Shown: one piece after another, positions 1 to 64,000 of the stretch
Numbering within the stretch: the first letter of the stretch is position 1
How the letters are laid out: every line of letters starts with the position of its first letter
Origin: Puniceicoccaceae bacterium K14
GTDB taxonomy: Bacteria > Verrucomicrobiota > Verrucomicrobiia > Opitutales > Opitutaceae
Assembly (NCBI GenBank): GCA_022538095.1
Contig: JAKYXN010000023.1
Coordinates: forward strand, 1-64,000
Length of the DNA stretch: 64,000 bases
Direction of reading: 5' to 3'
Made by a program: the position numbers and the translations under genes
The notes under the pieces: generated by a model
What the model was told of the DNA's origin: nothing
What the model saw: the letters and a program-made list of their open reading frames with translations, nothing else
Databases searched by the model: none

Positions 1-43
1 TTGTTCTTTATCATCGAAAACTTGATATAATTTTTGCATCCTA

Positions 44-937
44 TTGCAAATCAATTACTTGAGAACTTACACATTTTGTCCACACGGCCTAGTAATCTTG
101 ATATTTTCGCTTCTCCTTATTAGTTGCAATAGTTACAGGCCTAATAACTCTGTACATCTTGAGGGAGCTTACCTTGGTCAAAAGCCACCTGGACTAGTCC
201 CAGAGGCATTCGCTCCTGGGATTGTTAATACTGAGCATCGAGATCACAACGCTTTTTTTTCTCCCGATATGAGTGAATTTTACTTCACTAGAAGAGATGT
301 TAAGAGCGGAAAATGGTCGTTGATTGTCTTTAAATCCGAAAATGATCAATGGCGAGAATCAATAGTGGGCCCTAGATTGGGGCGGCCTCTTATTTCTCCG
401 GATGGCCAAATCATGCATTTGGGCAAGCTATACTCTGAACGCACTGAATCGGGCTGGTCGGAGGCGAATAGCCTTGGGCCAATGTTCGACCGGGAGGACT
501 GGGGGATTATGCGGCTCACAGCGTCGGCTAAAGGTACCTACGTTTTTGATGATTATAAAAGCGATGACGTACTCCGAATTTCAATAATAAAAGATGGCAA
601 GCGATTAGCACCGAAAAAACTAAATTCAGATATTAATTCAGGAAAATGGACTGCCCATCCATTCATTGCCCCAGACGAAAGCTACTTGATATGGGATAGT
701 GAACGGGAGGGGGGCTACGGCGATTCAGATTTGTATATAAGTTTCCGCCAAGAAAATGGCTCATGGAGTAAGGCAATTAATTTGGGGGCTAATATAAATA
801 CGGAAGCAAGGGAGGCTTCGGCTAGCGTTACTCCCGACGGAAAATATCTTTTTTTTAATAGAACTGTAAGACCGGGGGATGGAGATATATTTTGGGTTGA
901 TGCGAAAATTATCGAGCGCCTTAGACCCGACTATTAA
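44..937 (+). CDS. PD40-repeat lipoprotein
   Basis: Predicted exported lipoprotein of 297 residues. The N-terminus has a hydrophobic stretch ending in a lipobox-like LLISC (Cys about residue 28), so the mature protein should be lipid-anchored. The body carries WD40-like/PD40 beta-propeller motifs of the TolB type: FFSPDMSEFYF, PLISPDGQIMH, PFIAPDESYLIW and SVTPDGKYLFF, with the usual 'GDSDLYISFR...GSWSKAINLG' and 'GDGDIFWVDA' segments. Such proteins are found in many Bacteroidetes and Verrucomicrobia and have no assigned reaction. The start is a TTG at 44; a second TTG at 59 would give a tighter signal peptide, and an in-frame stop lies at 23-25, so the gene is complete. It ends six bases before a sequence resembling an integron attC site, which suggests it may be a gene cassette. 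Confidence 0.8.
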   Translation: MQINYLRTYTFCPHGLVILIFSLLLISCNSYRPNNSVHLEGAYLGQKPPGLVPEAFAPGIVNTEHRDHNAFFSPDMSEFYFTRRDVKSGKWSLIVFKSENDQWRESIVGPRLGRPLISPDGQIMHLGKLYSERTESGWSEANSLGPMFDREDWGIMRLTASAKGTYVFDDYKSDDVLRISIIKDGKRLAPKKLNSDINSGKWTAHPFIAPDESYLIWDSEREGGYGDSDLYISFRQENGSWSKAINLGANINTEAREASASVTPDGKYLFFNRTVRPGDGDIFWVDAKIIERLRPDY

Positions 938-939
938 AC

Positions 940-1046
940 GTCGTATAACAATCCGCTCCCACAGCAACTTCGCTGATGCAAACAGTTCGCTTATTCGAAG
1001 ACTTGCGTCTTCTCACTCACTCATGTTTGATCCGCGAAGTTAGATA
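940..1046 (+). other. attC-like recombination site (candidate)
   Basis: The spacer begins six bases after the stop of the lipoprotein gene and ends three bases before the next start codon, as in integron cassettes. It has GTATAAC (943-949, imperfect RYYYAAC) at the left and GTTAGAT (1039-1045, exact GTTRRRY) at the right. An inverted pair AACTTCGC (966-973)/GCGAAGTT (1034-1041) and an internal perfect hairpin GAAGAC-TTGC-GTCTTC (997-1012) complete it. The R box is convincing; the imperfect R'' box and unusual L-box placement keep this a candidate. No integrase is in the window. Confidence 0.4.
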
Positions 1047-1049
1047 AGG

Positions 1050-1436
1050 ATGAGAAAGAAAAATGAGGGATCAGCGTTTTGGGTTGCTCTTGGGGTAGCT
1101 CTTTTAGGAGCTATTATTCTCCTCCAATTTGAAAAGAAGGAGTTAGGAATCGACGGTATCGAATACGAGTTCGTAGACGACTCAACAGCAATGGTCCGAT
1201 TCAGGTTGAAAAACGAAACAAAAGAGGATCGAAACATCGGGCTGAGATTTTTTGCGGAAACCTATTCAAGTGATGCATACAGTTCGGGATACACTTTGCT
1301 TGGTATTCAGGAGAAAATTTTTGAGGTTAAAGCCAGCAGCAGTAAGGAATTTGTGGAAAGGTTTCAGTATCAGAGAAAAGCATCCAGCCCCTATCGCCGA
1401 GTATCCCTAGAGATTATATCTAACTTGGTTTTATAG
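1050..1436 (+). CDS. small membrane-anchored hypothetical protein
   Basis: Unrecognised 128-residue protein. The N-terminus is MRKKNE followed by one transmembrane segment (about residues 9-26, WVALGVALLGAIILLQF), then a soluble 100-residue domain rich in alternating hydrophobic/polar residues, probably beta-sandwich: YEFVDDSTAMVRFRLKNETKEDRNIGLRFF and a C-terminal SLEIISNLVL strand. N-in/C-out topology would place the domain in the periplasm. The ATG lies immediately after the attC-like box, with AAGG overlapping the spacing region, as in integron cassettes with short leaders. No function is assigned. Confidence 0.6.
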   Translation: MRKKNEGSAFWVALGVALLGAIILLQFEKKELGIDGIEYEFVDDSTAMVRFRLKNETKEDRNIGLRFFAETYSSDAYSSGYTLLGIQEKIFEVKASSSKEFVERFQYQRKASSPYRRVSLEIISNLVL

Positions 1437-1547
1437 ATCAAAGATGCTTTAAATAGTGGATACCATTCTTAACAAATCGATTTACACTATTCGGGCTCCA
1501 GACTCCGTTAAGAGAGGCTTTTTGATACAGACTCCCGTTCGAAGGAA

Positions 1548-1919
1548 ATGAATGGCGAGATCAGGCAGGTTATGGCAATAGTCGCCGGAATAAACTTCAC
1601 TCCGGTATTGATGGAATTCCTCGCACGTCTATTTCCAATTCGAACAATTTTAAGCCTCAACGATGGATACTGCCCAGAACTAAAGAAGAGAAACAATTGG
1701 TTAGACATTGTTGGATGCGGGATCTTTTTCGCTGCGATCTTCGGAGCAGTAGCATTTTACAAAACAGTATTAGAGAAAAATGACCCATGGGGACTCGGAC
1801 TTGGGTTAAGCCTAGGAGTTTTGGTTCCAGTTTTGTGGTGCACCGTAGTTACATTTTATGGGATTCAAAGGGAGAAAGTGGAGTATTGCTTGATTGGGAT
1901 TGATTCTTTTATTTCTTGA
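1548..1919 (+). CDS. small multi-pass membrane hypothetical protein
   Basis: Unrecognised 123-residue protein with about three hydrophobic segments: residues 7-25, 55-72 and 83-104 (GLGLGLSLGVLVPVLWCTVVTFYGI). The last dozen residues (EYCLIGIDSFIS) look unlike a membrane-protein tail and run directly into the promoter of the next gene, so the original 3' end may have been replaced. A short inverted pair TCTTAAC (1467-1473)/GTTAAGA (1507-1513) lies just upstream. Same strand as the two preceding genes; no function can be proposed. Confidence 0.5.
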   Translation: MNGEIRQVMAIVAGINFTPVLMEFLARLFPIRTILSLNDGYCPELKKRNNWLDIVGCGIFFAAIFGAVAFYKTVLEKNDPWGLGLGLSLGVLVPVLWCTVVTFYGIQREKVEYCLIGIDSFIS

Positions 1920-1936
1920 GTTATTGGGTTTCTTCG

Positions 1937-2794
1937 ATGGCTACTATTGATTGTTCGATTCCGTTTGGAGGACCATTGCTTGGAAATGTGGATACGCCGG
2001 ATAGTTGGATTGCTGAATTGAAGCGTCTCGGCTATAGGGCTGCGTTTAGTCCACTCCAACCGGGCGCGTCTGATGATGATATCCTGGCCTACAAAAATGT
2101 AGCGCGAGAAAATGGAATCATCATCGCGGAGGTGGGGGCATGGAGCAATATGGTGAGTCCCGATGAGACGGAGAGAGCGGAATCGATCAAGAAGTGCGTT
2201 GCATCCCTCGAGCTAGCCGACGCTCTGGAAGCGAATTGTTGTGTCAATGTAAGTGGTTCGAGGAATACCAACTATTGGGCAGGGCCGCATAAAGACAATC
2301 TCACTTCGGAGACCTTCGACCTTATTGTGGAAGTCGTGAGGGAGGTGATCGACGCTGTTAAGCCAACGAGAACTTTTTTCGCTTTGGAAGCGATGCCCTG
2401 GGCGTATCCAGATTCACCCGATAATTACTTGCGTTTAATCAAGGCAATTGATCGGGACCGTTTTGGTGTTCATTTGGATCCTGTGAATTTGGTGGTGAGT
2501 CCTCAGCTCTTCTTTCGTAACGGAAACTTGATTTCGGAATGCTTCCGTAAGTTGGGACCACATATTCTTAGCTGTCATGGCAAGGATATCGTTTTGCGAG
2601 AGGACAATTTTATTCCTCAGTTAGATGAAGTAAGGCCGGGAATTGGGCAGCTGGATTACAGGACATTCCTGACAGAATTGGCGAGGCTGAAGAGGGTGCC
2701 TCTCTTGATGGAACATTTGGAAACAGAAGAGGAATATGCTCAAGCAGCCGCTTACGTGCGGTCAGTGGGTGTAGAAGTTGGCGTAAGTTTGTAA
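1937..2794 (+). CDS. sugar phosphate isomerase/epimerase (xylose isomerase-like TIM barrel)
   Basis: About 285 residues, the usual length for the AP_endonuc_2/xylose-isomerase-like TIM-barrel family, whose members isomerise or epimerise sugars and keto acids with a divalent metal. Metal-ligand-type residues are visible at strand ends: FFALEAMPW (Glu), FGVHLDPVNL (Asp), LSCHGKDI (His) and LLMEHLE (Glu). I chose the ATG at 1937, which gives MATIDCSIPFGG; a TTG at 1916 would overlap the previous gene and add only seven residues. The C-terminal end overlaps the convergent gene at 2752-3672 by 43 bp. Cytoplasmic, no signal peptide. The substrate cannot be inferred from sequence. Confidence 0.8.
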   Translation: MATIDCSIPFGGPLLGNVDTPDSWIAELKRLGYRAAFSPLQPGASDDDILAYKNVARENGIIIAEVGAWSNMVSPDETERAESIKKCVASLELADALEANCCVNVSGSRNTNYWAGPHKDNLTSETFDLIVEVVREVIDAVKPTRTFFALEAMPWAYPDSPDNYLRLIKAIDRDRFGVHLDPVNLVVSPQLFFRNGNLISECFRKLGPHILSCHGKDIVLREDNFIPQLDEVRPGIGQLDYRTFLTELARLKRVPLLMEHLETEEEYAQAAAYVRSVGVEVGVSL

Positions 2795-3672
2795 CCGACT
2801 GAGGTATTCATTCTTGCGTTTTCAAATTCTTCCTCTGCTATTTGCTTTAAGAGTAATGCGTCTTGCCAGCGGTCTGAAAGCTCGGTTGCTTCGCCCGAAT
2901 TGTTTTGAAAGGTTTGCGCGTAGTGGATTACTGGTGGCAATAATTCAGGGGCGAATATGATAAAATCTCCCTTTTTTGCAGACTTCAGAAAACCTTCGAA
3001 GCAGCGTCTCCAGATTTCCCTAAAGTGAACTATGTATTTAGCGTTTGAGTTTGCAGTGAGTGGCGCTTGGATCGAGCCTGGCGTAGCGATGCGGCCGTGA
3101 ATAAATCTTACTCGCTCTAGGACGGGCTGCATGAACTGGATTTTTGTTTGCCAATCTCCGTAGACCATTTCGTGTCCTGTGTACCAGTGAGAGAAGTCGC
3201 CGTTAAATCGGGTCTCTGGAAAACGAAGCACTGCCTGAACGGTTCGCCAGTTGTCTTGAGTAATTGTGGCTCGATGCGTTTCGACAAATAGGGGGTAGTT
3301 GAGTTTGGTCGAAACGGATATAATTGCCGACAGAAGAGCGTCTATTTCAGCATCAGACTCTATTCCCCAGCCGACGTGAAGTGTGCTCGCAAGAAAGCCC
3401 TTTGACTGATGCTGTTCGATGAGAGGAAGTACTTCCAAAGGGTGGTTTATTCTGCAGCTTCCGGTGAGTTCTAGACCGGCATCCCGAGCGGAATCGATAT
3501 GTCCATCCTGCAATCCGTGGAAGCCTGCTTGATGAATGGTTTCATACCTTTTTGAGAGGGTCTTATCGAATAAGGCACTGCCTTTGGGGAGATCTCTGAG
3601 CGTCCCTGTATTTAGGAATACCTTCAGAGCAGGCGCTTTTGTGGAGGAATCGTTGGTGTTTGGGATGTTCAT
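2752..3672 (-). CDS. TIM-barrel sugar isomerase/epimerase family protein
   Basis: 306 residues, cytoplasmic, of the xylose-isomerase-like TIM-barrel superfamily but more divergent than its neighbours. The N-terminus (KVFLNTGTLRDLPKGSALFDKTL) and the internal YPLFVETHRATITQD (Glu), TRFNGDFSHWYTG (Asp) and VRFIHGRIATPG (His) fit the metal-ligand positions of the fold. The C-terminal 40 residues extend beyond the barrel and overlap the convergent neighbour's coding end (2752-2794). Divergent from the gene starting at 3840 across a 167-bp spacer with no candidate LacI site. The function is not resolved beyond the fold. Confidence 0.75.
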   Translation of the reverse strand: MNIPNTNDSSTKAPALKVFLNTGTLRDLPKGSALFDKTLSKRYETIHQAGFHGLQDGHIDSARDAGLELTGSCRINHPLEVLPLIEQHQSKGFLASTLHVGWGIESDAEIDALLSAIISVSTKLNYPLFVETHRATITQDNWRTVQAVLRFPETRFNGDFSHWYTGHEMVYGDWQTKIQFMQPVLERVRFIHGRIATPGSIQAPLTANSNAKYIVHFREIWRRCFEGFLKSAKKGDFIIFAPELLPPVIHYAQTFQNNSGEATELSDRWQDALLLKQIAEEEFENARMNTSVGYKLTPTSTPTDRT

Positions 3673-3839
3673 CGTCGTCTGCTGAATAGCTAGTCTGATT
3701 GGCTAAAAAAATCAGAATATTCCCTGCTTTATCGTAACTAGTAATAATCATTGATCGGGTTCTTCGGAGGCGCTTTACTCATGTTTTCTTGCTGCTTGGG
3801 ATGGATTTTGGCCGCACGCTAAATTATTTGATATTTCTT

Positions 3840-4634
3840 ATGAAAAGCAAACTAAGACCAGGCCTTGTTTCTATCACTTTTCGCGGTTTGAGCATCGAGG
3901 AAATTATCATTCTTGCCTGTGAGACTGGGCTGCATGGTATCGAATGGGGAGGGGATGTTCATGTACCCCATGGCGACTTGCAGCGAGCGAAACAAGTTGG
4001 ACAGCAAACACGCGAAGCGGGATTGGAGGTATCGGCGTACGGTTCGTATTATCGATTTGATGACTGCCTCGAATTCGATGGGGGAGACTACTTGCCCTTT
4101 GATACTATTTTGGAGACTGCCTACCTGCTGGGGGCTCCCGTCGTTCGAGTTTGGGCGGGACGAGAGGGTGTTCACGCAAGTACCCAAAATGGGGTTTCTA
4201 AGATTGCCGATCGAACGCGAGAAATGGCAGATAGGGCAGCGAAGCTCGGCATTCGAGTTGGTTTTGAATTTCACGAAAACTCATTGACTGAATCAAACGC
4301 GTCGACTCGGAATTTGCTAAACGAGATTGATCATCCGAATGTATTCACTTTTTGGCAGCCGTATTTGAGCGTCGAACACGCCTATCGTTTGGACGGTTTA
4401 GAGGATTTAGTCGGGCAGATCGAAAACGTGCATTGCAACCATTTCGCCAAAGAAGGATGGCCGCACGCCTTGCTCCTTGAAGAAGGGGAAGCGCAGTGGA
4501 AGGATTTTTTGTCGGTATTGCGACGCGATGGGCGTGAGCGTTGGGTCAGTCTCGAACACGTAAAGGATGATTCGGTGGAAAATTTTCGCCGTGATGCTGC
4601 TACTTTGGTCAATTGGATTTCTGGTTTATCCTAA
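3840..4634 (+). CDS. sugar phosphate isomerase/epimerase (xylose isomerase-like TIM barrel)
   Basis: 264 residues from the ATG at 3840 (MKSKLRPGLVSITFRGLS), which matches where the barrel begins; an upstream TTG at 3789 would add 17 residues without family character. Metal-site candidates are RVGFEFHENS (Glu), the NVFTFWQPY segment, ENVHCNHFA (His) and WVSLEHVKDD (Glu). Soluble and cytoplasmic. It precedes, on the same strand, the SDR epimerase at 4729 with a 94-bp spacer that holds a candidate LacI operator, so the next gene probably has its own promoter. Confidence 0.8.
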   Translation: MKSKLRPGLVSITFRGLSIEEIIILACETGLHGIEWGGDVHVPHGDLQRAKQVGQQTREAGLEVSAYGSYYRFDDCLEFDGGDYLPFDTILETAYLLGAPVVRVWAGREGVHASTQNGVSKIADRTREMADRAAKLGIRVGFEFHENSLTESNASTRNLLNEIDHPNVFTFWQPYLSVEHAYRLDGLEDLVGQIENVHCNHFAKEGWPHALLLEEGEAQWKDFLSVLRRDGRERWVSLEHVKDDSVENFRRDAATLVNWISGLS

Positions 4635-4670
4635 AAAGTGGTGGTGCTTGCGTCTGTGTTTGTGCCATGT

Positions 4671-4681
4671 TTTTCGGTAAA
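4671..4681. promoter_or_regulatory. candidate LacI-type operator (site A)
   Basis: TTTTCGGTAAA, four of five arm positions symmetric about G4676, followed by CTAC as at site D. It ends 47 bp before the ATG of the SDR epimerase. The identical 11-mer recurs at 34880-34890. Confidence 0.55.
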
Positions 4682-4728
4682 CTACCGTGGCCCTTGTGAT
4701 TAAATCGAAAATACAGAGGATTAGGTGA

Positions 4729-5775
4729 ATGAGTGTTCGCGATGGTCAATATCCCCTTCCAGTCCCTATGTCGGATATCGATTTGTTTCTTTCTCGGCCG
4801 ACTGAAGCGGTTTGCCAGGTTTTGCGAAATTTTGAGGGAAATATTGTGATTCTTGGAGCGGGCGGAAAGATGGGCTTGCATTTATGTCTAATGATTCAGT
4901 TCGCACTTTTGAAGACAGGGCAGTCGAATCGGGTGATTGCTGTCTCTCGTTTTGGAAATTTGAAGTATAAATCTGAGTATGAAGACCAAGGCGTTGAGAC
5001 GTTGTCAGGAGATTTGAGAGATTCTGATTTCGTGAAATCCTTGCCAGAGGCCTCGGTCGTTTTTTATTTGGTGGGAGCGAAGTTCGGTACAGCGGATAAC
5101 CCAGATTTTCTTTATGAAATGAATGTGGATCTTGCGAGCCGACTGGCGACGCATTATCGAAGCTCAAGAATCGTAGCATTCTCTACGGGGTGCGTTTATT
5201 CGTATACGACAGCCACTTCTGGAGGCTCGCACGAAGGTTCGCCTACGAATCCTATTGGTGAATACGCACTCTCGTGTCTAGAGCGTGAGCGTTGTTTTGA
5301 GGAGGTGTCTGCGGAGTTTGATACAGCGGTCATTTTGATCCGGCTCAACTATTCTGTGGAGTTTCGTTATGGTGTGCTGGTTGATATCTGCAAGAAAGTG
5401 ATGGCAGGTGAAGTGGTTGACTTATCGACTGGCTTCGTGAACGTGATTTGGCAAAACGATGCCTTGTGCCAGATCGTACAAGCTCTCGCTCTTGCGCAAT
5501 CACCTGCTAGAGCGTTGAATATTACAGGAAGTGCGATCTTAAGTGTGCGTGAGCTGGCGCTAGCCTTCGGTAGCCTGTTGGGCAAAGACCCGCTCTTTAT
5601 TGGGGACGCAAGCGGAAGCGCTTGGTTAAATGACGCTTCTTGTTCGCATCGTCTCTTTGGTGAGCCTCCTACAGATATCAGCACGATGATCAATTGGACT
5701 GTTGCTTGGTTGACTGCAGGAGGATCCACTTACGAAAAACCAACTGGATTTGAGCGTCGAGATGGAAAATTCTAG
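4729..5775 (+). CDS. NAD-dependent epimerase/dehydratase (extended SDR)
   Basis: 348 residues. The Rossmann fingerprint GAGGKMG sits near residue 44, within VILGAGGKMGLHL. The extended-SDR landmarks VVFYLVGAKFG, MNVDLASRL and IVAFSTGCVYSY follow. The catalytic YxxxK motif is altered: the aligned segment is EYALSC (Tyr179, Cys183), so the usual lysine is missing and ordinary SDR chemistry may be lost or changed. The C-terminal half reads like a substrate domain (RLNYSVEFRYGVLVDI). It sits 12 bp before the DapA-family gene and is surely cotranscribed. Probable role is modification of a sugar or sugar acid in the catabolic locus, downstream of the candidate LacI operator at 4671. Confidence 0.82.
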   Translation: MSVRDGQYPLPVPMSDIDLFLSRPTEAVCQVLRNFEGNIVILGAGGKMGLHLCLMIQFALLKTGQSNRVIAVSRFGNLKYKSEYEDQGVETLSGDLRDSDFVKSLPEASVVFYLVGAKFGTADNPDFLYEMNVDLASRLATHYRSSRIVAFSTGCVYSYTTATSGGSHEGSPTNPIGEYALSCLERERCFEEVSAEFDTAVILIRLNYSVEFRYGVLVDICKKVMAGEVVDLSTGFVNVIWQNDALCQIVQALALAQSPARALNITGSAILSVRELALAFGSLLGKDPLFIGDASGSAWLNDASCSHRLFGEPPTDISTMINWTVAWLTAGGSTYEKPTGFERRDGKF

Positions 5776-5787
5776 GTATTTGTATAC

Positions 5788-6858
5788 ATGAGCGACGTAT
5801 CAACTTTATCGGATCCGATTCGAAAACGACTTATGGATGGAGTTGTTATCCCTGCCCATCCGTTGGCTCTCAATAGCAAACGCCAACTGGATGAGCGTAG
5901 GCAACGAGCACTGACTCGTTACTACAGTGAATCAGGCGCGGGTGGTATCGCTGTCGGTGTGCATACAACCCAGTTTGAAATTCGTGATCCACGATTTGGC
6001 CTCTACCGTCCGGTCTTAGAGCTAGCGGCGGAAACGATGAACACGTGTGAAGAAAGCATGGATGATCCGCTGGTTCGCGTGGCCGGGATTGCGGGGAATA
6101 CTGCGCAAGCGTTAGAAGAGGCGGAGGTAGCAGCAGGATTAGGCTATCATCTAGGGCTTGTGAGTTTAGCGGCCTTTCAAGGCGTTTCTAATGAAACGCT
6201 GTTGGAACACATCAGGGTCGTGTCAGAGGTGATACCAGTATTTGGATTTTATTTACAGCCGTCTGTAGGAGGAATAAGACTTGATTACGCTTTTTGGAGA
6301 AAAGCGGCTGAAATCGAAAACCTGGTAGGCATTAAGATGGCGCCGTTTAATCGTTACGAAACGTTGAACGTCTTGCGTGCGGTATTGGCTTCTGGCCGCT
6401 CGAAGAAGATAGCTCTCTATACTGGGAACGACGACAACATCTTTATCGATCTTTTGAATCGTTTTCAATTTGAGGAAGGAGGCGAATCGATCGGAATTAG
6501 AGGTGGCTTGCTCGGTCAATGGGCTGTTTGGACGAATCAAGCAGCTAAGGACTTTCAAGATATAAAGAAAGTGAAAGCGTGCACGAATGTCGTTCCGGAC
6601 GAATTTATGGTACGGGCCAATCAGCTCACTGACGCGAATGCGGCGATCTTTGATGTAGCAAATGGGTTTGCTGGATGCATCCCGGGTATCCATGAAATTC
6701 TTCGTCGACAGGGTTTGCTAGAAGGGCGTTGGACCTTGAACCCACAAGAGGAATTATCGCCTGGGCAGATGGAGGAAATTGATCGTGTTTACAACGCGTA
6801 TCCTAGCCTTAATGACGATGCGTTTGTGAAAGAAAATTCGGACCGCTGGCTCAGCTGA
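5788..6858 (+). CDS. dihydrodipicolinate synthase (DapA) family aldolase/dehydratase
   Basis: 356 residues, longer than canonical DapA (about 290), of the class I Schiff-base aldolase family that includes 2-keto-3-deoxy-sugar-acid aldolases and dehydratases. Seen: GAGGIAVGVHTTQFEIRD near the N-terminus (family GTTGE region altered), VFGFYLQPS (position of the catalytic Tyr) and NLVGIKMAPFNRYET, whose Lys is the likely Schiff-base lysine. It follows the SDR gene by 12 bp and converges on the aminotransferase gene with an 8-bp overlap of coding ends (6851-6858). The absence of the canonical TTGE motif argues against lysine biosynthesis; catabolic sugar-acid cleavage is inferred from context. 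Confidence 0.85.
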   Translation: MSDVSTLSDPIRKRLMDGVVIPAHPLALNSKRQLDERRQRALTRYYSESGAGGIAVGVHTTQFEIRDPRFGLYRPVLELAAETMNTCEESMDDPLVRVAGIAGNTAQALEEAEVAAGLGYHLGLVSLAAFQGVSNETLLEHIRVVSEVIPVFGFYLQPSVGGIRLDYAFWRKAAEIENLVGIKMAPFNRYETLNVLRAVLASGRSKKIALYTGNDDNIFIDLLNRFQFEEGGESIGIRGGLLGQWAVWTNQAAKDFQDIKKVKACTNVVPDEFMVRANQLTDANAAIFDVANGFAGCIPGIHEILRRQGLLEGRWTLNPQEELSPGQMEEIDRVYNAYPSLNDDAFVKENSDRWLS

Positions 6859-8077
6859 TTTGTTTCACTGCTTGGTGCATTTCGTCGACTGTTTTAGCGA
6901 TATCACTCGCAGTGTGCGAGTAGGTAATGAACCATTCTTTGTTCGCGAAGATTCCTTTTTCGTATAGAATATTGAAGAGTTCGACTCGTTTTGCGCTTTG
7001 CTCCGATTCGTCGCCTTCGAATTGGATAGTGACTGCTGGAGAGAGCCCTACTGTGTGAGCAGGATAGTTGAACTCTCGAAAAATATCGTCAAATGCGTCA
7101 CGCATCGTTTGTCCTAGCACGTGGATATGATCGATAACAGGCTCGTTGTTTAGAACCTGCATAACTGCTTGCGAGGCAGCAAGGGAGAGTGTCTCTCCGG
7201 CATATGTTGTTGTTATGATCGTCTTATCAAGCGTGTCCATGAATTCCGCTTTACCGGCGTATGCAGATAGGGGATACCCATTGGCAATCGCTTTGGCGTA
7301 GGCTGCCAGATCTGGTTCTACGTCGAAAAACTCTCGAGCTCCGCCTTTGGCAAGCCGAAAGCCGGTGAGGATTTCATCGAAGATAAGGACGGAACCGTAT
7401 TCGCTGCACTTAGCTCTGAGTGTTTTCAGAAATTTCTGAGAAGGCGCTTGGTCCCACTCGAAAGGTGAAACGATGACGGCAGCGAGTTCGCTACCATGCT
7501 CATCAAAAAGGGCCTCGATGGCAGCGATATCTCCATACGGAAGTGAGTGTGAAAAATCGTTTAGGACGTCCGGCACCCCGTTATTTGGCCAAGTGAGAGC
7601 GAACCAATCTTGGTATCCATGATAGCCGCTAGTGGCGAATTTGTTTCGCTTGGTCTTGCTGCGGGCAAGCCTTAAGCAGCAAGCGCAAACATCTGCTCCT
7701 GTTTTCATGAAACGAATTTTTTCAGCCCAGCCTAAGGTGTTGAGTATTGCTTCTGCAGCTTCAATTTCGATAGGGCTCGCCATGCTGAAAAGGACGCCGT
7801 TGCTTAACTGATTTTTGATAGCGTCCTCAATTAATGGATATTGATAGCCGAGAATGATAGGGCCAAGCGAAGCTTTAAAATCGATGTATTCTTTGTCGTC
7901 AAGATCCCACACGCGACATCCTTTCGCTCGTTTCAGAAAGGGCGGTCGAGAAGGGACTAATTCGCCATCGTATCGTTTCGCGTTGGTTTGAGTCGCCCAG
8001 GGGATGCTCTTTAGAGAACGTTGGTAGTGTTCGGCGTGCTTAGGAGTCATTCCTGATAGATCGATAGACGTATCCAT
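6851..8077 (-). CDS. class III aminotransferase (glutamate-1-semialdehyde aminomutase-like)
   Basis: 408 residues from the ATG at 8077 (MDTSIDLSGMTPKHAEHY); an upstream ATG at 8131 would overlap the heparinase gene by 41 bp and adds non-conserved residues. Class III PLP features are present: KTGADVCACCLRLAR (cofactor phosphate region), FATSGYHGYQDWF, VLIFDEILTGFR (Asp contacting PLP) and AAYAKAIANGYPLSAYAG with the Schiff-base Lys. The spacing resembles glutamate-1-semialdehyde aminomutase, but a heme gene would not be expected here, 13 bp after a lyase gene. A transaminase acting on an amino or keto sugar-derived compound is more likely. Last gene of the minus-strand unit beginning at 11944. 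Confidence 0.85.
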   Translation of the reverse strand: MDTSIDLSGMTPKHAEHYQRSLKSIPWATQTNAKRYDGELVPSRPPFLKRAKGCRVWDLDDKEYIDFKASLGPIILGYQYPLIEDAIKNQLSNGVLFSMASPIEIEAAEAILNTLGWAEKIRFMKTGADVCACCLRLARSKTKRNKFATSGYHGYQDWFALTWPNNGVPDVLNDFSHSLPYGDIAAIEALFDEHGSELAAVIVSPFEWDQAPSQKFLKTLRAKCSEYGSVLIFDEILTGFRLAKGGAREFFDVEPDLAAYAKAIANGYPLSAYAGKAEFMDTLDKTIITTTYAGETLSLAASQAVMQVLNNEPVIDHIHVLGQTMRDAFDDIFREFNYPAHTVGLSPAVTIQFEGDESEQSAKRVELFNILYEKGIFANKEWFITYSHTASDIAKTVDEMHQAVKQIS

Positions 8078-8090
8078 AGTGCGTTCGTTT

Positions 8091-10088
8091 TTAAACAAGG
8101 GTGACTGAGGGAACGACTCTGCGAGTATCAATTTTTAGCTCTAAATCTTCCCCTTTTATTGACCATCCGTCTTTGATTGATTTCGTGTTGATCGCCCGTG
8201 GATTGTTCCCTTTGGGGTTGGCTCGGAGGATAGTAAGTATTTCGTGGTTGTAGGCGGGGTCCGTGTTTAATTGGATGCGAGGAAAGTCTCCAGTTTCAAG
8301 TGGAACGCCGAGTTTGCCCGTGCTGACAGAAACGTCGGAATTGGAATAGATCGTACCATGTAGGCGCGCCTTGGGACGGCCTATGGAAAAGGTGTTGCCC
8401 TTGGCGCTAAGTTTAGCGAACCCATCGCGATTATCCGGATAGAAATTGACCGTCATAGATTGTGGGGCGAAGTGGAGGCGTACTTGATCGAGTATTACGA
8501 TGACATCGGGTTTTGAGAATATTACTGTACGGATTACTTTGGTAATATGATCGTTTTCGATGAGGTATGCGGGTGAGGCGTCGCTGGTCCACCAGACCGT
8601 GTCTCCATGATCTTCGTATTCGGTTATAGTGGCATAAGATTTGGTATCGTTGACACCTTCGTTTCCATCGTGGTAATGGCATCCCCTGCCATCGACGAGG
8701 ACGGCATTGTGAGCTTCTGTTTGCCGTAGGAGCCACCCTGGGTTGCGTTTATCGTAGGCTGCGCCGAACAGGTCGGTCAGGAGGCGTTCGCCGAAGACTT
8801 TATAGGTAATGTGATTTCGATCGGCGTGCTCGTGATTGCAGGGACCACCGCTGCGAAAGGCTACGACGCCATCGTTGGCTTCCCAGCCGGAACGAGAGAG
8901 AACCCAATCGAGGTCATTCCTGACATTCTTGAATGCCTTTGGTGGGGGCGTAGAAGGGCGGCTCCCGTCAAACCAAAGGAAATCGTAAAAGAGGCGCGGG
9001 AGGCTGACTTTTTCTGCGGCGTATTGAGCGACTGGGTTTTGGGTATGTTTCCCAATCCACGAAGGGGCACCGGGATTAATACTACTGCGGGCGTCGCTGA
9101 AATTGACGATGTCGGGAGTACCGTCTTCATTTTTTCCTAACTGCATGGATAGCATGTAGTCGACCATGCCTTCGAAATTTGCCTTTTTTATCCAGTCGAT
9201 CTTTCCTCCACTGCGAGCATGCGCCTCGCAAAAAGCCAATAAAGAACGGAGAGTGTATTCAGAATAACTAAGTCCTTCGAAATAGCTGCCGTCTGGTGAA
9301 AAGGTCGTGAAGACGAACTCTACGCTCGCGATTGCTGTTTCTAGCCATTTCTCTGCCCTAGAGTCATGGCCGATAAGGGCGAGGGCTCCAATACCTAGAG
9401 CTCCGCTCGGAGCTGCTCTGAGGTTATTGGCTCCGAGAATCATTGGCCAGCGTTCCATGGAGAGGTCGTAGTAATCGGAGTGCCGTTCGGTGAAGCGCCA
9501 ACCTTCAACTGTATCTGGGTTGTTCATACCATGGATCGCACGGTAGCAGGGAAGGCAGCCTTTTTCTGCGACTGCTTTAAGAATTTCTTGATCTAGGTCC
9601 GCTTCGATTTTGTCATCCAAAACCTCCCGAGCGAATAAGAGATACTCGGACGCTAAGGACGCTCGCTGAATTCCTATGGGCTTATCTCCATCTAAGAAGA
9701 AGTCCCAATTGTCTATTGCAATGAGGCGTCTAATTCCTCTGACAATGGCGTTTTCACGCTCTTTACTTGGATTAACTATGTGGACGAGCGCTACGTGGGC
9801 GACTGAGGTGACGGCACGCATGAAGTCTCCAATGACATCCCCTGATTTGTCAAAGGTATCGAATTTCGACTCTAGTTCGGCTGGAGTGATTTCTTCCCAT
9901 TTTTGGTAGAGTGGGCCGAGCAATTCCGTTTTTGAGTTAGCTCTGATTTTGGGAATCTCGTTGAGATCGAAAAAGAGACGTGTGCCTTCGGAGCTCGAGG
10001 GCTCCGCAGGTTGGCCTTTGAATGTACTTGGTAGGCTTGCTAGCAAAATGCTGGAGCCAGTGATGCGTAATAATTCTCGACGAGTCAT
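8091..10088 (-). CDS. exported heparinase II/III-like polysaccharide lyase
   Basis: 665 residues with a Tat-type leader (MTRRELLRITGSSILLASLP), so probably folded before export to the periplasm. The N-terminal half is an (alpha/alpha) toroid (MERWPMILGANNLRAAPSGALGIGALALIG). The C-terminal half is the heparinase II/III beta-sandwich domain with GGPCNHEHADRNHITYK near residue 416 (candidate metal/catalytic His), followed by GERLLTDLFGAAYD and TEAHNAVLVDGRG. Members cleave uronic-acid-containing glycans (heparin, alginate oligosaccharides, ulvan and others) by beta-elimination; the substrate here is unknown. The start codon overlaps the symporter stop by 4 bp (ATGA), so uptake and cleavage are cotranscribed. 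Confidence 0.85.
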   Translation of the reverse strand: MTRRELLRITGSSILLASLPSTFKGQPAEPSSSEGTRLFFDLNEIPKIRANSKTELLGPLYQKWEEITPAELESKFDTFDKSGDVIGDFMRAVTSVAHVALVHIVNPSKERENAIVRGIRRLIAIDNWDFFLDGDKPIGIQRASLASEYLLFAREVLDDKIEADLDQEILKAVAEKGCLPCYRAIHGMNNPDTVEGWRFTERHSDYYDLSMERWPMILGANNLRAAPSGALGIGALALIGHDSRAEKWLETAIASVEFVFTTFSPDGSYFEGLSYSEYTLRSLLAFCEAHARSGGKIDWIKKANFEGMVDYMLSMQLGKNEDGTPDIVNFSDARSSINPGAPSWIGKHTQNPVAQYAAEKVSLPRLFYDFLWFDGSRPSTPPPKAFKNVRNDLDWVLSRSGWEANDGVVAFRSGGPCNHEHADRNHITYKVFGERLLTDLFGAAYDKRNPGWLLRQTEAHNAVLVDGRGCHYHDGNEGVNDTKSYATITEYEDHGDTVWWTSDASPAYLIENDHITKVIRTVIFSKPDVIVILDQVRLHFAPQSMTVNFYPDNRDGFAKLSAKGNTFSIGRPKARLHGTIYSNSDVSVSTGKLGVPLETGDFPRIQLNTDPAYNHEILTILRANPKGNNPRAINTKSIKDGWSIKGEDLELKIDTRRVVPSVTLV

Positions 10089-11944
10089 TGGGTGTCAGAA
10101 GATTGAGTATTAGTGTTGTGTTGGTAATTTCGAACGGCCTTTATTATGGAAACGCCAATGGCTAGTGAAATTAGGCCGGCTACAGAATTGAGCCAGCCGT
10201 CACGTTCTAGGGTGGGAATCGTTACGATGAGAAGAAGTCCGCCGATGGCTACTGCGAGATAGCCAAGCAGGCGGTAAGCAACGAGTCCTTCTGGGCCGAT
10301 ACGAGCTCCGGTATCGGCGTAGGCCGGAGTTTTTAGATCAGTCTCGAATAGTTCGATACGTTTCTTGAATTCGCCTTCGCGCTTGTCGAAAAATGCGGAG
10401 GCGAGGAAGACGCTTCCACTTGCGAGAATTCCTACAACAGCGTTGAGCTCGTAACGTGTTAAATCGAAGCCGAGCCATGTGACGTCGATGTTTGCGAAAA
10501 GGATATTCATTGGGCTAATAGATCCTTCCGTTTGCAGGGATGCCGCGACGCCAACGAAGAGAACGCCAATTACGCCGGCTGTCACCGAGGCGATAGCAGA
10601 CCACCAAGGCGTTTTTGTGAAAAGGAGACCGAAGAAGACCGGGATAAAGAGGGTGATCTTGTAAAGTGATTCCGCTTTCATGTAGACGTCGAAGGCCCCG
10701 CCGAAGCGTTTTATATTAAAGGCGACGAAAATGGAGAATAGGCCAAGAAAGGCGACAGAGCCTTTTCCAAACCACAGCTGGTGTTTTTCTATGGGCGCTT
10801 TCCCTGTGATCGATTTAGCGACTGGCACGTAGACGTCTTTAGTGAGCACGGCGCCTAACCAATTGAAAAGGGTATCGGTCGAGCTCATGGTTGCAGCGAA
10901 GATAGCGGCTGTAAGAAGGCCGAGCATGCCATGAGGAAGAATCGCTAAGGCGAGAGTTACGAAAGAAGCTTCCTCGGGATTAGAGAGACTTGGCCAAAGC
11001 GCTTGCATATCTGGGAAGATAATTGGCGTAGCGAATATTGGTAGAATCCATAACATTGGCAGGACGAAGGAGAGTCCGCCACACCAGAGAGCCATTTTTT
11101 TTGTATCACGTTCATCTGCAACGCTGTAGTAGCGTTGGGCAATGTGCCAATTTACATTGTATCCAAATATTATATAAATAGACCATGTTGGCCAAAACAT
11201 GAATGGTTTCCCCTCGAGGGCTATGTTGAAATAACCTTCAGGTGAATCGGTTAAAATACGCTTGATGCCATCGATGATGTTTCCGTCGCCAAGATATGAA
11301 TATGAGAGTGGAGTGATTATCAGTGTAATAAGAAGAACGATGAGGAATTGAATTCCGTCTGTTACCATGACTGCCCAAAGTCCGCCTAAGGTAGTGTAGA
11401 TGACGATGACGCCGCCGGTCACTAAGATTGAAAGTTCGAAGCCAGTTAGTGCGAATATTCCCAAATTGAATACTTGCTCGCTGATGCCGAGGGCAGTTGA
11501 AGTAAAGATACATAACGTGTAGATCATAATTCCCAGCACGAGAGTGTTTGGGACTACGGCGAGCAAGGTATAGAAGTAGGTGGTCTCTTTAGAAAAGCGG
11601 CGTGTTAAAAACTGGAGAGGAGTATCGAGCCGCGTACGTCTCCATAAAACTCCGAAAACGTAGTACCCTAGGATATAAGCCGGTAGGGCAAAGCTGAAGA
11701 GAAGAATGGCTCCACCGCCGTTTTTGTAGGTGATGCCGGAGGCTCCTACGAACATGAAAGCCGAGAAGCCGGAGATAAAGAGGGAGATAGCTGAAAGCCT
11801 CCAGGGAATGTGCCCACCGCCCTTGAAATAGTCTGCTGTGTCCTTGTTGAAACGAGCAACATAGAAGCCTATCGCGAGGATCATGGCCATGTAGCCTATG
11901 AGGATTGCGTAGTCGAGGGCGTTGAGAAAATGGAGTTCAGGCAT
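10085..11944 (-). CDS. sodium:solute symporter (SSS family)
   Basis: 619 residues with about 14-15 membrane spans. The N-terminus (LDYAILIGYMAMILAIGFYVARFNKDTADYFKGGGHIPWRLSAISLF) is the SSS signature including the 'A-DYFLGGR-PW' segment. Further on are GFSAFMFVGASGITYKNG and the conserved YTTLGGLWAVMVTDGIQFLIV and AAIFAATMSSTDTLFNWLGAVLTKDVY motifs. The family imports sugars, amino acids, sialic acid and similar solutes with Na+. It starts a unit with the heparinase (4-bp overlap) and the aminotransferase; a candidate LacI operator lies 64 bp upstream (12009-12019). The substrate is probably the monomer or oligomer released by the neighbouring lyase. Confidence 0.9.
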   Translation of the reverse strand: MPELHFLNALDYAILIGYMAMILAIGFYVARFNKDTADYFKGGGHIPWRLSAISLFISGFSAFMFVGASGITYKNGGGAILLFSFALPAYILGYYVFGVLWRRTRLDTPLQFLTRRFSKETTYFYTLLAVVPNTLVLGIMIYTLCIFTSTALGISEQVFNLGIFALTGFELSILVTGGVIVIYTTLGGLWAVMVTDGIQFLIVLLITLIITPLSYSYLGDGNIIDGIKRILTDSPEGYFNIALEGKPFMFWPTWSIYIIFGYNVNWHIAQRYYSVADERDTKKMALWCGGLSFVLPMLWILPIFATPIIFPDMQALWPSLSNPEEASFVTLALAILPHGMLGLLTAAIFAATMSSTDTLFNWLGAVLTKDVYVPVAKSITGKAPIEKHQLWFGKGSVAFLGLFSIFVAFNIKRFGGAFDVYMKAESLYKITLFIPVFFGLLFTKTPWWSAIASVTAGVIGVLFVGVAASLQTEGSISPMNILFANIDVTWLGFDLTRYELNAVVGILASGSVFLASAFFDKREGEFKKRIELFETDLKTPAYADTGARIGPEGLVAYRLLGYLAVAIGGLLLIVTIPTLERDGWLNSVAGLISLAIGVSIIKAVRNYQHNTNTQSSDTQ

Positions 11945-12006
11945 AGGCGAAGACGAAGATGTACGGTATTACATCTGAGCGAGGCCTTTTCTGGGATACA
12001 GCCGGT

Positions 12007-12021
12007 AGTTTATGGTAAACT
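12007..12021. promoter_or_regulatory. candidate LacI-type operator (site B)
   Basis: AGTTTATGGTAAACT, symmetric at six of seven arm positions around G12014. It lies 63 bp upstream of the symporter start codon in the 126-bp gap separating the amidohydrolase and symporter genes, implying an internal promoter there. Confidence 0.6.
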
Positions 12022-12070
12022 TTTTGAGCTAAGAGTCAGCTATGGTCCCGACGAGTTTTGCCTATTCAAC

Positions 12071-12829
12071 CTAAAGCTTGAAGAATGCTTTCGCGTTGTC
12101 GCGAGCGATTCGGATTTTGAGAGTCGTAGGTATCGAGGCCGTTTCGAGTTTGTAAGTGTTGGCTTTGGTTACCATTAGGGGGGCGTGTGAGCCGAAGTAT
12201 AGATGTTCGGGATTGATCGTTTCGATTAGGCCGTTGATGAGGTTGTGCGAGTCTGCGAATGAAAGATCCATGCGAACTTGGGGACACTGTTCGGCGATGG
12301 CGAGCATCTCAGGCTGATAGAGTCCCGTGCAAAGAAAGGGAAATTCCGAAAAGCGTTTGGCGTAGGAAATTATTTGTTTAGTGGATACTCCCTTTATTTT
12401 GAGTCCGTGGTACTGATGTCTCTCATCCATCATGCGCATGTTTATGATTAATCGAATTTCCTTTGCGGCGAGGTATTCCGTTAGTCGAGAAACACGGGTA
12501 GATCTGAGCGAATAATTATGGAAATTGGGATACAATTTGACGGCTTTGATCTCCGTCATCCGTCGGTACTCTTCGAGGTTTTGTAAGCAACCTCGATTTG
12601 CAAGATTGAGAACGGGGACGGGTGATAGGTTGTCTAAACGTTTACATGCTCGAATATGGTCGCGATTGGTTCGATCGGGGTCAGGAAGAAAGATTGTTTC
12701 GAGTCGAGAGACGAGGGCGCGTTCGATTTGGTGTTCTTGAAGGTGTGCTTCGAATTGCCCGAGTGTTTGCTTTGGGAGGAGAGCAAAGGGCCAGTGACCG
12801 TAGGAAGTATTTGTGTCTACAAAGGTCAT
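12071..12829 (-). CDS. amidohydrolase-like TIM-barrel protein lacking the HxH motif
   Basis: 252 residues of the amidohydrolase-2 (metal-dependent hydrolase) superfamily, recognised from overall architecture: ALVSRLETIFLPDPDRTNRDHI, AVKLYPNFHNYSL and a C-terminal INPEHLYFGSHAPLM at the position of the family's 'YGSD-P' motif. The N-terminal metal motif HxH is replaced by VDTNTSYGHWPF, and the final Asp of GSD is His. It may therefore bind metal differently or not at all; related proteins with a D-x-N-x-x-x-G start are seen in other bacteria. It starts 4 bp after the second amidohydrolase gene and is certainly cotranscribed with it. Confidence 0.7.
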   Translation of the reverse strand: MTFVDTNTSYGHWPFALLPKQTLGQFEAHLQEHQIERALVSRLETIFLPDPDRTNRDHIRACKRLDNLSPVPVLNLANRGCLQNLEEYRRMTEIKAVKLYPNFHNYSLRSTRVSRLTEYLAAKEIRLIINMRMMDERHQYHGLKIKGVSTKQIISYAKRFSEFPFLCTGLYQPEMLAIAEQCPQVRMDLSFADSHNLINGLIETINPEHLYFGSHAPLMVTKANTYKLETASIPTTLKIRIARDNAKAFFKL

Positions 12830-12833
12830 GAAA

Positions 12834-13601
12834 CTATGCTATGCCCAATAGTGATTGGGCATTTGAATACAGGATTTTTTCTTTGGTTTTTGAATCGATG
12901 TCCGATCCGATCACTCGCCCAATGCATTGTCCGAGCTCGCGTATAGGAATGTCTGATCCGTAGAGAATTCTATTGGGTCCGAGCTTTTCGACTGCATATT
13001 CAATGAGTCCGGCGAAGGGAAGGCAGCTAGAGGTATCTATGTAGAGATTCGGCAAATTCTGAGCTTCTAGTACGCCACGGATACCAAATGAATAGAGGTG
13101 TGCCATTATTACGGTTACGTTGGGGAAACGTCGAGCTAGCAAGCAGGTGTCAATTGGGTCGCTATTGATTTTGCGTGTTTGTTTGTGGAGAGAATTCCAT
13201 GTGTGTTGGAGGACGGGGAGAGCGTATTGCTCGGCTGCTATCATTAGTGGAGTCATAACCGCGTCTCTTGCGTTGTTCGACATTTCTAATTTTATTCCGC
13301 GAAATCCGGCCTTGACGCAGAGCTCGAGTTCAACCTGGAGAGGCTTCTCTCCTAAGGTGGGATTTAGGTAACAGAACCCAATGAAGAAGTCTGGATACCA
13401 CGCCATCAATTGGCGTGTATCATCGTTAATGGCACGAAGTTGTTGGGCGTTTGGGTTTGGCCCGTAGACGAGTACGTCGCCTAGGCAGACCATTTTTTCG
13501 ATACCCAATGATTTCGAATAGGAAACGAGTTTATCGACTTCTTGCTTGGTTTTGCCATTTTCGAAGAAAATGGGGTGAGCGTGACAATCGATAATTCGCA
13601 C
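12834..13601 (-). CDS. amidohydrolase-2 family metal-dependent hydrolase
   Basis: 255 residues. It opens with the canonical MRIIDCHAHP (HxH metal ligands at residues 6 and 8), then GFRGIKLEMSNN, ALPVLQHTW (His), VTVIMAHLYSFG (His) and NRILYGSDIPIRELG, whose Asp is the expected last ligand. This is a complete active site, unlike the neighbour 4 bp downstream. Family members hydrolyse lactones, amides or decarboxylate aromatic acids; in sugar-acid loci they often act as lactonases. It lies 22 bp downstream of the glycoside hydrolase gene in the same unit. Confidence 0.85.
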   Translation of the reverse strand: MRIIDCHAHPIFFENGKTKQEVDKLVSYSKSLGIEKMVCLGDVLVYGPNPNAQQLRAINDDTRQLMAWYPDFFIGFCYLNPTLGEKPLQVELELCVKAGFRGIKLEMSNNARDAVMTPLMIAAEQYALPVLQHTWNSLHKQTRKINSDPIDTCLLARRFPNVTVIMAHLYSFGIRGVLEAQNLPNLYIDTSSCLPFAGLIEYAVEKLGPNRILYGSDIPIRELGQCIGRVIGSDIDSKTKEKILYSNAQSLLGIA

Positions 13602-13623
13602 TTTGGTGAATCGAAATAAGGTT

Positions 13624-15207
13624 TTACTTGAAGTTGATTTGGATCTCAGCGCCCCCAGTAACGGTCGCGTCGAAATCGACGTAATTGGAGGCTTGTACCT
13701 TTGATTGCTGGAAAGCTGAGCTGTTGTTGTTTACAAGCACTTTTTCGACCTCTGCGTCTTGTGGAATCATTAGGTGAACATGACTCTGATTCTTTGCTGC
13801 TTGAATCGCCAATTCGATACCGTCACCATTTTCTCGATATGAGTACTGGAAACTCGCTTGCGAGCATTCGTAACCGACGCTCGCTTCTGCATCCGTGACA
13901 CCTGCTGCATGCCATCGAGGGCACAGGTTGGTTTCTTGGAGCAAAGCCATTTTGTCCTGTACGCCTACGAGGCCTTCGACAAAACCGTGTAGCATAGAAC
14001 TGGAGCCCCATCCATCCGTAGGCATGGCATCTGGACTGGTGCTTGTATCAATTGTCGATGCCGATCCATCAGGGAAATACCAGAGGTAAGTTTCATTTTT
14101 TTCCGATATGAGGTTGAAGTATTTTTCGAGCGTTTCGATTCCTTCTGTTTCGAATCCGTGTTCCAGGTAGGCACGAGCGAGTTCGCCACCGACTAGAGGC
14201 ATGATACCTCCGTTGCAATAGGCTCCGCCGACAATTTTTTCCTCCCCGAAAATGCCGTCAGGAAAGGGCGGGTCGATAGAGAACCATTCTGCGAAGGCTC
14301 GTCCATTGGCGTTTCGTCGTTTGTATTCGCTGAGCAATGATACAGATTGTTTGTGACTTGCAACTCCTCGGTTGATATTCATGGGATTGCTGAAACTGAG
14401 TTGCTTCGCTTCGTCTACTCCTTCAATTTCGACTGGGGTTTGCTTTACGAAGTGCGTATAGAAACGGCCATTCCAGCAGACTTCGTTCATGCGGATTTTT
14501 AGACCATGGGCGAAGTCGCTCCAATGTTTGGCTTTGGCAGTCTCTCCTGTGTGAACGAGCATTTTTGCTAACATTTGGCAGGCTTCATAGAAGCCACTAT
14601 TGTCGCCGTGCATGATTCCCCAAAACGTATTTTCATCGATTTGAAACTGAAGCCAGTCGTGGCTGCCTGCTGTGTACGCGAAGTCCCATGAATCGATGGT
14701 ATAGGGACGTTTGACGAGTTGTTGGTTTTCGTCCCACCGCCAGGGGTGTGTGAATGCGTAGTTTAATGCTTTTTCAAGCGCAGGCACGAGGGAGCTCATC
14801 CAAGCGTCGTCACCTGTAGCTTGCCACGCGAGAAATGTGGCTTTTACAAAGCGATATTCAACATCGGCTTCTACGGGAACACGCACGTACTTGCACCAGT
14901 TTTCCCGTTCGCAGGGTACTTTTTCTGGTTTTACTGTGAAATAGTCGAAGACGCGTCCATTGCGCGCTTGGGTGTCGGCAAAGTGGGTGACCGCCGAGGT
15001 TAGATCTTTTTCGAAAAATCGAAACCCACGCATCATATCGCTGTGGTCACGTAGCCAGATAGAGGGCGTATCGGGGGATCGGTATCCACGGATCTTCTCA
15101 TTATCGATTACCATGTCCATGGTATCTTTTTCAAGGAAGCTACGGATTTTGGGAAAGAGGGTATCGAATTGAGGTTTACCGGTTTTAGTGTAATTGAGAT
15201 CGGACAT
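13624..15207 (-). CDS. (alpha/alpha)6-barrel glycoside hydrolase-like protein
   Basis: 527 residues, no signal peptide, so cytoplasmic. Six-hairpin glycosidase features include TPSIWLRDHSDMMRGFRFF near the N-terminus (compare 'W.RD' motifs of GH toroid enzymes), YRFVKATFLAWQATGDDAWM, TIDSWDFAYTAGSHDWLQFQID, FWGIMHGDNSGFYEA and NGGIMPLVGGELARAYLEHG. The C-terminus ends with a short beta domain (VHLMIPQDAEVEKVLVNNN) typical of amylo-alpha-1,6-glucosidase-like proteins. I cannot name the GH family or the catalytic acids. First gene of the minus-strand operon 15207 to 12071; a candidate LacI operator at 15285 lies between it and the divergent symporter. Confidence 0.75.
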   Translation of the reverse strand: MSDLNYTKTGKPQFDTLFPKIRSFLEKDTMDMVIDNEKIRGYRSPDTPSIWLRDHSDMMRGFRFFEKDLTSAVTHFADTQARNGRVFDYFTVKPEKVPCERENWCKYVRVPVEADVEYRFVKATFLAWQATGDDAWMSSLVPALEKALNYAFTHPWRWDENQQLVKRPYTIDSWDFAYTAGSHDWLQFQIDENTFWGIMHGDNSGFYEACQMLAKMLVHTGETAKAKHWSDFAHGLKIRMNEVCWNGRFYTHFVKQTPVEIEGVDEAKQLSFSNPMNINRGVASHKQSVSLLSEYKRRNANGRAFAEWFSIDPPFPDGIFGEEKIVGGAYCNGGIMPLVGGELARAYLEHGFETEGIETLEKYFNLISEKNETYLWYFPDGSASTIDTSTSPDAMPTDGWGSSSMLHGFVEGLVGVQDKMALLQETNLCPRWHAAGVTDAEASVGYECSQASFQYSYRENGDGIELAIQAAKNQSHVHLMIPQDAEVEKVLVNNNSSAFQQSKVQASNYVDFDATVTGGAEIQINFK

Positions 15208-15284
15208 TCGTCGTAATTAGGTAAAGGGTTTGTATAAGTCTCTTTTGTCCTTCTATTTAAACGCAAACCCAATAGAAACGGCGT

Positions 15285-15295
15285 TTTACCGTACA
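15285..15295. promoter_or_regulatory. candidate LacI-type operator (site C)
   Basis: TTTACCGTACA, four of five arm positions symmetric about C15290, in the 188-bp divergent promoter between the glycoside hydrolase operon (starts 15207) and the second symporter (starts 15396). A single bound repressor could control both directions. Confidence 0.5.
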
Positions 15296-15395
15296 TCGTG
15301 TAGATCGGTTGAATTCGCTGCATTGATCATGACACTCTTATTTTGCTGTAGCGGCTGAACACGTTTCTTTTTACTTATCCTGATTTATACCTACC

Positions 15396-17504
15396 ATGGA
15401 ATTTCTTGGTCTTCATATTTTCGACATATTAGTGCTGCTGACCTACCTTGTGGTCATTCTTTGGCTTGGTAAAAAGGCTGGAGAAGGGAACTCGGATACT
15501 TCCGAGTTTTTTCTTGCAGGACGTTCGTTGGGGAAATTTTACCAGTTTTTCCTGAATTTTGGGGCATCAACGAATGCGGATCAAGCGGTTGCAGTAACGC
15601 GCGAAACATACCGTCAAGGAGTCGGTGGTATGTGGATACAGTTTCTTGTTTTGTTTATAACCCCTTTTTATTGGTTCACCGCTCTGTTTTTTCGCCGTGT
15701 TCGCTTGACGACCTTGGGCGATTTTTTCACTGAACGTTTTAAGAGTCCTTTCCTGGGAGGGAGTTATGCGGTTTTCGCCCTCATTATGGCATTTGTCGGC
15801 GGGGGCGTTGGTTACATGGTGGCGGGGAAAACGATGATGGCTTTGACTCCAAAGCCTGCGGAGGTCCTGACCATCGAGCAACGCACGACAGTGGAGGAAT
15901 TTAACGAGTATCATGAATTATCCGAGGTGGCTTTTAGCGAACGCACTGAGTCACAACAGGAGCGCTATGACGTTTTGCATCAGAAAAATATTCGGGGTGA
16001 GCTTCGCTCGTTCTATTCTTATACAAACCCTGTGGTGTTTTATTTTATCTATGGAGTCATCGTCGCAGTTTACACAATAATGGGAGGCTTTCGAGCGGCG
16101 GCTATCACCGATGTGATACAGGGTTTTTTGATAATAATATTTTCATTGATACTAATTCCTTTGGGGCTCTCGAAGTTGGGAGGGTTTGAAGGGCTGCATG
16201 CGACAGTTCCCGCATTCAATTTCGAGCTATTCGGATCAGTCGTTCTGAGTGAATACGGCTGGTATACGATCGTGGCGATGTTTTGTTCCAATCTAGTCGC
16301 TATAGTGGCAGTGGCCGCAATGATGCAGACAGCCGGGTCGGCTACGAATGAGAATTCCGCTCGATTTGGAATTATCGGGGGAATGTTCTTCAAGCGCTTA
16401 TTGATGCTCTCGTGGATTTTGGCGGGTCTAATTGCTCTGGGGCTCTATGCGGGGAAATTACATGACCCGGACTTGGCATGGGGGCATATGAGTCGCGATT
16501 TACTTGTTCCAGGGGCTATTGGTCTTATGTTGGTAGGGATTTTAGCGGCAAACATGTCGACGCTCGATGCTCTATCGGTATCCAATTCTGCACTATTTAT
16601 AAAAAATATTTATCAACCATTTCGCCCTGGTCGTTCGGAAAAACATTATATAACAGTGGGCCGCACTGCCATCGCAGTGACTTTGCTCGGAGGTATTGGC
16701 GCTGCGGTGTATGTCGATAATCTACTGGAACTGTTCAAGTACTTTATATCGATCCCTGCAATTTTTGGTGCCCCGATTTGGCTAGGCTTTATCTGGCGTC
16801 GTATTACGAAGGTTGCGGTCATGATAGAGGTTGTCGTGTGTTTCTTGATCTTTGCGATTATTCCCAATGTATTTGTAAGTCTCGATTGGGCACGTAACAA
16901 CCCAGCATTTCTTGTGCAAACGGAGTCATTCACTCACGAATATAAAACGCCTGCATCGAAAGAAGATGTTGATCGTGGGCGTGCGAGCGCGGTGGGCGAT
17001 ACTATAAGCAAAGAGGTACGTATTGAGCCCAAGGGAATTTTCTTTGAAAAGGTGGCACGCGCGAATCCTGAAGACCCAGATTCTCCGATGATTGGACTTG
17101 GTCGCTTCGAGGCAGAGATTTGGGTTCTGAGTTGGCTCGGGATTGATTTCACTCAATTCAATAAGGCTCAGTTGGTGGCGACACGCTTCTTCTTCAACGC
17201 CTTTTTCCCGTTTGTTCTGCTTTTTGTCTTATCAATGCTAACACAACCTGTGAGCAAGCGACGTCTCGATTACTTCTTTGGCAAGATCTATACTCCGATT
17301 CAAGCAACACCGGAGGAGGATGAGAAAGCAGTCGCTTATACGGCTGAGCATCCTGAGTCTGTAGCAAGTAAGAAGATGTTTCCCAATAGCAATTGGGAAA
17401 TCGCGAAGCCAGATAAGATGGACGTCATTGGCTTTGGAGGAAGTTGGGTCGCAGTTGGTGGGGTTATATTTCTGCTTTGGTTTATGCTTTCTTTAGGTCG
17501 ATAG
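15396..17504 (+). CDS. enlarged sodium:solute symporter (SSS family)
   Basis: 702 residues, about 150 more than typical SSS proteins. The N-terminus (LHIFDILVLLTYLVVILWLGKKAGEGNSDTSEFFLAGRSLGKFYQFF) and YTIMGGFRAAAITDVIQGFLI and ILAANMSTLDALSVSNSALFIKNIY are clear family motifs. Two hydrophilic insertions are unusual. One of about 60 residues (about 155-210) is charged, with a probable coiled-coil helix, between early membrane spans. Another of about 85 residues (about 505-590, including TPASKEDVDRGRASAVGD) precedes the last third. Divergent from the glycoside hydrolase operon and sharing its candidate operator; followed by a strong terminator. Confidence 0.88.
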   Translation: MEFLGLHIFDILVLLTYLVVILWLGKKAGEGNSDTSEFFLAGRSLGKFYQFFLNFGASTNADQAVAVTRETYRQGVGGMWIQFLVLFITPFYWFTALFFRRVRLTTLGDFFTERFKSPFLGGSYAVFALIMAFVGGGVGYMVAGKTMMALTPKPAEVLTIEQRTTVEEFNEYHELSEVAFSERTESQQERYDVLHQKNIRGELRSFYSYTNPVVFYFIYGVIVAVYTIMGGFRAAAITDVIQGFLIIIFSLILIPLGLSKLGGFEGLHATVPAFNFELFGSVVLSEYGWYTIVAMFCSNLVAIVAVAAMMQTAGSATNENSARFGIIGGMFFKRLLMLSWILAGLIALGLYAGKLHDPDLAWGHMSRDLLVPGAIGLMLVGILAANMSTLDALSVSNSALFIKNIYQPFRPGRSEKHYITVGRTAIAVTLLGGIGAAVYVDNLLELFKYFISIPAIFGAPIWLGFIWRRITKVAVMIEVVVCFLIFAIIPNVFVSLDWARNNPAFLVQTESFTHEYKTPASKEDVDRGRASAVGDTISKEVRIEPKGIFFEKVARANPEDPDSPMIGLGRFEAEIWVLSWLGIDFTQFNKAQLVATRFFFNAFFPFVLLFVLSMLTQPVSKRRLDYFFGKIYTPIQATPEEDEKAVAYTAEHPESVASKKMFPNSNWEIAKPDKMDVIGFGGSWVAVGGVIFLLWFMLSLGR

Positions 17505-17546
17505 CTTATCGGCTTAGTCGGAATTGGTTTGGGTTTAAGAAAAATG

Positions 17547-17581
17547 AAGTGACTCTTCTGAAAGGGAGAGTCACTTTTTGT
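17547..17581 (+). terminator. rho-independent terminator, probably bidirectional
   Basis: Perfect 10-bp stem AAGTGACTCT (17547-17556)/AGAGTCACTT (17567-17576) with a 10-nt loop, followed by a T run, and preceded by an A-rich stretch that would serve the opposite strand. It sits between the converging symporter and LacI genes. Confidence 0.85.
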
Positions 17582-17601
17582 ATCAAGAAAGAGGTGAGTG
17601 A

Positions 17602-18687
17602 TCAGCCTACTTTTTGAAGTGGAAGAGTTTCTTCCTTTTTTGTCGCCTTGGTCTTTGTTGTGTTTGGGCCTTTAACACTTGTGCCATTTACCCATTCGCC
17701 GCGAATTAGCGTAACAGCCGGATTTTGTAGTGGTCCCACTTGTTCGTTTGCCAGTTTGGACTTGAGAAGGTCGACTGCGGTGGCTCCGATTTTCCGAAAT
17801 CCTATTCGGACTTGAGCAATCTCTCCAGTCTCTTCGGTCGCGGGAGCGAGGGCGGCGAAGCTCAGATCTTCAGGAATTCTAAAACCTGCCTCTTTCAACC
17901 AATGATAGTGTTCGAGGTTTGGACTGAGAACTACGTCAGGCTTTCCTTTGTTAACCCAGGCTATGAGCTCTTTTTTGCTAATGGTTTTGCTTGAAAGAAT
18001 AGGGACACGTGTATTAGCGGGTGTATTACTTTGGTGCCAGAGCAAGTAGCTTTGGTAGAGGTGGTTGGAGCGTTCGTCTTCGGTTTCCGTTATGCAGAAG
18101 CCGATGCGCTTGAAGCCCTGCTTGACCAAACTTGAAACTCCCTTGTGCATAGATTGATAAAAGTGTGGGTGGACTTGGTTGTAACCAAGCTTGGCTGCTA
18201 CTGCACAGGTTGCGACTCCATTGAAATTCTCTTGTGGCAATGAAAACACATCTTGCAGGTTCTCGACGGGAAGAACGACGATGCCCCGAATGCCTCTTGT
18301 TTCGAGAATTTGTACTGTACGTTTCATGCGCATACCTGGTTCGTGTATCCAAAAGTCTTCGGTTTTAAAACCGAGTTCCCTTGCTCGTTCTATTGCACCT
18401 TGTCGAATGAGTTGGGAATCTTTGCATAATTTGCTGAGTGGTGTCCGTTTTCCGTTGAGGATGGCGATTACTGGCTCCTCTTTACTGATATCTCGTTTTC
18501 TGAGATAGCGCATTAGTTGAATGAGATTTGGGTCAGGGGTGTATCCTTGTTGCTTGGCGATTTGTTTGATGCGTTCGCGGGTCTCGGGAGCGACTCTAGG
18601 ATGATCGCGTAGGGCCATAGAAACGGTCATTCGGCTGACTCCCGCTTCTTTGGCGATGGTTTTACATGATGGTTGTACTTTTCTCAT
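17602..18687 (-). CDS. LacI family transcriptional regulator
   Basis: 361 residues. The N-terminal helix-turn-helix (about residues 8-30, TIAKEAGVSRMTVSMALRDH) is followed by the hinge region (PETRERIKQIAKQQGYTPDP). The rest is a periplasmic-binding-protein-like effector domain (RGIVVLPVENLQDVF, LVKQGFKRIGFCITETEDERSNHLY, KPDVVLSPNLEHYHWLKEAG, FRKIGATAVDLL). The HTH and hinge-Leu-type region are intact, so it should be functional. It lies 20 bp downstream of the Gfo/Idh/MocA oxidoreductase gene and is probably cotranscribed, placing it under candidate operator D (autoregulation). It is the only LacI-type regulator in the window, so it is the natural candidate for binding the repeated TTTACnGTAAA-like palindromes. 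Confidence 0.92.
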   Translation of the reverse strand: MRKVQPSCKTIAKEAGVSRMTVSMALRDHPRVAPETRERIKQIAKQQGYTPDPNLIQLMRYLRKRDISKEEPVIAILNGKRTPLSKLCKDSQLIRQGAIERARELGFKTEDFWIHEPGMRMKRTVQILETRGIRGIVVLPVENLQDVFSLPQENFNGVATCAVAAKLGYNQVHPHFYQSMHKGVSSLVKQGFKRIGFCITETEDERSNHLYQSYLLWHQSNTPANTRVPILSSKTISKKELIAWVNKGKPDVVLSPNLEHYHWLKEAGFRIPEDLSFAALAPATEETGEIAQVRIGFRKIGATAVDLLKSKLANEQVGPLQNPAVTLIRGEWVNGTSVKGPNTTKTKATKKEETLPLQKVG

Positions 18688-18707
18688 ACTGTTAGGGGTC
18701 GATTCGT

Positions 18708-19724
18708 TTAGTTTTTATAGGGCGTTGGGAGGGGCGTATTTTTTGATTGATGAGAATCTCTTACAGCGTCGAGTATCGCTGTTCCGTAGTAAGATTCCTC
18801 GGGCGTGGCCTTAAAGGGAGCCCCACATAAGAGAGTAGCGGCAACATCCCGATAGATATGGGCTTCGTCACCATAGAGTTTTCCTTCGATTGGGAATTCT
18901 CTCTTGTTTGGGGCATCTGAAGTGGATGGATCTTTTTGAATGAGAGTTATCGTATTTCCGTCAGATCGGATCATCCCGCTCGTGCCTTGTATCATAAAAG
19001 AGGGGAGTCCTTCTACGGCTTGAGCGTATTCAGCTACAGCGAGGATGCCATTTTCGAATGTCATAACGGCGAGGAAATTGTCGTCGGCGTCACCGCTGTT
19101 TATAACTTGTTGCATATGTCCTGTTATTTTAACGACGGGGCTGTTGGCTAAAGCTAACAGTGGTTGGACTATGTGAGCTCCCCAATTATTGAGGTAGCCA
19201 CCACCGTGTTTGAGCTGAGTTTGCCAATCTGAACGTTTGCTGAATTGTGTTATGTAGCGACGAAATGTGAAGGGCGTTCCAATTACTCCTTGATTGAGCA
19301 GTTCTTTTATTTTTAAGTACTCAGGAGACCAATACATGGGAATCCAAGGAAAAATCCGTTGCTTGCTCTCGTTTTGAACTCGTATCATCGTTCCCGCTTC
19401 TTGAGAGTTGAGAGCCCAAGGCTTAGTTATCAGGACGTCTACACCTGCTCGTAGAAAATCACAGGCTATGGAGCAATGCGTGTCGGAGCGTGTAACGATG
19501 GCGGCGAGGTCCAGTTCCGGCATAGACCGTAAGAGCTGCATATGATCGGGGAAACTCTGGCAGCCAAGGTTTTCTTCTGCATAAGTGCGCCTCTCATGGG
19601 AAAGATCGCATACGGCTGTGATTTCGAATTCGGGATTGGCTTGTATTCCGTATGCATGGGATAATTCGCCGCTCAAGCCGTAGCCTATAATAGCGGTACG
19701 TATTTTTTGCTTAGGATGGTTCAC
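18708..19724 (-). CDS. Gfo/Idh/MocA family oxidoreductase
   Basis: 338 residues. The NAD(P) Rossmann motif GYGLSG occurs in RTAIIGYGLSGELSHAYGI, followed by EFEITAVCDLSHERR and AAIVTRSDTHCSIACDFLRAG. The usual EKP motif reads LITKPWALN (Thr for Glu), with the catalytic-region Lys retained. The downstream GGGYLNNWGAHIVQPLLALA carries the conserved 'D.G.H..D' region in altered form (N-W-G-A-H). Family members oxidise, reduce or cleave sugars and inositols. Probably the first gene of a two-gene unit with the LacI regulator; candidate operator D is 82 bp upstream. Confidence 0.88.
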   Translation of the reverse strand: MNHPKQKIRTAIIGYGLSGELSHAYGIQANPEFEITAVCDLSHERRTYAEENLGCQSFPDHMQLLRSMPELDLAAIVTRSDTHCSIACDFLRAGVDVLITKPWALNSQEAGTMIRVQNESKQRIFPWIPMYWSPEYLKIKELLNQGVIGTPFTFRRYITQFSKRSDWQTQLKHGGGYLNNWGAHIVQPLLALANSPVVKITGHMQQVINSGDADDNFLAVMTFENGILAVAEYAQAVEGLPSFMIQGTSGMIRSDGNTITLIQKDPSTSDAPNKREFPIEGKLYGDEAHIYRDVAATLLCGAPFKATPEESYYGTAILDAVRDSHQSKNTPLPTPYKN

Positions 19725-19805
19725 GCTGTTATTTTCTGGCGAAAGAGATGAGGGAAGTCTTCCTAATGAATATAATAAGCCGTCAATTGTTAAAGGGTGT
19801 CATGC

Positions 19806-19816
19806 TTTACGGTAAA
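19806..19816. promoter_or_regulatory. candidate LacI-type operator (site D)
   Basis: TTTACGGTAAA, fully symmetric (five of five) around G19811 and followed by CTAC as at site A. It is 81 bp upstream of the oxidoreductase-LacI operon and is the best-formed site in the window. Confidence 0.6.
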
Positions 19817-19978
19817 CTACACGCCTTTCTGAGTTTTTATAGTAGTTATGTCACTCTCTTTATTAGGTAAAGGTGTTCAGTCGAATCGCTTGAGGGTAAA
19901 CTGTAACGATCGTAGGGCCTTTAGCAGGTAATAGGGCCTTTATGTTGAATGGAAAGGTCGGCTTCTTAAGAGTATTAG

Positions 19979-19996
19979 TTTACGGATTACTGTAAA
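19979..19996. promoter_or_regulatory. candidate LacI-type operator (site E)
   Basis: ATTACTGTAAA at 19986-19996 (TTAC-T-GTAA core) with an adjacent TTTAC at 19979, about 245 bp upstream of the TonB-dependent receptor start codon. Confidence 0.45.
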
Positions 19997-20241
19997 ATAC
20001 CAAATTAGTAGCTGGCATGGTCTTGGATGGGTTAGGTTCCTAAGTAGAACTCACCCCACAGGGTCTGTTTCGTAAGTCTAAAGTGACCGCTTTCAAGTCA
20101 CCGATACGCCTCGTGATAATGTAAAATGCCTTGTGCTTTTTCGATGCACAGAGCGGTCGGTTTTCTAGAAAAAATTCTGACGACCCGTGACAGCTTGTGG
20201 ACCTTCGACTACCCCCTAACAAACTAAACAATCCTTGAATT

Positions 20242-23200
20242 ATGCATCTAAAAAAAGAACTCAGACCGATGCTGTTAGTCGCATCAGGACTGCTCACGAT
20301 CTCTAGCATTTATGCCCAGAATGCCGATTCGTCTAACGACGATGGTGAAGACGTTTTTGAACTTTCGCCATTTGAGGTGGATGGGTCGGAAGATGTTGGT
20401 TACCTAGCGACCTCTTCCCTTGCCGGCACCCGATTGAATACGAAGATGCGTGATATCGCTGCTTCTGTTTCAATTTTAAATGAAGACTTTTTAGAAGACA
20501 CCGGCTCAACAACGATCGCAGATGCGCTTCTTTTCACCCCTAACACTGAAATATCTGGGCCTAACGGAAATTTTTCCGGCTATCAGTCCGCAGCGGGAAG
20601 TTCGATCCCTGAAGGTGAATTGGACCGTCCCCAAGGAGGAACTACTAGAATTCGTGGATTGGCTGCTGCTGATTTAACTCGAAACTATTTTAAAACCGAC
20701 GTTCCCTTTGATACCTTTAATACAGACCGCGTCGAAGTACAGCGTGGAGCGAATTCTGTGCTCTTCGGAATTGGAAGTCCTGGTGGTGTTGTTAACACTT
20801 CTGTGATTCAAGCAAATCTCTACGATAATTTCGGTAGATTTCGATTGGAAGCAGACGAACATGGATCTGTTAGAAGTTCTTTTCGTCACAACCAGGTGCT
20901 CATCAAAGATAAGCTCGCGATACGTGTAGCTGGATTATTCGATGATAAGAAATACCAACAGGAAGAAGCCTTTCTGGAAGACGAACGCATCTACGCTTCA
21001 CTCGTTTGGAAGATCAACAACAATCTCACGGCTTCGGTTAACTACGAGAGTGGTTCGCGCTATGGCGCGAATCCAGACCAAACTCCACCGAACGACGGTA
21101 TCACACCGTGGATTGAAATGGGTAAGCCAATCTCGACAGGTGGAGCGGATGGCTCCGATCTATGGCGCGGTACTGGTGATTTCGCCGAAGGTGTTGCAAA
21201 TAGTAGATTCTTAGATTTGGCGAGTCCTGGGACTTCGAGTGGATTTGTCAGCTTTTTCGGTCTAGATAGCGCGGATCCGTACTTTGGAGGAAACACCTTC
21301 ATTCGAGCAAACCGTGGGGCTCCTGGTGGAACCGTCACTGGTGAGATGATGCTTTTCCAGCCCCGAACCAGAGAAGCGATTATTCGGGGAGCTGGTCTCA
21401 ATCCTGACGGAACGCCCGTAGATAGTGGGACTGCAAGTTTTTATGCAGGAGGTTTCGTAAATAGTCAGATTCTTGATACAAGTATATTTGACTACAGGAA
21501 TCACCTGTTTAATGGAGGCACGTATACGCAAAACTCGGATTGGGACGTTTTCGAAGTATCTCTTAAGGGCTCTTGGTTCGATAATAGTTTCGGTTTCGAA
21601 TTGGCGGCTTACCAGCAAGATCAATTCTCAAAGTCTTCGAATTCTCTACAAGGTTTGAGCCAACGCACTATCTATATCGATCCGAATATGTATTTGCTCG
21701 ATACGACTGATGGTACAGCTGGGGGGACTCTTGTGGAGAACCCAACATTTGGCCAGCCGGTCATCGGCGGCTGGTGGCAAGGCAATAACTTAAGCAGTGA
21801 TCGTGACTCAATTCGCCTTTCTACGTTCGCTGAACTTCGCTTCGAAGATTATATGGAAGAAGGCTTGTTGACTAAAATTCTTGGCAAAATGAGGTTTACT
21901 GGCGTACTCCAAGAGAGAGAACTGCGTGACTCTGAGTCATACGGTCGTTACAAAATAGATCCGACTGCGGTGGTTGGCGCGTTGGAAGGAGATACGGCAC
22001 TCAGCTTTGCGACGATCAGGACGGGCAGCATTTTTGCCCTGCCTCACAATGCCGATATCGATTATCTTAACATCACATCGCTTAACGATTTGAAGGGGGC
22101 TAACATCGGAGCGGTTCCTTTTGGAAGTGAGCGCACTCGCCCTGTAGTCGATGGAACTTGGACCAGTTGGTCGGAAAGCGCTGGAGCTTTCGTAGATTTT
22201 GATGCGACGACTTTTAATATGGACGATAACAATAATTTTCCTGCTTCATTTTTTGCAGGTAAAGGGTTGGAAAAATTGGATTCCAAAGTAGTGGTCCTTC
22301 AACATACTGCATGGGACAATGCGTTGGTTCTCACCGGAACCTGGCGCAATGACAGATTGCGTTCCACTTCAATCAGTGCTCCTGGTGGGACTGGAATCAC
22401 CAGAGAGGGTGACTTTGTCAATGACGAGGTTTTTGTCGCTGGACCACAGGATGAGGATTTAGTATTAGATGGGGACGAAGATACCACATCTTGGAGCGCT
22501 ACGCTTCATTTACGTGAGCTCATCGGGGAAGACGCTCCGGATATTTCATTTTATATGACTGATTCTGAAAACTTCCAGCCAAGTGGAGGTCGAGTTAATG
22601 TCTTTAACGAAAGCCTTGATTCGATAACAGGAGCGACTGAAGAGCAGGGTATCATTTACTCGGCAATGGGCGGCAAACTCTCTGTTCGCTTGAATAAGTT
22701 CGAAACAAGTATTCAAAACGCAAGTTTCGATGCGGGGGGTGTTTCTAGCAGCGAGTCGATCCTGAGGGGGCTCGTAGAGCAAATCGATAATCCGGCGAAT
22801 GTGAGCCAAGGTTTTACTGTAGCGGATGCTCAGGCAGTGCTACCTCCACAAGGAGTCATTGACGTGAATGGTTTCGTTCCGGACTGGGTGAATGGGACAG
22901 CTAGCTTGGATCGAGATTCAAATGATACAGGTACGCAAGATTTTACAGCGACTGGATACGAGCTTGAACTTGCGTATAATCCGAACCCACATTGGACGAC
23001 CATAATTGGGATTGCGAAGCAGGAGACTGTCTTATCGAACATCTACCCGACACTGGGAAGATACCTCGACGAGTTTGTCGTACCCAATTGGATCAATAGC
23101 GATTTCGCTCAAAACTACTTCATTGATGAATTGGGAACAGTGACTTTGGCTGAGCAAGCAACTAACACGATTGCAACGCCAGTAGGCGCAGCGGTAACTC

Positions 23201-23616
23201 AGGAAGGTATCCCTTCAATTGAGCAAAGAGAGTGGAGGTTCAACTTGAATACAAGTTATGGTTTCGGCGAAGGCAGTGACATTATTCCTAGTTTTCTTGG
23301 GAATTTTACTATCGGTGGCGGTTTCCGTTGGGAAGACGAAGCGGGTATTGGTTTTGGCATTAGCGAAAATGAATTTGGCGAAATGGCATTTGACCCCAAT
23401 AAGCCATTTTATGCAGATGCCCAAGAATTCGTGGACTTGTTCGTGCGTTCTGAATACACACTCCGCAACGAAAATACGCTTTCTGTTCAGGTGAACATCA
23501 AAGATCTGTTTAATAATGATGACTTGATCCCTATCTACGCTAACCCAGATGGTTCTATGATTTACCGCTTCTTGAGTGGACGTCTTGTATCTATCTCTGC
23601 CACTTACAAGTGGTAG
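20242..23616 (+). CDS. TonB-dependent outer-membrane receptor
   Basis: 1124 residues, within the range for SusC-like/TonB receptors. The signal peptide (MHLKKELRPMLLVASGLLTISSIYAQ, cleavage near residue 26) is followed by the FELSPFEV segment common at the N-terminus of Opitutae receptors. The plug domain follows: MRDIAASVSILNEDFLEDTGSTTIADAL, VQRGANSVLFGIGSPGGVVNT. A 22-strand-type barrel follows, ending in LVSISATYKW with a terminal aromatic residue. It imports large ligands across the outer membrane using TonB/ExbBD energy. As the first gene after the regulator with two candidate operators upstream, it is likely the uptake component of the locus. A strong terminator follows. Confidence 0.95.
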   Translation: MHLKKELRPMLLVASGLLTISSIYAQNADSSNDDGEDVFELSPFEVDGSEDVGYLATSSLAGTRLNTKMRDIAASVSILNEDFLEDTGSTTIADALLFTPNTEISGPNGNFSGYQSAAGSSIPEGELDRPQGGTTRIRGLAAADLTRNYFKTDVPFDTFNTDRVEVQRGANSVLFGIGSPGGVVNTSVIQANLYDNFGRFRLEADEHGSVRSSFRHNQVLIKDKLAIRVAGLFDDKKYQQEEAFLEDERIYASLVWKINNNLTASVNYESGSRYGANPDQTPPNDGITPWIEMGKPISTGGADGSDLWRGTGDFAEGVANSRFLDLASPGTSSGFVSFFGLDSADPYFGGNTFIRANRGAPGGTVTGEMMLFQPRTREAIIRGAGLNPDGTPVDSGTASFYAGGFVNSQILDTSIFDYRNHLFNGGTYTQNSDWDVFEVSLKGSWFDNSFGFELAAYQQDQFSKSSNSLQGLSQRTIYIDPNMYLLDTTDGTAGGTLVENPTFGQPVIGGWWQGNNLSSDRDSIRLSTFAELRFEDYMEEGLLTKILGKMRFTGVLQERELRDSESYGRYKIDPTAVVGALEGDTALSFATIRTGSIFALPHNADIDYLNITSLNDLKGANIGAVPFGSERTRPVVDGTWTSWSESAGAFVDFDATTFNMDDNNNFPASFFAGKGLEKLDSKVVVLQHTAWDNALVLTGTWRNDRLRSTSISAPGGTGITREGDFVNDEVFVAGPQDEDLVLDGDEDTTSWSATLHLRELIGEDAPDISFYMTDSENFQPSGGRVNVFNESLDSITGATEEQGIIYSAMGGKLSVRLNKFETSIQNASFDAGGVSSSESILRGLVEQIDNPANVSQGFTVADAQAVLPPQGVIDVNGFVPDWVNGTASLDRDSNDTGTQDFTATGYELELAYNPNPHWTTIIGIAKQETVLSNIYPTLGRYLDEFVVPNWINSDFAQNYFIDELGTVTLAEQATNTIATPVGAAVTQEGIPSIEQREWRFNLNTSYGFGEGSDIIPSFLGNFTIGGGFRWEDEAGIGFGISENEFGEMAFDPNKPFYADAQEFVDLFVRSEYTLRNENTLSVQVNIKDLFNNDDLIPIYANPDGSMIYRFLSGRLVSISATYKW

Positions 23617-23649
23617 ATCACTACAAGACGCATTAATATTGTACTTTGG

Positions 23650-23682
23650 GGGGCAAGGACTGGATCGTCTTTGCCCCTTTTT
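23650..23682 (+). terminator. rho-independent terminator after the TonB receptor
   Basis: Stem GGGGCAAGGAC (23650-23660)/GTCTTTGCCCC (23667-23677), one G-T wobble, six-base loop, then TTTTT. It ends the receptor transcript before the ferritin-like gene. Confidence 0.85.
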
Positions 23683-23773
23683 CGCAATTCAGTTTTCAGA
23701 ACATCTCTTCATATAATGTTTGGGTTTATTTGAAAATAATCCGACGTTGATTTTTAATGACATTCATACTATT

Positions 23774-24967
23774 ATGGCAACTACTGACTTAATTAGCCCG
23801 AATGGGCTAGGTATATCAAGCGCAGCCCAGCAGATTCGAAACTACAGCTGGATTGCACGACGTTCGATCAAAACTCTATCTGGTTGGTTTCTAAAAATCG
23901 CGGATTTTGAGCGCAAGTACACCTTGTCTTATCATTTGTATGATAATTCGGAGCACGTGACTTGGTTTCGCGCTCGTTTGAGCGAAATGAGAGGTGGCAA
24001 TCCCAATGCGAATATTCGTCCGCAACTGCGTGAGATTTGCGATACAGTGTTACTGGCTCCGAGCGATGACGACTTTCTTGCCGGTTATTACGGGGTTTTG
24101 CAGGCAAATGTGATCGAATCGATTAAAGCTGACTTGGCTGCTCTCGATCTATCCGCCAATGCCAACGAGCAACGTTTACTTCAAAGAGTTTTGAGAGATC
24201 TCGAAAGTCAGCAAATGTGGTTTCTTAGCCTTGATTTTGATTGGGAGAGTCGGGTGTGGGTAGGAGAGTTGAGAGCCTTTATTAAATCTATGGGTGGCAT
24301 ACACGGCGAGTTACCTTTGGGTGATCCGTATACGTTTACCCAGTGCGAAACATTTGTTAGGCCAGAACGAATTCTCTTCGATGATAAGATTTCTGTAGGG
24401 CCACTTTGCTCCTACGAAGAGCGTGAGAAAATGGATACTAAGGAAGCGACGATCGAGCAATTTAGGGTCTTTTTCAACGAGTTCTATGCAGCGGCTCTTT
24501 TGGCAAGCATACTCTACGATGCTTCAGATGGCGACTATCCCTGGGAATTGTTGGCTGACTTCAGCCGTCATTTTTGGGATGAGGCTCGACATAGTGAGTT
24601 TGGTTGTATTCGCCTTCGAGAACTCGGTTGCGAACCTGATCGCGTCAATCCAATCCTCTTTGATGAGTCTCAAGGCTTGCCGCTTCTACATCGAATTGCC
24701 TACCTAACGCGCGGACTAGAAGCCTACTTTATGCCTCGTAAAGGCAAACGCGTTAAGGATTATGAAAAAGTGGGAGATATCCGTAGTCAACTATTCGCGG
24801 ATCAGGATTGGTCGGACGAGATCAATCATGTTCGCTATGGGAGCCGTTGGACAGATTTTCTATTGGAAGACGATCACCGCGATCTGGACGATATTATAGA
24901 TGAGGTTAAAGATCACTTGTCCAAAATACGTGGCAAAAAAGTTGATACAATAAATGCACCATTTTGA
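23774..24967 (+). CDS. ferritin-like diiron-fold protein
   Basis: 397 residues from the ATG at 23774 (MATTDLISPNGLG); a TTG at 23720 would add 18 residues. The second half has helices carrying carboxylate/histidine pairs that fit a diiron four-helix bundle: QFRVFFNEFYAAALLASILYD (Glu about 235), FSRHFWDEARHSEFG (DExxH about 269) and DQDWSDEINHVRYGSRW (ExxH-like about 348). The first half (residues 20-200) is helical without recognisable motifs. Similar ferritin-like proteins are often annotated DUF455-like; I see no basis for a substrate. It follows the receptor terminator, so it probably has its own promoter. Confidence 0.7.
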   Translation: MATTDLISPNGLGISSAAQQIRNYSWIARRSIKTLSGWFLKIADFERKYTLSYHLYDNSEHVTWFRARLSEMRGGNPNANIRPQLREICDTVLLAPSDDDFLAGYYGVLQANVIESIKADLAALDLSANANEQRLLQRVLRDLESQQMWFLSLDFDWESRVWVGELRAFIKSMGGIHGELPLGDPYTFTQCETFVRPERILFDDKISVGPLCSYEEREKMDTKEATIEQFRVFFNEFYAAALLASILYDASDGDYPWELLADFSRHFWDEARHSEFGCIRLRELGCEPDRVNPILFDESQGLPLLHRIAYLTRGLEAYFMPRKGKRVKDYEKVGDIRSQLFADQDWSDEINHVRYGSRWTDFLLEDDHRDLDDIIDEVKDHLSKIRGKKVDTINAPF

Positions 24968-24989
24968 TTATAACAAGATAAAGCCAATT

Positions 24990-27401
24990 TTATAGGCCGT
25001 AGCGTTCGAGGATCAGACCAATTACTCCGAATTGGTCGGTGAGTAGCCCTTCGTAACCGCAGGGACGGTCATCCCAGTAACGCCAGTCGAGGCCGCTTTT
25101 ACAGCCGCCAAAGACTGCTGCTTCGGCGAGACCTTCGCTTAATTCGTTGAGAATTATGTTTGCTTGGGTATCGAGTCCCACTGCGTAGAGACCACGGAGG
25201 AAGTGGCGGGCTTGGGCGTGAGTGCGACCACCGTTTTGATAGTACCCAAATGGATACTTTTGAATGATATCAGAAAGATCTTTGTTGGGGATTGGCCAGA
25301 GATTGCCGGGCAACCCTAGCCTAGCTGAAGGCATTCCAACTTTGACTGTTTCATCGAGTAATCGCTTTAGAATAGAATGTCCCACTTGTCTTTTGACTAG
25401 ACCAGCAGCAATGGCGGCTCCGTTGACTGCAAGAAAGGCGTGGTCGTGTTGTTCTCCCTCTTTGCACATCCAACCCGAGAACCATCCTGTCTTGACGTTG
25501 TAGAATGTGGAGAAGTAGGACGCTCGAATTTTGCTTCTCCAACTTTCGATTTCAGTCGACCTTTTTCCTAGCGAAGTGCCTGGTATGGCTAATGAGAGGG
25601 TTCCTAGGGCATCGTACAGGATTGCATTGCTAAAGGCATCCTTCCAGCCATAGGAGATCACGTCGTACCAACACGTGCTCCATTGGCACGAGCGGGAAAC
25701 GCCCGTTCGATAGTCACTCTCAATAAGTCCATCGTCGTCGAGATCACGTTGTTTCATTTCCGTGAGCTTAATATGGATTGCTTTCGCATTTTCCTCTATC
25801 CAGTTCTTGGTCGCTGCTTTTAGCATGAACTCAGCAAGTCCGAGTAGCGCGGAGGTGCCGGTCATCAGGTACTCATCCTCGCCGGAATGTAGACTTCCTC
25901 CTTGTCTTAGGTTTCCGGCAGCATATCCGGGACCGCCATCGAGCCACCGTTCGAGGGATAGACGGAGTAGGTCACAGCTTTTTAATCCTGGTAGTAATTC
26001 GCCCATCCGCAAACATTGAGATGCCCATGTATCCATAGAAATAGGGCAGTGGATGGATGCTCCATTGTTGCTGAGCGTTGCGGTGTCGGGTCGAAAATTC
26101 AAACCCGTGTATCCGGCTTGTGTGATAGCGGATTTTACAATACTGGGAGTTTGATCTTGAAGTGGAAAGTTGGGTCGATTGAGCTGGAAGGTCCAACGTG
26201 CCTGGTGATCGCCTGGAGGGAGGATCCAATCCCCTTCATTCGCTGGAACTTCTCCAACTTTCAACTCCAGTTCGATGCGATCACGTGGACGGAAGACTTC
26301 CAATCGCGCTCTTGCATCTCCCTCTGCTTGGATCGCGAAGCTTCCATGGCTAGGAGCGTGTAGGATGGCAGGATTTTGGAAACTGCCGGTTTGTCCCTTC
26401 GATTGGACAAGAGCTATGATCTGGCTGGCAGCGGAGGGAGCATGAAAACTCATTCGCCAGGCAGCGCTATGCCATGCTCTATTCCGTCGATCAGAACTGT
26501 AGTTTACTTTGAATACAAGTTTCTCGGGGAGGACCGTCCATTCTAGATGATAAGCTAGTCCATGGCGTTTATTTGAAAGTTTGTATGCCACCACATTCGA
26601 GTTGACGCTGATAGTTCCAGTGAAGCGGTAACGCACAGCTGAGTCAGCAACGGGACCATCGCCTAGAGGGCTAAACATCGTGCCTTGGTGGAAGGAACCT
26701 GGACCTACTTGGAGTAGATTCGTAGTTGTATTGCCGTTTCCTTGTTGATCGATTCCTAAGTATGAGAATCCTGTACGGCTAAGGTAAAAGCCGATTTCTA
26801 GAAAAGCGGAACGAAAACGGACTTGTCCATCTGTTTGTTTGGCACGGAGCCCGGAGGGGAGACTCGCAATTTCGATGTTCTCGCATTTAATCAGAGATTC
26901 ATTTCTTCCGGCAGTAGGCTCGCACAGTTTTCCTTCAACTATGAAGGCGTTTTTTGCCAAGTTCCATGGTGTCCACCATCCGTCGATTCCGCAGCGTCGA
27001 ATTTCTAAAATTAGGCCATAAGTAGTGAGCGTGCCAAGTTCGATCCATGTGATGGCATCAGGCAGCTGAGGCTCTAAATCTCTGAGGTACTGGAGTTCTC
27101 GCCAGTTAGAGTCGGGTGTGTCTAGTGTGAGGATGCGAAGATCAACGACCCAGTCATCCTCTTGGTGACTTCCACATTTGTGATATCCTTGTGCATTGCG
27201 TATTCCAATTTTATTTACAATCGCTTTTCCCGTGGGTGTGAAGGCTCGGGTGTGAATGATACGGAGCTCGGGCGCATCATGTTCGCTTGGGTAGGGCTCT
27301 GTCCAAATAGATCGGCACTGAGAGAGTGTTCGGAATGAAAATAGGTCCCCCATAGGGGGATCGAGATCGGGCGTATCGAGAAGGTTTTCCGAATTGATCA
27401 T
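24990..27401 (-). CDS. large glycoside hydrolase-like protein with (alpha/alpha)6 toroid
   Basis: 803 residues, no signal peptide. The N-terminal 400 residues are beta-rich (LRIIHTRAFTPTGKAIVNKIGI, AWRMSFHAPSAASQIIALV), as in glycosidases with an accessory beta-sandwich. The C-terminal half is a toroid with TDLDDDGLIESDYRTGVSR-type and STCWYDVISYGWKDAFSNAILYDAL segments (positions about 575-625), which match the 'D..GL..S...CWYD....GKDAY.N.L' pattern of amylo-alpha-1,6-glucosidase- and GH116-like enzymes. The exact family is uncertain. It lies 57 bp downstream of the next GH-like gene on the same strand, probably cotranscribed. Confidence 0.75.
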   Translation of the reverse strand: MINSENLLDTPDLDPPMGDLFSFRTLSQCRSIWTEPYPSEHDAPELRIIHTRAFTPTGKAIVNKIGIRNAQGYHKCGSHQEDDWVVDLRILTLDTPDSNWRELQYLRDLEPQLPDAITWIELGTLTTYGLILEIRRCGIDGWWTPWNLAKNAFIVEGKLCEPTAGRNESLIKCENIEIASLPSGLRAKQTDGQVRFRSAFLEIGFYLSRTGFSYLGIDQQGNGNTTTNLLQVGPGSFHQGTMFSPLGDGPVADSAVRYRFTGTISVNSNVVAYKLSNKRHGLAYHLEWTVLPEKLVFKVNYSSDRRNRAWHSAAWRMSFHAPSAASQIIALVQSKGQTGSFQNPAILHAPSHGSFAIQAEGDARARLEVFRPRDRIELELKVGEVPANEGDWILPPGDHQARWTFQLNRPNFPLQDQTPSIVKSAITQAGYTGLNFRPDTATLSNNGASIHCPISMDTWASQCLRMGELLPGLKSCDLLRLSLERWLDGGPGYAAGNLRQGGSLHSGEDEYLMTGTSALLGLAEFMLKAATKNWIEENAKAIHIKLTEMKQRDLDDDGLIESDYRTGVSRSCQWSTCWYDVISYGWKDAFSNAILYDALGTLSLAIPGTSLGKRSTEIESWRSKIRASYFSTFYNVKTGWFSGWMCKEGEQHDHAFLAVNGAAIAAGLVKRQVGHSILKRLLDETVKVGMPSARLGLPGNLWPIPNKDLSDIIQKYPFGYYQNGGRTHAQARHFLRGLYAVGLDTQANIILNELSEGLAEAAVFGGCKSGLDWRYWDDRPCGYEGLLTDQFGVIGLILERYGL

Positions 27402-27458
27402 AATAAATTATGCAAAATTACGAGAGTCCGATCCTTTCTCCTTAATGTAAGAAAAATT

Positions 27459-29780
27459 CTAGCAATTAATGCCCGGAACTCGCCACATGTAGTCTGGGTC
27501 TACATACGGTTCATCGTCTTCGCGTCCATCCATAAGTGCAATTTTTTTCTCCAGTAGCTCGGAGAAGTTGTCACCGTAAATAAAGGTGGTTTCGCCGACT
27601 TCAGAATGGATCATCCAATCTGTTTCTGCTGTGAGAACTTGTTGGAGAAAGTCTTGAGCATTTGCTTTTTCGTCAAGTACCGTCTCACGAGTTAGTGCAC
27701 GATACTCCTGCTTCTTCGCATGATCGGATGTTTCCATGTAACCGTGTACTCCCTCGATCCAGGCGGCTACGTTGCGTTGGGTACGGAACCAATTTTTCAT
27801 TGCACTAAAACGGTCGAAATACGTTGCCCAGACAAGTCGTTGTTGAGACCCGACAGGTGCTGCGTCTCGAGCGATACGAGTAATTTCAATCGCTTGTTCG
27901 ATATTTGGGAATACATTGTCGGTGATGGCGTGGCGGCATTTGTTACCGTATTCGGGTGTGCAAAAGTCGAAGTTGACCTCCCTACGGAAGTCTATCCGCA
28001 CACGGTTGTTTGCGTGTCCGAGATGGAAGTCTTCGTAGAAGGCACGATCGACTTCGTCGAGCATTTCGAAATTCGGGACGAACGGCCGAACGAGGATGCG
28101 GTACCAGGTGCTCCAGAAGGATAGGATACTTACCGGTGGTGGGTAGCTGCGATACGCTTCGTCGACGAGGTTCCAAGCGGTTACAAGCTGTGTGGCGTCG
28201 TCACCGATCCAGCGTCTTGCTGCTCTGTTCATTATTTCTGTGAGAGGGAGATCGGGATCGTTTTGGAACGATCGTATAACTTCTTGATTGATATTATAGG
28301 GAGCGAGCGAGGTTGGTAGTGTTCCGGTAATGCTTGCAAGGTGTCCGACCTCTTGTTTGCGGAGATCACGAAGTTTCTCCCAAATGAGCTTAGGGTAAGG
28401 CACAGCTTTGATCGGTTCCATGTTCCAGAAGGCTCCGCTATTGAAATAAATATGGACGTTAGAACCTTTGGCTTCGATGGCATTTAAGTGTTCACGCTCT
28501 TTACTGGCAAATTGGTTGTGAAGCCCGGTGAACATAAAGTCTTCGGCCCAATCGTATTTAGGGTGCTGATACCCAAGGTCGAAACCTTTGGTCGCTAGCG
28601 TGCTTGTTTCGAACTCGAGCCCCGGTTCGAGCATTGATCGCAAGTGGTCTTGCTCAGCGTAAAAGACCTCATTTTTTAGAATACAACGGAAGTCGGGATT
28701 TACCTTTTGTCCGGCAGTGCGGATGGTTTTCATGAAGCGGATGATATTACTGCTAGCAGCTTCTACTATCTCATCGTCGTTTTTCCATTCGCGAATCTCG
28801 TATCCACCGCCGTTGCGTCCGACGTAGAGGGAAGCAGTGTACTCAAAACCTGCTCCACTATCGTTTGACCAAATCGACATGTAGTCAATGTTTGGAGCAG
28901 CTAACATAATTTTCTCTAACATTTCCTGGTAGTGATCAAGTACGACCGGGTGGGACGTTGAAAGATTGTAGCGCGGGCGGAAGCTACGTAACGGGTGGTC
29001 GACGCGGGCGCCGCGCAGCATGGGATAACGTTCGAGTAATTCGTCAGGGACTGAGCGAGGTTCGAATGATACGATTCCAGCTCGTAGGCCGTATTTTTCA
29101 GCCAACTTTGCGGAGTGCTTAAGTTTATTCAAATTCGCTTGTAGGTAGTCGTAGGGGTAAATGCCTTTGTTGAGCTTGGAGTAGACAAATTGATCGAGAG
29201 CCGCGCAGTATGTGTAAAACAGATACAATAATTCTCCTGGTTCAGCACGCTCATATGGAAAGGTTGTTGCGAGCCCATTGACCTCGACATGTGTGTAGCC
29301 AAGTCGAGCCATTTCTCGGATGTGGTCCTCTGGATCGAAGCCCTTAGCTGTGCGGGCGTGATTGTTGAGCAGTGAATCGTATGCAGGGCGCAGTTGTTTG
29401 AAAGTTGGTTTTTGGATGATTCCGTTGGCAAAATCGGAGAGCATACGGTTTGCCCAATCTTCGATCACTTGAACAGCGAGGCGATAGAGCAGCCAGGTGT
29501 GCGAGGCATAGATTTCGATACCCTCTTGCTTCGAGGCTCGGCAGTACATCCATTCTTCGTTCTCTTCAAGCCGGCTGTCGATAGATTTGACGGAACCCGC
29601 TTCAACGACACAGATGCGTATGGTTCCTGATCTGATTGTTGTGGTTCGCTCGCAACGAATTACGGCTTCCGAGGCCATGTCTTGGATGAATTCGGCGGTT
29701 GTCTGTTCTACGGCGACCGCATCATGTGTGTAGATAACTTCGCTCGCGCGTTTGAGTAGGCTCGAAAGTGTCATATGCAT
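27459..29780 (-). CDS. alpha-glucuronidase/agarase-like TIM-barrel glycoside hydrolase
   Basis: About 773 residues from the ATG at 29780 (MHMTLSSLLKRASEVIYTHDAV); an in-frame GTG at 29852 would add 24 residues without family character. An N-terminal domain of about 140 residues resembles the accessory alpha/beta domain before GH20/GH67 barrels (IEIYASHTWLLYRLAVQVIEDWANRM). The barrel carries GFDPEDHIREMARLGYTHVEVNG, YMSIWSNDSGAGFEYTASLYVG and GGGYEIREW, reminiscent of alpha-glucuronidase homologues, with acidic residues in the strand-end positions. The GH family and substrate are not certain. First gene of a two-gene unit with the toroid hydrolase. Confidence 0.7.
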   Translation of the reverse strand: MHMTLSSLLKRASEVIYTHDAVAVEQTTAEFIQDMASEAVIRCERTTTIRSGTIRICVVEAGSVKSIDSRLEENEEWMYCRASKQEGIEIYASHTWLLYRLAVQVIEDWANRMLSDFANGIIQKPTFKQLRPAYDSLLNNHARTAKGFDPEDHIREMARLGYTHVEVNGLATTFPYERAEPGELLYLFYTYCAALDQFVYSKLNKGIYPYDYLQANLNKLKHSAKLAEKYGLRAGIVSFEPRSVPDELLERYPMLRGARVDHPLRSFRPRYNLSTSHPVVLDHYQEMLEKIMLAAPNIDYMSIWSNDSGAGFEYTASLYVGRNGGGYEIREWKNDDEIVEAASSNIIRFMKTIRTAGQKVNPDFRCILKNEVFYAEQDHLRSMLEPGLEFETSTLATKGFDLGYQHPKYDWAEDFMFTGLHNQFASKEREHLNAIEAKGSNVHIYFNSGAFWNMEPIKAVPYPKLIWEKLRDLRKQEVGHLASITGTLPTSLAPYNINQEVIRSFQNDPDLPLTEIMNRAARRWIGDDATQLVTAWNLVDEAYRSYPPPVSILSFWSTWYRILVRPFVPNFEMLDEVDRAFYEDFHLGHANNRVRIDFRREVNFDFCTPEYGNKCRHAITDNVFPNIEQAIEITRIARDAAPVGSQQRLVWATYFDRFSAMKNWFRTQRNVAAWIEGVHGYMETSDHAKKQEYRALTRETVLDEKANAQDFLQQVLTAETDWMIHSEVGETTFIYGDNFSELLEKKIALMDGREDDEPYVDPDYMWRVPGINC

Positions 29781-30038
29781 GTTTCGTTTAAAGTTCTTGA
29801 AGAGAGGTGGCTCCTCTCTGTTGATTGAACTTTGTCCATAGTCTTGAGTCACCGAGGCGAATCGAGAGTCTTTTGATTTTACAATAAAGTGTCTCTATGG
29901 CGTTTCTTATGAGTTTCAGCGTGCGGTTGAAGGGAGAGAATGATGGGTTGGTTGATTCCTTTGAAAGTTCGTTTTATTTGAAAGGGAAATGCTTTGGGTG
30001 GTTTCGTTGGTAGGCGAAGGCGTATTCGGAAGATTCGT

Positions 30039-30049
30039 GTTACTGTAAA
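30039..30049. promoter_or_regulatory. candidate LacI-type operator (site F)
   Basis: GTTACTGTAAA with a perfect TTAC-T-GTAA core, 47 bp before the ATG of the class V aminotransferase. The same 214-bp spacer contains the promoter of the divergent glycosidase pair. Confidence 0.45.
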
Positions 30050-30096
30050 CCGGGAATATCTTTCAGTTGCACCTTTGTTTATTTCATTTTATCACG

Positions 30097-31380
30097 ATGG
30101 GATTTTCTATGGATAGAAAAGGTTTTATTAGGGCTATCGCCGCCAGCGGCACGGGAGCAATCGTTGGGGCGAAATTGCTCGGTAAAATAGATGCTCCGGC
30201 TAGTACGGCTTCTTCTGGCAAATGGGCCACAGAAAGCTGGGCTCAAGTGCGAGCTCTTTTTCCATTACGACCTGAGGTAACTTACCTGAACACGGGTGGT
30301 CTTGGGCCCGCTTCTCAGCCTGTGTTAGACAGTGTATTTGAGCAAGGGCAGACCCAAGCTCGGGTAGGCGAGCATTACCACAAGCTGCTAGGCCAGTCTC
30401 GAAAAGTCGCGGCGGATTTCTTTGGAGTCAACCCGAGTGAAATCGCCTTCGTGCGCAATGCATCCGAGGGCAATTCAGTGATATCGAGCGGGTTGTCATT
30501 GAAGAAGGGAGATGAAGTTGTATTTGAGTCTCACGCCCATCCAGGTGGATCTTTCGCTTGGATGAATCGCCAAAAACTCGATGGTGTGAAGGTGAAAATT
30601 TTTGAACCGAGTTCTGCAAATTCGGAGGAAAATCTAGAGCGACTTTTTGATCAAGTGACGGAGCGGACACGGGTAATCCAAGTAAGCCATATTACCGCAA
30701 CCACAGGGCTTATATTTGACATACAGGCGATTGCGGCCGAGGCAAAGCGTCGCGGTATCTGGTTCCACGTAGATGGAGCCCAGAGTGCTGGTATGATTCC
30801 TGTAAATTTGAAGACGCTTGGTTGTGATTCGTATTCGACGAGTGGGCATAAATGGCTAAACGGACCGATTGAAACTGGGTTGATTTACATCGATTCAGGT
30901 AGAAATGATGAAGTCGCTTGCAGCCATATCGGCGCGTATTCTAACGACGCGTACGAACTGCCTTCAACTCTCACGTACGTAGACTCTGCAGTACGTCACG
31001 AGTACGGAACTCGCAATGCAGCAAGTGCTGGGGGGCTGCAAACCGCTCTCGAATTACAGACCGAAATTGGCCGCCAAAAGATCGCTGAACACGGCGCTCG
31101 TTTGGCGCAGTTGGCAATGGAGGGGGTGAGGGGAACCAAAGGCTTGGAGATTTTAAGCCCGATCGATCCAAAAATGCGAAGTTCTATCCTTACCTTTCGA
31201 GTGGCTGATGTCGAATGTAGTGCAATTTACAGCGCATTGTCTAAGCAGCATAAATTTCGTACTCGTGTGGTTACAGAGAGGGACTTGAATGGCGTTCGTT
31301 CTTCTTGGCATGTGTACCAAGACGAGGAAGATGTTCATCGGTTTGTAAAGGCGGTACGCTCCGTAGTGGCGAGCCTCTAG
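30097..31380 (+). CDS. exported class V aminotransferase (isopenicillin N epimerase-like)
   Basis: 427 residues from the ATG at 30097 (MGFSMDRKGFIRAIAASG); a TTG at 30067 adds ten residues. Fold-type I PLP enzyme: PEVTYLNTGGLGPASQ (substrate site), FVRNASEGNSVISSGL, WFHVDGAQSAGMIP (Asp contacting PLP) and YSTSGHKWLNGP with the Schiff-base Lys (about residue 260). The leader MDRKGFIRAIAASGTGAIVGAKLLG resembles a Tat signal with RK rather than RR, so export is likely but not certain. Homologues include isopenicillin N epimerase, cysteine desulfurases and kynureninase-like proteins. Converges on an exported RidA gene 12 bp away. Confidence 0.82.
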   Translation: MGFSMDRKGFIRAIAASGTGAIVGAKLLGKIDAPASTASSGKWATESWAQVRALFPLRPEVTYLNTGGLGPASQPVLDSVFEQGQTQARVGEHYHKLLGQSRKVAADFFGVNPSEIAFVRNASEGNSVISSGLSLKKGDEVVFESHAHPGGSFAWMNRQKLDGVKVKIFEPSSANSEENLERLFDQVTERTRVIQVSHITATTGLIFDIQAIAAEAKRRGIWFHVDGAQSAGMIPVNLKTLGCDSYSTSGHKWLNGPIETGLIYIDSGRNDEVACSHIGAYSNDAYELPSTLTYVDSAVRHEYGTRNAASAGGLQTALELQTEIGRQKIAEHGARLAQLAMEGVRGTKGLEILSPIDPKMRSSILTFRVADVECSAIYSALSKQHKFRTRVVTERDLNGVRSSWHVYQDEEDVHRFVKAVRSVVASL

Positions 31381-31392
31381 AAAACGAGGGCG

Positions 31393-31917
31393 TTATTCGA
31401 CCTCTACGATAAGGTCGATTTCTACCGCGGCTCCGAGCGGAAGTGAACTGTATCCACACGCAATACGCGCGTGGCGCCCCTTTTCTCCGAAAACTTTGAC
31501 GAGCAAGTCAGAGCATCCGTTTATGACATTCGAGTGCTCTGTATAGTCTTGGGTGGCGTTTACCATTCCGGATACCTTAATGATTCGTTTCACGCGATCC
31601 AGTTCGCCGAGTTCGCTTTTAAGCGTGTTAATCAAGGCGATTGCTGTGAGTTGCGCGGCTTGGTGGCCTTCTCGGGTGTTCAGATCTTTGCCGAGTTTTC
31701 CGATCACGAGACTTCCGTCTTGTCGTTTGGGAAGATGTCCAGCGAGGTATATTAAATTTCCCGTACGTACAGCACTCACGTAGTTTGCTATGGGAGCGTT
31801 GCTCTGAGCGAGTGTGATTTCGAGCTCTTGGAGACGCGTTTCAGGACTGCTAGCTTGGGCTAGAACTGTTATGTATGAGAAGGCAAGTAGAGCTGTTGCG
31901 AAAATCCGTTTTTCCAT
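31393..31917 (-). CDS. ridA: exported RidA/YjgF-family imine deaminase
   Basis: 174 residues. The N-terminal signal peptide (MEKRIFATALLAFSYITVLAQA) precedes a standard RidA domain: GNLIYLAGHLPKR, VKRIIKVSGMVNATQDYTEHSNVINGCSDLLVKVFGEKG and the invariant-Arg segment HARIACGYSSLPLGAAVEIDLIVEV. RidA proteins hydrolyse reactive enamines/imines released by PLP enzymes; the conserved Arg binds the substrate carboxylate. A secreted RidA facing an exported-looking class V aminotransferase suggests the two work on the same imine in the periplasm, which is inference. The symbol is used for the family, not for orthology. Confidence 0.88.
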   Translation of the reverse strand: MEKRIFATALLAFSYITVLAQASSPETRLQELEITLAQSNAPIANYVSAVRTGNLIYLAGHLPKRQDGSLVIGKLGKDLNTREGHQAAQLTAIALINTLKSELGELDRVKRIIKVSGMVNATQDYTEHSNVINGCSDLLVKVFGEKGRHARIACGYSSLPLGAAVEIDLIVEVE

Positions 31918-31962
31918 GGTAGGTAGGTTATTTCTTGTTTGTATTTAAATTATGGTGAAAAA

Positions 31963-33951
31963 CTATAAGGTATTGAGATCGATTTCATGATGCCCTGCTT
32001 TGAGATCTTTTAGAAGGTTCCGACTGCGTTGTGGGTTCGGCCAGATGATTTCTACGGTTTTTGCACGGAGGGCTTTCCCGAGACCGAAGTGAAGAATGAA
32101 TTGATTTTGTTTGCCAGCGTGGCCCCCCGGCCCCTGCAGCTGTCGGGATTGGGTTATGTCCGGGGTGGTTGGGTCGTTGTCTAAATCAGCAGTAAGGCGA
32201 ACAATGCTTCCGAAGGCGTCTCGGGTAATTTGATTTGCTGGATCTCCGCGTAGCGAAAGTGTCATGGAGTTGTTGTAATCAGCAGCTGGGTTGAGAAAAA
32301 GGGAGGCCCTGCGCTTGGGGACTGCGTCGGCCGGACTGTCGGGTGAGAGAGCTCCACTAATTAGTGCGGCCTGGTGGCGTTTTTCGATTGGAAGGCGGTT
32401 GAAGCTTTGGCCAACGAGTAGATCGAGGTCTCCGTCGAGATCAACATCTGCGAGAGAAGGCATACCGGCTCCGATATGATCAATTCCAAGCTTCTTTGTA
32501 ACATCCGAGAAACTACCATCGTCTTGTTGAAAAAACAGACGCAGGCGTTCTTCGTAAGGAGGCTCATCGGGGTAATCGGAGGAGCAGATGATAAGGTCGA
32601 TACGACCGTCTTGATTTAAGTCAGCGAGTTCGGCATAGATGTCTCCTTGGTTTTGCCGAACGTGGTGGATCTCCCATTCAGTGCCCGCCTTTGGTGGTGG
32701 CGGAAGGCGATTGACGGAGAGATGTTCCGAGGGGATGAATGCGAGTGATCCTGTTTCGGCGAGTTGATTCACTAGGAAGCGAGAAAGGTCTGAGGATTCA
32801 CCTGCCCAGGCATGGAATATCGTGCTGAAAAATAGGTCGAAGTCCCCGTCATTATCGATATCGCCTACAGCTACGTCGAAGGTGTTACCGTTGGCGCGGA
32901 AAGGTGGTTCATCCGGACGTTTGGAGCGAGGTTTTTCGTTGGCAAATTCTTGTTTCCATTTCTGATGTCGCCCGTGCCGGATGGCATCTCCGTCAACTCC
33001 AGTGGATGCTGCGATGTCTCGACCTTTTAGGTGGCGTACAAGGTGGGCGGAAGTAGCATCGATTTCGCCTAGGGCGAGAGAATTGGAGGATGTGCCAGGG
33101 ACTTCGCGAAGAGGTCTTCTTGTGTCCATTTTGTAGAGACGATTCCAGCGCCGTCCGTAATTCAGCTCGAGGATAAAGGGTAGACCTTCATTTAGGCGAA
33201 CGAATGCGGCTCCGTAAGTGGGGCGTCCTCCTAAATCATTAGTAAAGTCGGTGGGGAGTGTTTCATTTGGAATGGACCAGCGAACGAAGCTCGGTTGATT
33301 TTTTTGGTTTGTGTGCTGGAGGAGCAAGTCGTTTTCAAAGGCTTCATAACCAGAGAAGTAGCGTTCGTACCAATTTCCGATAAAAAGGTCTGGCAGTCCG
33401 TCTTCGTTGACATCGCCAACAGCGATTGCTCGTGTTGTTGCGAGTGTGGCATCTGCAAGTTGAATAGGGTCGCTAAAAACACCGTCGCCTTTGCCCGGAT
33501 ACCAGGAACTGCGTGTGGGTCCAAAGACAAGTGGAGTATAGTCAGGTTGGTAAAAATCGAGATTTCGTCCAAGAATGGCGTCTTGAATCCCGTCGTTATT
33601 TATGTCGGCGAATACAAGAATATCCTCTTTGGAGTGAATGGGAAGATTCGTATCCGATATTTCGGTAAAACGGAAAGAATCCTTGAGGCCTTTGGAGTCT
33701 GGCTGTTGATTGATGTATAAACGTGGTGCTTCGTAAGCTTCATTATCGGGCAGAAGGACGATGTCCGGGCGGAGGTCTCCGTTGAGGTCGACGAATTTGA
33801 GGCGAGAGGCTTGGATACCATCGAGACCCGCTTCTACGGTGGCTCGTTTCCAGGGGTGCTGAGCAAAGGGGGAAGCTTTGAGACTGGTGAAAAAGAGGCA
33901 AAGACAAAGTGCGAATGCGTGCCGAATCAGCTCCATCACAGTTTGTATCAT
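31963..33951 (-). CDS. secreted FG-GAP/VCBS protein with ASPIC/UnbV domain
   Basis: 662 residues with a signal peptide (about 26 residues, ending SLKA). Seven calcium-binding-type FG-GAP motifs of D-x-[DN]-x-D-G-x-x-D form occur: FVDLNGDLRPDIVL, FADINNDGIQDAIL, VGDVNEDGLPDLFI, VGDIDNDGDFDLFF, LADLNQDGRIDLII, LADVDLDGDLDLLV and a final repeat. They imply a seven-bladed integrin-like propeller. The C-terminus (FILHFGLGKALRAKTVEIIWPNPQRSRNLL) is the ASPIC/UnbV domain. The function is unknown; such proteins are abundant in Planctomycetes and Verrucomicrobia. The ATG overlaps the epimerase stop by 4 bp, so they are translationally coupled. Confidence 0.85.
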   Translation of the reverse strand: MIQTVMELIRHAFALCLCLFFTSLKASPFAQHPWKRATVEAGLDGIQASRLKFVDLNGDLRPDIVLLPDNEAYEAPRLYINQQPDSKGLKDSFRFTEISDTNLPIHSKEDILVFADINNDGIQDAILGRNLDFYQPDYTPLVFGPTRSSWYPGKGDGVFSDPIQLADATLATTRAIAVGDVNEDGLPDLFIGNWYERYFSGYEAFENDLLLQHTNQKNQPSFVRWSIPNETLPTDFTNDLGGRPTYGAAFVRLNEGLPFILELNYGRRWNRLYKMDTRRPLREVPGTSSNSLALGEIDATSAHLVRHLKGRDIAASTGVDGDAIRHGRHQKWKQEFANEKPRSKRPDEPPFRANGNTFDVAVGDIDNDGDFDLFFSTIFHAWAGESSDLSRFLVNQLAETGSLAFIPSEHLSVNRLPPPPKAGTEWEIHHVRQNQGDIYAELADLNQDGRIDLIICSSDYPDEPPYEERLRLFFQQDDGSFSDVTKKLGIDHIGAGMPSLADVDLDGDLDLLVGQSFNRLPIEKRHQAALISGALSPDSPADAVPKRRASLFLNPAADYNNSMTLSLRGDPANQITRDAFGSIVRLTADLDNDPTTPDITQSRQLQGPGGHAGKQNQFILHFGLGKALRAKTVEIIWPNPQRSRNLLKDLKAGHHEIDLNTL

Positions 33952-34763
33952 GACTGTTTCAGTCTTTTGATGGCCTCTAAGTATATGTGAAGCCGACGGA
34001 GTTCTTCTCTTGTTGAATCAAGGACAGGGAAGACGTGGGTCTCGATAGTTAAGTGAGGAAGAATATTGTCATCGATGGCGGCTTGCAGTTGGCCGATCCA
34101 GTTGACGCCGCCGTCGCCAACGAGGCGATTCTCCCACTTGTCTGGTGGAATTGGGATCGTGTCTTTTATATGCATATTCAGAATATAAGGACGCACGCAT
34201 TCATAACCGATTGGGTAAGGGACTTCGCCGCAGGTGAGAGCATTTCCTGGATCCCAGTTTATTCCAACATTCTCCATTGCGATCTCTTCGATTACTGCCG
34301 CAGTATTGGCTCCGGTGTCGCAGAATGAGCCGGGCTCGTTCTCAATCGCTAGTTTCAAATTGTATTGCTTGGCGATGGTTCCGGCTTCCTTTAATAGGCG
34401 GATTGCTTTCTCTCGCTCAGCTCCGATTCCTCGCATAAAGCCAAATGCAATAACGATTGGAGATTTTAAGCGAACTGCCATTTCGCAGCATTGGGGTAAG
34501 GATTCATCGAGCTCTTTGCGGATACGTCCCGGATCGCTTAGGTCGATTTTGAAGACGCCTGGTGTAAGGGCAGTGATCTCGATGGCATTGCGATCGACTT
34601 GATCTTGTAAATATTGTTCACAGCCGTCTTTGAAATAGGGGACGCGGTGCTCATAGTCGTCGATGCAACGAATCTCGTACTTGCGGAAGCCCATCTCGGC
34701 TCCGTGTTTGAGGGCGTCCTGTATATTGAGTGATATTTCGTCTGAGAGTATTGAGAATTCCAC
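33948..34763 (-). CDS. sugar phosphate isomerase/epimerase (TIM barrel)
   Basis: 271 residues of the xylose-isomerase-like family, cytoplasmic (MEFSILSDEISLNIQDALKHGAEMG). Metal-site residues fit LKLAIENEPGSFCDTG (Glu), VGINWDPGNALTCG (Asp), YILNMHIKDTI (His) and LTIETHVFP (Glu). First gene of the unit that includes the FG-GAP/UnbV protein by ATGA overlap. Divergent from the GxGYxYP gene across a 216-bp region holding a candidate LacI site at 34880. Confidence 0.82.
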   Translation of the reverse strand: MEFSILSDEISLNIQDALKHGAEMGFRKYEIRCIDDYEHRVPYFKDGCEQYLQDQVDRNAIEITALTPGVFKIDLSDPGRIRKELDESLPQCCEMAVRLKSPIVIAFGFMRGIGAEREKAIRLLKEAGTIAKQYNLKLAIENEPGSFCDTGANTAAVIEEIAMENVGINWDPGNALTCGEVPYPIGYECVRPYILNMHIKDTIPIPPDKWENRLVGDGGVNWIGQLQAAIDDNILPHLTIETHVFPVLDSTREELRRLHIYLEAIKRLKQS

Positions 34764-34879
34764 GAGAAAAAAGAAAATGAGTTAAGTCCAATCTATATAG
34801 TCATTTCGATAGTCTCGAAAGGTGATGAACGGTCTCTAATAAATGCACTCCGAGGCTGAACATCCAGTTGGTAGGTCGC

Positions 34880-34890
34880 TTTTCGGTAAA
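34880..34890. promoter_or_regulatory. candidate LacI-type operator (site G)
   Basis: TTTTCGGTAAA, the same 11-mer as site A, 117 bp from the epimerase-UnbV unit start and 90 bp from the GxGYxYP gene start. Confidence 0.55.
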
Positions 34891-34979
34891 TCAAAGCCTG
34901 CGTTGTGATAAGTAGGGCAATGCCCCTTACCTGATGTCCAAAGCACATTTTGCCTATAAATCTCGAACGTATCATTTCT

Positions 34980-37106
34980 ATGCTAACACGCTCCTTTTTT
35001 CGTCACCCTTTCGACACTCCTCTGTTTTTCTTCGCTTTAGCGTTGTTATTTTTGACAGCATCTCTCAAAGCCGTCCCTGATTCAAGCGACTGGGAGGGTA
35101 AGTGGGTATTGATCCAAAACGAGAGCAGTAACGTCGATCTTTACAAGACCATATCGCTCGATTTTGAGTCGGTTTCAAGCGAGCGAATTGCGATGACGGA
35201 AAAGTGGGGATCATCTCGTTCTCATGAAGAGGCGTTAGAACTTATTGTTAATGGGGACACTGTGAACGAATTCGCGATCGATCATAAGGTATTTGCGAGT
35301 AATGTATTCATGGGCTTGAGGCGTGCTGTTGGTGGTATGCGAATGATCAAGGCCAATTGGGAAGAGGCGTTTCAAGTCTTAGTGTTCGAGGAGGCTTATC
35401 CGATCCTTTCTTCACAGGGAAAGAGCGAAATGAAAAGTCGCTCGATGTTTTCATTAGATGAATCGAGTACTATTTTGACATGGTCTATTGAGCGTCCGAC
35501 TCGTCCTGCGGATCAGCCTCTTGTCTTTCGGTTTAAAAAAGAAGGGTATCGAGATTCCTACTATATGAATTTGAAGGACGACTGGGATATATCCAGTCTT
35601 TTGCCTGAGCAGGCAGCTTTGATTACTTTGCAGGGGGTGGTGAATCAAAAGGGGCCGCTTCTTTACTTCATTTACCCAGAGACGTGGGACTTTCGTTTTA
35701 CGGATGAGATCTTCGATTATTATAAAGAGAAAAAACAGTTTACTTTCAAGGAGCTTCCATCCCTGCGTCGGGCCCTAGCAGCTTTCGAAGGTAAAGTGCA
35801 AAAGTATGTGGTATGGGATCCCGAAGTGAGGACTTCGTTAATCGTGGCATTTACAGTAGCGGGATTGGAGGATGCGATTGTTGTCACCGAAGATCAGATA
35901 CCTTTGGTTGAAGAATTTGGAATGAAGTCGGTAGAAGATTTTCGCGGTCGATTTACTGGGATGAACGATTTTGAAATCTACACGTGGGCTTACGAGGAGT
36001 ATTGGGAGCGTTGCAGCAAGGATAGCATCGTGTGGATGGGGGGCGAGTATGGGAACCGTATGAAGCCAGGCGTAGCAGACTTTGGCATGTATCATAAGTG
36101 TTTTTTCACTGATCTCTCAACCGATGCGAACGACCCTGCGGAAGCGGATGAGTATCAATTGGCAGACAAGCTATTCTCCGAGATGAATGAGATGGGTATG
36201 TGCTTTGGTTGGCATTCCTATAAAAAGGACAAAGAGCGTGATCACGTTAAGCTCGCATCATCGCATTTGATCCGTGTATCCGGACTGCACACACTTCCAA
36301 ATATGAGTTTCAATACGCAGGTGCCACTATCGCCTGGGTTCGAATTTAAGAACAATCATAACGTTGAGCCCGGTGAGACCTATGTGCCGGATAAAAAAGT
36401 CTATATCGCGGCTGTGCAAACAGATGCGTTGGGTATTGGAGCGTGGACACGACCTGGGCGAGGAGATCTCCCCTATGCGTGGCAGGTGACGCCAAATTGG
36501 CTTTGGATGGGGCCCTCGATGCTTGAAATGTTTTATGATCAGGCGACTCCGAATGACCTATTCATTGGGGGATTGTCTGGGCCGGGGTACATGTATTCTA
36601 AAGCGATTCCGCGAGAGAAGTTGCCAATGGTATTGCAGAAATCGCGTGAGTTTATGGAGACTTTGGACCTGAGTGTATTTGAAATTATGGACTACTCAGA
36701 AGGAGCATCGGTGGAAGGAAATCCGGATCTGCCTCAATCGGTCGTCGATGTCTATTTCGATGAAATGCCTGATGCAATCGGTTTCCTCAATGGCTACGCA
36801 CCGGCCTACACGTTCAAGCACCAGGATGGACGCTCCATGCTTTCGTATGACTACTACATGGCTCCGGGTCGGCCTGAAGACGAGGTGAGAGCGGATCTGA
36901 TCGAGTTGGCCTCCATCAACCAGAGACGGCCCTATTTTCTACTCCTCCATGTACGCCAGTGGAGCGATATTACGCGTGTGAAGTCTATATTCGATGGCCT
37001 CGGCCCTGCCTTTGAGGTTGTGCCACTGGACGTGTTTTTGAAGATGTCCGCAGAAGACCCAACTTTTGAGAACTATACACGGCCTGAAGATTGGAAACCA
37101 GAGTAA
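34980..37106 (+). CDS. secreted GxGYxYP-family protein (putative glycoside hydrolase)
   Basis: 708 residues from the ATG at 34980 (MLTRSFFRHPFDTPLFFFALALLFL); a TTG at 34950 is an alternative. The N-terminal signal peptide is followed by a DUF-like beta domain (residues 30-180). Then comes an ISSLLPEQAALITLQGVVNQKGPLLYF segment and a TIM-like region (KKVYIAAVQTDALGIGAWTRPGRGD) ending in the signature region IGGLSGPGYMYSKAIP. This is close to the GxGYxYP motif but with Ser where Pro is expected. The family is predicted to act on glycans without a verified activity. Divergent from the epimerase/UnbV unit, sharing the candidate operator at 34880. Confidence 0.75.
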   Translation: MLTRSFFRHPFDTPLFFFALALLFLTASLKAVPDSSDWEGKWVLIQNESSNVDLYKTISLDFESVSSERIAMTEKWGSSRSHEEALELIVNGDTVNEFAIDHKVFASNVFMGLRRAVGGMRMIKANWEEAFQVLVFEEAYPILSSQGKSEMKSRSMFSLDESSTILTWSIERPTRPADQPLVFRFKKEGYRDSYYMNLKDDWDISSLLPEQAALITLQGVVNQKGPLLYFIYPETWDFRFTDEIFDYYKEKKQFTFKELPSLRRALAAFEGKVQKYVVWDPEVRTSLIVAFTVAGLEDAIVVTEDQIPLVEEFGMKSVEDFRGRFTGMNDFEIYTWAYEEYWERCSKDSIVWMGGEYGNRMKPGVADFGMYHKCFFTDLSTDANDPAEADEYQLADKLFSEMNEMGMCFGWHSYKKDKERDHVKLASSHLIRVSGLHTLPNMSFNTQVPLSPGFEFKNNHNVEPGETYVPDKKVYIAAVQTDALGIGAWTRPGRGDLPYAWQVTPNWLWMGPSMLEMFYDQATPNDLFIGGLSGPGYMYSKAIPREKLPMVLQKSREFMETLDLSVFEIMDYSEGASVEGNPDLPQSVVDVYFDEMPDAIGFLNGYAPAYTFKHQDGRSMLSYDYYMAPGRPEDEVRADLIELASINQRRPYFLLLHVRQWSDITRVKSIFDGLGPAFEVVPLDVFLKMSAEDPTFENYTRPEDWKPE

Positions 37107-37119
37107 GGTTGGACGTTAA

Positions 37120-37269
37120 GGGACACTGGGTCTTTTAGATGTTGGCTCCCTTCGCTTCGAACTAGCACGGTGTTCGGACAAAATTCGAGTATTCGAAAAG
37201 GTGGCTGAGGTTTATAGGCTGAGTGAGTTCGAGGAGCGTCGCGAAGCGATCGTAGTAGTAGAGGTGTAA
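37120..37269 (+). other. short coding-like remnant (uncertain)
   Basis: A 49-codon open frame with no ATG/TTG start but coding-like composition (SDKIRVFEKVAEVYRLSEF then EERREAIVVVEV and a stop). The end resembles the C-terminal tail of Gfo/Idh/MocA oxidoreductases ('AVYRS...GREV'). It fills most of the 270-bp gap between two genes and may be the relic of a deleted gene, but it is too short to be sure. Confidence 0.2.
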
Positions 37270-37385
37270 ATATATGAGAATTTTGCTTTTGAATAAAACA
37301 GAATTGTTAATAGGATCGTTGTCTTGGGAGCCAATTGTGACCTTTTGCTCTGAATTTCTTAACCCCTTTTTTCCAATTGATACTA

Positions 37386-38678
37386 ATGTTTCGCATTTAT
37401 TTCTTATTGGTAGCCCTGATCTTTGCCTCCGCTAGAGGAGCTGAGAAGGCACATGTAATTGAATCTATTGATGAGCTTAGAGCCTCTGCGGTTCTCGATG
37501 ATGTTAAGGTACGAATGAAGCCTGGGACTTATCGCTTAGATGAAGCCGATGATCATCATTTTATTCGATTCACGGGGAGTCGTTCTCACTTTGATTTGAC
37601 GGGGGTAACTCTGGAAATAGATAACGCCCTTTTTCGAAAATTTGGGGTGATCAATGGACCCGATGGTTTTTATTGTGCGATCGATCTTATTGGAGATGAT
37701 ATTGTGTTCGAGGGGCTGAGTACGGTAAATGTCGGCGACGGCTTTGGTGTGTCTGGGCGAAATAAGATTTTCAATGTGTGTGGATCTGGCGTTATTTTAC
37801 GTAATGTCGATGTGACTACGTCTGGGTCGAATCCGTGGGGGTATGGTAGTTTGTTTGGTATTGCTGGAGGAGATGTAAGGAAGATGAACGGAATTCGCGT
37901 TGGGTGGCCAGCGGTAGGAGCTAAGTTGATAAATTGTCGGGTGCATATGCGCGCTATGGGGCACGCTATTTTTGTTCAGGGAGCCCAGGACACCTTAATC
38001 GATGATTGCCATGTGGATGGTTTGCTTCGGCCTACAGATGAAATATTAGAAGAAACCTCAGGTTATGCCTTTGATAAAGGCTTCAACACAGGAAAGAGCG
38101 AATATGTTGAGGGTGTGTTGGTTGCGGAAAATGGAGACATTTTGCCAAGCGAGATGATCGCTATGAGCGAAGATGGTATTCGCCTGTACCCTCAAGGAGG
38201 TCCGGATAAAACTCCTACAGGAGTTACGACGCTCCGAAATTGTACGGTGAGCCAGATGAGGCGTGGTATTTGCGTCGGTTTGGGCAACGCTGCTGATATA
38301 GTAATTGACTGTGAGGTTCGCAATTGTGTTGCTGCAGGTTTTAATATCAGCGGGGGAGATTATCTGGAGAATTGTCGATCTGATGCTCGTTATTCAGAAG
38401 CTCTAAGTTGTCCCTATAACGGGTCCGAAGGAGCGGTTGTAGGGCTTGAAATATTGGATAGTCGTGGTGGAACTGTAAATACGTTACTAGCAACATTGAA
38501 TGGCAGGGGGCATGAGGTGACTTTTAAAACAGCCAATCCCTTATTTGTGCCTGAGAGTTTTAGAATCGAGAAGGCCACAAAGAGTGGGTACGCATACTAT
38601 CAGAGAAAGAAGAAAGCCATTGCCGAGTCTATCAATATTCTGAATGAAACACCAGCTATGGTATTCGAATCAGAATAA
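37386..38678 (+). CDS. secreted right-handed parallel beta-helix protein
   Basis: 430 residues from the ATG at 37386 (MFRIYFLLVALIFASARG), with a signal peptide ending about residue 18; a TTG at 37377 is possible. The body shows regularly spaced beta-helix turns: SHFDLTGVTLEIDNALF, VLRNVDVTTSG-like, AKLINCRVHMRAMGHAIFVQG, TLIDDCHVDGLL, TLRNCTVSQMRRGICVGLG, IVIDCEVRNCVAAGFNISGG and YLENCRSDARYSEAL. This right-handed beta-helix is the scaffold of polysaccharide lyases, GH28/epimerases and alginate C5-epimerases. I cannot see a specific catalytic signature, so an enzyme name is not justified. Confidence 0.75.
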   Translation: MFRIYFLLVALIFASARGAEKAHVIESIDELRASAVLDDVKVRMKPGTYRLDEADDHHFIRFTGSRSHFDLTGVTLEIDNALFRKFGVINGPDGFYCAIDLIGDDIVFEGLSTVNVGDGFGVSGRNKIFNVCGSGVILRNVDVTTSGSNPWGYGSLFGIAGGDVRKMNGIRVGWPAVGAKLINCRVHMRAMGHAIFVQGAQDTLIDDCHVDGLLRPTDEILEETSGYAFDKGFNTGKSEYVEGVLVAENGDILPSEMIAMSEDGIRLYPQGGPDKTPTGVTTLRNCTVSQMRRGICVGLGNAADIVIDCEVRNCVAAGFNISGGDYLENCRSDARYSEALSCPYNGSEGAVVGLEILDSRGGTVNTLLATLNGRGHEVTFKTANPLFVPESFRIEKATKSGYAYYQRKKKAIAESINILNETPAMVFESE

Positions 38679-39365
38679 CACTTTGTAGTCATCCGTCGAT
38701 GATGAATGAAAATTGAGAGTCTTGGCTTGGGAGGCCCTTTTCATTGCTTTGGCTAGTGCGTCACTCGCTTTGCCCAAATTTGTTGTTGGGAATGATATGG
38801 GGCTAGCAGTTGTTGGGATTGCTGCGGTCATTTTTGTGTCTCTTGTAGGTGGCCTGTTAAGAGTAGCGATTATGCTCTTATTATGACGATTCGAAGGCTT
38901 CGAAGCTTTCGATCTACTTAAATATCATTAGGACTGACGCCTTTGATTTTGTTATTGATTGGATTTATTGTCGCGGGAATTTTTATACAAAAACTGAAGA
39001 ATGGGATTCTACAACTGTTATCTAATCTCAAACAGGGCCTGCTGATAGGCGGGTGTTTGGTTAGGACGTCTTCAGGTCAAAATATTGGATAATTGGGTTA
39101 CTATGCTTCCTCGGAAAATTTGGGCAAAAAGGCGTTCTAGTAGGTTAAATCTCATTGTGTTTTTACAATTTAACAGTTTAAGCATGTAAAGAAATCGATT
39201 CCTTGTGACCTATGAGTTTTATTCAACTTTCGCACTGGTTCGTTGAAGATGTTTGGCCTTAGAGTCTGGGATCTTTGGATATCTTAAATAAGTGTGTTAG
39301 TGTGCTGAATACCCCAAGTTTTTAGGGCGCTTTAAAATCCATAAGTTACTTCAAAAATATCGAAT
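38679..39365. other. 687-bp gap with two hydrophobic open frames
   Basis: No gene of normal length. Two short frames on the plus strand encode membrane-like peptides: 38713-38886 (57 codons, TTG start, LAWEALFIALASASLAL and VVGIAAVIFVSLVGGLL) and 38943-39092 (49 codons, LILLLIGFIVAGIFIQKL). They are in different frames 56 bp apart and could be pieces of one frameshifted membrane-protein gene. Between them is a nested palindrome (TTCGAAGGCTTCGAA at 38890-38904). The last 250 bp before the next gene are AT-rich and probably hold its promoter. Confidence 0.3.
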
Positions 39366-42300
39366 ATGAATATTTCTTTGACATCATCTATTACTAGATT
39401 TCTGGGTGGAGCTTTATTTCTAGGCTCTGCGTCCATTTCGCAAGCTGCTGAAGTTCTTTGGAATAATGCAGGAGGTGACAATGTCTTTTCAGATTCGGCT
39501 AACTGGAATGGTGGAATTCGTCCTGAGGGAGCGAACCATGCGGTTATCGATTCGAATGGCGAGGATCGCGCGATTTTTAGTGCGGATTCTTACCCAAATA
39601 TCGATGGGATATATGTCGGCAAGACAAGTGATGGCCAATTGGATATTATTGGTGGGAATTTGACCGCAAATGTTACGTCGTCTCGTGTTTCGAGAGTAGG
39701 TTATTCTAGTGGTGACGGACTCGTTAATCAGAGCGATGGGGTGGTGAACCTTAACGTCTTGCAGGTCGGGTTGGACTCAAATTCGACAGGAGTATACAAC
39801 CTCACAGGAGGTGATTTAATTATTTCTCGAGGATCTGCGAATGTGAGTCTTTTTGTGGGAACTGCTGGAGTGGGAACATTCGAGATTTCTGGAGGATCTT
39901 TCACTACTCGAGCAGTCGCACACGTAGGCGTTAGCTCGGGGAGTGGGTTATTTAGTGTCGTTGGCTCGAGTGCGTCAAGTATTGGTATCGGGAGTAGGGG
40001 TACGCTTGATGGCGGTTGGGTTCAAGGGGCGAATGGAACTTTGAAAGTGACAATTGATTCGGGTGGATTGACAAAGATTTTGATAGACGATTACAATGAC
40101 GATGGCGTTGGTGGCGATGTGTCGTTTCTTTCCGGATCCCTACTTGATGTTGAAGCGGATGGCGAATTGGTGGAAGGCAGCTGGGTTGTGATGGAGTGGG
40201 AAGGCTCCTTGGAGAATTCTAGTTTGAGTCTTACAAGTGAAGACGCTATTCAGGGCTGGAGCTTGTCGTTTGAAGATCGTGGGGTAAATGGAGATGTGGA
40301 GGGTCCCGACACATTAGTAATTACTTATGAGGAACCAGAAGAAGGGGTGAACTTAATCAAAGAATCGGACGAAACACTTCTGGTTGAATTGGAATTGGCC
40401 GATCCTGATGTAATTAAAATTGATGGTGTCGAAGGAGCCACGTCGATTTTGGGTAATGCGATATTCGCTGAAGGAGCAATTCTCGATATCGAATTTGCGG
40501 GAGAATTAGAAGAGGGAAGTTGGCCTGTTCTCGAATGGGGTGAGCAACTGTCTGACAATGGTCTAAGACTAGATGAGGAAGATGCGAATAATGGCTGGAG
40601 TTTTTCGTTTGAGGATCGCGGGGTCAATGGGGATGTTGAAGGTCCGGATACTCTCGTAATCACGTATACTACCCCCGAAGTATTTGTTAGCAAGTTCGTG
40701 CATCCAGGTATTACTCACAAGCGGTCGGATTTGGATCGAATTAAGTATATGGTCCTAGCCCAGAAGGACCCTTGGTATTCATCCTATTTGGAAATGGCGG
40801 CGTTGGCTGGAGCGAGCTATGATTATGACGTTCAAGGTGACCTGTCTTTTACAGAACTCGGACGAGATAGTGGTGTAAACTATGGAGCTTGGAACAGTGA
40901 TATTCGAGCAGCTTACTACAATGCTATTCGGTGGTATGTCACTGGCGATTCTCGACATGCTGAAAAGGCAATAGAGATTTTTAGAGCTTGGCGAAACCTT
41001 AGATCTGTCACTAGTGGCGGAACAGATGCTCTCAGTGGAGGTGTTGGTTATATAATGATTGAGGCAGCTGAAATTATTAAAAGTACTTATGACGGCTGGT
41101 CGGAAGACGATATTCAAGATTTCAAGGATATGCTTGTTTATCCTGGTTACTCTTCGACGGATGCCCCATTGGGAGAAACCTCTTTTTATTGGAAAGCCTA
41201 TCAAGGCGACCCAGTTAGACATGGCAATCAAGGCCTATCCGGTTTTCGAACAGTGATGGCTATGGGGATCTTTTTGGATAACGAGATCATGTATGACCGA
41301 GCGCTTCGGTACATCAAAGGTCTCCCTCATAGACCAGATGACCTGCCTTATCCAGCGGGGCCGAATACTTCCAATACATTAAGCAGTTCAGGTGAGTTTG
41401 CTGATACGTATACCATCATTCGTGGGTTTGATATTGAGGATTACGGATACAATGAAGTAATGACCAATTATATATACGAAAATGGGCAATGTCAGGAAAG
41501 TTCAAGGGACCACCAGCATACTATTTTTGGAATAAGCTTATTGTGTTCAATGTCGGAGATGGCCTGGAACCAAGGAGAGGACCTCTATAGTCATGCTGAG
41601 GATCGCTTGCTCCTTGGACTTGAATATAATATGCGTTACAACGTATCCTCCATACGATCCTATGATGACCAGCCTGAGCCTTGGGTGCCAACAGTCGAGT
41701 CTGGAGAGTTTTTAGAAGGCTTCGATCGTACGGGGCGTTGGTTCTCTAAGGCAATGAGTAACATTGGCGCTGGTGATTACAGCGGAGTGAGACCCGTATT
41801 CGAAATGCCTATCGCGCACTACGTGGGGCGTGGGTTGAAAACAGAAGAAGAAGCGAAATGGACAATTCGCGCTCGTGACGTAGCGGTTGACGTTTCCGGT
41901 GGATACGAAGCGCAAGGGCACTCAAATGATGCGATAGGCTGGGGGGCTCTTACAATGCGTCGCCCTGAGGGGTGTTACGGTGATGCGATCAGCGGCTTTG
42001 CAGATGGCTTTCCTGTTTTTGAAACCAATGTACTACCAGGAACCATCGAGGCAGAGAATTTCGACTACTTTACGACAAGTGGGGACGGATTGACTTACAA
42101 CGATACAACTACCGGGAATTCTGGAGGAGCCTATCGCACTGATGAGAATGTTGATATCGAAGTGTGTTCAGAAGGTGGATATAATTTAACCGATATGGAG
42201 GATGGTGAATGGATGACGTATACAGTGGCACCGCTCGCAACGGGATTGTACGATATTTCGGTTCGTTACGCCTCTGCCGCTGGGGGTGGAAGTATTCAGT

Positions 42301-43409
42301 TTGAAATAGATGGCAATCCTGTTGGCAGTGCCACTTCTTTGCCTGCTACAGGGTCGGATACGACTTGGGTATCGCATTTGATCGTTGAGGGGGTGACAAT
42401 CGAAAAGGGTGTAAAACCAATGCGAGTATTGATTTCAGGATCTTCAAATTCTTATGTACTCAACAATGTAAGAGTAGAACTTAAGGAAACGATTGGATTT
42501 TCATCAAAAATCGAAGCTGAAGATTTCGGATCAAGTCGAGGCGTTTCTATTGAGGATACCTCGGACGTAGATGGCGGTAGTAATTTGACTTCTATCGTAA
42601 GTGGTAGGTGGTCACAGTACACTGCAGATTTAGGTACTGCATCCATCTTGTATTTTCGAATTGCACGTCCTGAAGACACACCCGCGGGGCGCATTGATAT
42701 TCGTCTTGATGATACTGATGGCGAATTGGTGGGGTCGGTTGACGTACCAGTAACCGGTGGTTGGCAAGATTGGGAGACGGTTGATATAGTGATCGAGGCG
42801 CGTGCAGGTGGGCGGAATGTTTATCTAATGTATATTCAAACCAACTCAGGTTCTTTAGCCCCGATGTTTAATATCAATTGGTTTGCTGTTGATCGTTTAG
42901 ATGCTCCTAGTGGGTTTAAGAAAGTTGAGTTCGATGCTTCTAGTGCCACTTTAGAATGGGACCTCACAATAGGGGCTGCTGGATACATTCTTAAGCGCTC
43001 ATCTGAAAGTGGTGGGGCCTATGAAGTAATAGAAGAATTCGAATCTTCGATGACGAGCTATACGGATATTGGTTTGGAGGAAGGAAACCTCTATTATTAT
43101 GTGATTCACTCTCTATATAACGGTGAGGAAGGGCAGGTTTCCGACGAGCTTCTTGTTGTTCCTTCGGGGCCTCTTAAATTGGGTGAAGAGCGTATCAAAC
43201 TTGAAAGTTTGGGTGATAATTATCGTGTTTTAATTCCGGGTACGGTCCTTGGCCATTTTTACCAACTAATGGAGTCGGATTCTCTCGTGGCACCTGATTG
43301 GCGAGAAGCAAGTGAGGCTATCTTGGGTACAGGAGGAGAGGTGCTAATCGATATCTCCTCGGATACGCTGGACCCCAAGAAATACTATCAAGTACAAGTC
43401 TATCGGTGA
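39366..43409 (+). CDS. multi-domain secreted alginate-lyase-like protein with CBM and FN3 modules
   Basis: 1347 residues. Signal peptide (about residues 1-27, ending ISQAA). Residues 28-230 are an autotransporter-passenger-like beta-solenoid (GGNLTANV, GGDLIISRG, GGSFTTRA). Then come two copies of a 113-residue unit (about 225-440). Residues 440-830 form an (alpha/alpha) toroid of the alginate lyase superfamily: HPGITHKRSDLDRIKYMV, GNQGLSGFRTVMAMGIF and QESSRDHQHTIFGISLL, where the RDxxH-type segment matches that family. Residues 890-1045 (IEAENFDYF) and 1047-1175 (IEAEDFGSS) are CBM6/35-like, 1179-1265 is FN3, and the C-terminus is a FYQLMESD...YYQVQVYR module common in Opitutae secreted proteins. 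Likely cell-surface or extracellular glycan degradation; the substrate is unproven. Confidence 0.82.
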   Translation: MNISLTSSITRFLGGALFLGSASISQAAEVLWNNAGGDNVFSDSANWNGGIRPEGANHAVIDSNGEDRAIFSADSYPNIDGIYVGKTSDGQLDIIGGNLTANVTSSRVSRVGYSSGDGLVNQSDGVVNLNVLQVGLDSNSTGVYNLTGGDLIISRGSANVSLFVGTAGVGTFEISGGSFTTRAVAHVGVSSGSGLFSVVGSSASSIGIGSRGTLDGGWVQGANGTLKVTIDSGGLTKILIDDYNDDGVGGDVSFLSGSLLDVEADGELVEGSWVVMEWEGSLENSSLSLTSEDAIQGWSLSFEDRGVNGDVEGPDTLVITYEEPEEGVNLIKESDETLLVELELADPDVIKIDGVEGATSILGNAIFAEGAILDIEFAGELEEGSWPVLEWGEQLSDNGLRLDEEDANNGWSFSFEDRGVNGDVEGPDTLVITYTTPEVFVSKFVHPGITHKRSDLDRIKYMVLAQKDPWYSSYLEMAALAGASYDYDVQGDLSFTELGRDSGVNYGAWNSDIRAAYYNAIRWYVTGDSRHAEKAIEIFRAWRNLRSVTSGGTDALSGGVGYIMIEAAEIIKSTYDGWSEDDIQDFKDMLVYPGYSSTDAPLGETSFYWKAYQGDPVRHGNQGLSGFRTVMAMGIFLDNEIMYDRALRYIKGLPHRPDDLPYPAGPNTSNTLSSSGEFADTYTIIRGFDIEDYGYNEVMTNYIYENGQCQESSRDHQHTIFGISLLCSMSEMAWNQGEDLYSHAEDRLLLGLEYNMRYNVSSIRSYDDQPEPWVPTVESGEFLEGFDRTGRWFSKAMSNIGAGDYSGVRPVFEMPIAHYVGRGLKTEEEAKWTIRARDVAVDVSGGYEAQGHSNDAIGWGALTMRRPEGCYGDAISGFADGFPVFETNVLPGTIEAENFDYFTTSGDGLTYNDTTTGNSGGAYRTDENVDIEVCSEGGYNLTDMEDGEWMTYTVAPLATGLYDISVRYASAAGGGSIQFEIDGNPVGSATSLPATGSDTTWVSHLIVEGVTIEKGVKPMRVLISGSSNSYVLNNVRVELKETIGFSSKIEAEDFGSSRGVSIEDTSDVDGGSNLTSIVSGRWSQYTADLGTASILYFRIARPEDTPAGRIDIRLDDTDGELVGSVDVPVTGGWQDWETVDIVIEARAGGRNVYLMYIQTNSGSLAPMFNINWFAVDRLDAPSGFKKVEFDASSATLEWDLTIGAAGYILKRSSESGGAYEVIEEFESSMTSYTDIGLEEGNLYYYVIHSLYNGEEGQVSDELLVVPSGPLKLGEERIKLESLGDNYRVLIPGTVLGHFYQLMESDSLVAPDWREASEAILGTGGEVLIDISSDTLDPKKYYQVQVYR
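40040..40675 (+). repeat. tandem 113-residue domain duplication inside the lyase gene
   Basis: Two consecutive coding units about 339 bp apart. Both contain GDVEGPDTLVITY preceded by SFEDRGVN, and matching SW.V.EW, SGSLLDVE/GAILDIEF and DA..GWS.SFEDR segments. The near-identical end of each unit points to a recent internal duplication. Confidence 0.8.
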
Positions 43410-43462
43410 TTTGGGTGAGGCTGGAAGGCTAGAACAGGTTTGTCCCTGATGTAGCAAAACTG

Positions 43463-43499
43463 ATGAGCCCGAGGTATAATACCTCGGGCTCATGTTTTT
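43463..43499 (+). terminator. strong rho-independent terminator, likely bidirectional
   Basis: 15-bp perfect stem ATGAGCCCGAGGTAT (43463-43477)/ATACCTCGGGCTCAT (43479-43493), realistically with a TATAATA loop, followed by a T run. Between the lyase gene and a convergent gene; the opposite side reads CAGTTTTG, a weaker T tract for the other direction. Confidence 0.9.
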
Positions 43500-43531
43500 A
43501 GGGAACGCCACGGCGCTAAGTATTCGTTAAA

Positions 43532-43978
43532 TTATGAGATGCTTGATTGTCGATCTACTGTAATTGGCATCATCCCGATCGCTGGAGAATTTCGATTTTC
43601 ACTAAGTTGGTTCAACCAATCTCTAGCTTTTTCAAGGGTATCGCAGATATGAAATCTCCAAGTTAATTGAGACCTTAAGCAAGTAGCGATGTAGATTTCG
43701 AATGCTCTCTGAATCTGAGGTTTTGAACTTACAAGTACGACGGAAAAGTCTTTTAGGTAGGAGCCCATCCCGATATCGTTTGAAGCCATTTTTCTTATCT
43801 CCGCTTCGGATATTAAAAAGGACTCAATATCGGATCCATCGAAGATTTGATATCTGCAATCGTCTGATCGAGGGTCACTAGAAAAATAAGAGTTTTTTTC
43901 CTGAATTTCAGACTCTAAGACTGCACCCCAAAATTTCGAATAGAACCCACGTTCCTCCCATCTGTGTGTAAATGGCAT
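43532..43978 (-). CDS. SpoIIAA-like (STAS/SEC14-fold) protein
   Basis: 148 residues, cytoplasmic. The N-terminus FTHRWEERGFYSKFWGAVLESEI, middle SSDPRSDDCRYQIFDGSDIESFLISEAEIRKMASNDIGMG and end FHICDTLEKARDWLNQL follow the pattern of small SpoIIAA-like/STAS-fold proteins (compare 'YQIID...D...E...IA..D' and 'EEAR.WL'). The expected alternation of strands and helices is visible. No activity is known for this group in bacteria. It stands alone, converging on the lyase gene, with no operon partner. Confidence 0.6.
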   Translation of the reverse strand: MPFTHRWEERGFYSKFWGAVLESEIQEKNSYFSSDPRSDDCRYQIFDGSDIESFLISEAEIRKMASNDIGMGSYLKDFSVVLVSSKPQIQRAFEIYIATCLRSQLTWRFHICDTLEKARDWLNQLSENRNSPAIGMMPITVDRQSSIS

Positions 43979-44195
43979 AACGAACGAGAGCTTAGAGAGT
44001 TGATTCTAGTAGTTTGGCCCCAAAGGAATGGTTTTTCCTCAGCTTATTTGCTAGGCGCAAAGACGAATAGAATTTAGGTGGAAGAGTTGGATTAGTGACC
44101 ATGATTGCCTTTAGATTCGTTTGGCTCAAAATATAGTCACAAAAAAATCCAACGAAAAATTTCGAAGGATTTAATTAACTGAAATTGTGAGAAAT

Positions 44196-45053
44196 CTAGT
44201 CTACAGACCGTCCACGAATCGGTTCTGAGACGAGTTTTTCATTTGGGATGATAACAAAACCTCCGTCTGCTCGTTTGAGTTTCGTAGTGACCGGCCCAAT
44301 GCCAGCTATAGTCATTGCTTCGCCTTCGAACTCGATTTCAGTGCCGACTTTGTAAATGTCGCGCGAGTAGACGCCCGATACTATACTTCCAGCCATTCGT
44401 TTGAGGCCGAGTCCAAGAGCGAGCGCTAAAGCGAGTGCGAGAGCTCCTAGTAGAATTTTGACTGTGGCATTTAGAAGCTCTGTTTGGATGTTTATTTTGG
44501 ATAGAGCTACAGTGAGAATCAGAATGAAGATAAACCCAAAAACTACTTTTGAAAGAGTTCTGGCATATTCTAGCCCCATTTGATCGAGGGCGTTGAATAC
44601 CGCGTTTTTAATTACATCTGCCACGATAAAACCGAACAACATTATCAATGCTGCCGTGAGCGCGTTGGGCATAAATGAAATTATGGCCAGGATTATATCT
44701 GAAAGATCCTGTATAGAGGCTGACTGAGCAGCGATCTTAAATACAAACAGCATTGTCACCCAGAAAACAAGGGAAGCTGCGAATACACCTGGGCTGGCTT
44801 TTATGCCGGCTCTCACAAGCTGTTCTGTGAAGCCTGACTTTTCTAGCAGTCCGCTTACACCGAGCTTATCGAATACGATTTGTACAGATTTCGACAAAAT
44901 TTTTGCGAATGCGTATCCAATTACCAAGAGGATCAGTGCGAGCAGTAACTTTGGTAGGAATTGGGCAAAGTCGTTTAGCATTTCCAAGAGGGCGGATTGA
45001 AGTTCTTGGAAAAAACCAGAGAGGGAAAATTCTGTTGTAGTGGTGGTTGTCAT
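44196..45053 (-). CDS. MscS-like small-conductance mechanosensitive channel
   Basis: 285 residues. Three to five hydrophobic helices: residues 23-50, 90-112, 120-150, 160-185 and the pore-type helix ALALALALGLGLKRMAGSIVSG. The TM_helix repeat PF05552-like segments are FLPKLLLALILLVIGYAFAKILSKSVQIVFDKLG and SFMPNALTAALIMLFGFIVADVIKNAVFNALDQMG. The C-terminal beta domain is short (YKVGTEIEFEGEAMTIAGIGPVTTKLKRADGGFVIIPNEKLVSEPI), as in MscS. It opens under membrane tension to release solutes. It is the third gene of a unit with an ECF sigma factor and a small membrane protein, spaced 29 bp from the latter. Confidence 0.85.
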   Translation of the reverse strand: MTTTTTTEFSLSGFFQELQSALLEMLNDFAQFLPKLLLALILLVIGYAFAKILSKSVQIVFDKLGVSGLLEKSGFTEQLVRAGIKASPGVFAASLVFWVTMLFVFKIAAQSASIQDLSDIILAIISFMPNALTAALIMLFGFIVADVIKNAVFNALDQMGLEYARTLSKVVFGFIFILILTVALSKINIQTELLNATVKILLGALALALALALGLGLKRMAGSIVSGVYSRDIYKVGTEIEFEGEAMTIAGIGPVTTKLKRADGGFVIIPNEKLVSEPIRGRSVD

Positions 45054-45082
45054 ATTTCTTAGAAGAGTTGTTGGGGGAGCCC

Positions 45083-45331
45083 TTATACTCGATAATCTGT
45101 GTCTTTGTCTCCAACAGAATTCGTGGCGACGGCCATTAGACCCATAATCGCAGCTGGAAATCCTTGGAAGACAAATGAAGCGGTATGTTTGATGGCCTTT
45201 TCGTGCATGCTTCGCTCGATCACCTTGTTAATTCGCTCCGTGTTCGGGGTGGGAGCTTGCGTGAGTCCAGCCTCTTCAAATAGAAGTTGGAATTCGGCTT
45301 CGTCGAGTGAAATAGCGTTTGGGGTGTCCAT
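45083..45331 (-). CDS. small hypothetical membrane protein between sigma factor and MscS
   Basis: 82 residues. The first half is acidic and amphipathic (ISLDEAEFQLLFEEAGLTQAPTPNTERINKVIERSMHEKAIKHT). A hydrophobic segment (FVFQGFPAAIMGLMAVAT) follows, and a charged tail (GDKDTDYRV). The arrangement, with a cytoplasmic N-terminus next to an ECF sigma gene (start 5 bp after its stop), would suit a minimal anti-sigma factor, but no ZAS or RsiW-type motif is visible. No function is assigned from sequence. Confidence 0.6.
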   Translation of the reverse strand: MDTPNAISLDEAEFQLLFEEAGLTQAPTPNTERINKVIERSMHEKAIKHTASFVFQGFPAAIMGLMAVATNSVGDKDTDYRV

Positions 45332-45336
45332 CTTGA

Positions 45337-45969
45337 TCAGAGTTTAACAGAAGGGGTTTGGATTTCCGAATCGGTACGTTGGTAGGCAGCCTTGAAGGAT
45401 TCCAAAGCACGATAGAATCGCATTTTGGCTGCAGAAGACCCTAGGCCAAGTGTTTCTGCGATTTCTTGGAGGGTCATTCCGAGGATAAATTTATAGGTAA
45501 TAATTTCTTTGTCCTTTGGTTTAAGGCGATCCAGAGCGTCTTGGATACGCTCTTTATTGTCTTGGGATTGCGCATTTGATTTGTCCTGGGTGGCTGGTTC
45601 CTTGCTTACCTGTTCTTCGTAGGCCCTTTGGTTTTTTTGTTTTCTGGATATTTTTGAGATGCGGTTACGGCAGTAATTGTGCACAATTTTATATAGCCAG
45701 GTCTTAAAAGCGGACCGATTTTCAAATTGGTGAATCTTGTGAAAAACTTGAATGAGAGAGTCTTGAGCAACTTCTTCCGCGTCTTGGGCTGAACCGATCG
45801 TTTTAAGACAAAAGTTGTAAATCAGTCCTTCGTAGCGTTTTACGAGTTCGCGATACGCATTGATTTCATCCGGTAGCTCACGCTTGCATATGCTAACGAG
45901 TTCTTCGTCTGTTAAAGTTCCCAGAGCAAGCTCGTCTTCTGGAGGTAAAACATGTAATTGGTTTTGCAA
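45337..45969 (-). CDS. ECF RNA polymerase sigma factor (sigma-70 family)
   Basis: 210 residues with the two classical regions. Region 2: YRELVKRYEGLIYNFCLKTIGSAQDAEEVAQDSLIQVFHKIHQFENRSAFKTWLYKIVHNYCRNRI. Region 4: IQDALDRLKPKDKEIITYKFILGMTLQEIAETLGLGSSAAKMRFYRALESF, including the helix-turn-helix. The linker is charged and Gln/Lys-rich (residues 110-140). It recruits RNA polymerase to stress-type promoters. It is followed by the small membrane protein and MscS genes, forming a probable three-gene envelope-stress operon. No paired anti-sigma factor is recognised. Confidence 0.92.
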   Translation of the reverse strand: MQNQLHVLPPEDELALGTLTDEELVSICKRELPDEINAYRELVKRYEGLIYNFCLKTIGSAQDAEEVAQDSLIQVFHKIHQFENRSAFKTWLYKIVHNYCRNRISKISRKQKNQRAYEEQVSKEPATQDKSNAQSQDNKERIQDALDRLKPKDKEIITYKFILGMTLQEIAETLGLGSSAAKMRFYRALESFKAAYQRTDSEIQTPSVKL

Positions 45970-46222
45970 TGAGGCGCTGACGATTTGGATTCCTACGGTA
46001 ACAGTTTAATTTCGTGCAGATGCTAGTGAATTGGTGGTGATGAAGAGAAAAATTGGAAGCTTTTTCTGTTTTGTCTGAATCGTCAGGGAAAATCTGCACG
46101 ATAGTTTGAAGTACTTTCGAGGGTTGGAGCGTAAATGCATTAAGATGTAATGCCCTTATTTCGATGACTAGTCGTAATTTACATACCTCGAGCTTTTTTC
46201 TTTAGGTCCTTTTTGTCTGAAA

Positions 46223-47218
46223 ATGCTGTTTAAATCTGTTGTTACTCTTTTATTCTCTGTTTTTGCCTGTACCTTATCCTGGGCGTCAGGACAGTGCGTC
46301 GATGAGTACGTTGATTACAGTGTAAGCGGTTTGCCTGGAAGGCTATACGAACCTGCAGCTTCATTCACTGGTACAGAAAAATACCCTTTGGTTCTCGCTT
46401 TGCATGGGGGTGGTGGAATCGGGAGTGACAATACTCGAAATGTTGTGGATTTCGATGAGTTTTTCGATGGTGCTCAAAGGTACCACGCGTTCATCTACGC
46501 ACCACAGGCTACAAGTGCTTTTTGGCACATAGACGAGCGTCACCAGAGCATAATGACAATGATCGATAAACTGGTTGAGGAGAAAAATGTCGATCCAGAT
46601 AGAATCTATATAACGGGATTCTCGATGGGAGGCGGTGGCACCTGGGACTTACTAAAACTCTATCCAGATCGGTTTGCTGCTGCCTTACCAATTTGCAGTA
46701 TTGCTCCGAGAATTACTTCGCCTGTATCTGGTATCGCCGGCAAGCCTATTTGGGCCTTTCACGCTCGAGATGACTTAGTTGTATCTGTGACCGATACCCG
46801 TGACGTCATTGATGAAATTCTCGACGCGGAGGACTTACCTCAACCTGAGTACCCTAGTACGGGGCTCTTTGAATTTGAAGAGCCGTCGCTCAACTTAAAG
46901 TATACGGAATACGCAATTGGGGGACATGCGATTTGGCCACATACCTATGCAAATGAGGAAGTCATCGATTGGTTGTTCTCGAAAAAAAAGGGTGGACCCG
47001 AAAGCCCTCCTCAAGTTTTGAATACTGAGGTAGAAGCGAATTCGAAGGTCTCAATTGTTTTTCGTTCCGTGCCAGGTAGACAAATTGAAATCGAGCGTAG
47101 TTCGAACCTGATAGATTGGCTCCCTCTCGAAACAGTTATCGGCGGGCCCAAAACAACAACTTACATAACAGAAGAAATAGGCTACTATCGACTAAAACTT
47201 TCGAGTAGCGAATGGTAG
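46223..47218 (+). CDS. secreted alpha/beta-hydrolase (esterase/feruloyl-esterase-like)
   Basis: 331 residues with a signal peptide (MLFKSVVTLLFSVFACTLSWA). The alpha/beta-hydrolase core is clear: YPLVLALHGGGG (oxyanion region), RIYITGFSMGGGGTWDLL (GxSxG nucleophile), HARDDLVVSV (Asp) and GGHAIWPHTY (His). The architecture matches the PHB-depolymerase/feruloyl-esterase type 'dienelactone-like' esterases. A C-terminal module after residue 265 (EVEANSKVSIVFRSVPGRQIEIERSSNLIDWLPL...YYRLKL) matches the short beta domain seen at the ends of secreted Opitutae proteins. It probably de-esterifies carbohydrate or polymer esters. Confidence 0.85.
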   Translation: MLFKSVVTLLFSVFACTLSWASGQCVDEYVDYSVSGLPGRLYEPAASFTGTEKYPLVLALHGGGGIGSDNTRNVVDFDEFFDGAQRYHAFIYAPQATSAFWHIDERHQSIMTMIDKLVEEKNVDPDRIYITGFSMGGGGTWDLLKLYPDRFAAALPICSIAPRITSPVSGIAGKPIWAFHARDDLVVSVTDTRDVIDEILDAEDLPQPEYPSTGLFEFEEPSLNLKYTEYAIGGHAIWPHTYANEEVIDWLFSKKKGGPESPPQVLNTEVEANSKVSIVFRSVPGRQIEIERSSNLIDWLPLETVIGGPKTTTYITEEIGYYRLKLSSSEW

Positions 47219-47282
47219 GGTGAGACGGCGTATTCTGAGTAAAGTCGAAAATTCCGGGGTACAATGCTCGATCGGGCGGAAA

Positions 47283-48272
47283 TTATTGGTTCCGAGTATT
47301 CATTCGAAGGATTTGTGAAAAGTCGGCTCGATTATTTTTCAAACTCACCCTTTGATCCACGCGGAACCCATCTTTGACTTCGTTCCAATTGGGATCTGTA
47401 TCCAATAGTTCAAAACGATGTAGAAGCTCTCCTAGTTTTGCAGGGAAGAGAATCTCACGAGAAAAACCTACCGGTGATTCCGTTATACGGCTCGCATGAC
47501 GTAGAAGAGTGGTCGTGCAGTTATGCCTTAGAGTCGCATAGAATTTTGGCTTTTCGTGTAGCTGGTTGGCCGCATAACACAATTCTAAGAGAAGATCTTC
47601 AGCGAAGGTGATCGGAACATCCAGTGGGTAGAGGAAAACTTGGTTTTTACGATGAAAGATGCGAAGCCCCAGTAAATCGGGCTCAGTACCGAACAAATAA
47701 ATTAATTCTAGCTGCCGAGCTGCCCCACCAATCAGGCTATACGGCTCGCCTTCTTCAAGGCGTGCCTCTATCGATAGAGCAAGGTGTTGGCCTCCTTTAA
47801 ATCCAAAGCTCAGCATTACGTGAGCCATCAAATCAGAAGGCCCAAACGGGACCACAATTACATCAAGGCGTTCTAAATCGTTTAAATCGTAGGTTGATTG
47901 TATCCAGCTTTCTTCATGCTCACTGATAGATTTCCAGTTAAAGTCTCGAAGGTTGGAAATCTTTAAGAAGTCTCCCGTTAAATTGATTTTTGGTAAGCGA
48001 GCGATTTCTGCTTTCCAATCTCTCTCGTTGGAAGGTTCTTGAGCGAGGTAGCCAATCGCAGCGATGATTACGAGAATAGCAGTCAGGAAGAAGGTATTAT
48101 GAATTGAAAGACGCCAAATGCAAAGGATCCAAATAATAATGGCCGCTAAGACGGATAAACCACTTGATATTCCAATGAACTGTCCAACGAAAACGACTGA
48201 AAGCAGTATCGGAGGTAGTAAAGCTATGTTAATGAACAAAAAGCGAATGGATCGGTTGGTGTTAACATTCAT
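47283..48272 (-). CDS. DUF4105-like membrane protein
   Basis: 329 residues. The N-terminus has three hydrophobic segments (residues 10-30, 34-50 and 56-72, IRFLFINIALLPPILLSVVFVGQFIGI onward). The soluble part contains ESWIQSTYDLNDLERLDVIVVPFG, DLMAHVMLSFGFKGGQHLALSIEARLEEGE and YATLRHNCTTTLLRHASRI. The NCTT segment is the signature of DUF4105/Lnb-type periplasmic domains, where the Cys is the putative nucleophile. Members are thought to be membrane-associated acyltransferases or hydrolases, but this is unproven. Stands alone on the minus strand, 71 bp from the cytochrome gene. Confidence 0.75.
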   Translation of the reverse strand: MNVNTNRSIRFLFINIALLPPILLSVVFVGQFIGISSGLSVLAAIIIWILCIWRLSIHNTFFLTAILVIIAAIGYLAQEPSNERDWKAEIARLPKINLTGDFLKISNLRDFNWKSISEHEESWIQSTYDLNDLERLDVIVVPFGPSDLMAHVMLSFGFKGGQHLALSIEARLEEGEPYSLIGGAARQLELIYLFGTEPDLLGLRIFHRKNQVFLYPLDVPITFAEDLLLELCYAANQLHEKPKFYATLRHNCTTTLLRHASRITESPVGFSREILFPAKLGELLHRFELLDTDPNWNEVKDGFRVDQRVSLKNNRADFSQILRMNTRNQ

Positions 48273-48344
48273 GAGTAGAAAGTGTGAGTCTAGTCCTGAC
48301 TCAATCCCAAACTCTTGTAGGGCGATTTGATAGCGAAAACCTGA

Positions 48345-51300
48345 TCAATGACTTTCGCTGGATGACAGTTCGTAGGTCGCTAGAAACTCTACGAGGTCTC
48401 GTAATTCTCGATCGCTGAGAACATCCCTATAGATGTCTGGCATACTAGATGGAGGGGTGATTCGTTGGGCGATATCACTATTTAAAATTTCATTGTTTTC
48501 TCCAGTAGGCAACTGGAGCGTCAATGTTTCGTCGGTACTGGAAAGAACGATTCCAGATAGGGTCTGGCCGTTTGTTAGAGTGACGATTGTCATTTCGAAG
48601 CCTTGAGCGTGGGCAGCATTTGGATCAATAATGGATTCCAAAATATATTTTCGGTCTTTTAGCTGATTGAGCATTGTTAAGTCTGGGCCAGCTTCACCGC
48701 CTTTTTCTGATAGTTTGTGGCAGCGGATACAAGCCATAGAAGGGTGGTTGTTGAAGACATTTCTTCCGGATCTCGATTTGCCGCCTTCTAACGCAAATCT
48801 ATAGGCTCCGACTTTGTCGTCAGATTCTTTGAAGCGAAAGTCGCGAGCGGCTAAGTAGGACTTAATTCGTTCGTCTTCTCTTTCATTGGCTGCCTCAAGT
48901 AACTCCAGTTGTGCATTTAGGGGCACATCATCTGTATCTAGTTTGTGAAGATTCTGCAAAAGCAAAGTGTCGGCTACGGGATCATCCATCTTTGCCAAAG
49001 ATTCGAATGCTTTGGGTAGCGAGTCTGCTTCGCCGTTTTCGATAATAATTTTGAGGGCAGGCGCTGCAATTTCCGGCGAGAGACGTGCTAATATAGGAAG
49101 GATGCCTAATCGAATTTTTTTGTTGGGCGACTTGCTCGCTACTTCAAGTACTTCGGAGAGTTTAGAATCTTTGAATTTTTCTAGTGTATTGAAGGCGGCG
49201 AGACGTGGTAGAGTGGGATTCGATTCCGATATAGCATAACTTGTCAATTGAGCGGCCACTTGATTCATTCCAAGTTTGCCAATTGCTACAATTGTTTGTT
49301 CTAGGACCTGAGGGGATGAATCGGCGAACAGTTGAGACAAGGCTTTTTTCAATTCCTTTTTTGCAGGGGCTCCGCGTCGGTCCTCAAGTGGGCGGTAAAC
49401 CCCGACGATACGATCTCGTTTGGGTGGTTTGGGCCAGTCGCCTAGATGGTGCAGTGCTTCAGAGCGAAGCTCAGTGGAAGCATCTGGGTCAATAGAAAAT
49501 TGGGCTAAGGCCCGGGCGTTCTTAGCTTTGCCTAATCGAAAATGGGCATTCAGTACTCGCAATCCCAATCGGAGGTCTGTTTTTGCGGTTGGCGAATCGA
49601 TAAGCCTTGCGAGTTGCGGGAGTGCGCCATCGATAGCCTTGTCTAGTATGGCCCGAGCGGCTTCGAGCACTAAATCGGGGTCTTCGTCTTCTAAAAATAC
49701 TGCGACGTCCGCCATCTCTAATCGACGCATCGCTAGGAGAGCAGCTAGTCGAACAGCTCGAGAAGAGTCGGATGCGAGGCTCTTTAATTGATCTGGGCTC
49801 GCCGAGCCAACGAGGCCCATTACAGCAGCATGGCGGATGTAGAGATCTTCGTCGTTGTTTGTCTCAATCATTTTTTTGAGAGGGATAACTGCTTCGCTGT
49901 TTGCTAATTTGCCGAGACTTTGAGCCGAGAAAAAGCGAACTCGCGCTGATGAATCTTCGAGACCCTGGATTAGTTGCTTGAAGGCCTCCGATATCGCATG
50001 GCCCCCAGCGAGCTTGGCAGCTTGCGCTCGAATTTCGTCATCTGGGTCTTCGAGGAGTTCTTGTATTATTTTTTTTGATTCCGGTACACTACTCAGCTGT
50101 CCGATCGCCCAGAGAGCATGGATGCGAGCGAGCTGTGGGGCATTGGTAGACTTGCTTGTTTGGGAGAGTGCGGTGATGCTCGTTTGCCCTCTATCGGCCA
50201 ATTCGAATTGAGCGTTTTGACGAACGCGCTGATCAGGATGTTCCAGTAATTTTAATAAATTGGATACGCTAAGAGCTTCCATTCCTTTCGATAGAAGCTG
50301 TTTCATCTCGGCGACGACGGGATCCTTTTTCAATTCTGGGTGAGATAGGGCGTAGATACGACCTTTCCCTGTACCAGTCCACCCGCTTACCCAGTCGGAA
50401 AAATATAGTTTTCCGTCTGTGCCGAACATGACGTCAGTAGGAACGCAGTTTTCAATGAACTTCTTGGATTGATGGAGTTCAAAGGTGGCTCCTTTGGGTT
50501 TTACCGTATAAGTTTGAATTCCGCTACTCGCGGGGCTGCCTTTAAAGTGACACATGAAAATATGCCCTTGGTAATTCTCAGTAAGTCCAGTGCCGGGATA
50601 ATAGGCGATTCCCGAAGGGCCGTCTTCTGTGTTGCAGACTGGGGGGATTATGAATTCGGGCTGGCCTGGGTGGCGCGGTTTCCACATGTTTTCTAACATC
50701 CACATGCCAGCTTTACCTCTCGGAGCGTATTGGTGGCCGATAACCCAACCGCTGTCTCCACCTTCGACCAAGTGGACGAGTCTTTCCTCATCGCCGTTGT
50801 CGCAATCGTTATCCCCGGTAAACAAGTTTCCGTATTCGTCAAAAGCGAGCTCTTGAGGGTTGCGTAGTCCAGTGGCAAATACTTCAAAATTAGATCCGTC
50901 CGGGTGGCAGCGAAAGACGGCTCCTGTGTCTGGGAGGTTTATCACGTTTCCTTCTTGGGAGACTACGTGCGAACCACGGTCGCCAATCGAGAAGTACAGC
51001 TTTCCGTCGGGTCCCCAGATGAGGCCATGCAAGTCATGCCCGTAGAACCCAAAGTGGACGCCGAACCCTCGCAAAAGCTCGGTGCGTTTGGCGGCCACGC
51101 CGTTTTCGTCGATTCCTTCTAAAAGCCATAAACTGGGGATGTTAGTAAGCCAGACTTTATCTTTACGGGCGAGTACGCCAGCTGCGATTCCATCAATTGG
51201 GGAGTTGAAGCCTTCGGCGTAAAAATGGGAAATATCGGCCTGCCCGTCATCGTCCGTATCTAAAATCACACGTACACGATCACTTTCGATTGTGAAATCC

Positions 51301-51689
51301 TCAGGTTTGTCGAAGCGATTATAAATCATTCTTTCTCGATCTTCGATCGTTCGCGAAGCGAGGTCGTCTTCTAAGATAACGGGATAAGCGCGAACGTCTA
51401 TGACGCTGGTCGATGCTCTGTAGGTCTCGGCTACATAAACGCGGCCATTCTGATCGATGGTAAAGGCAACGGGGTTTGCTAGAAGCGGTTCGGAAGCGAA
51501 GAGTGAAATCTCAAGATCGTCGGGAATGGAAATCGATTGCATGGCGAGCTCGGGTCCCTTTGTTGCAGGGCTTACAACGGCTTCTGCTACTAATTCGCCT
51601 GTTTGCTTAAGGCTTATTTTTTCACTCGCGGAAAGATTGGCAGCGAGACTAACAATCCCTAGTAAGAGGTATAATTGGGGCTTGGACAT
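48345..51689 (-). CDS. PVC-type dehydrogenase with beta-propeller, HEAT repeats and cytochrome c
   Basis: 1114 residues with a signal peptide (MSKPQLYLLLGIVSLAANLSA). Residues 50-450 form an NHL/glucose-dehydrogenase-like propeller (ISIPDDLEISLFASEPLLANPVAFTIDQNGRVYVAETYRA, LYFSIGDRGSHV, VEGGDSGWVIGHQYAPRGKAGMW). Residues 470-930 form a HEAT-repeat solenoid (LEDPDDEIRAQAAKLAGGHA, DSSARVRFFSAQSLGKL). Residues 970-1110 are a cytochrome c domain with ACIRCHKLSEKGGEAGPDL (heme-binding CxxCH) and a C-terminal ITPPSSMPDIYRDVLSDRELRDLVEFLATYEL. This matches the 'putative membrane-bound dehydrogenase' family of Planctomycetes and Verrucomicrobia; an electron-transfer role in sugar oxidation is usual. 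It is divergent from the Tat-TIM barrel gene. Confidence 0.9.
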   Translation of the reverse strand: MSKPQLYLLLGIVSLAANLSASEKISLKQTGELVAEAVVSPATKGPELAMQSISIPDDLEISLFASEPLLANPVAFTIDQNGRVYVAETYRASTSVIDVRAYPVILEDDLASRTIEDRERMIYNRFDKPEDFTIESDRVRVILDTDDDGQADISHFYAEGFNSPIDGIAAGVLARKDKVWLTNIPSLWLLEGIDENGVAAKRTELLRGFGVHFGFYGHDLHGLIWGPDGKLYFSIGDRGSHVVSQEGNVINLPDTGAVFRCHPDGSNFEVFATGLRNPQELAFDEYGNLFTGDNDCDNGDEERLVHLVEGGDSGWVIGHQYAPRGKAGMWMLENMWKPRHPGQPEFIIPPVCNTEDGPSGIAYYPGTGLTENYQGHIFMCHFKGSPASSGIQTYTVKPKGATFELHQSKKFIENCVPTDVMFGTDGKLYFSDWVSGWTGTGKGRIYALSHPELKKDPVVAEMKQLLSKGMEALSVSNLLKLLEHPDQRVRQNAQFELADRGQTSITALSQTSKSTNAPQLARIHALWAIGQLSSVPESKKIIQELLEDPDDEIRAQAAKLAGGHAISEAFKQLIQGLEDSSARVRFFSAQSLGKLANSEAVIPLKKMIETNNDEDLYIRHAAVMGLVGSASPDQLKSLASDSSRAVRLAALLAMRRLEMADVAVFLEDEDPDLVLEAARAILDKAIDGALPQLARLIDSPTAKTDLRLGLRVLNAHFRLGKAKNARALAQFSIDPDASTELRSEALHHLGDWPKPPKRDRIVGVYRPLEDRRGAPAKKELKKALSQLFADSSPQVLEQTIVAIGKLGMNQVAAQLTSYAISESNPTLPRLAAFNTLEKFKDSKLSEVLEVASKSPNKKIRLGILPILARLSPEIAAPALKIIIENGEADSLPKAFESLAKMDDPVADTLLLQNLHKLDTDDVPLNAQLELLEAANEREDERIKSYLAARDFRFKESDDKVGAYRFALEGGKSRSGRNVFNNHPSMACIRCHKLSEKGGEAGPDLTMLNQLKDRKYILESIIDPNAAHAQGFEMTIVTLTNGQTLSGIVLSSTDETLTLQLPTGENNEILNSDIAQRITPPSSMPDIYRDVLSDRELRDLVEFLATYELSSSESH

Positions 51690-51795
51690 TGGGAGATAGT
51701 TTGTATGTTAAATATGCTTTGGCAAGTCTGACGATTTATAGCACTGCCTGGCCTTTTATTTCGTATTGTTCCTAAAACTCTAAAACCCCCAATTT

Positions 51796-52707
51796 ATGAA
51801 TACTCGTCGAGATTTCTTGAAAAAGACGCTTGCTTTCGGAGCCGCCGCTGTCGCAGCCCGTCCGATAGGCTTCACTTCTCCTTCTTTGATTGCGGATAAG
51901 TGGTTTGATATTTCCCTCGCTCAGTGGTCGTTGCATCGGTCATTCTTTTCAGGCGAGAGCTCGGCGATGGATTTTGCTAGAATCGCAAAACGCGATTTTG
52001 GGATAGGCGGAATTGAGTACGTTAATGCGTTTTATAAAGAAGGGTTTAGTTTATCAGTTGCAGATGAATTGAAAATGCGTGCGGAGGGTGAGGGCGTTGA
52101 AAGCCTTCTAATTATGTGCGATGGTTTGGGGCTTCTAGGTGACCCGGATGAAGGGAATCGAAAACAAACGGTGGAAAATCATAAAATTTGGATCGATGCA
52201 GCGAAGCGAATGGGCTGTCATTCGATTCGTGTGAATGCAGGTTCTGTGGGTTCGTATAATGAGCAAATGAAGCTGGCCGCCGATGGCTTGAGTCGTTTAG
52301 CAGATGTCGGGCAAGCAAGCGAAATCAATGTGATAGTAGAAAACCATGGTGGACTTTCGAGCAACGGAGCCTGGTTGTCGGGAGTCATGCAGAACGTGTC
52401 CCACGATTACTGCGGTACTTTGCCTGATTTTGGAAATTTTGTTATCGATAGGAAAACGGATGAATCCTACGATCGTTATCAAGGGACTGAAGAATTGATG
52501 CCCTTTGCAAAGGGTGTGAGCGCGAAATCGTATAATTTTAATGATTTAGGAGAGGAGACGACTATCGATTATTCTCGAATGCTTACTATCGTTAAGGATG
52601 CAGGGTATAGAGGGTATGTCGGAGTTGAATACGAAGGCAAAAGAATGAGCGAACCCGATGGCGTGAGAGCGACAAAGCGCCTTTTGCAGCAACTCGGCGG
52701 GCGATAA
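51796..52707 (+). CDS. Tat-exported sugar isomerase/epimerase (TIM barrel)
   Basis: 303 residues. A twin-arginine leader (MNTRRDFLKKTLAFGAAAVAARP) is followed by a xylose-isomerase-like barrel. Metal-site segments: INVIVENHGGLSSNGAWLSGVM (Glu), CGTLPDFGNFVIDR (Asp), VSAKSYNFNDLG and GYVGVEYEGKRMSE (Glu). Exported TIM-barrel isomerases of this type are frequent in Verrucomicrobia and Planctomycetes. The gene is divergent from the PVC cytochrome gene and convergent with the next TIM barrel (45-bp gap), but oriented away from the LacI locus. Confidence 0.87.
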   Translation: MNTRRDFLKKTLAFGAAAVAARPIGFTSPSLIADKWFDISLAQWSLHRSFFSGESSAMDFARIAKRDFGIGGIEYVNAFYKEGFSLSVADELKMRAEGEGVESLLIMCDGLGLLGDPDEGNRKQTVENHKIWIDAAKRMGCHSIRVNAGSVGSYNEQMKLAADGLSRLADVGQASEINVIVENHGGLSSNGAWLSGVMQNVSHDYCGTLPDFGNFVIDRKTDESYDRYQGTEELMPFAKGVSAKSYNFNDLGEETTIDYSRMLTIVKDAGYRGYVGVEYEGKRMSEPDGVRATKRLLQQLGGR

Positions 52708-52752
52708 GGAGCTTGGAATTTCGTCTAGGCTTTCCTAGGCCATTTTTTCGTA

Positions 52753-53628
52753 CTAGACGTCGCAGATTCTAATAGCTTGTTCAAGCGAGCCGAGTGCGTC
52801 TTGTTTGGCGGGGATGAATTCCTGAGCGATGTAGCCTTTGTATCCAGTGTCGACGATGGCTTGAATGATTGCTGGATAGTTGAGTTCTTGTGTCTCGTCG
52901 ATTTCATTGCGTCCCGGAACGCCCCCCGTGTGATAATGGGCGAAGTAGGGATGAAATTCTCGAATTGTATCAATCACGTCGCCTTCCATTATCTGCATAT
53001 GATAGATGTCGTATAAGAGTTTGAAGCGATCGGAACCGACGCGGTCGCAAAGCTCAACTCCCCAGGAAGTGTGGTCGCACATGTAATCGGGGTGGTTCCG
53101 TTTGCTGTTGAGCAATTCCATGATAACGGTTACGCCGTGTTTTTCGGCCAAGGGGGCGATTCGTTTCAGAGCTATGGCGCAGTTTTCAAGTCCCTGTTCG
53201 TCGTCCATGCCGTCACGATTGCCTGAGAAGCATATAACGTTGGGCGAACCGCCCTTTGCTGCGAGTGGAAGTGTTTCTTCGAAGTAGGCGATTATTGCGT
53301 CGTGATTTTCCACACGGTTTAGGCCGTTGGTAATGCCGCCAGGTACTCCCCAAGTGATCGCTGCTTTCAGGCCATATTTGTCGAGGGTTGGATAGTCGTC
53401 GACATTGACCAAATCGATCGCCTCTAGGCCGATTCGCTGAGCGGCTTGAGCCAACTCTTCAAGGCTTTGGTGTTTGTAGCACCATTTGCAGACGGAATGG
53501 CGGACATTTCCTTTGAGGAGTTGAGGCATGGAGGGCGTTTGGGAGAGGCCGTGCGTCAGCGGCCCGGTGGTTACTATGGTAGCCGCTCCTGCGGCGATTG
53601 TTTTAAGGGCAGTTCTTCGTTGGATCAT
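52753..53628 (-). CDS. exported hydroxypyruvate isomerase-like TIM barrel
   Basis: 291 residues. The leader (MIQRRTALKTIAAGAATIVTTGPLTHG) is Tat-like (RR at residues 4-5). The barrel follows the Hyi pattern: RIGLEAIDLVNVDDYPTLDKYGLKAAI, GVTVIMELLNSKRNHPDYMCDHTSWG (Glu), FKLLYDIYHMQIMEGDVI (Asp/His, the strongly conserved part of hydroxypyruvate isomerases), YFAHYHTGGVPGRNEIDE (His) and YIAQEFIPAK (Glu). Hydroxypyruvate isomerase interconverts hydroxypyruvate and tartronate semialdehyde; since this copy is exported, its substrate may differ. It converges on the previous TIM barrel and its start is 210 bp from the SatD-like gene. Confidence 0.85.
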   Translation of the reverse strand: MIQRRTALKTIAAGAATIVTTGPLTHGLSQTPSMPQLLKGNVRHSVCKWCYKHQSLEELAQAAQRIGLEAIDLVNVDDYPTLDKYGLKAAITWGVPGGITNGLNRVENHDAIIAYFEETLPLAAKGGSPNVICFSGNRDGMDDEQGLENCAIALKRIAPLAEKHGVTVIMELLNSKRNHPDYMCDHTSWGVELCDRVGSDRFKLLYDIYHMQIMEGDVIDTIREFHPYFAHYHTGGVPGRNEIDETQELNYPAIIQAIVDTGYKGYIAQEFIPAKQDALGSLEQAIRICDV

Positions 53629-53738
53629 TGGGGTGCAAAAGTGCAGATAATATAAATGCTGTCGATTCTCATCACTCTCTGAGAAAGTTCGATATGCCTA
53701 CGTTGTCATAGTCTTGGCGGAAATCTAGCTTAATTAGC

Positions 53739-53845
53739 TATCGTTTATAAAGACGATAAATTAACAATATCGCTAAAAAAGACGATAACAAAATAATATC
53801 GTTGAATTATACGATAAACATGCTTTATCGGTGTATTTATGATGC
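53739..53845 (+). repeat. 29-bp tandem inverted-repeat operator array upstream of satD-like gene
   Basis: Three repeats with identical geometry, TATCGT-N8-ACGATA: 53739-53758, 53768-53787 (TATCGC left arm) and 53797-53816, starting exactly 29 bp apart. A fourth half-site TATCGG at 53826-53831 keeps the phase but its right arm has decayed and overlaps the start codon. Each unit is a 20-bp palindrome with an 8-bp AT-rich core. This spacing places a regulator on nearly the same DNA face every 2.76 turns. The array is 23 bp before the ATG at 53839. Confidence 0.85.
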
Positions 53846-54525
53846 ATGCGGTTGTTTCGGGAGATGTGGTTGCGTTTACCAGTTTGTCGGTAAAACGGAG
53901 AGCGTTTTTGGAGGAACGGTTCTCGATTTTACTTTCGGATTTGAGTGAATCGATGGAGATTTTTGGGCGGGTGGTTCGTGGGGATTTTTTAGAGTTTTAC
54001 GTACCAAGGTCAAGTGATGCCTTGCGGGTTATGTTATTGGTTAAGAGTTTTGTGCGGTCCCAGGAATTCCCTGAAGAGCAGGTCGCAGACAAGCATGTGA
54101 GGTTGCACTTGGAGCATGGGATCCGTTTGGCTTTGGGAATGGGAGCCCTGGAGCGGTTGGATCTTGAAAAGGGGGTTTTGGACGGTGAGGCGATTTATAT
54201 GTCGGGGAGGCTGTTGAATGAGGAAAAAACGCACGACAAGCAGCGGATCACGGTAAAACGGACTTTGTTCTTCAAGTCTTCTGATTCTGCCATGGAAGCG
54301 GAGATAGAGGTGCTGGTGGTTTTACTAGATGAGATCTTGAAGCGAACGACAGGTAAGCAGTCCGAGGTGCTTTATCATCGTTTGATGGGTAAAGACGAGA
54401 AAGATATCGCCGCCGAGCTAGGAAAGAGCCAATCTACAATTAATCAACATACGACTCAGGCTGGTTGGTCTGCAATTGAGTGTGCGGTGAATCGTTTCGA
54501 AACCCTTGTGTCCAAACTCTCTTGA
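53839..54525 (+). CDS. SatD-like regulator with helix-turn-helix C-terminus
   Basis: 228 residues. The N-terminal 150 residues resemble SatD-family and, more distantly, class III nucleotide-cyclase-like folds: VVSGDVVAFTSLSV, GRVVRGDFLEFYVPRSSDALRVMLLVKSF, GIRLALGMGALERLD and DGEAIYMSGRLLNEE. The catalytic metal-binding Asp pair typical of cyclases is not clear. The C-terminal 70 residues contain LMGKDEKDIAAELGKSQSTINQHTTQAG, a helix-turn-helix like that of sigma-region-4/LuxR-type regulators. The protein is thus a candidate DNA-binding regulator of the repeat array directly upstream. It overlaps the next gene by one base (TGATG). Confidence 0.75.
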   Translation: MMHAVVSGDVVAFTSLSVKRRAFLEERFSILLSDLSESMEIFGRVVRGDFLEFYVPRSSDALRVMLLVKSFVRSQEFPEEQVADKHVRLHLEHGIRLALGMGALERLDLEKGVLDGEAIYMSGRLLNEEKTHDKQRITVKRTLFFKSSDSAMEAEIEVLVVLLDEILKRTTGKQSEVLYHRLMGKDEKDIAAELGKSQSTINQHTTQAGWSAIECAVNRFETLVSKLS

Positions 54526-55241
54526 TGTCGAACCTACCTGCTTTTCTTATTATTCAATTGCTAGCTCATGTGGTGAGCGACTTCTATCTGCAGTCGCAGA
54601 AGTGGTCGGATGGGAAAAGTTTGGGTGGGTTTAAATCGCGGTATCTGTATTATCATATTCTGGCTACTTTTGTTTGCTCGTCTTTGTTCGCATTTCGTTT
54701 GGACTGGATTCTGTATGCTTTAGGAATCGCACTCGTTCATCTTATAATCGATGGCGTGAAGAGTATACTGGAAAAGGCGGAGTTACTTGGAGAGTTTCGC
54801 AATTGGTTGTTTTTCGTAGATCAGGGGCTTCATGTAATGACGATTGTTGGAGCCTTGTGTCTATACGGGATATATGGAGGAAGTGTTAGTGCTGATTATT
54901 GGGGAGTGGCTGCGGAGGCATTAGCGATATTGCTAGCGTATTCGCTTTGCCTGAAGCCTGCGAATATAGTGATTAGAGAAACATTGCGGGCCTATAAGAT
55001 TGAAATGCCAGGTGACGATGATACTAGTTTGCCTGGGGCAGGGCGCTTAATCGGAATAGTAGAGCGCTTGCTTGCGTTGACCTTGATCTTGGCCGGTCAG
55101 TTTTCCGCAGTTGGATTCATTTTTGCCGCCAAGTCAATTTTGAGATTTAAAGACGCGGAAGGAGAACGAGCGGAGTACGTTCTAGCAGGGAGTTTGCTGA
55201 GTTTTGGAATTGCAGTGTTGATTGGGATTTTAGCGAAGTAA
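54525..55241 (+). CDS. DUF3307 family membrane protein
   Basis: 238 residues from the ATG at 54525 (TGATG coupling to the SatD-like gene). About six membrane spans start with FLIIQLLAHVVSDFYLQSQKWSDGKSLGGFKSRYLYYHILATFVC, the conserved N-terminal DUF3307 segment with a His-containing helix. Then come LDWILYALGIALVHLIIDGVKSIL (His/Asp), FVDQGLHVMTIVGALCLYGI (Asp-Gln-His) and the C-terminal KSILRFKDAEGERAEYVLAGSLLSFGIAVLIG. The function is unknown; a coupled SatD/DUF3307 pair suggests a membrane-stress response module. Cotranscribed behind the 29-bp operator array. Confidence 0.85.
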   Translation: MSNLPAFLIIQLLAHVVSDFYLQSQKWSDGKSLGGFKSRYLYYHILATFVCSSLFAFRLDWILYALGIALVHLIIDGVKSILEKAELLGEFRNWLFFVDQGLHVMTIVGALCLYGIYGGSVSADYWGVAAEALAILLAYSLCLKPANIVIRETLRAYKIEMPGDDDTSLPGAGRLIGIVERLLALTLILAGQFSAVGFIFAAKSILRFKDAEGERAEYVLAGSLLSFGIAVLIGILAK

Positions 55242-55675
55242 GATTGAAGTTAAGTTCAATCGATTACCTTTCTTCGGCCTCCGAACCGTAAAAATTCAGC
55301 GTGTAAGCAGTTTGAGCCTGTGGAGCATGGTTGTCAATTTTATGAGGTGTCCAAATTAATGATAGGATTGCTCGAACAGCAGTTTCTTTAAATCCGCTGG
55401 TTTGAGTCTCTTGCGGATAGACTAAGAAGAGTGGGGTATAACTTGTTTTATAACGAATCATTAATCCGTATATAACTGCTATAGAAGATATTGTATTAAC
55501 TTAATCTGCTAAGTTCTAATTAATGATCTTATCATAGTGTAAAACACTATACAAAATTCATGGAACAATACTATTCTAGGTTATTGACTTTAAGTATAGG
55601 TGAGTAGTTAATTTTACTTAATTTTGTGAGATTTTACTCAGAAATTACTGTTAAAAACCAAAGAATAAACAAATA
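55242..55675. other. 434-bp AT-rich intergenic region with possible TonB C-terminal remnant
   Basis: On the minus strand, 55264-55461 is an open frame of 65 residues. Its C-terminal half (FKETAVRAILSLIWTPHKIDN...TAYTLNFYG) resembles the last helix and strand of a TonB C-terminal domain ('AL.A..WRF.PA....G.PV......I.F'). The upstream part is missing, so this would be a relic, or a tiny gene. The right half (55470-55675) is very AT-rich and carries the promoter of the large secreted protein. Confidence 0.35.
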
Positions 55676-58600
55676 ATGAATCCAATTATTATTCAATTAT
55701 TATCTAAGTGTAGGAGCGTAGAAATAAGCTCTGCTTTTCTGCATTTTTTAATGCTCCTGCTGTTAAGTATTGCGGGTACTGCGACTAGCCAGGCGGCTAC
55801 TGCTAGTTCGGTAACTCAACATGGCATTACCTGGACCTTCGACCAAGACTATGAGGTGGGCCAATACGTCAATGGAGATTGGTGGGTTAAGGGACCTATC
55901 ACTTTGACGAGTATCACCCCTGGTTGGGATGGAACGCGAAACGGCACTATGATCAATCCTTCTGTGAATGGTAATCAAGGATTTGATACAAGGATAAAAA
56001 ATAATGGCTATGATCCTTTGCTTAATATTGCTGATGATTTACCATTTTCTGTAGGTGTTAATAGTAGTATTATGTCTTGCATTAGTAAGGTAGATCACGT
56101 TGACCTAAGCCATAAAGACAATCCGCAGATGGATACGATAGCAATTTTGACTGTTCTGTCAGCCGCTCCTGCTAGTGGTTCGTTTCGTCCGCCGTATCAA
56201 GGAAGCGACAAGAGCCACGACTGGAACATAAATAATAGTTGGGATACAAGTTTTTTACAATCAATTCCTCGAGAAGGGCTAAATCATGTTCCTAGCTTGT
56301 TTTCTCTAACTCAAAGGTACGAAAAACCATGGATTGAGTTGAAGACCAACTGGGCGGGTAGACGGATGCATCCAGATTCAAATTATCCATCTGGAAAAGA
56401 GGGAAATTATGGGCGAGGCATTGGAGATAAAATCGTAGAAGCATTCCTTTCTTTGCAACTGGACTATACCGAACAAGAGAAGGAGTTGCTCTTGATTCGT
56501 TTATGCCAAGCAGGAATTGATGTTTACGGTGCAGCTCGTTTAGGAGCTAAATGGGTTGACGATGGTGGTCATAATCTTGGAAGAAAAATGCCTTTGCTTT
56601 TAGCTGCCAAGGTTTTTGACGACTCTGATATGTTGGAATTATGCGACGGTAGTCGTGGTAACAATGATCCTCAGCAAAAAGTTTTTCAAGAAGATAGACA
56701 GACCTTTTATGTCAGCCAAGATGATATAAACCTAACTAGATACACGGGTGATGATAGGCCAAGAGATCCTTATACAACAGCCCATTTGGGTCTTGCGGAA
56801 TGGGGAGAAAAACACACAAGCGACCCTACAAGAGATGGCAGTAATTGGAATGCTTACTATCGTGGCGTTAATGGGCCTGCTTATGTTGGCTTTGCCTTAA
56901 TTGCTCGTTTCATGGATCTTGAGAATGATTGGAACTGGCCTGCATTTTTCGATTATGCAGACCGCTATTATTCTGAGGAGATTGGGAATGCTTGGAATAA
57001 AGTTAATGAAATTAGACTGTTTACAGCAGAGATGTGGGACGTCTATGAAAATGGTGTAACCACTACTGCGGCTGCTCCAACGTTTACCCCCGAAGGCGGG
57101 GCTTATGAAGCATCTCAAAGTGTAACCCTTTCTACAACTACATCTGGGGCAAGTATTCGTTACACGCTTGATGGCTCGGAACCAACATCTACTACGGGAA
57201 CGGCTTACACAGGAGCTATTGCGATTAGTGAGGATACAACGCTAAAAGCGATCGCTTATAATTCGGATCCGAGTGTTTACGACAGTTTAGTATCCGAGGC
57301 TTCCTATTATTTTACACCTCCTGGGTATGAAGTTTTAACCGACAACGGACTTTTTCAGAACTTCGATTTTGTTTCTCAGGATGGAGAGTTTGCAGCTACA
57401 TTTAATGCAACGCCTAATGGGGAACAGATCGATGCTGTTATCGGTTTGTCTGCGCATGAAGCCAATGCGTATTCGGATCTCGCTGCAATCGTCCGCTTCA
57501 GCACTGCTGGTTTTATTGAAGCAAGAGATGGCGATGATTATGTTAGTCTTGATGGGGTACCTTATGTGGACGGGAACACGTATGACTTCCGTTTAGAAAT
57601 CGATATTTTAGCTGGTACTTACTCTGCGTTTGTTACGCCCGAGGGTGGAAGTGAAAAGATCATTGGTTTGGACTATGCGTTCCGCAGTGAGCAAAGTGGC
57701 GTTACCGAATTGGCTAACTGGGGAGCAGTTTTATTACCAGCTCCAGGTGTTGAATCTGTATTTGTGGGTGATTTCGCTATTAGTGTTGATTCTACTGATA
57801 CATCTAGTCCAAGTGTGCCTAGTGGCCTGATCTCGCAAAATGTGACAGACAGTAGTGTAGAACTTGTTTGGTCTGCGTCCACTGATAATCTCGCTGTTAC
57901 TGGATATAATATCTTCAAGGATGGCGTATTGTATGAGAGTATAAATGGAACGAGCATTGTTGTTAGTGCCCTCTCAGATGCAACTAGCTATGCATTTTCA
58001 GTAAGCGCTTATGATGCGGCTGGAAATGAATCTGTTGTTAGTTCGGAGATCACCGTGCTTACTAATACGAGCGCTGGAACATCGTTTGTCATTGGTGAAG
58101 ACTTTTCTGCTGGAGCTTCCAATTTTACTGTGGTTGGCAGTGGCACTTGGTCTGTGGAAAACGGTCGATATATTTTGAGTGACCCCAATACGACTAACGT
58201 TTTGGGGGTTCTTGGAAACATGAGTATCCATAATTTAGAGCTAGCAAATGATTACAAGGTAGAAGCGACTCTACGCTTGGTTGAAAGTGGTAGTTTTTGG
58301 AATGATGCGGCTCTGATCTTTGAGTATCAAGATTCCGCTAACTATTACTATGCTTCAATTAATGAAAGTAATGACGGTAATACGAAAGGTATATTTCGTG
58401 TAGTTAACGGTTCGGTAGTTGAAATAGTAGATATCTCATCTACGATCATCTCAGAGACTGACTATGATTTAGCCGTTGAGCGGTCTGGTATAGACATAAC
58501 TGTTTCATTGGATGGTATCGTAATTGCGACGACAGCGGATTCTACGTTTGAGGGTGGCCGAGTTGGTTTGGGCACATGGAACGATAGTGCTGAGTTTGAT

Positions 58601-60340
58601 GATCTTACGGTCGAGGATTTAGGTCCAAGAGCAGACGCAACGCCTCCTTCGAATCCAACTGCTTTGGTTGCAATGAATGTGACTACATCTACAGCGGATC
58701 TTAGCTGGAGTGCTTCGACAGATGATGTTTCAGTAGCTGGATACAGGCTCTATGTTGATGGCAGTCCAGGGAGCGTCGGGATTACGGGGACTTCTTTCAT
58801 GATTACAGGTTTATTGCCCGATACTGATTACGAAATTGAAGTTTCTGCATTGGATGCGGCTGGCAATGAGTCTGGAAAAAGCAGTTCGATAACTGTATCG
58901 ACATTGGCAGAAGTGGTTACTCAAACTTTCAATATTGAAGGAAACCATAAGGATGAATCGGTAAAAGAGAATGGCCAAGCAACAGGTGAAACGGGGACAT
59001 ATCTAAGAATCGGTGGCGGCTACAATCCAGAGGATAGTGCTGGCGTTTATTTATTCCAATTACCTACAATTAATTCGAGTGATGTGGTTAGTTCAGCAAA
59101 CTTGTCTTTCAAACTAACCCGTAATTCAAATCCTCCAGTAGGAAATGCTGATGTTTATGGACTCCCATACAGAGGATCCAATCAAGTTCTCGGCTCTGAT
59201 TTTTATTCAGGGTCTTATGGCGGAGATGCAAACGCAACTGCTCTGCAAGACGATATCCTAGTTTCTAGTAGCCCGCTCGGTTGGTATTTCACTGATCCAG
59301 TAGGAGATGCAAATCTAGCTACTTATCTAAATCAACAAATTGCAAATGGCGCTTCTACAGGAGACTGGATCGCTATACGTATGAATAGCGACCATGTTGG
59401 TGAAGGTAATTATAAAATGTATGGAGTAGCATCAGGGGTCTCTTCAGATAAGCCTGTTCTTACAATAGAAGTGAATGGAGAGGTACTTGACGTTACAGCC
59501 CCAAGTGTACCAGTAAACTTACAGTCTTCCGAAATCGGACGATATGAGATTAGTTTGGATTGGGATGAGTCTACTGATGATACTGGCGTTGGTGGTTATC
59601 GAATCTACGTTGATAATGAGGATCCAATTCAAACGGTGGATACATACATTACACTCGAAGATCTAGACTCTGATACTGCCTACAGTGTTTCTGTGTCAGC
59701 TATAGATGAAGCAGGGAATGAGTCAGCAACAAGTAATTCTATTATAGTTACTACGGAAGTAGAATTCATAGTCGAAAATGAAACACTTGTGGGTGATGAT
59801 GATGACATTGACTTATTGGAAAATGGAAGCGTCACTAGGCATGGTCAAACTTCGCTTCGCATCGGAGGAGGTCACAATCCTAATGATAGCAATGCAGTTC
59901 TATACTTCGAGTTGCCTGAGCTAAGTAGTGGGGCAGAAATTACAGATGCGAGTCTCTTATTTGAGATAAAATCTGTTGGAGGTGTGGTAGGTAATGCCGA
60001 TTTGTATGGAATCCCTTACATGAGCTCGGCCTCCATCCCTACCTCGTACTTCTACTCTGGCGTCTTTGATGGTGATGTGAATGCAATTGGTCTTGAGGAT
60101 GATATATTGACTCCTGCTAGTCCGGCTGGAGCGTATGTCACAAGTTCTGCTGGCAGTGCTAATTTGGTTGATTTCTTAAATGCTCAATACGCTGCTGGAG
60201 CAGAAGGCGGCGATTGGATTGCTATCAGATTAGGAAGTGATCATGCGAACGAAGGGAATTACAAATTCTATGAAATCTACTCAGGTGAGTCTTCGTACGC
60301 TCCAGAAATCGAAATAGAGATTTCGACTCCAAACGAATAG
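55676..60340 (+). CDS. 1554-residue secreted modular protein with unknown N-terminal domain
   Basis: Signal peptide (residues 20-42, FLHFLMLLLLSIAGTATSQA). Residues 45-460 contain an unrecognised domain (ITWTFDQDYEVGQYVNGDWWVKGP, AILTVLSAAPASGSFRPPYQG, WAGRRMHPDSNY, GWKWVDDGGHNLGRKMPLLLA-type). Around 462-545 is a chitobiase C-terminal domain (PTFTPEGGAYEASQSVTLSTTTSGASIRYTLDGSEPT). Around 552-705 is a jelly-roll-like domain, 711-800 FN3, 803-985 a concanavalin/DUF1080-like domain, 989-1080 FN3, 1081-1273 a DNRLRE/CBM96-like module, 1274-1365 FN3 and 1365-1554 a second DNRLRE-like module. All modules suggest polysaccharide binding. The N-terminal domain is probably catalytic (toroidal, with a conserved DDGGHNLGRK segment), but I cannot name a family. 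Confidence 0.78.
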   Translation: MNPIIIQLLSKCRSVEISSAFLHFLMLLLLSIAGTATSQAATASSVTQHGITWTFDQDYEVGQYVNGDWWVKGPITLTSITPGWDGTRNGTMINPSVNGNQGFDTRIKNNGYDPLLNIADDLPFSVGVNSSIMSCISKVDHVDLSHKDNPQMDTIAILTVLSAAPASGSFRPPYQGSDKSHDWNINNSWDTSFLQSIPREGLNHVPSLFSLTQRYEKPWIELKTNWAGRRMHPDSNYPSGKEGNYGRGIGDKIVEAFLSLQLDYTEQEKELLLIRLCQAGIDVYGAARLGAKWVDDGGHNLGRKMPLLLAAKVFDDSDMLELCDGSRGNNDPQQKVFQEDRQTFYVSQDDINLTRYTGDDRPRDPYTTAHLGLAEWGEKHTSDPTRDGSNWNAYYRGVNGPAYVGFALIARFMDLENDWNWPAFFDYADRYYSEEIGNAWNKVNEIRLFTAEMWDVYENGVTTTAAAPTFTPEGGAYEASQSVTLSTTTSGASIRYTLDGSEPTSTTGTAYTGAIAISEDTTLKAIAYNSDPSVYDSLVSEASYYFTPPGYEVLTDNGLFQNFDFVSQDGEFAATFNATPNGEQIDAVIGLSAHEANAYSDLAAIVRFSTAGFIEARDGDDYVSLDGVPYVDGNTYDFRLEIDILAGTYSAFVTPEGGSEKIIGLDYAFRSEQSGVTELANWGAVLLPAPGVESVFVGDFAISVDSTDTSSPSVPSGLISQNVTDSSVELVWSASTDNLAVTGYNIFKDGVLYESINGTSIVVSALSDATSYAFSVSAYDAAGNESVVSSEITVLTNTSAGTSFVIGEDFSAGASNFTVVGSGTWSVENGRYILSDPNTTNVLGVLGNMSIHNLELANDYKVEATLRLVESGSFWNDAALIFEYQDSANYYYASINESNDGNTKGIFRVVNGSVVEIVDISSTIISETDYDLAVERSGIDITVSLDGIVIATTADSTFEGGRVGLGTWNDSAEFDDLTVEDLGPRADATPPSNPTALVAMNVTTSTADLSWSASTDDVSVAGYRLYVDGSPGSVGITGTSFMITGLLPDTDYEIEVSALDAAGNESGKSSSITVSTLAEVVTQTFNIEGNHKDESVKENGQATGETGTYLRIGGGYNPEDSAGVYLFQLPTINSSDVVSSANLSFKLTRNSNPPVGNADVYGLPYRGSNQVLGSDFYSGSYGGDANATALQDDILVSSSPLGWYFTDPVGDANLATYLNQQIANGASTGDWIAIRMNSDHVGEGNYKMYGVASGVSSDKPVLTIEVNGEVLDVTAPSVPVNLQSSEIGRYEISLDWDESTDDTGVGGYRIYVDNEDPIQTVDTYITLEDLDSDTAYSVSVSAIDEAGNESATSNSIIVTTEVEFIVENETLVGDDDDIDLLENGSVTRHGQTSLRIGGGHNPNDSNAVLYFELPELSSGAEITDASLLFEIKSVGGVVGNADLYGIPYMSSASIPTSYFYSGVFDGDVNAIGLEDDILTPASPAGAYVTSSAGSANLVDFLNAQYAAGAEGGDWIAIRLGSDHANEGNYKFYEIYSGESSYAPEIEIEISTPNE

Positions 60341-60375
60341 TTCGAGACGAGGTCATTTTAAGATAGTGCTATTTC

Positions 60376-60407
60376 AGAGTGGCTGCTTTAGGCAGCCACT
60401 CTTTTTT
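60376..60407 (+). terminator. rho-independent terminator after the modular protein
   Basis: Perfect 11-bp stem AGAGTGGCTGC (60376-60386)/GCAGCCACTCT (60392-60402), loop TTTAG, then TTTTTT. Ends the 4.7-kb transcript. Confidence 0.92.
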
Positions 60408-60464
60408 CGTTTTGAGTCAAATTCGGTTTTGTGATTACATAGAAACGAGACGACGGGTGGGGGT

Positions 60465-60980
60465 TTATTTTTCAAAACGATAGCCGACGTCTCGGATTGT
60501 GATTATGTGGGTTGGCTTGCTTTTATCTGATTCGATCTTTGCTCGGAGGGTTTTTACGTATCGGTCGACGCTGCGCTGGGTGACTGGGATGCTGTTGCCC
60601 CATACTTGATTCATGATTTGGTTGCGGGTTATAGCTCTATCGGTGTTTGGCAAAAAGTATTCGAGTAGACGATACTCTTTGGATGTAAGCGATACTTCCT
60701 TTCCGTTTTTAGTAAGACGGCGAGGGCTGCGGTCTAAGATGTAATCCTTGAAAGTAAATGATCCGATGTCCGTAGAACGATGGTGCCGTAGAAACGCGCG
60801 AATGCGCGCAACCAAGATGTCCATGGAAAAGGGGTTCGTCACGTAGTCGTCAGCTCCGGTTTCCAGGCCTCGGACAATGTCGCGTTCTCGGCCTTTAGCA
60901 GTTATCATGATTATTGGAATGTCGAGGGATTCTTGGCGAACGGCGCGGCAGATTTCGTATCCATCGATCTCGGGCAGCGT
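60465..60980 (-). pseudogene. response regulator (OmpR/PhoB-type), truncated at the 5' end
   Basis: The remaining part covers the second half of a receiver (LPEIDGYEICRAVRQESLDIPIIMITAKGR, GADDYVTNPF) and a complete winged-helix output domain (TSKEYRLLEYFLPNTDRAITRNQIMNQVWG, RSVDRYVKTLRAKIE, IRDVGYRFEK). The first half of the receiver, including the phosphoacceptor Asp region, is absent: upstream of LPEIDGYE the frame runs into the remnant of a DUF218 gene and a stop codon. The conserved receiver Lys in 'VTKPF' is Asn (VTNPF). The gene product could start at an ATG near 60908 (147 residues) and bind DNA without control, but decay is more likely. Confidence 0.75.
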
Positions 60981-61284
60981 AGAGGGCTCGATCAGCGGAA
61001 GACCCTAGACTTAGGACATTCGAATTGAAGTTTATGCCACCTCCCCAAAGTACTATTGCATCGACTTCGGGGACATCTGAAATATCAATCTGTCGGCAGT
61101 CCTTTTCTATGGAGGTCGCTAGCCAATCGGCGGTTGACTGGATTGAATATACATAAAAATAAGCGACTCCAGCAATTATCAGGAAGTAACCCGGCCATTT
61201 TCTGAAGAGGCGAAAGATTAGCCCAAACGATATCAAAAACAATGCCGTGAAAACTGGATACAAAAGAGTACGACCACATTTGTA
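60975..61284 (-). pseudogene. YdcF/DUF218 family remnant, truncated at both ends
   Basis: The residual frame encodes RTLLYPVFTALFLISFGLIF (first membrane span), YFLIIAGVAYFYVYSIQSTADWLATSIE (second span) and DVPEVDAIVLWGGGINFNSNVLSLGSSADRALYAAR. This is the N-terminal half of a YdcF/ElyC-type DUF218 protein up to the segment just after its first conserved Asp/Gly motifs. There is no good start codon (the frame opens at a TAA, then YKCGRTLLYP) and it is fused out of frame into the response-regulator remnant, so the fold is broken. It looks like a deletion scar (see finding). Confidence 0.7.
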
Positions 61285-61434
61285 TTATCAAGTTACGGCG
61301 TTTTTCAATACTCATCTAGAATACCAGGAGTGTTTAGCGTACCTAACAGAAATCTGAGGGAACCTCAAATTTAGCAGCTCTCTATATCTTCCTTGTCGTA
61401 TGCTCAGAGCACAATAGTATGTCACTACCAATTC

Positions 61435-64000
61435 TTAAGGGACCACAATAGGAAAATCTTGGCCATAGCCGTAAGTTACGGGGTATTGGGCTTCTCCTTT
61501 GGCTTTTAGAGTGACTTCGGGAACTTGAGATTCTAAGTAAGCTTTGAGCTCATTGACTGTAACGAGATTGTCACCAGAGTCGGCTTGTCCGTTGAGCGCT
61601 TCAAGCAGAGTGTAAGTGAAGGCGCCGTGGCCAAGTTCTGCAAATTCAGTGGCGAATTGTTCGCTACCGGTGGCGGTTAACCAATGGGTGCCGGAACTCC
61701 GTGCAAGCTGAGCAATTGCGCGTTCTTCGACGGCTCCGCGTTGAGCGATCGTTTTGAGTGCGCCGGCGGATTGACAGGCATCTAGAATGAAGAGTTGCTT
61801 TTGGGCTGCAATGTCTCGGGAGTACTTTAGTAGAAGATCACTGGATACTCCGAGTTGACGAAGAGTCCGGTCTTTTCCATAAAGTTGAGTGATTTCGTAA
61901 GGGGCAAGGTAGAATTGTGGGTCGGCTTCATCTGACATGACGCCGTGTCCAGCGTAGTAAAATATGAATACGTCTCGAGAAGTTGCTTCGCTTTTAATAA
62001 TATCAAGGGTTGCGAGAATGTTGGCTCGTTTGGCATCAGTGTCATATAGCGAGTAGGTGTTCGTTTGGGTAAATACTTTGGAAGTACTTTGAGTGAGAGC
62101 AGCTTGAACGGCTTCTGCGTCTATGCGGGCATAGTTGAGGTTGTAAGCAGGATTCTGATAGGTATTGATGCCAACTACAAGGAGGTGAAGGGCGATGCCA
62201 CCTTCTGAGTCAGGTGCGGTTGAGTCTGAGTAGACGATGATTTCGTCAGGTGCGGATTCGGTACCTTGTTCGTTTATCGCGACCGCACGAAAACGGTTTT
62301 TGCCAGGCGTCAGGTTAAATGTTTGAGAATGAGTTTTGGAGAAGGTGTCACTTGAGGGGGCGTTTTCGTCGTCTTCTATGAAGAGACCACGGGTGTTGCC
62401 TCCAGAGACGAGCTTGCCGTTGTGATAGATGCGCAGGTCGGAGATTCTCGAGCCTTCGCTGGTGGCATTTAGCTGGAGAGTTACCTCAGGGATTGGGAGC
62501 TCGAAGGTTTCGAATTCGTCCTCGACAGTAAGTCCGCGGGTGGCGGGGCCGTCGATGGTAAGAGCGAGTTTGGGTGCTTGGCGTAGGTCTTCAATAGATA
62601 TTGAAGGCTGTGGAGCAAGGCCTTTTACTAGGGATCCGAGGAGGCGAGGACGGTAGAATTCATCGAAGTAGGATTCGAGTGGGGTAATGGTTTCGCCTTG
62701 GATGAACTTGAGGTTTTTTTGTAGAGAGGTTTCAGAGTTGAAGAGTCCGGTGCTGGGATGGCGGACGAGCCATTTTTTTGGGTGCTCGAAGAGCTTAACT
62801 TCGGCTACAACAGAGTGTTCGCGGATATCTATGAGGCGAATGATTTCGTCGGTCTCAGCGTTGGCTACGAGAAAGTTGTCCGATCCTATAAATGCTAGTG
62901 AACTTGGCTTAAAATTGAGGGAGAAGGATGCGGTGACTTGGCCTTCGGGAAGCGTTTTAACGGTGAGCTTTTGGCCGATAGATTGAGCTACAAGGGAGGT
63001 GGAGCGGTTGTAGGCTTGGAGATGTGCCGAGGAGTAATCATATTTTGCGTTTACTTCACCGGTGCTGGCGAAGCGGGAACTGAACCAGTTGGATCCGGTG
63101 GGGCCGCCGATCGGACCCTTGAGGTAGAGAAGGCGGCCGTCGTAGCTGAACCGGAGGAAGTCTACGGTTTCTATAGTTTTGTCGCATTGAGTCCTCCAAA
63201 GTAGTTTGTGCGTGGGTACGTCATAACATTCAATGACGTCGAGCCAACCCTTTTGAGTGCTCGTTGTGTAGGCGAAGGCAACTGATTGCCCGTCGGGCGA
63301 AAGGGCGAGCAATTGTTGGTTGTCGTTGCAAAATGAATAAGGGGAATCGATAGGGAAGTTAGCGATGCGCTTGTTTGAATCACGGTCGAATACAGTGACT
63401 GCTGCGTTGTGGTGGAGGGCGATGAGGCGTCCATCGTGAGATATGTCGTGGAAGAATGTGCGGTAGAGATTTCTTTCCATTGGGCCTAGCGCCTGGGTTT
63501 TGTAGATGGATTTAGGGCTTTGGCGGTTCGCTAGGCGGGGTTGGGTGCTGCCTAATAGTTCCCAGTCAGAGCTCTGCTTGTTGAAAACTGGCTTGTATTT
63601 GCCGAGTTCATTGGTCGGGATGTCGAGGGGGGTAATTTCCAGACCAATTTCTGTGAAACGGATCTGACGAGCTTTATTCCCGCGACTAAGAGCGAGCTCG
63701 AAATCGTCGTGGCGAGCGGCAAGGACGTCGGGCGCGAAAGTCTCTTCCGACCACGGAGCTCCGAAAACTCCTTGTGGCATGGAGATGGCCTCGAGGTGGG
63801 TGGTTTCGGCTTCCGCATAGGATTGGGTTTTTCGTTTGGACTGAGCGATGAAGTGGCTGGGGCGTTGTTTGTTGAAGAGAGTGATTGCAAAATCGGATAC
63901 GCGATTCTGGAAATTTTGAACAGGTGTGGTTTGCCCGGAGACAAGATCGTGCAGGGCGAAATTTGATGCTGACGTGAGGAGGAGCGCTTGCCCGTTGCGC
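61435..64000 (-). CDS. caspase-fold (C14/metacaspase) protein with repeat N-terminus, partial at window edge
   Basis: Only the C-terminal 855 codons are inside the window: the frame stays open through 64000 with no stop, so the 5' end is outside. From an internal Met at 63780 the protein continues 781 residues. The first 400 (SNFALHDLVSGQT upstream, then WD40-like ...GSTQPRLANRQSPKS, LIALHHNAAVTVFDRDSNKRIANF, LLALSPDGQSVAFAYT, LAFIGSDNFLV) look like a beta-propeller. Residues 540-781 form a caspase domain: LHLLVVGINTYQNPAYNLNYARIDAEAV, VFIFYYAGHGV (catalytic His about 613) and KQLFILDACQSAG (catalytic Cys about 667). Secretion or regulation cannot be judged without the N-terminus. Confidence 0.82.
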   Translation of the reverse strand, partial: RNGQALLLTSASNFALHDLVSGQTTPVQNFQNRVSDFAITLFNKQRPSHFIAQSKRKTQSYAEAETTHLEAISMPQGVFGAPWSEETFAPDVLAARHDDFELALSRGNKARQIRFTEIGLEITPLDIPTNELGKYKPVFNKQSSDWELLGSTQPRLANRQSPKSIYKTQALGPMERNLYRTFFHDISHDGRLIALHHNAAVTVFDRDSNKRIANFPIDSPYSFCNDNQQLLALSPDGQSVAFAYTTSTQKGWLDVIECYDVPTHKLLWRTQCDKTIETVDFLRFSYDGRLLYLKGPIGGPTGSNWFSSRFASTGEVNAKYDYSSAHLQAYNRSTSLVAQSIGQKLTVKTLPEGQVTASFSLNFKPSSLAFIGSDNFLVANAETDEIIRLIDIREHSVVAEVKLFEHPKKWLVRHPSTGLFNSETSLQKNLKFIQGETITPLESYFDEFYRPRLLGSLVKGLAPQPSISIEDLRQAPKLALTIDGPATRGLTVEDEFETFELPIPEVTLQLNATSEGSRISDLRIYHNGKLVSGGNTRGLFIEDDENAPSSDTFSKTHSQTFNLTPGKNRFRAVAINEQGTESAPDEIIVYSDSTAPDSEGGIALHLLVVGINTYQNPAYNLNYARIDAEAVQAALTQSTSKVFTQTNTYSLYDTDAKRANILATLDIIKSEATSRDVFIFYYAGHGVMSDEADPQFYLAPYEITQLYGKDRTLRQLGVSSDLLLKYSRDIAAQKQLFILDACQSAGALKTIAQRGAVEERAIAQLARSSGTHWLTATGSEQFATEFAELGHGAFTYTLLEALNGQADSGDNLVTVNELKAYLESQVPEVTLKAKGEAQYPVTYGYGQDFPIVVP

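Follow-up and report, generated by a model that had tools for sequence, protein, structure and literature searches.

Gene content of the locus

The 64,000-nucleotide stretch of Puniceicoccaceae bacterium K14 DNA analysed here (the window) carries on its plus strand a satD-like gene (53839 to 54525; 228 aa), directly followed by a gene for a DUF3307 membrane protein with several hydrophobic segments (54525 to 55241; 238 aa). The stop codon of the first gene and the ATG of the second overlap by one base (TGATG). The satD-like product combines an N-terminal cyclase-like domain with a helix-turn-helix (HTH) of the sigma-70-region-4/LuxR-like type near its C-terminus (approximately residues 172-208), and its partner belongs to the DUF3307 family (PF11750) with 75.3 bits against a curated cut-off of 23. 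Both the terminal HTH and the coupling of the two genes behind a repeat array had been recognized in the initial annotation of this DNA and are confirmed here. Downstream of the pair, positions 55676 to 60340 encode a 1554-aa protein with fn3 and chitobiase C-terminal-like domains.

The designation SatD-like, which also goes back to that annotation, is valid at the level of profiles only. The window protein gave no match to Pfam SatD (PF16264) at E ≤ 1 and stays below the curated cut-off, which the haloarchaeal, Fusobacterium and Agrobacterium partners exceed. In hhalign comparisons, the profile of the window clade (A1) aligned over the full length with that of bona fide SatD (A8), covering 187 columns with a probability of 92.6% and an E-value of 4.5e-7; A1 against the profile A6 reached 99.1%, and A6 against A8 99.3%. 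Apart from the missing direct Pfam match, the window pair resembles SatD (PF16264) and its DUF3307 (PF11750) neighbour in having the same two Asp motifs and the same gene adjacency. SatD itself is named only by annotation, as 'secretion and acid tolerance' (PMC10326533). The stress-type role initially suggested for the module is conjectural.

Tandem palindromes upstream of the satD-like gene

Three palindromic sites of 20 bp each, which have no strand, precede the satD-like gene. Sites 1 (53739 to 53758) and 3 (53797 to 53816) read exactly TATCGT-N8-ACGATA, as originally described, while site 2 (53768 to 53787) begins with TATCGC, so that only five of its six arm pairs match. The described spacing is exact, with starts at 53739, 53768 and 53797 and steps of 29 and 29 bp. 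The supposed fourth, decayed unit lies in phase and consists of a single forward half-site, TATCGG, on the plus strand (53826 to 53831), which follows site 3 at the same 29-bp step and starts 13 bp ahead of the ATG at 53839. Between site 3, the last complete palindrome, and the ATG there are 22 bp. Relative to the ATG, half-sites TATCG and CGATA thus alternate at -100, -85, -71, -56, -42, -27 and -13, in steps of alternately 15 and 14 bp.

The self-match score of the array at lag 29 was 29.5, with p = 1/301 against 300 dinucleotide shuffles, each scored at its best lag between 14 and 60. Elsewhere in the 64 kb, none of 1674 windows of 152 bp had its best lag at 28 or 29 with a score of at least 14.9. 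Given the shuffles and the rest of the 64 kb, it is very unlikely that the array arose by chance. No second array of the motif was found in the whole genome, where TATCG-N10-CGATA recurs only as single sites; the sole other exact copy of TATCGT-N8-ACGATA lies inside a coding ORF and was rejected as an array. A CRISPR was likewise rejected, the 28/29-bp units being contiguous and without spacers. A clear sigma-70 promoter was not found at the window array, which counts against its reading as an operator.

Conservation of the period in related genomes

The closest homologue of the satD-like protein, 68% identical and encoded in a Pelagicoccus MAG (L054), has a TATCG array that matches the window array in phase and in distance from the ATG, with the terminal half-site again at -13, even though no DUF3307 gene follows its satD-like gene. 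The satD-like gene and array of L054/L063 occupy positions 249-935, and the DUF3307 gene of that genome is unlinked, lacks an array and stands beside an apparent riboflavin-synthase-like gene. The orphan DUF3307 gene of genome G665 has neither an array nor an adjoining satD. TATGC-N10-GCATA sites repeating every 29 bp precede the gene of a 44% identical homologue, and three 29-bp units of yet another sequence that of a 34% identical one. Within the window clade the spacing is thus conserved and the letters are variable. The TATCG motif is absent from homologous loci beyond the closest relative, and the arrays were revealed by a search for the period, not for the motif. Conservation at homologous loci, which had been proposed as a check, therefore extends to the 28/29-bp period and, in the closest relative only, to the letters. 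The absence of TATCGT-N8-ACGATA from homologues, initially put forward as evidence against an operator, would mislead, since conservation concerns the spacing rather than the letters.

We surveyed 40 SatD-like/DUF3307 loci from Verrucomicrobiota, Bacteroidota, Proteobacteria, Fusobacteriota and haloarchaea, testing at each locus both the segment upstream of the satD-like gene and the gap between the genes over 47 lags, with significance at p ≤ 0.01. A significant tandem period was present in 31 segments, 27 of them at 28/29 bp (19 at 29 and 8 at 28) and one further at 58, that is 2 x 29; these counts come from interrelated loci sampled non-randomly, with segments defined after the pattern had been seen. 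Among 1376 control windows from the same loci, 34 reached a score of 14.9 and three of these had a lag of 28/29. Significant 28/29-bp arrays occurred in 27 of the 40 loci, upstream in 12, in the gap in 15 and in both segments in none. Thirteen loci had no significant 28/29 period; the period was seen by eye or with weaker significance in L028, L034, L039, L054, L055, L057, L083 and L084, and no convincing array was found in L026, L060, L078 and L089.

Half-sites mostly differ among the loci (TATCG, TATGC, GTTCG, TTAGCC, GTAAC, TCAACC, GCAAGC, ATCACCC and others). The number of units ranges from two to seven, the maximum occurring in L038, so the notion of a fixed three-site operator does not carry over. 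In upstream-type loci the genes mostly abut or overlap, as in the window, and in gap-type loci they are 47-211 bp apart, a difference that is partly built in, as an array needs room. In both layouts the array stands 5' of the unit encoding DUF3307. Scoring of upstream segments only had left most Verrucomicrobiota pairs without an array, and the whole-locus control scan placed theirs between the genes. A tree, poorly resolved at depth, was made before the gap arrays were found. In other Verrucomicrobiota, short DUF3307 proteins (approximately 130-190 aa; L041-L053) occur without an obvious SatD-like partner.

Plasmid-borne pairs were found in Bacteroidota, Vibrionaceae, Pseudoalteromonas, Sphingomonas, Agrobacterium, Enterobacteriaceae and haloarchaea, together with one contig from a viral collection (L093), the only relative detected among the viral contigs searched; the phage records searched held none. 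Upstream of satD, most of these copies carry palindromes in tandem, spaced by 28 or 29 bp and with half-sites of their own. The period is 28 in Pseudoalteromonas, Sphingomonas, Agrobacterium and Vibrio, the last with three TTAGCC/GGCTAA units, and 29 in Enterobacter and L093. Haloarchaeal sites read GTTCG-N10-CGAAC, where 20 bp and a 9-bp linker again add up to 29 and the half-site spacing of 15/14/15 equals the geometry of the window; these arrays stop approximately 2 bp short of the ATG. At L085 and L093, a -35-like TTGACT or TTGACA, part of a promoter-like pair ending in TAGTAT, falls within the last half-site; such an overlap, as in a repressor site, is suggestive only, as promoter calls of this kind occur near chance frequency.

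The cyclase-like domain

A profile of 18 diverse SatD-like proteins matched class III nucleotidyl cyclases over approximately residues 4-116, the structures being 3mr7 (E = 2.3e-4), Ma1120 (4wp8) and CyaC (1wc0); the match is weak and distant, and the profile of the window clade alone gave no match. D9 and D49 (the latter in G48-D49) are invariant across the 18 relatives and their motifs align with the cyclase Asp motifs, so that the two aspartates would fit the metal-binding positions. In the region of the catalytic Asn, SatD-like proteins differ from class III cyclases. An AlphaFold2 model from two sequences reached a pLDDT of 38, too low to be of use. Because the N-domain resembles class III cyclases and keeps the two aspartates, control of the SatD-like protein by a nucleotide is possible.

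Proposed regulation of the pair

We propose, with a probability of about 0.7, that the array serves the SatD-like/DUF3307 module as a multi-site operator and is bound by the C-terminal HTH of the SatD-like protein. Conserved phased sites, as expected of an operator, were found at homologous promoters. As first suggested, the array is very probably a cooperative operator of the pair, supported by the one-base gene overlap, the terminal HTH and the recurrence of the phased-palindrome geometry at homologous loci, and the 28/29-bp array would very probably represent a conserved multi-site switch for a membrane-protein module. One protomer of the SatD-like protein would sit on each half-site, and neighbouring protomers would cooperate, covering and repressing the promoter and start region. 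With alternating half-sites every 14-15 bp, each protomer would have one partner inside the palindrome and another across the linker, and a regulator with two such alternating two-fold contacts could form a continuous row. The near-equal 14/15-bp alternation suggests such a row, which may also be the reason why the period is kept while the letters change. Changing letters with a constant period would fit a regulator and its site drifting together.

In the window, an array before satD would render the operon autoregulated, as had been proposed; in about half of the loci with an array, it lies only ahead of DUF3307 and would control that gene directly. A gap-only array leaves satD itself outside its control, which counts against autoregulation as a constant feature. 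The constant output of the module would be expression of DUF3307, and the inducer may plausibly be a ligand, or a nucleotide, that binds to the cyclase-like N-domain. In a wider reading, which is speculative and less likely than not, SatD-like proteins would be nucleotide-gated, DNA-coating regulators that polymerise through cyclase-like and HTH contacts along the 14-15-bp half-site lattice; a nucleotide that is bound or turned over at the cyclase-like interface would release them, the DUF3307 effector would be expressed, and the pair would constitute a widespread mobile signalling or defence module.

The dyads might instead act in RNA, as tandem hairpins in the leader or intergenic region that govern how the DUF3307 message is translated or how stable it is. 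Several gap arrays do have GC-rich arms that would form good hairpins (GCAACC..GGTTGC, ATCACCC..GGGTGAT), one Vibrio unit scores as terminator-like, and the window leader folds better than shuffled sequences (z = -2.6). Its predicted fold, however, pairs arms of different units and does not form one hairpin per site, no Rfam family matched above its threshold, and hairpins do not require unrelated sequences to keep their dyads at a fixed 28/29 bp. Moreover, leaderless transcripts are usual in haloarchaea, precisely where the arrays end just before the ATG. We thus regard control by RNA hairpins as unlikely.

The link between the SatD-like protein and the DNA rests on adjacency and the HTH, and a global regulator or another host factor could bind the array in its place. 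A single HTH would also have to tolerate both half-sites where one gap holds two sub-arrays, as in L027, L031 and L036 (for example GCAAGC with GCAACC, or with TATCGG), which counts against a single-HTH binder. Such another binder is nevertheless improbable: the half-site varies by lineage while the period is constant, satD-like is the only DNA-binding gene seen at all loci, and the window motif forms an array nowhere else in its genome.

An array, a DNA-binding protein and a membrane protein would also make up the parts list of a centromere-like or anchoring system, in which the SatD-like protein would cover the array and DUF3307 would tether the DNA to the membrane, positioning a plasmid or chromosome region. 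The presence of the module on many plasmids, including one of 3.77 kb in Klebsiella on which it forms most of the cargo, agrees with this. The copies in Verrucomicrobiota draft genomes appear, as far as can be judged, to be chromosomal, the array is placed as a promoter of DUF3307 would be, and L054 retains it without a following DUF3307 gene; we consider an anchoring role highly doubtful. Non-functional tandem duplication or chance, to which the near-identical units of L038 and L030 would correspond if recently duplicated, has next to no likelihood, as the period is common to unrelated sequences next to this gene pair in both bacteria and archaea, far above the control windows.

Relation to known systems and mobile copies

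Lambda CI and the phage 434 repressor are cooperative repressors on tandem operators, and the window array is likewise a series of tandem palindromes beside a regulator gene, overlapping the presumed promoter and the start region. SatD arrays differ in their strict 28/29-bp period, their near-equal alternating half-sites, their two to seven units and a geometry that is kept across bacteria and archaea while the half-site letters change. Multi-site operators are of a known kind; our search of open-licence papers on SatD/DUF3307, the array and cyclase-HTH operators returned nothing relevant, and the 28/29-bp SatD/DUF3307 half-site lattice was not found there. An uncharacterised pair that is widespread in bacteria, archaea and plasmids thereby gains a testable regulator, target and geometry. 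The geometry of the putative operator has been kept across very long evolutionary distances with the letters left free, and searches for sequence motifs miss such arrays because geometry, not letters, is conserved. If the cyclase-like domain gates binding, nucleotide signalling would be linked to a membrane effector via a DNA lattice.

Pycsar anti-phage systems consist of two genes, for a cyclase-like protein and a membrane protein, and often reside on mobile elements. The SatD/DUF3307 pair has the same two kinds of product, with the difference that its cyclase-like protein carries a DNA-binding domain; to our knowledge, DUF3307 is not a known Pycsar effector. PADLOC models gave only weak, unconvincing matches, those of the window protein being confined to the HTH region. 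On a Sphingomonas insulae plasmid (L082, 1983-4072) the pair is next to a gene that carries a Pycsar effector annotation, with ImmA/IrrE and HTH genes near, suggesting a defence-rich neighbourhood.

The Klebsiella plasmid pRJKP36-7 (L091, 1096-2773; 3770 bp) is a tiny mobilizable plasmid with the pair as its main cargo, and records from Klebsiella and E. coli include further 3770-bp plasmids with the same DUF3307 match. The Enterobacter pair as query gave no match in E. coli genomes. In Salinivibrio costicola (L086, approximately 3205-3260) a second 28-bp array, of TTAGCC/AGCTAA, lies downstream of DUF3307. In L093 the array and the start of a satD-like gene occur twice, at approximately 1810-1960 and 2350-2500, some 500-600 bp apart, as a local duplication.
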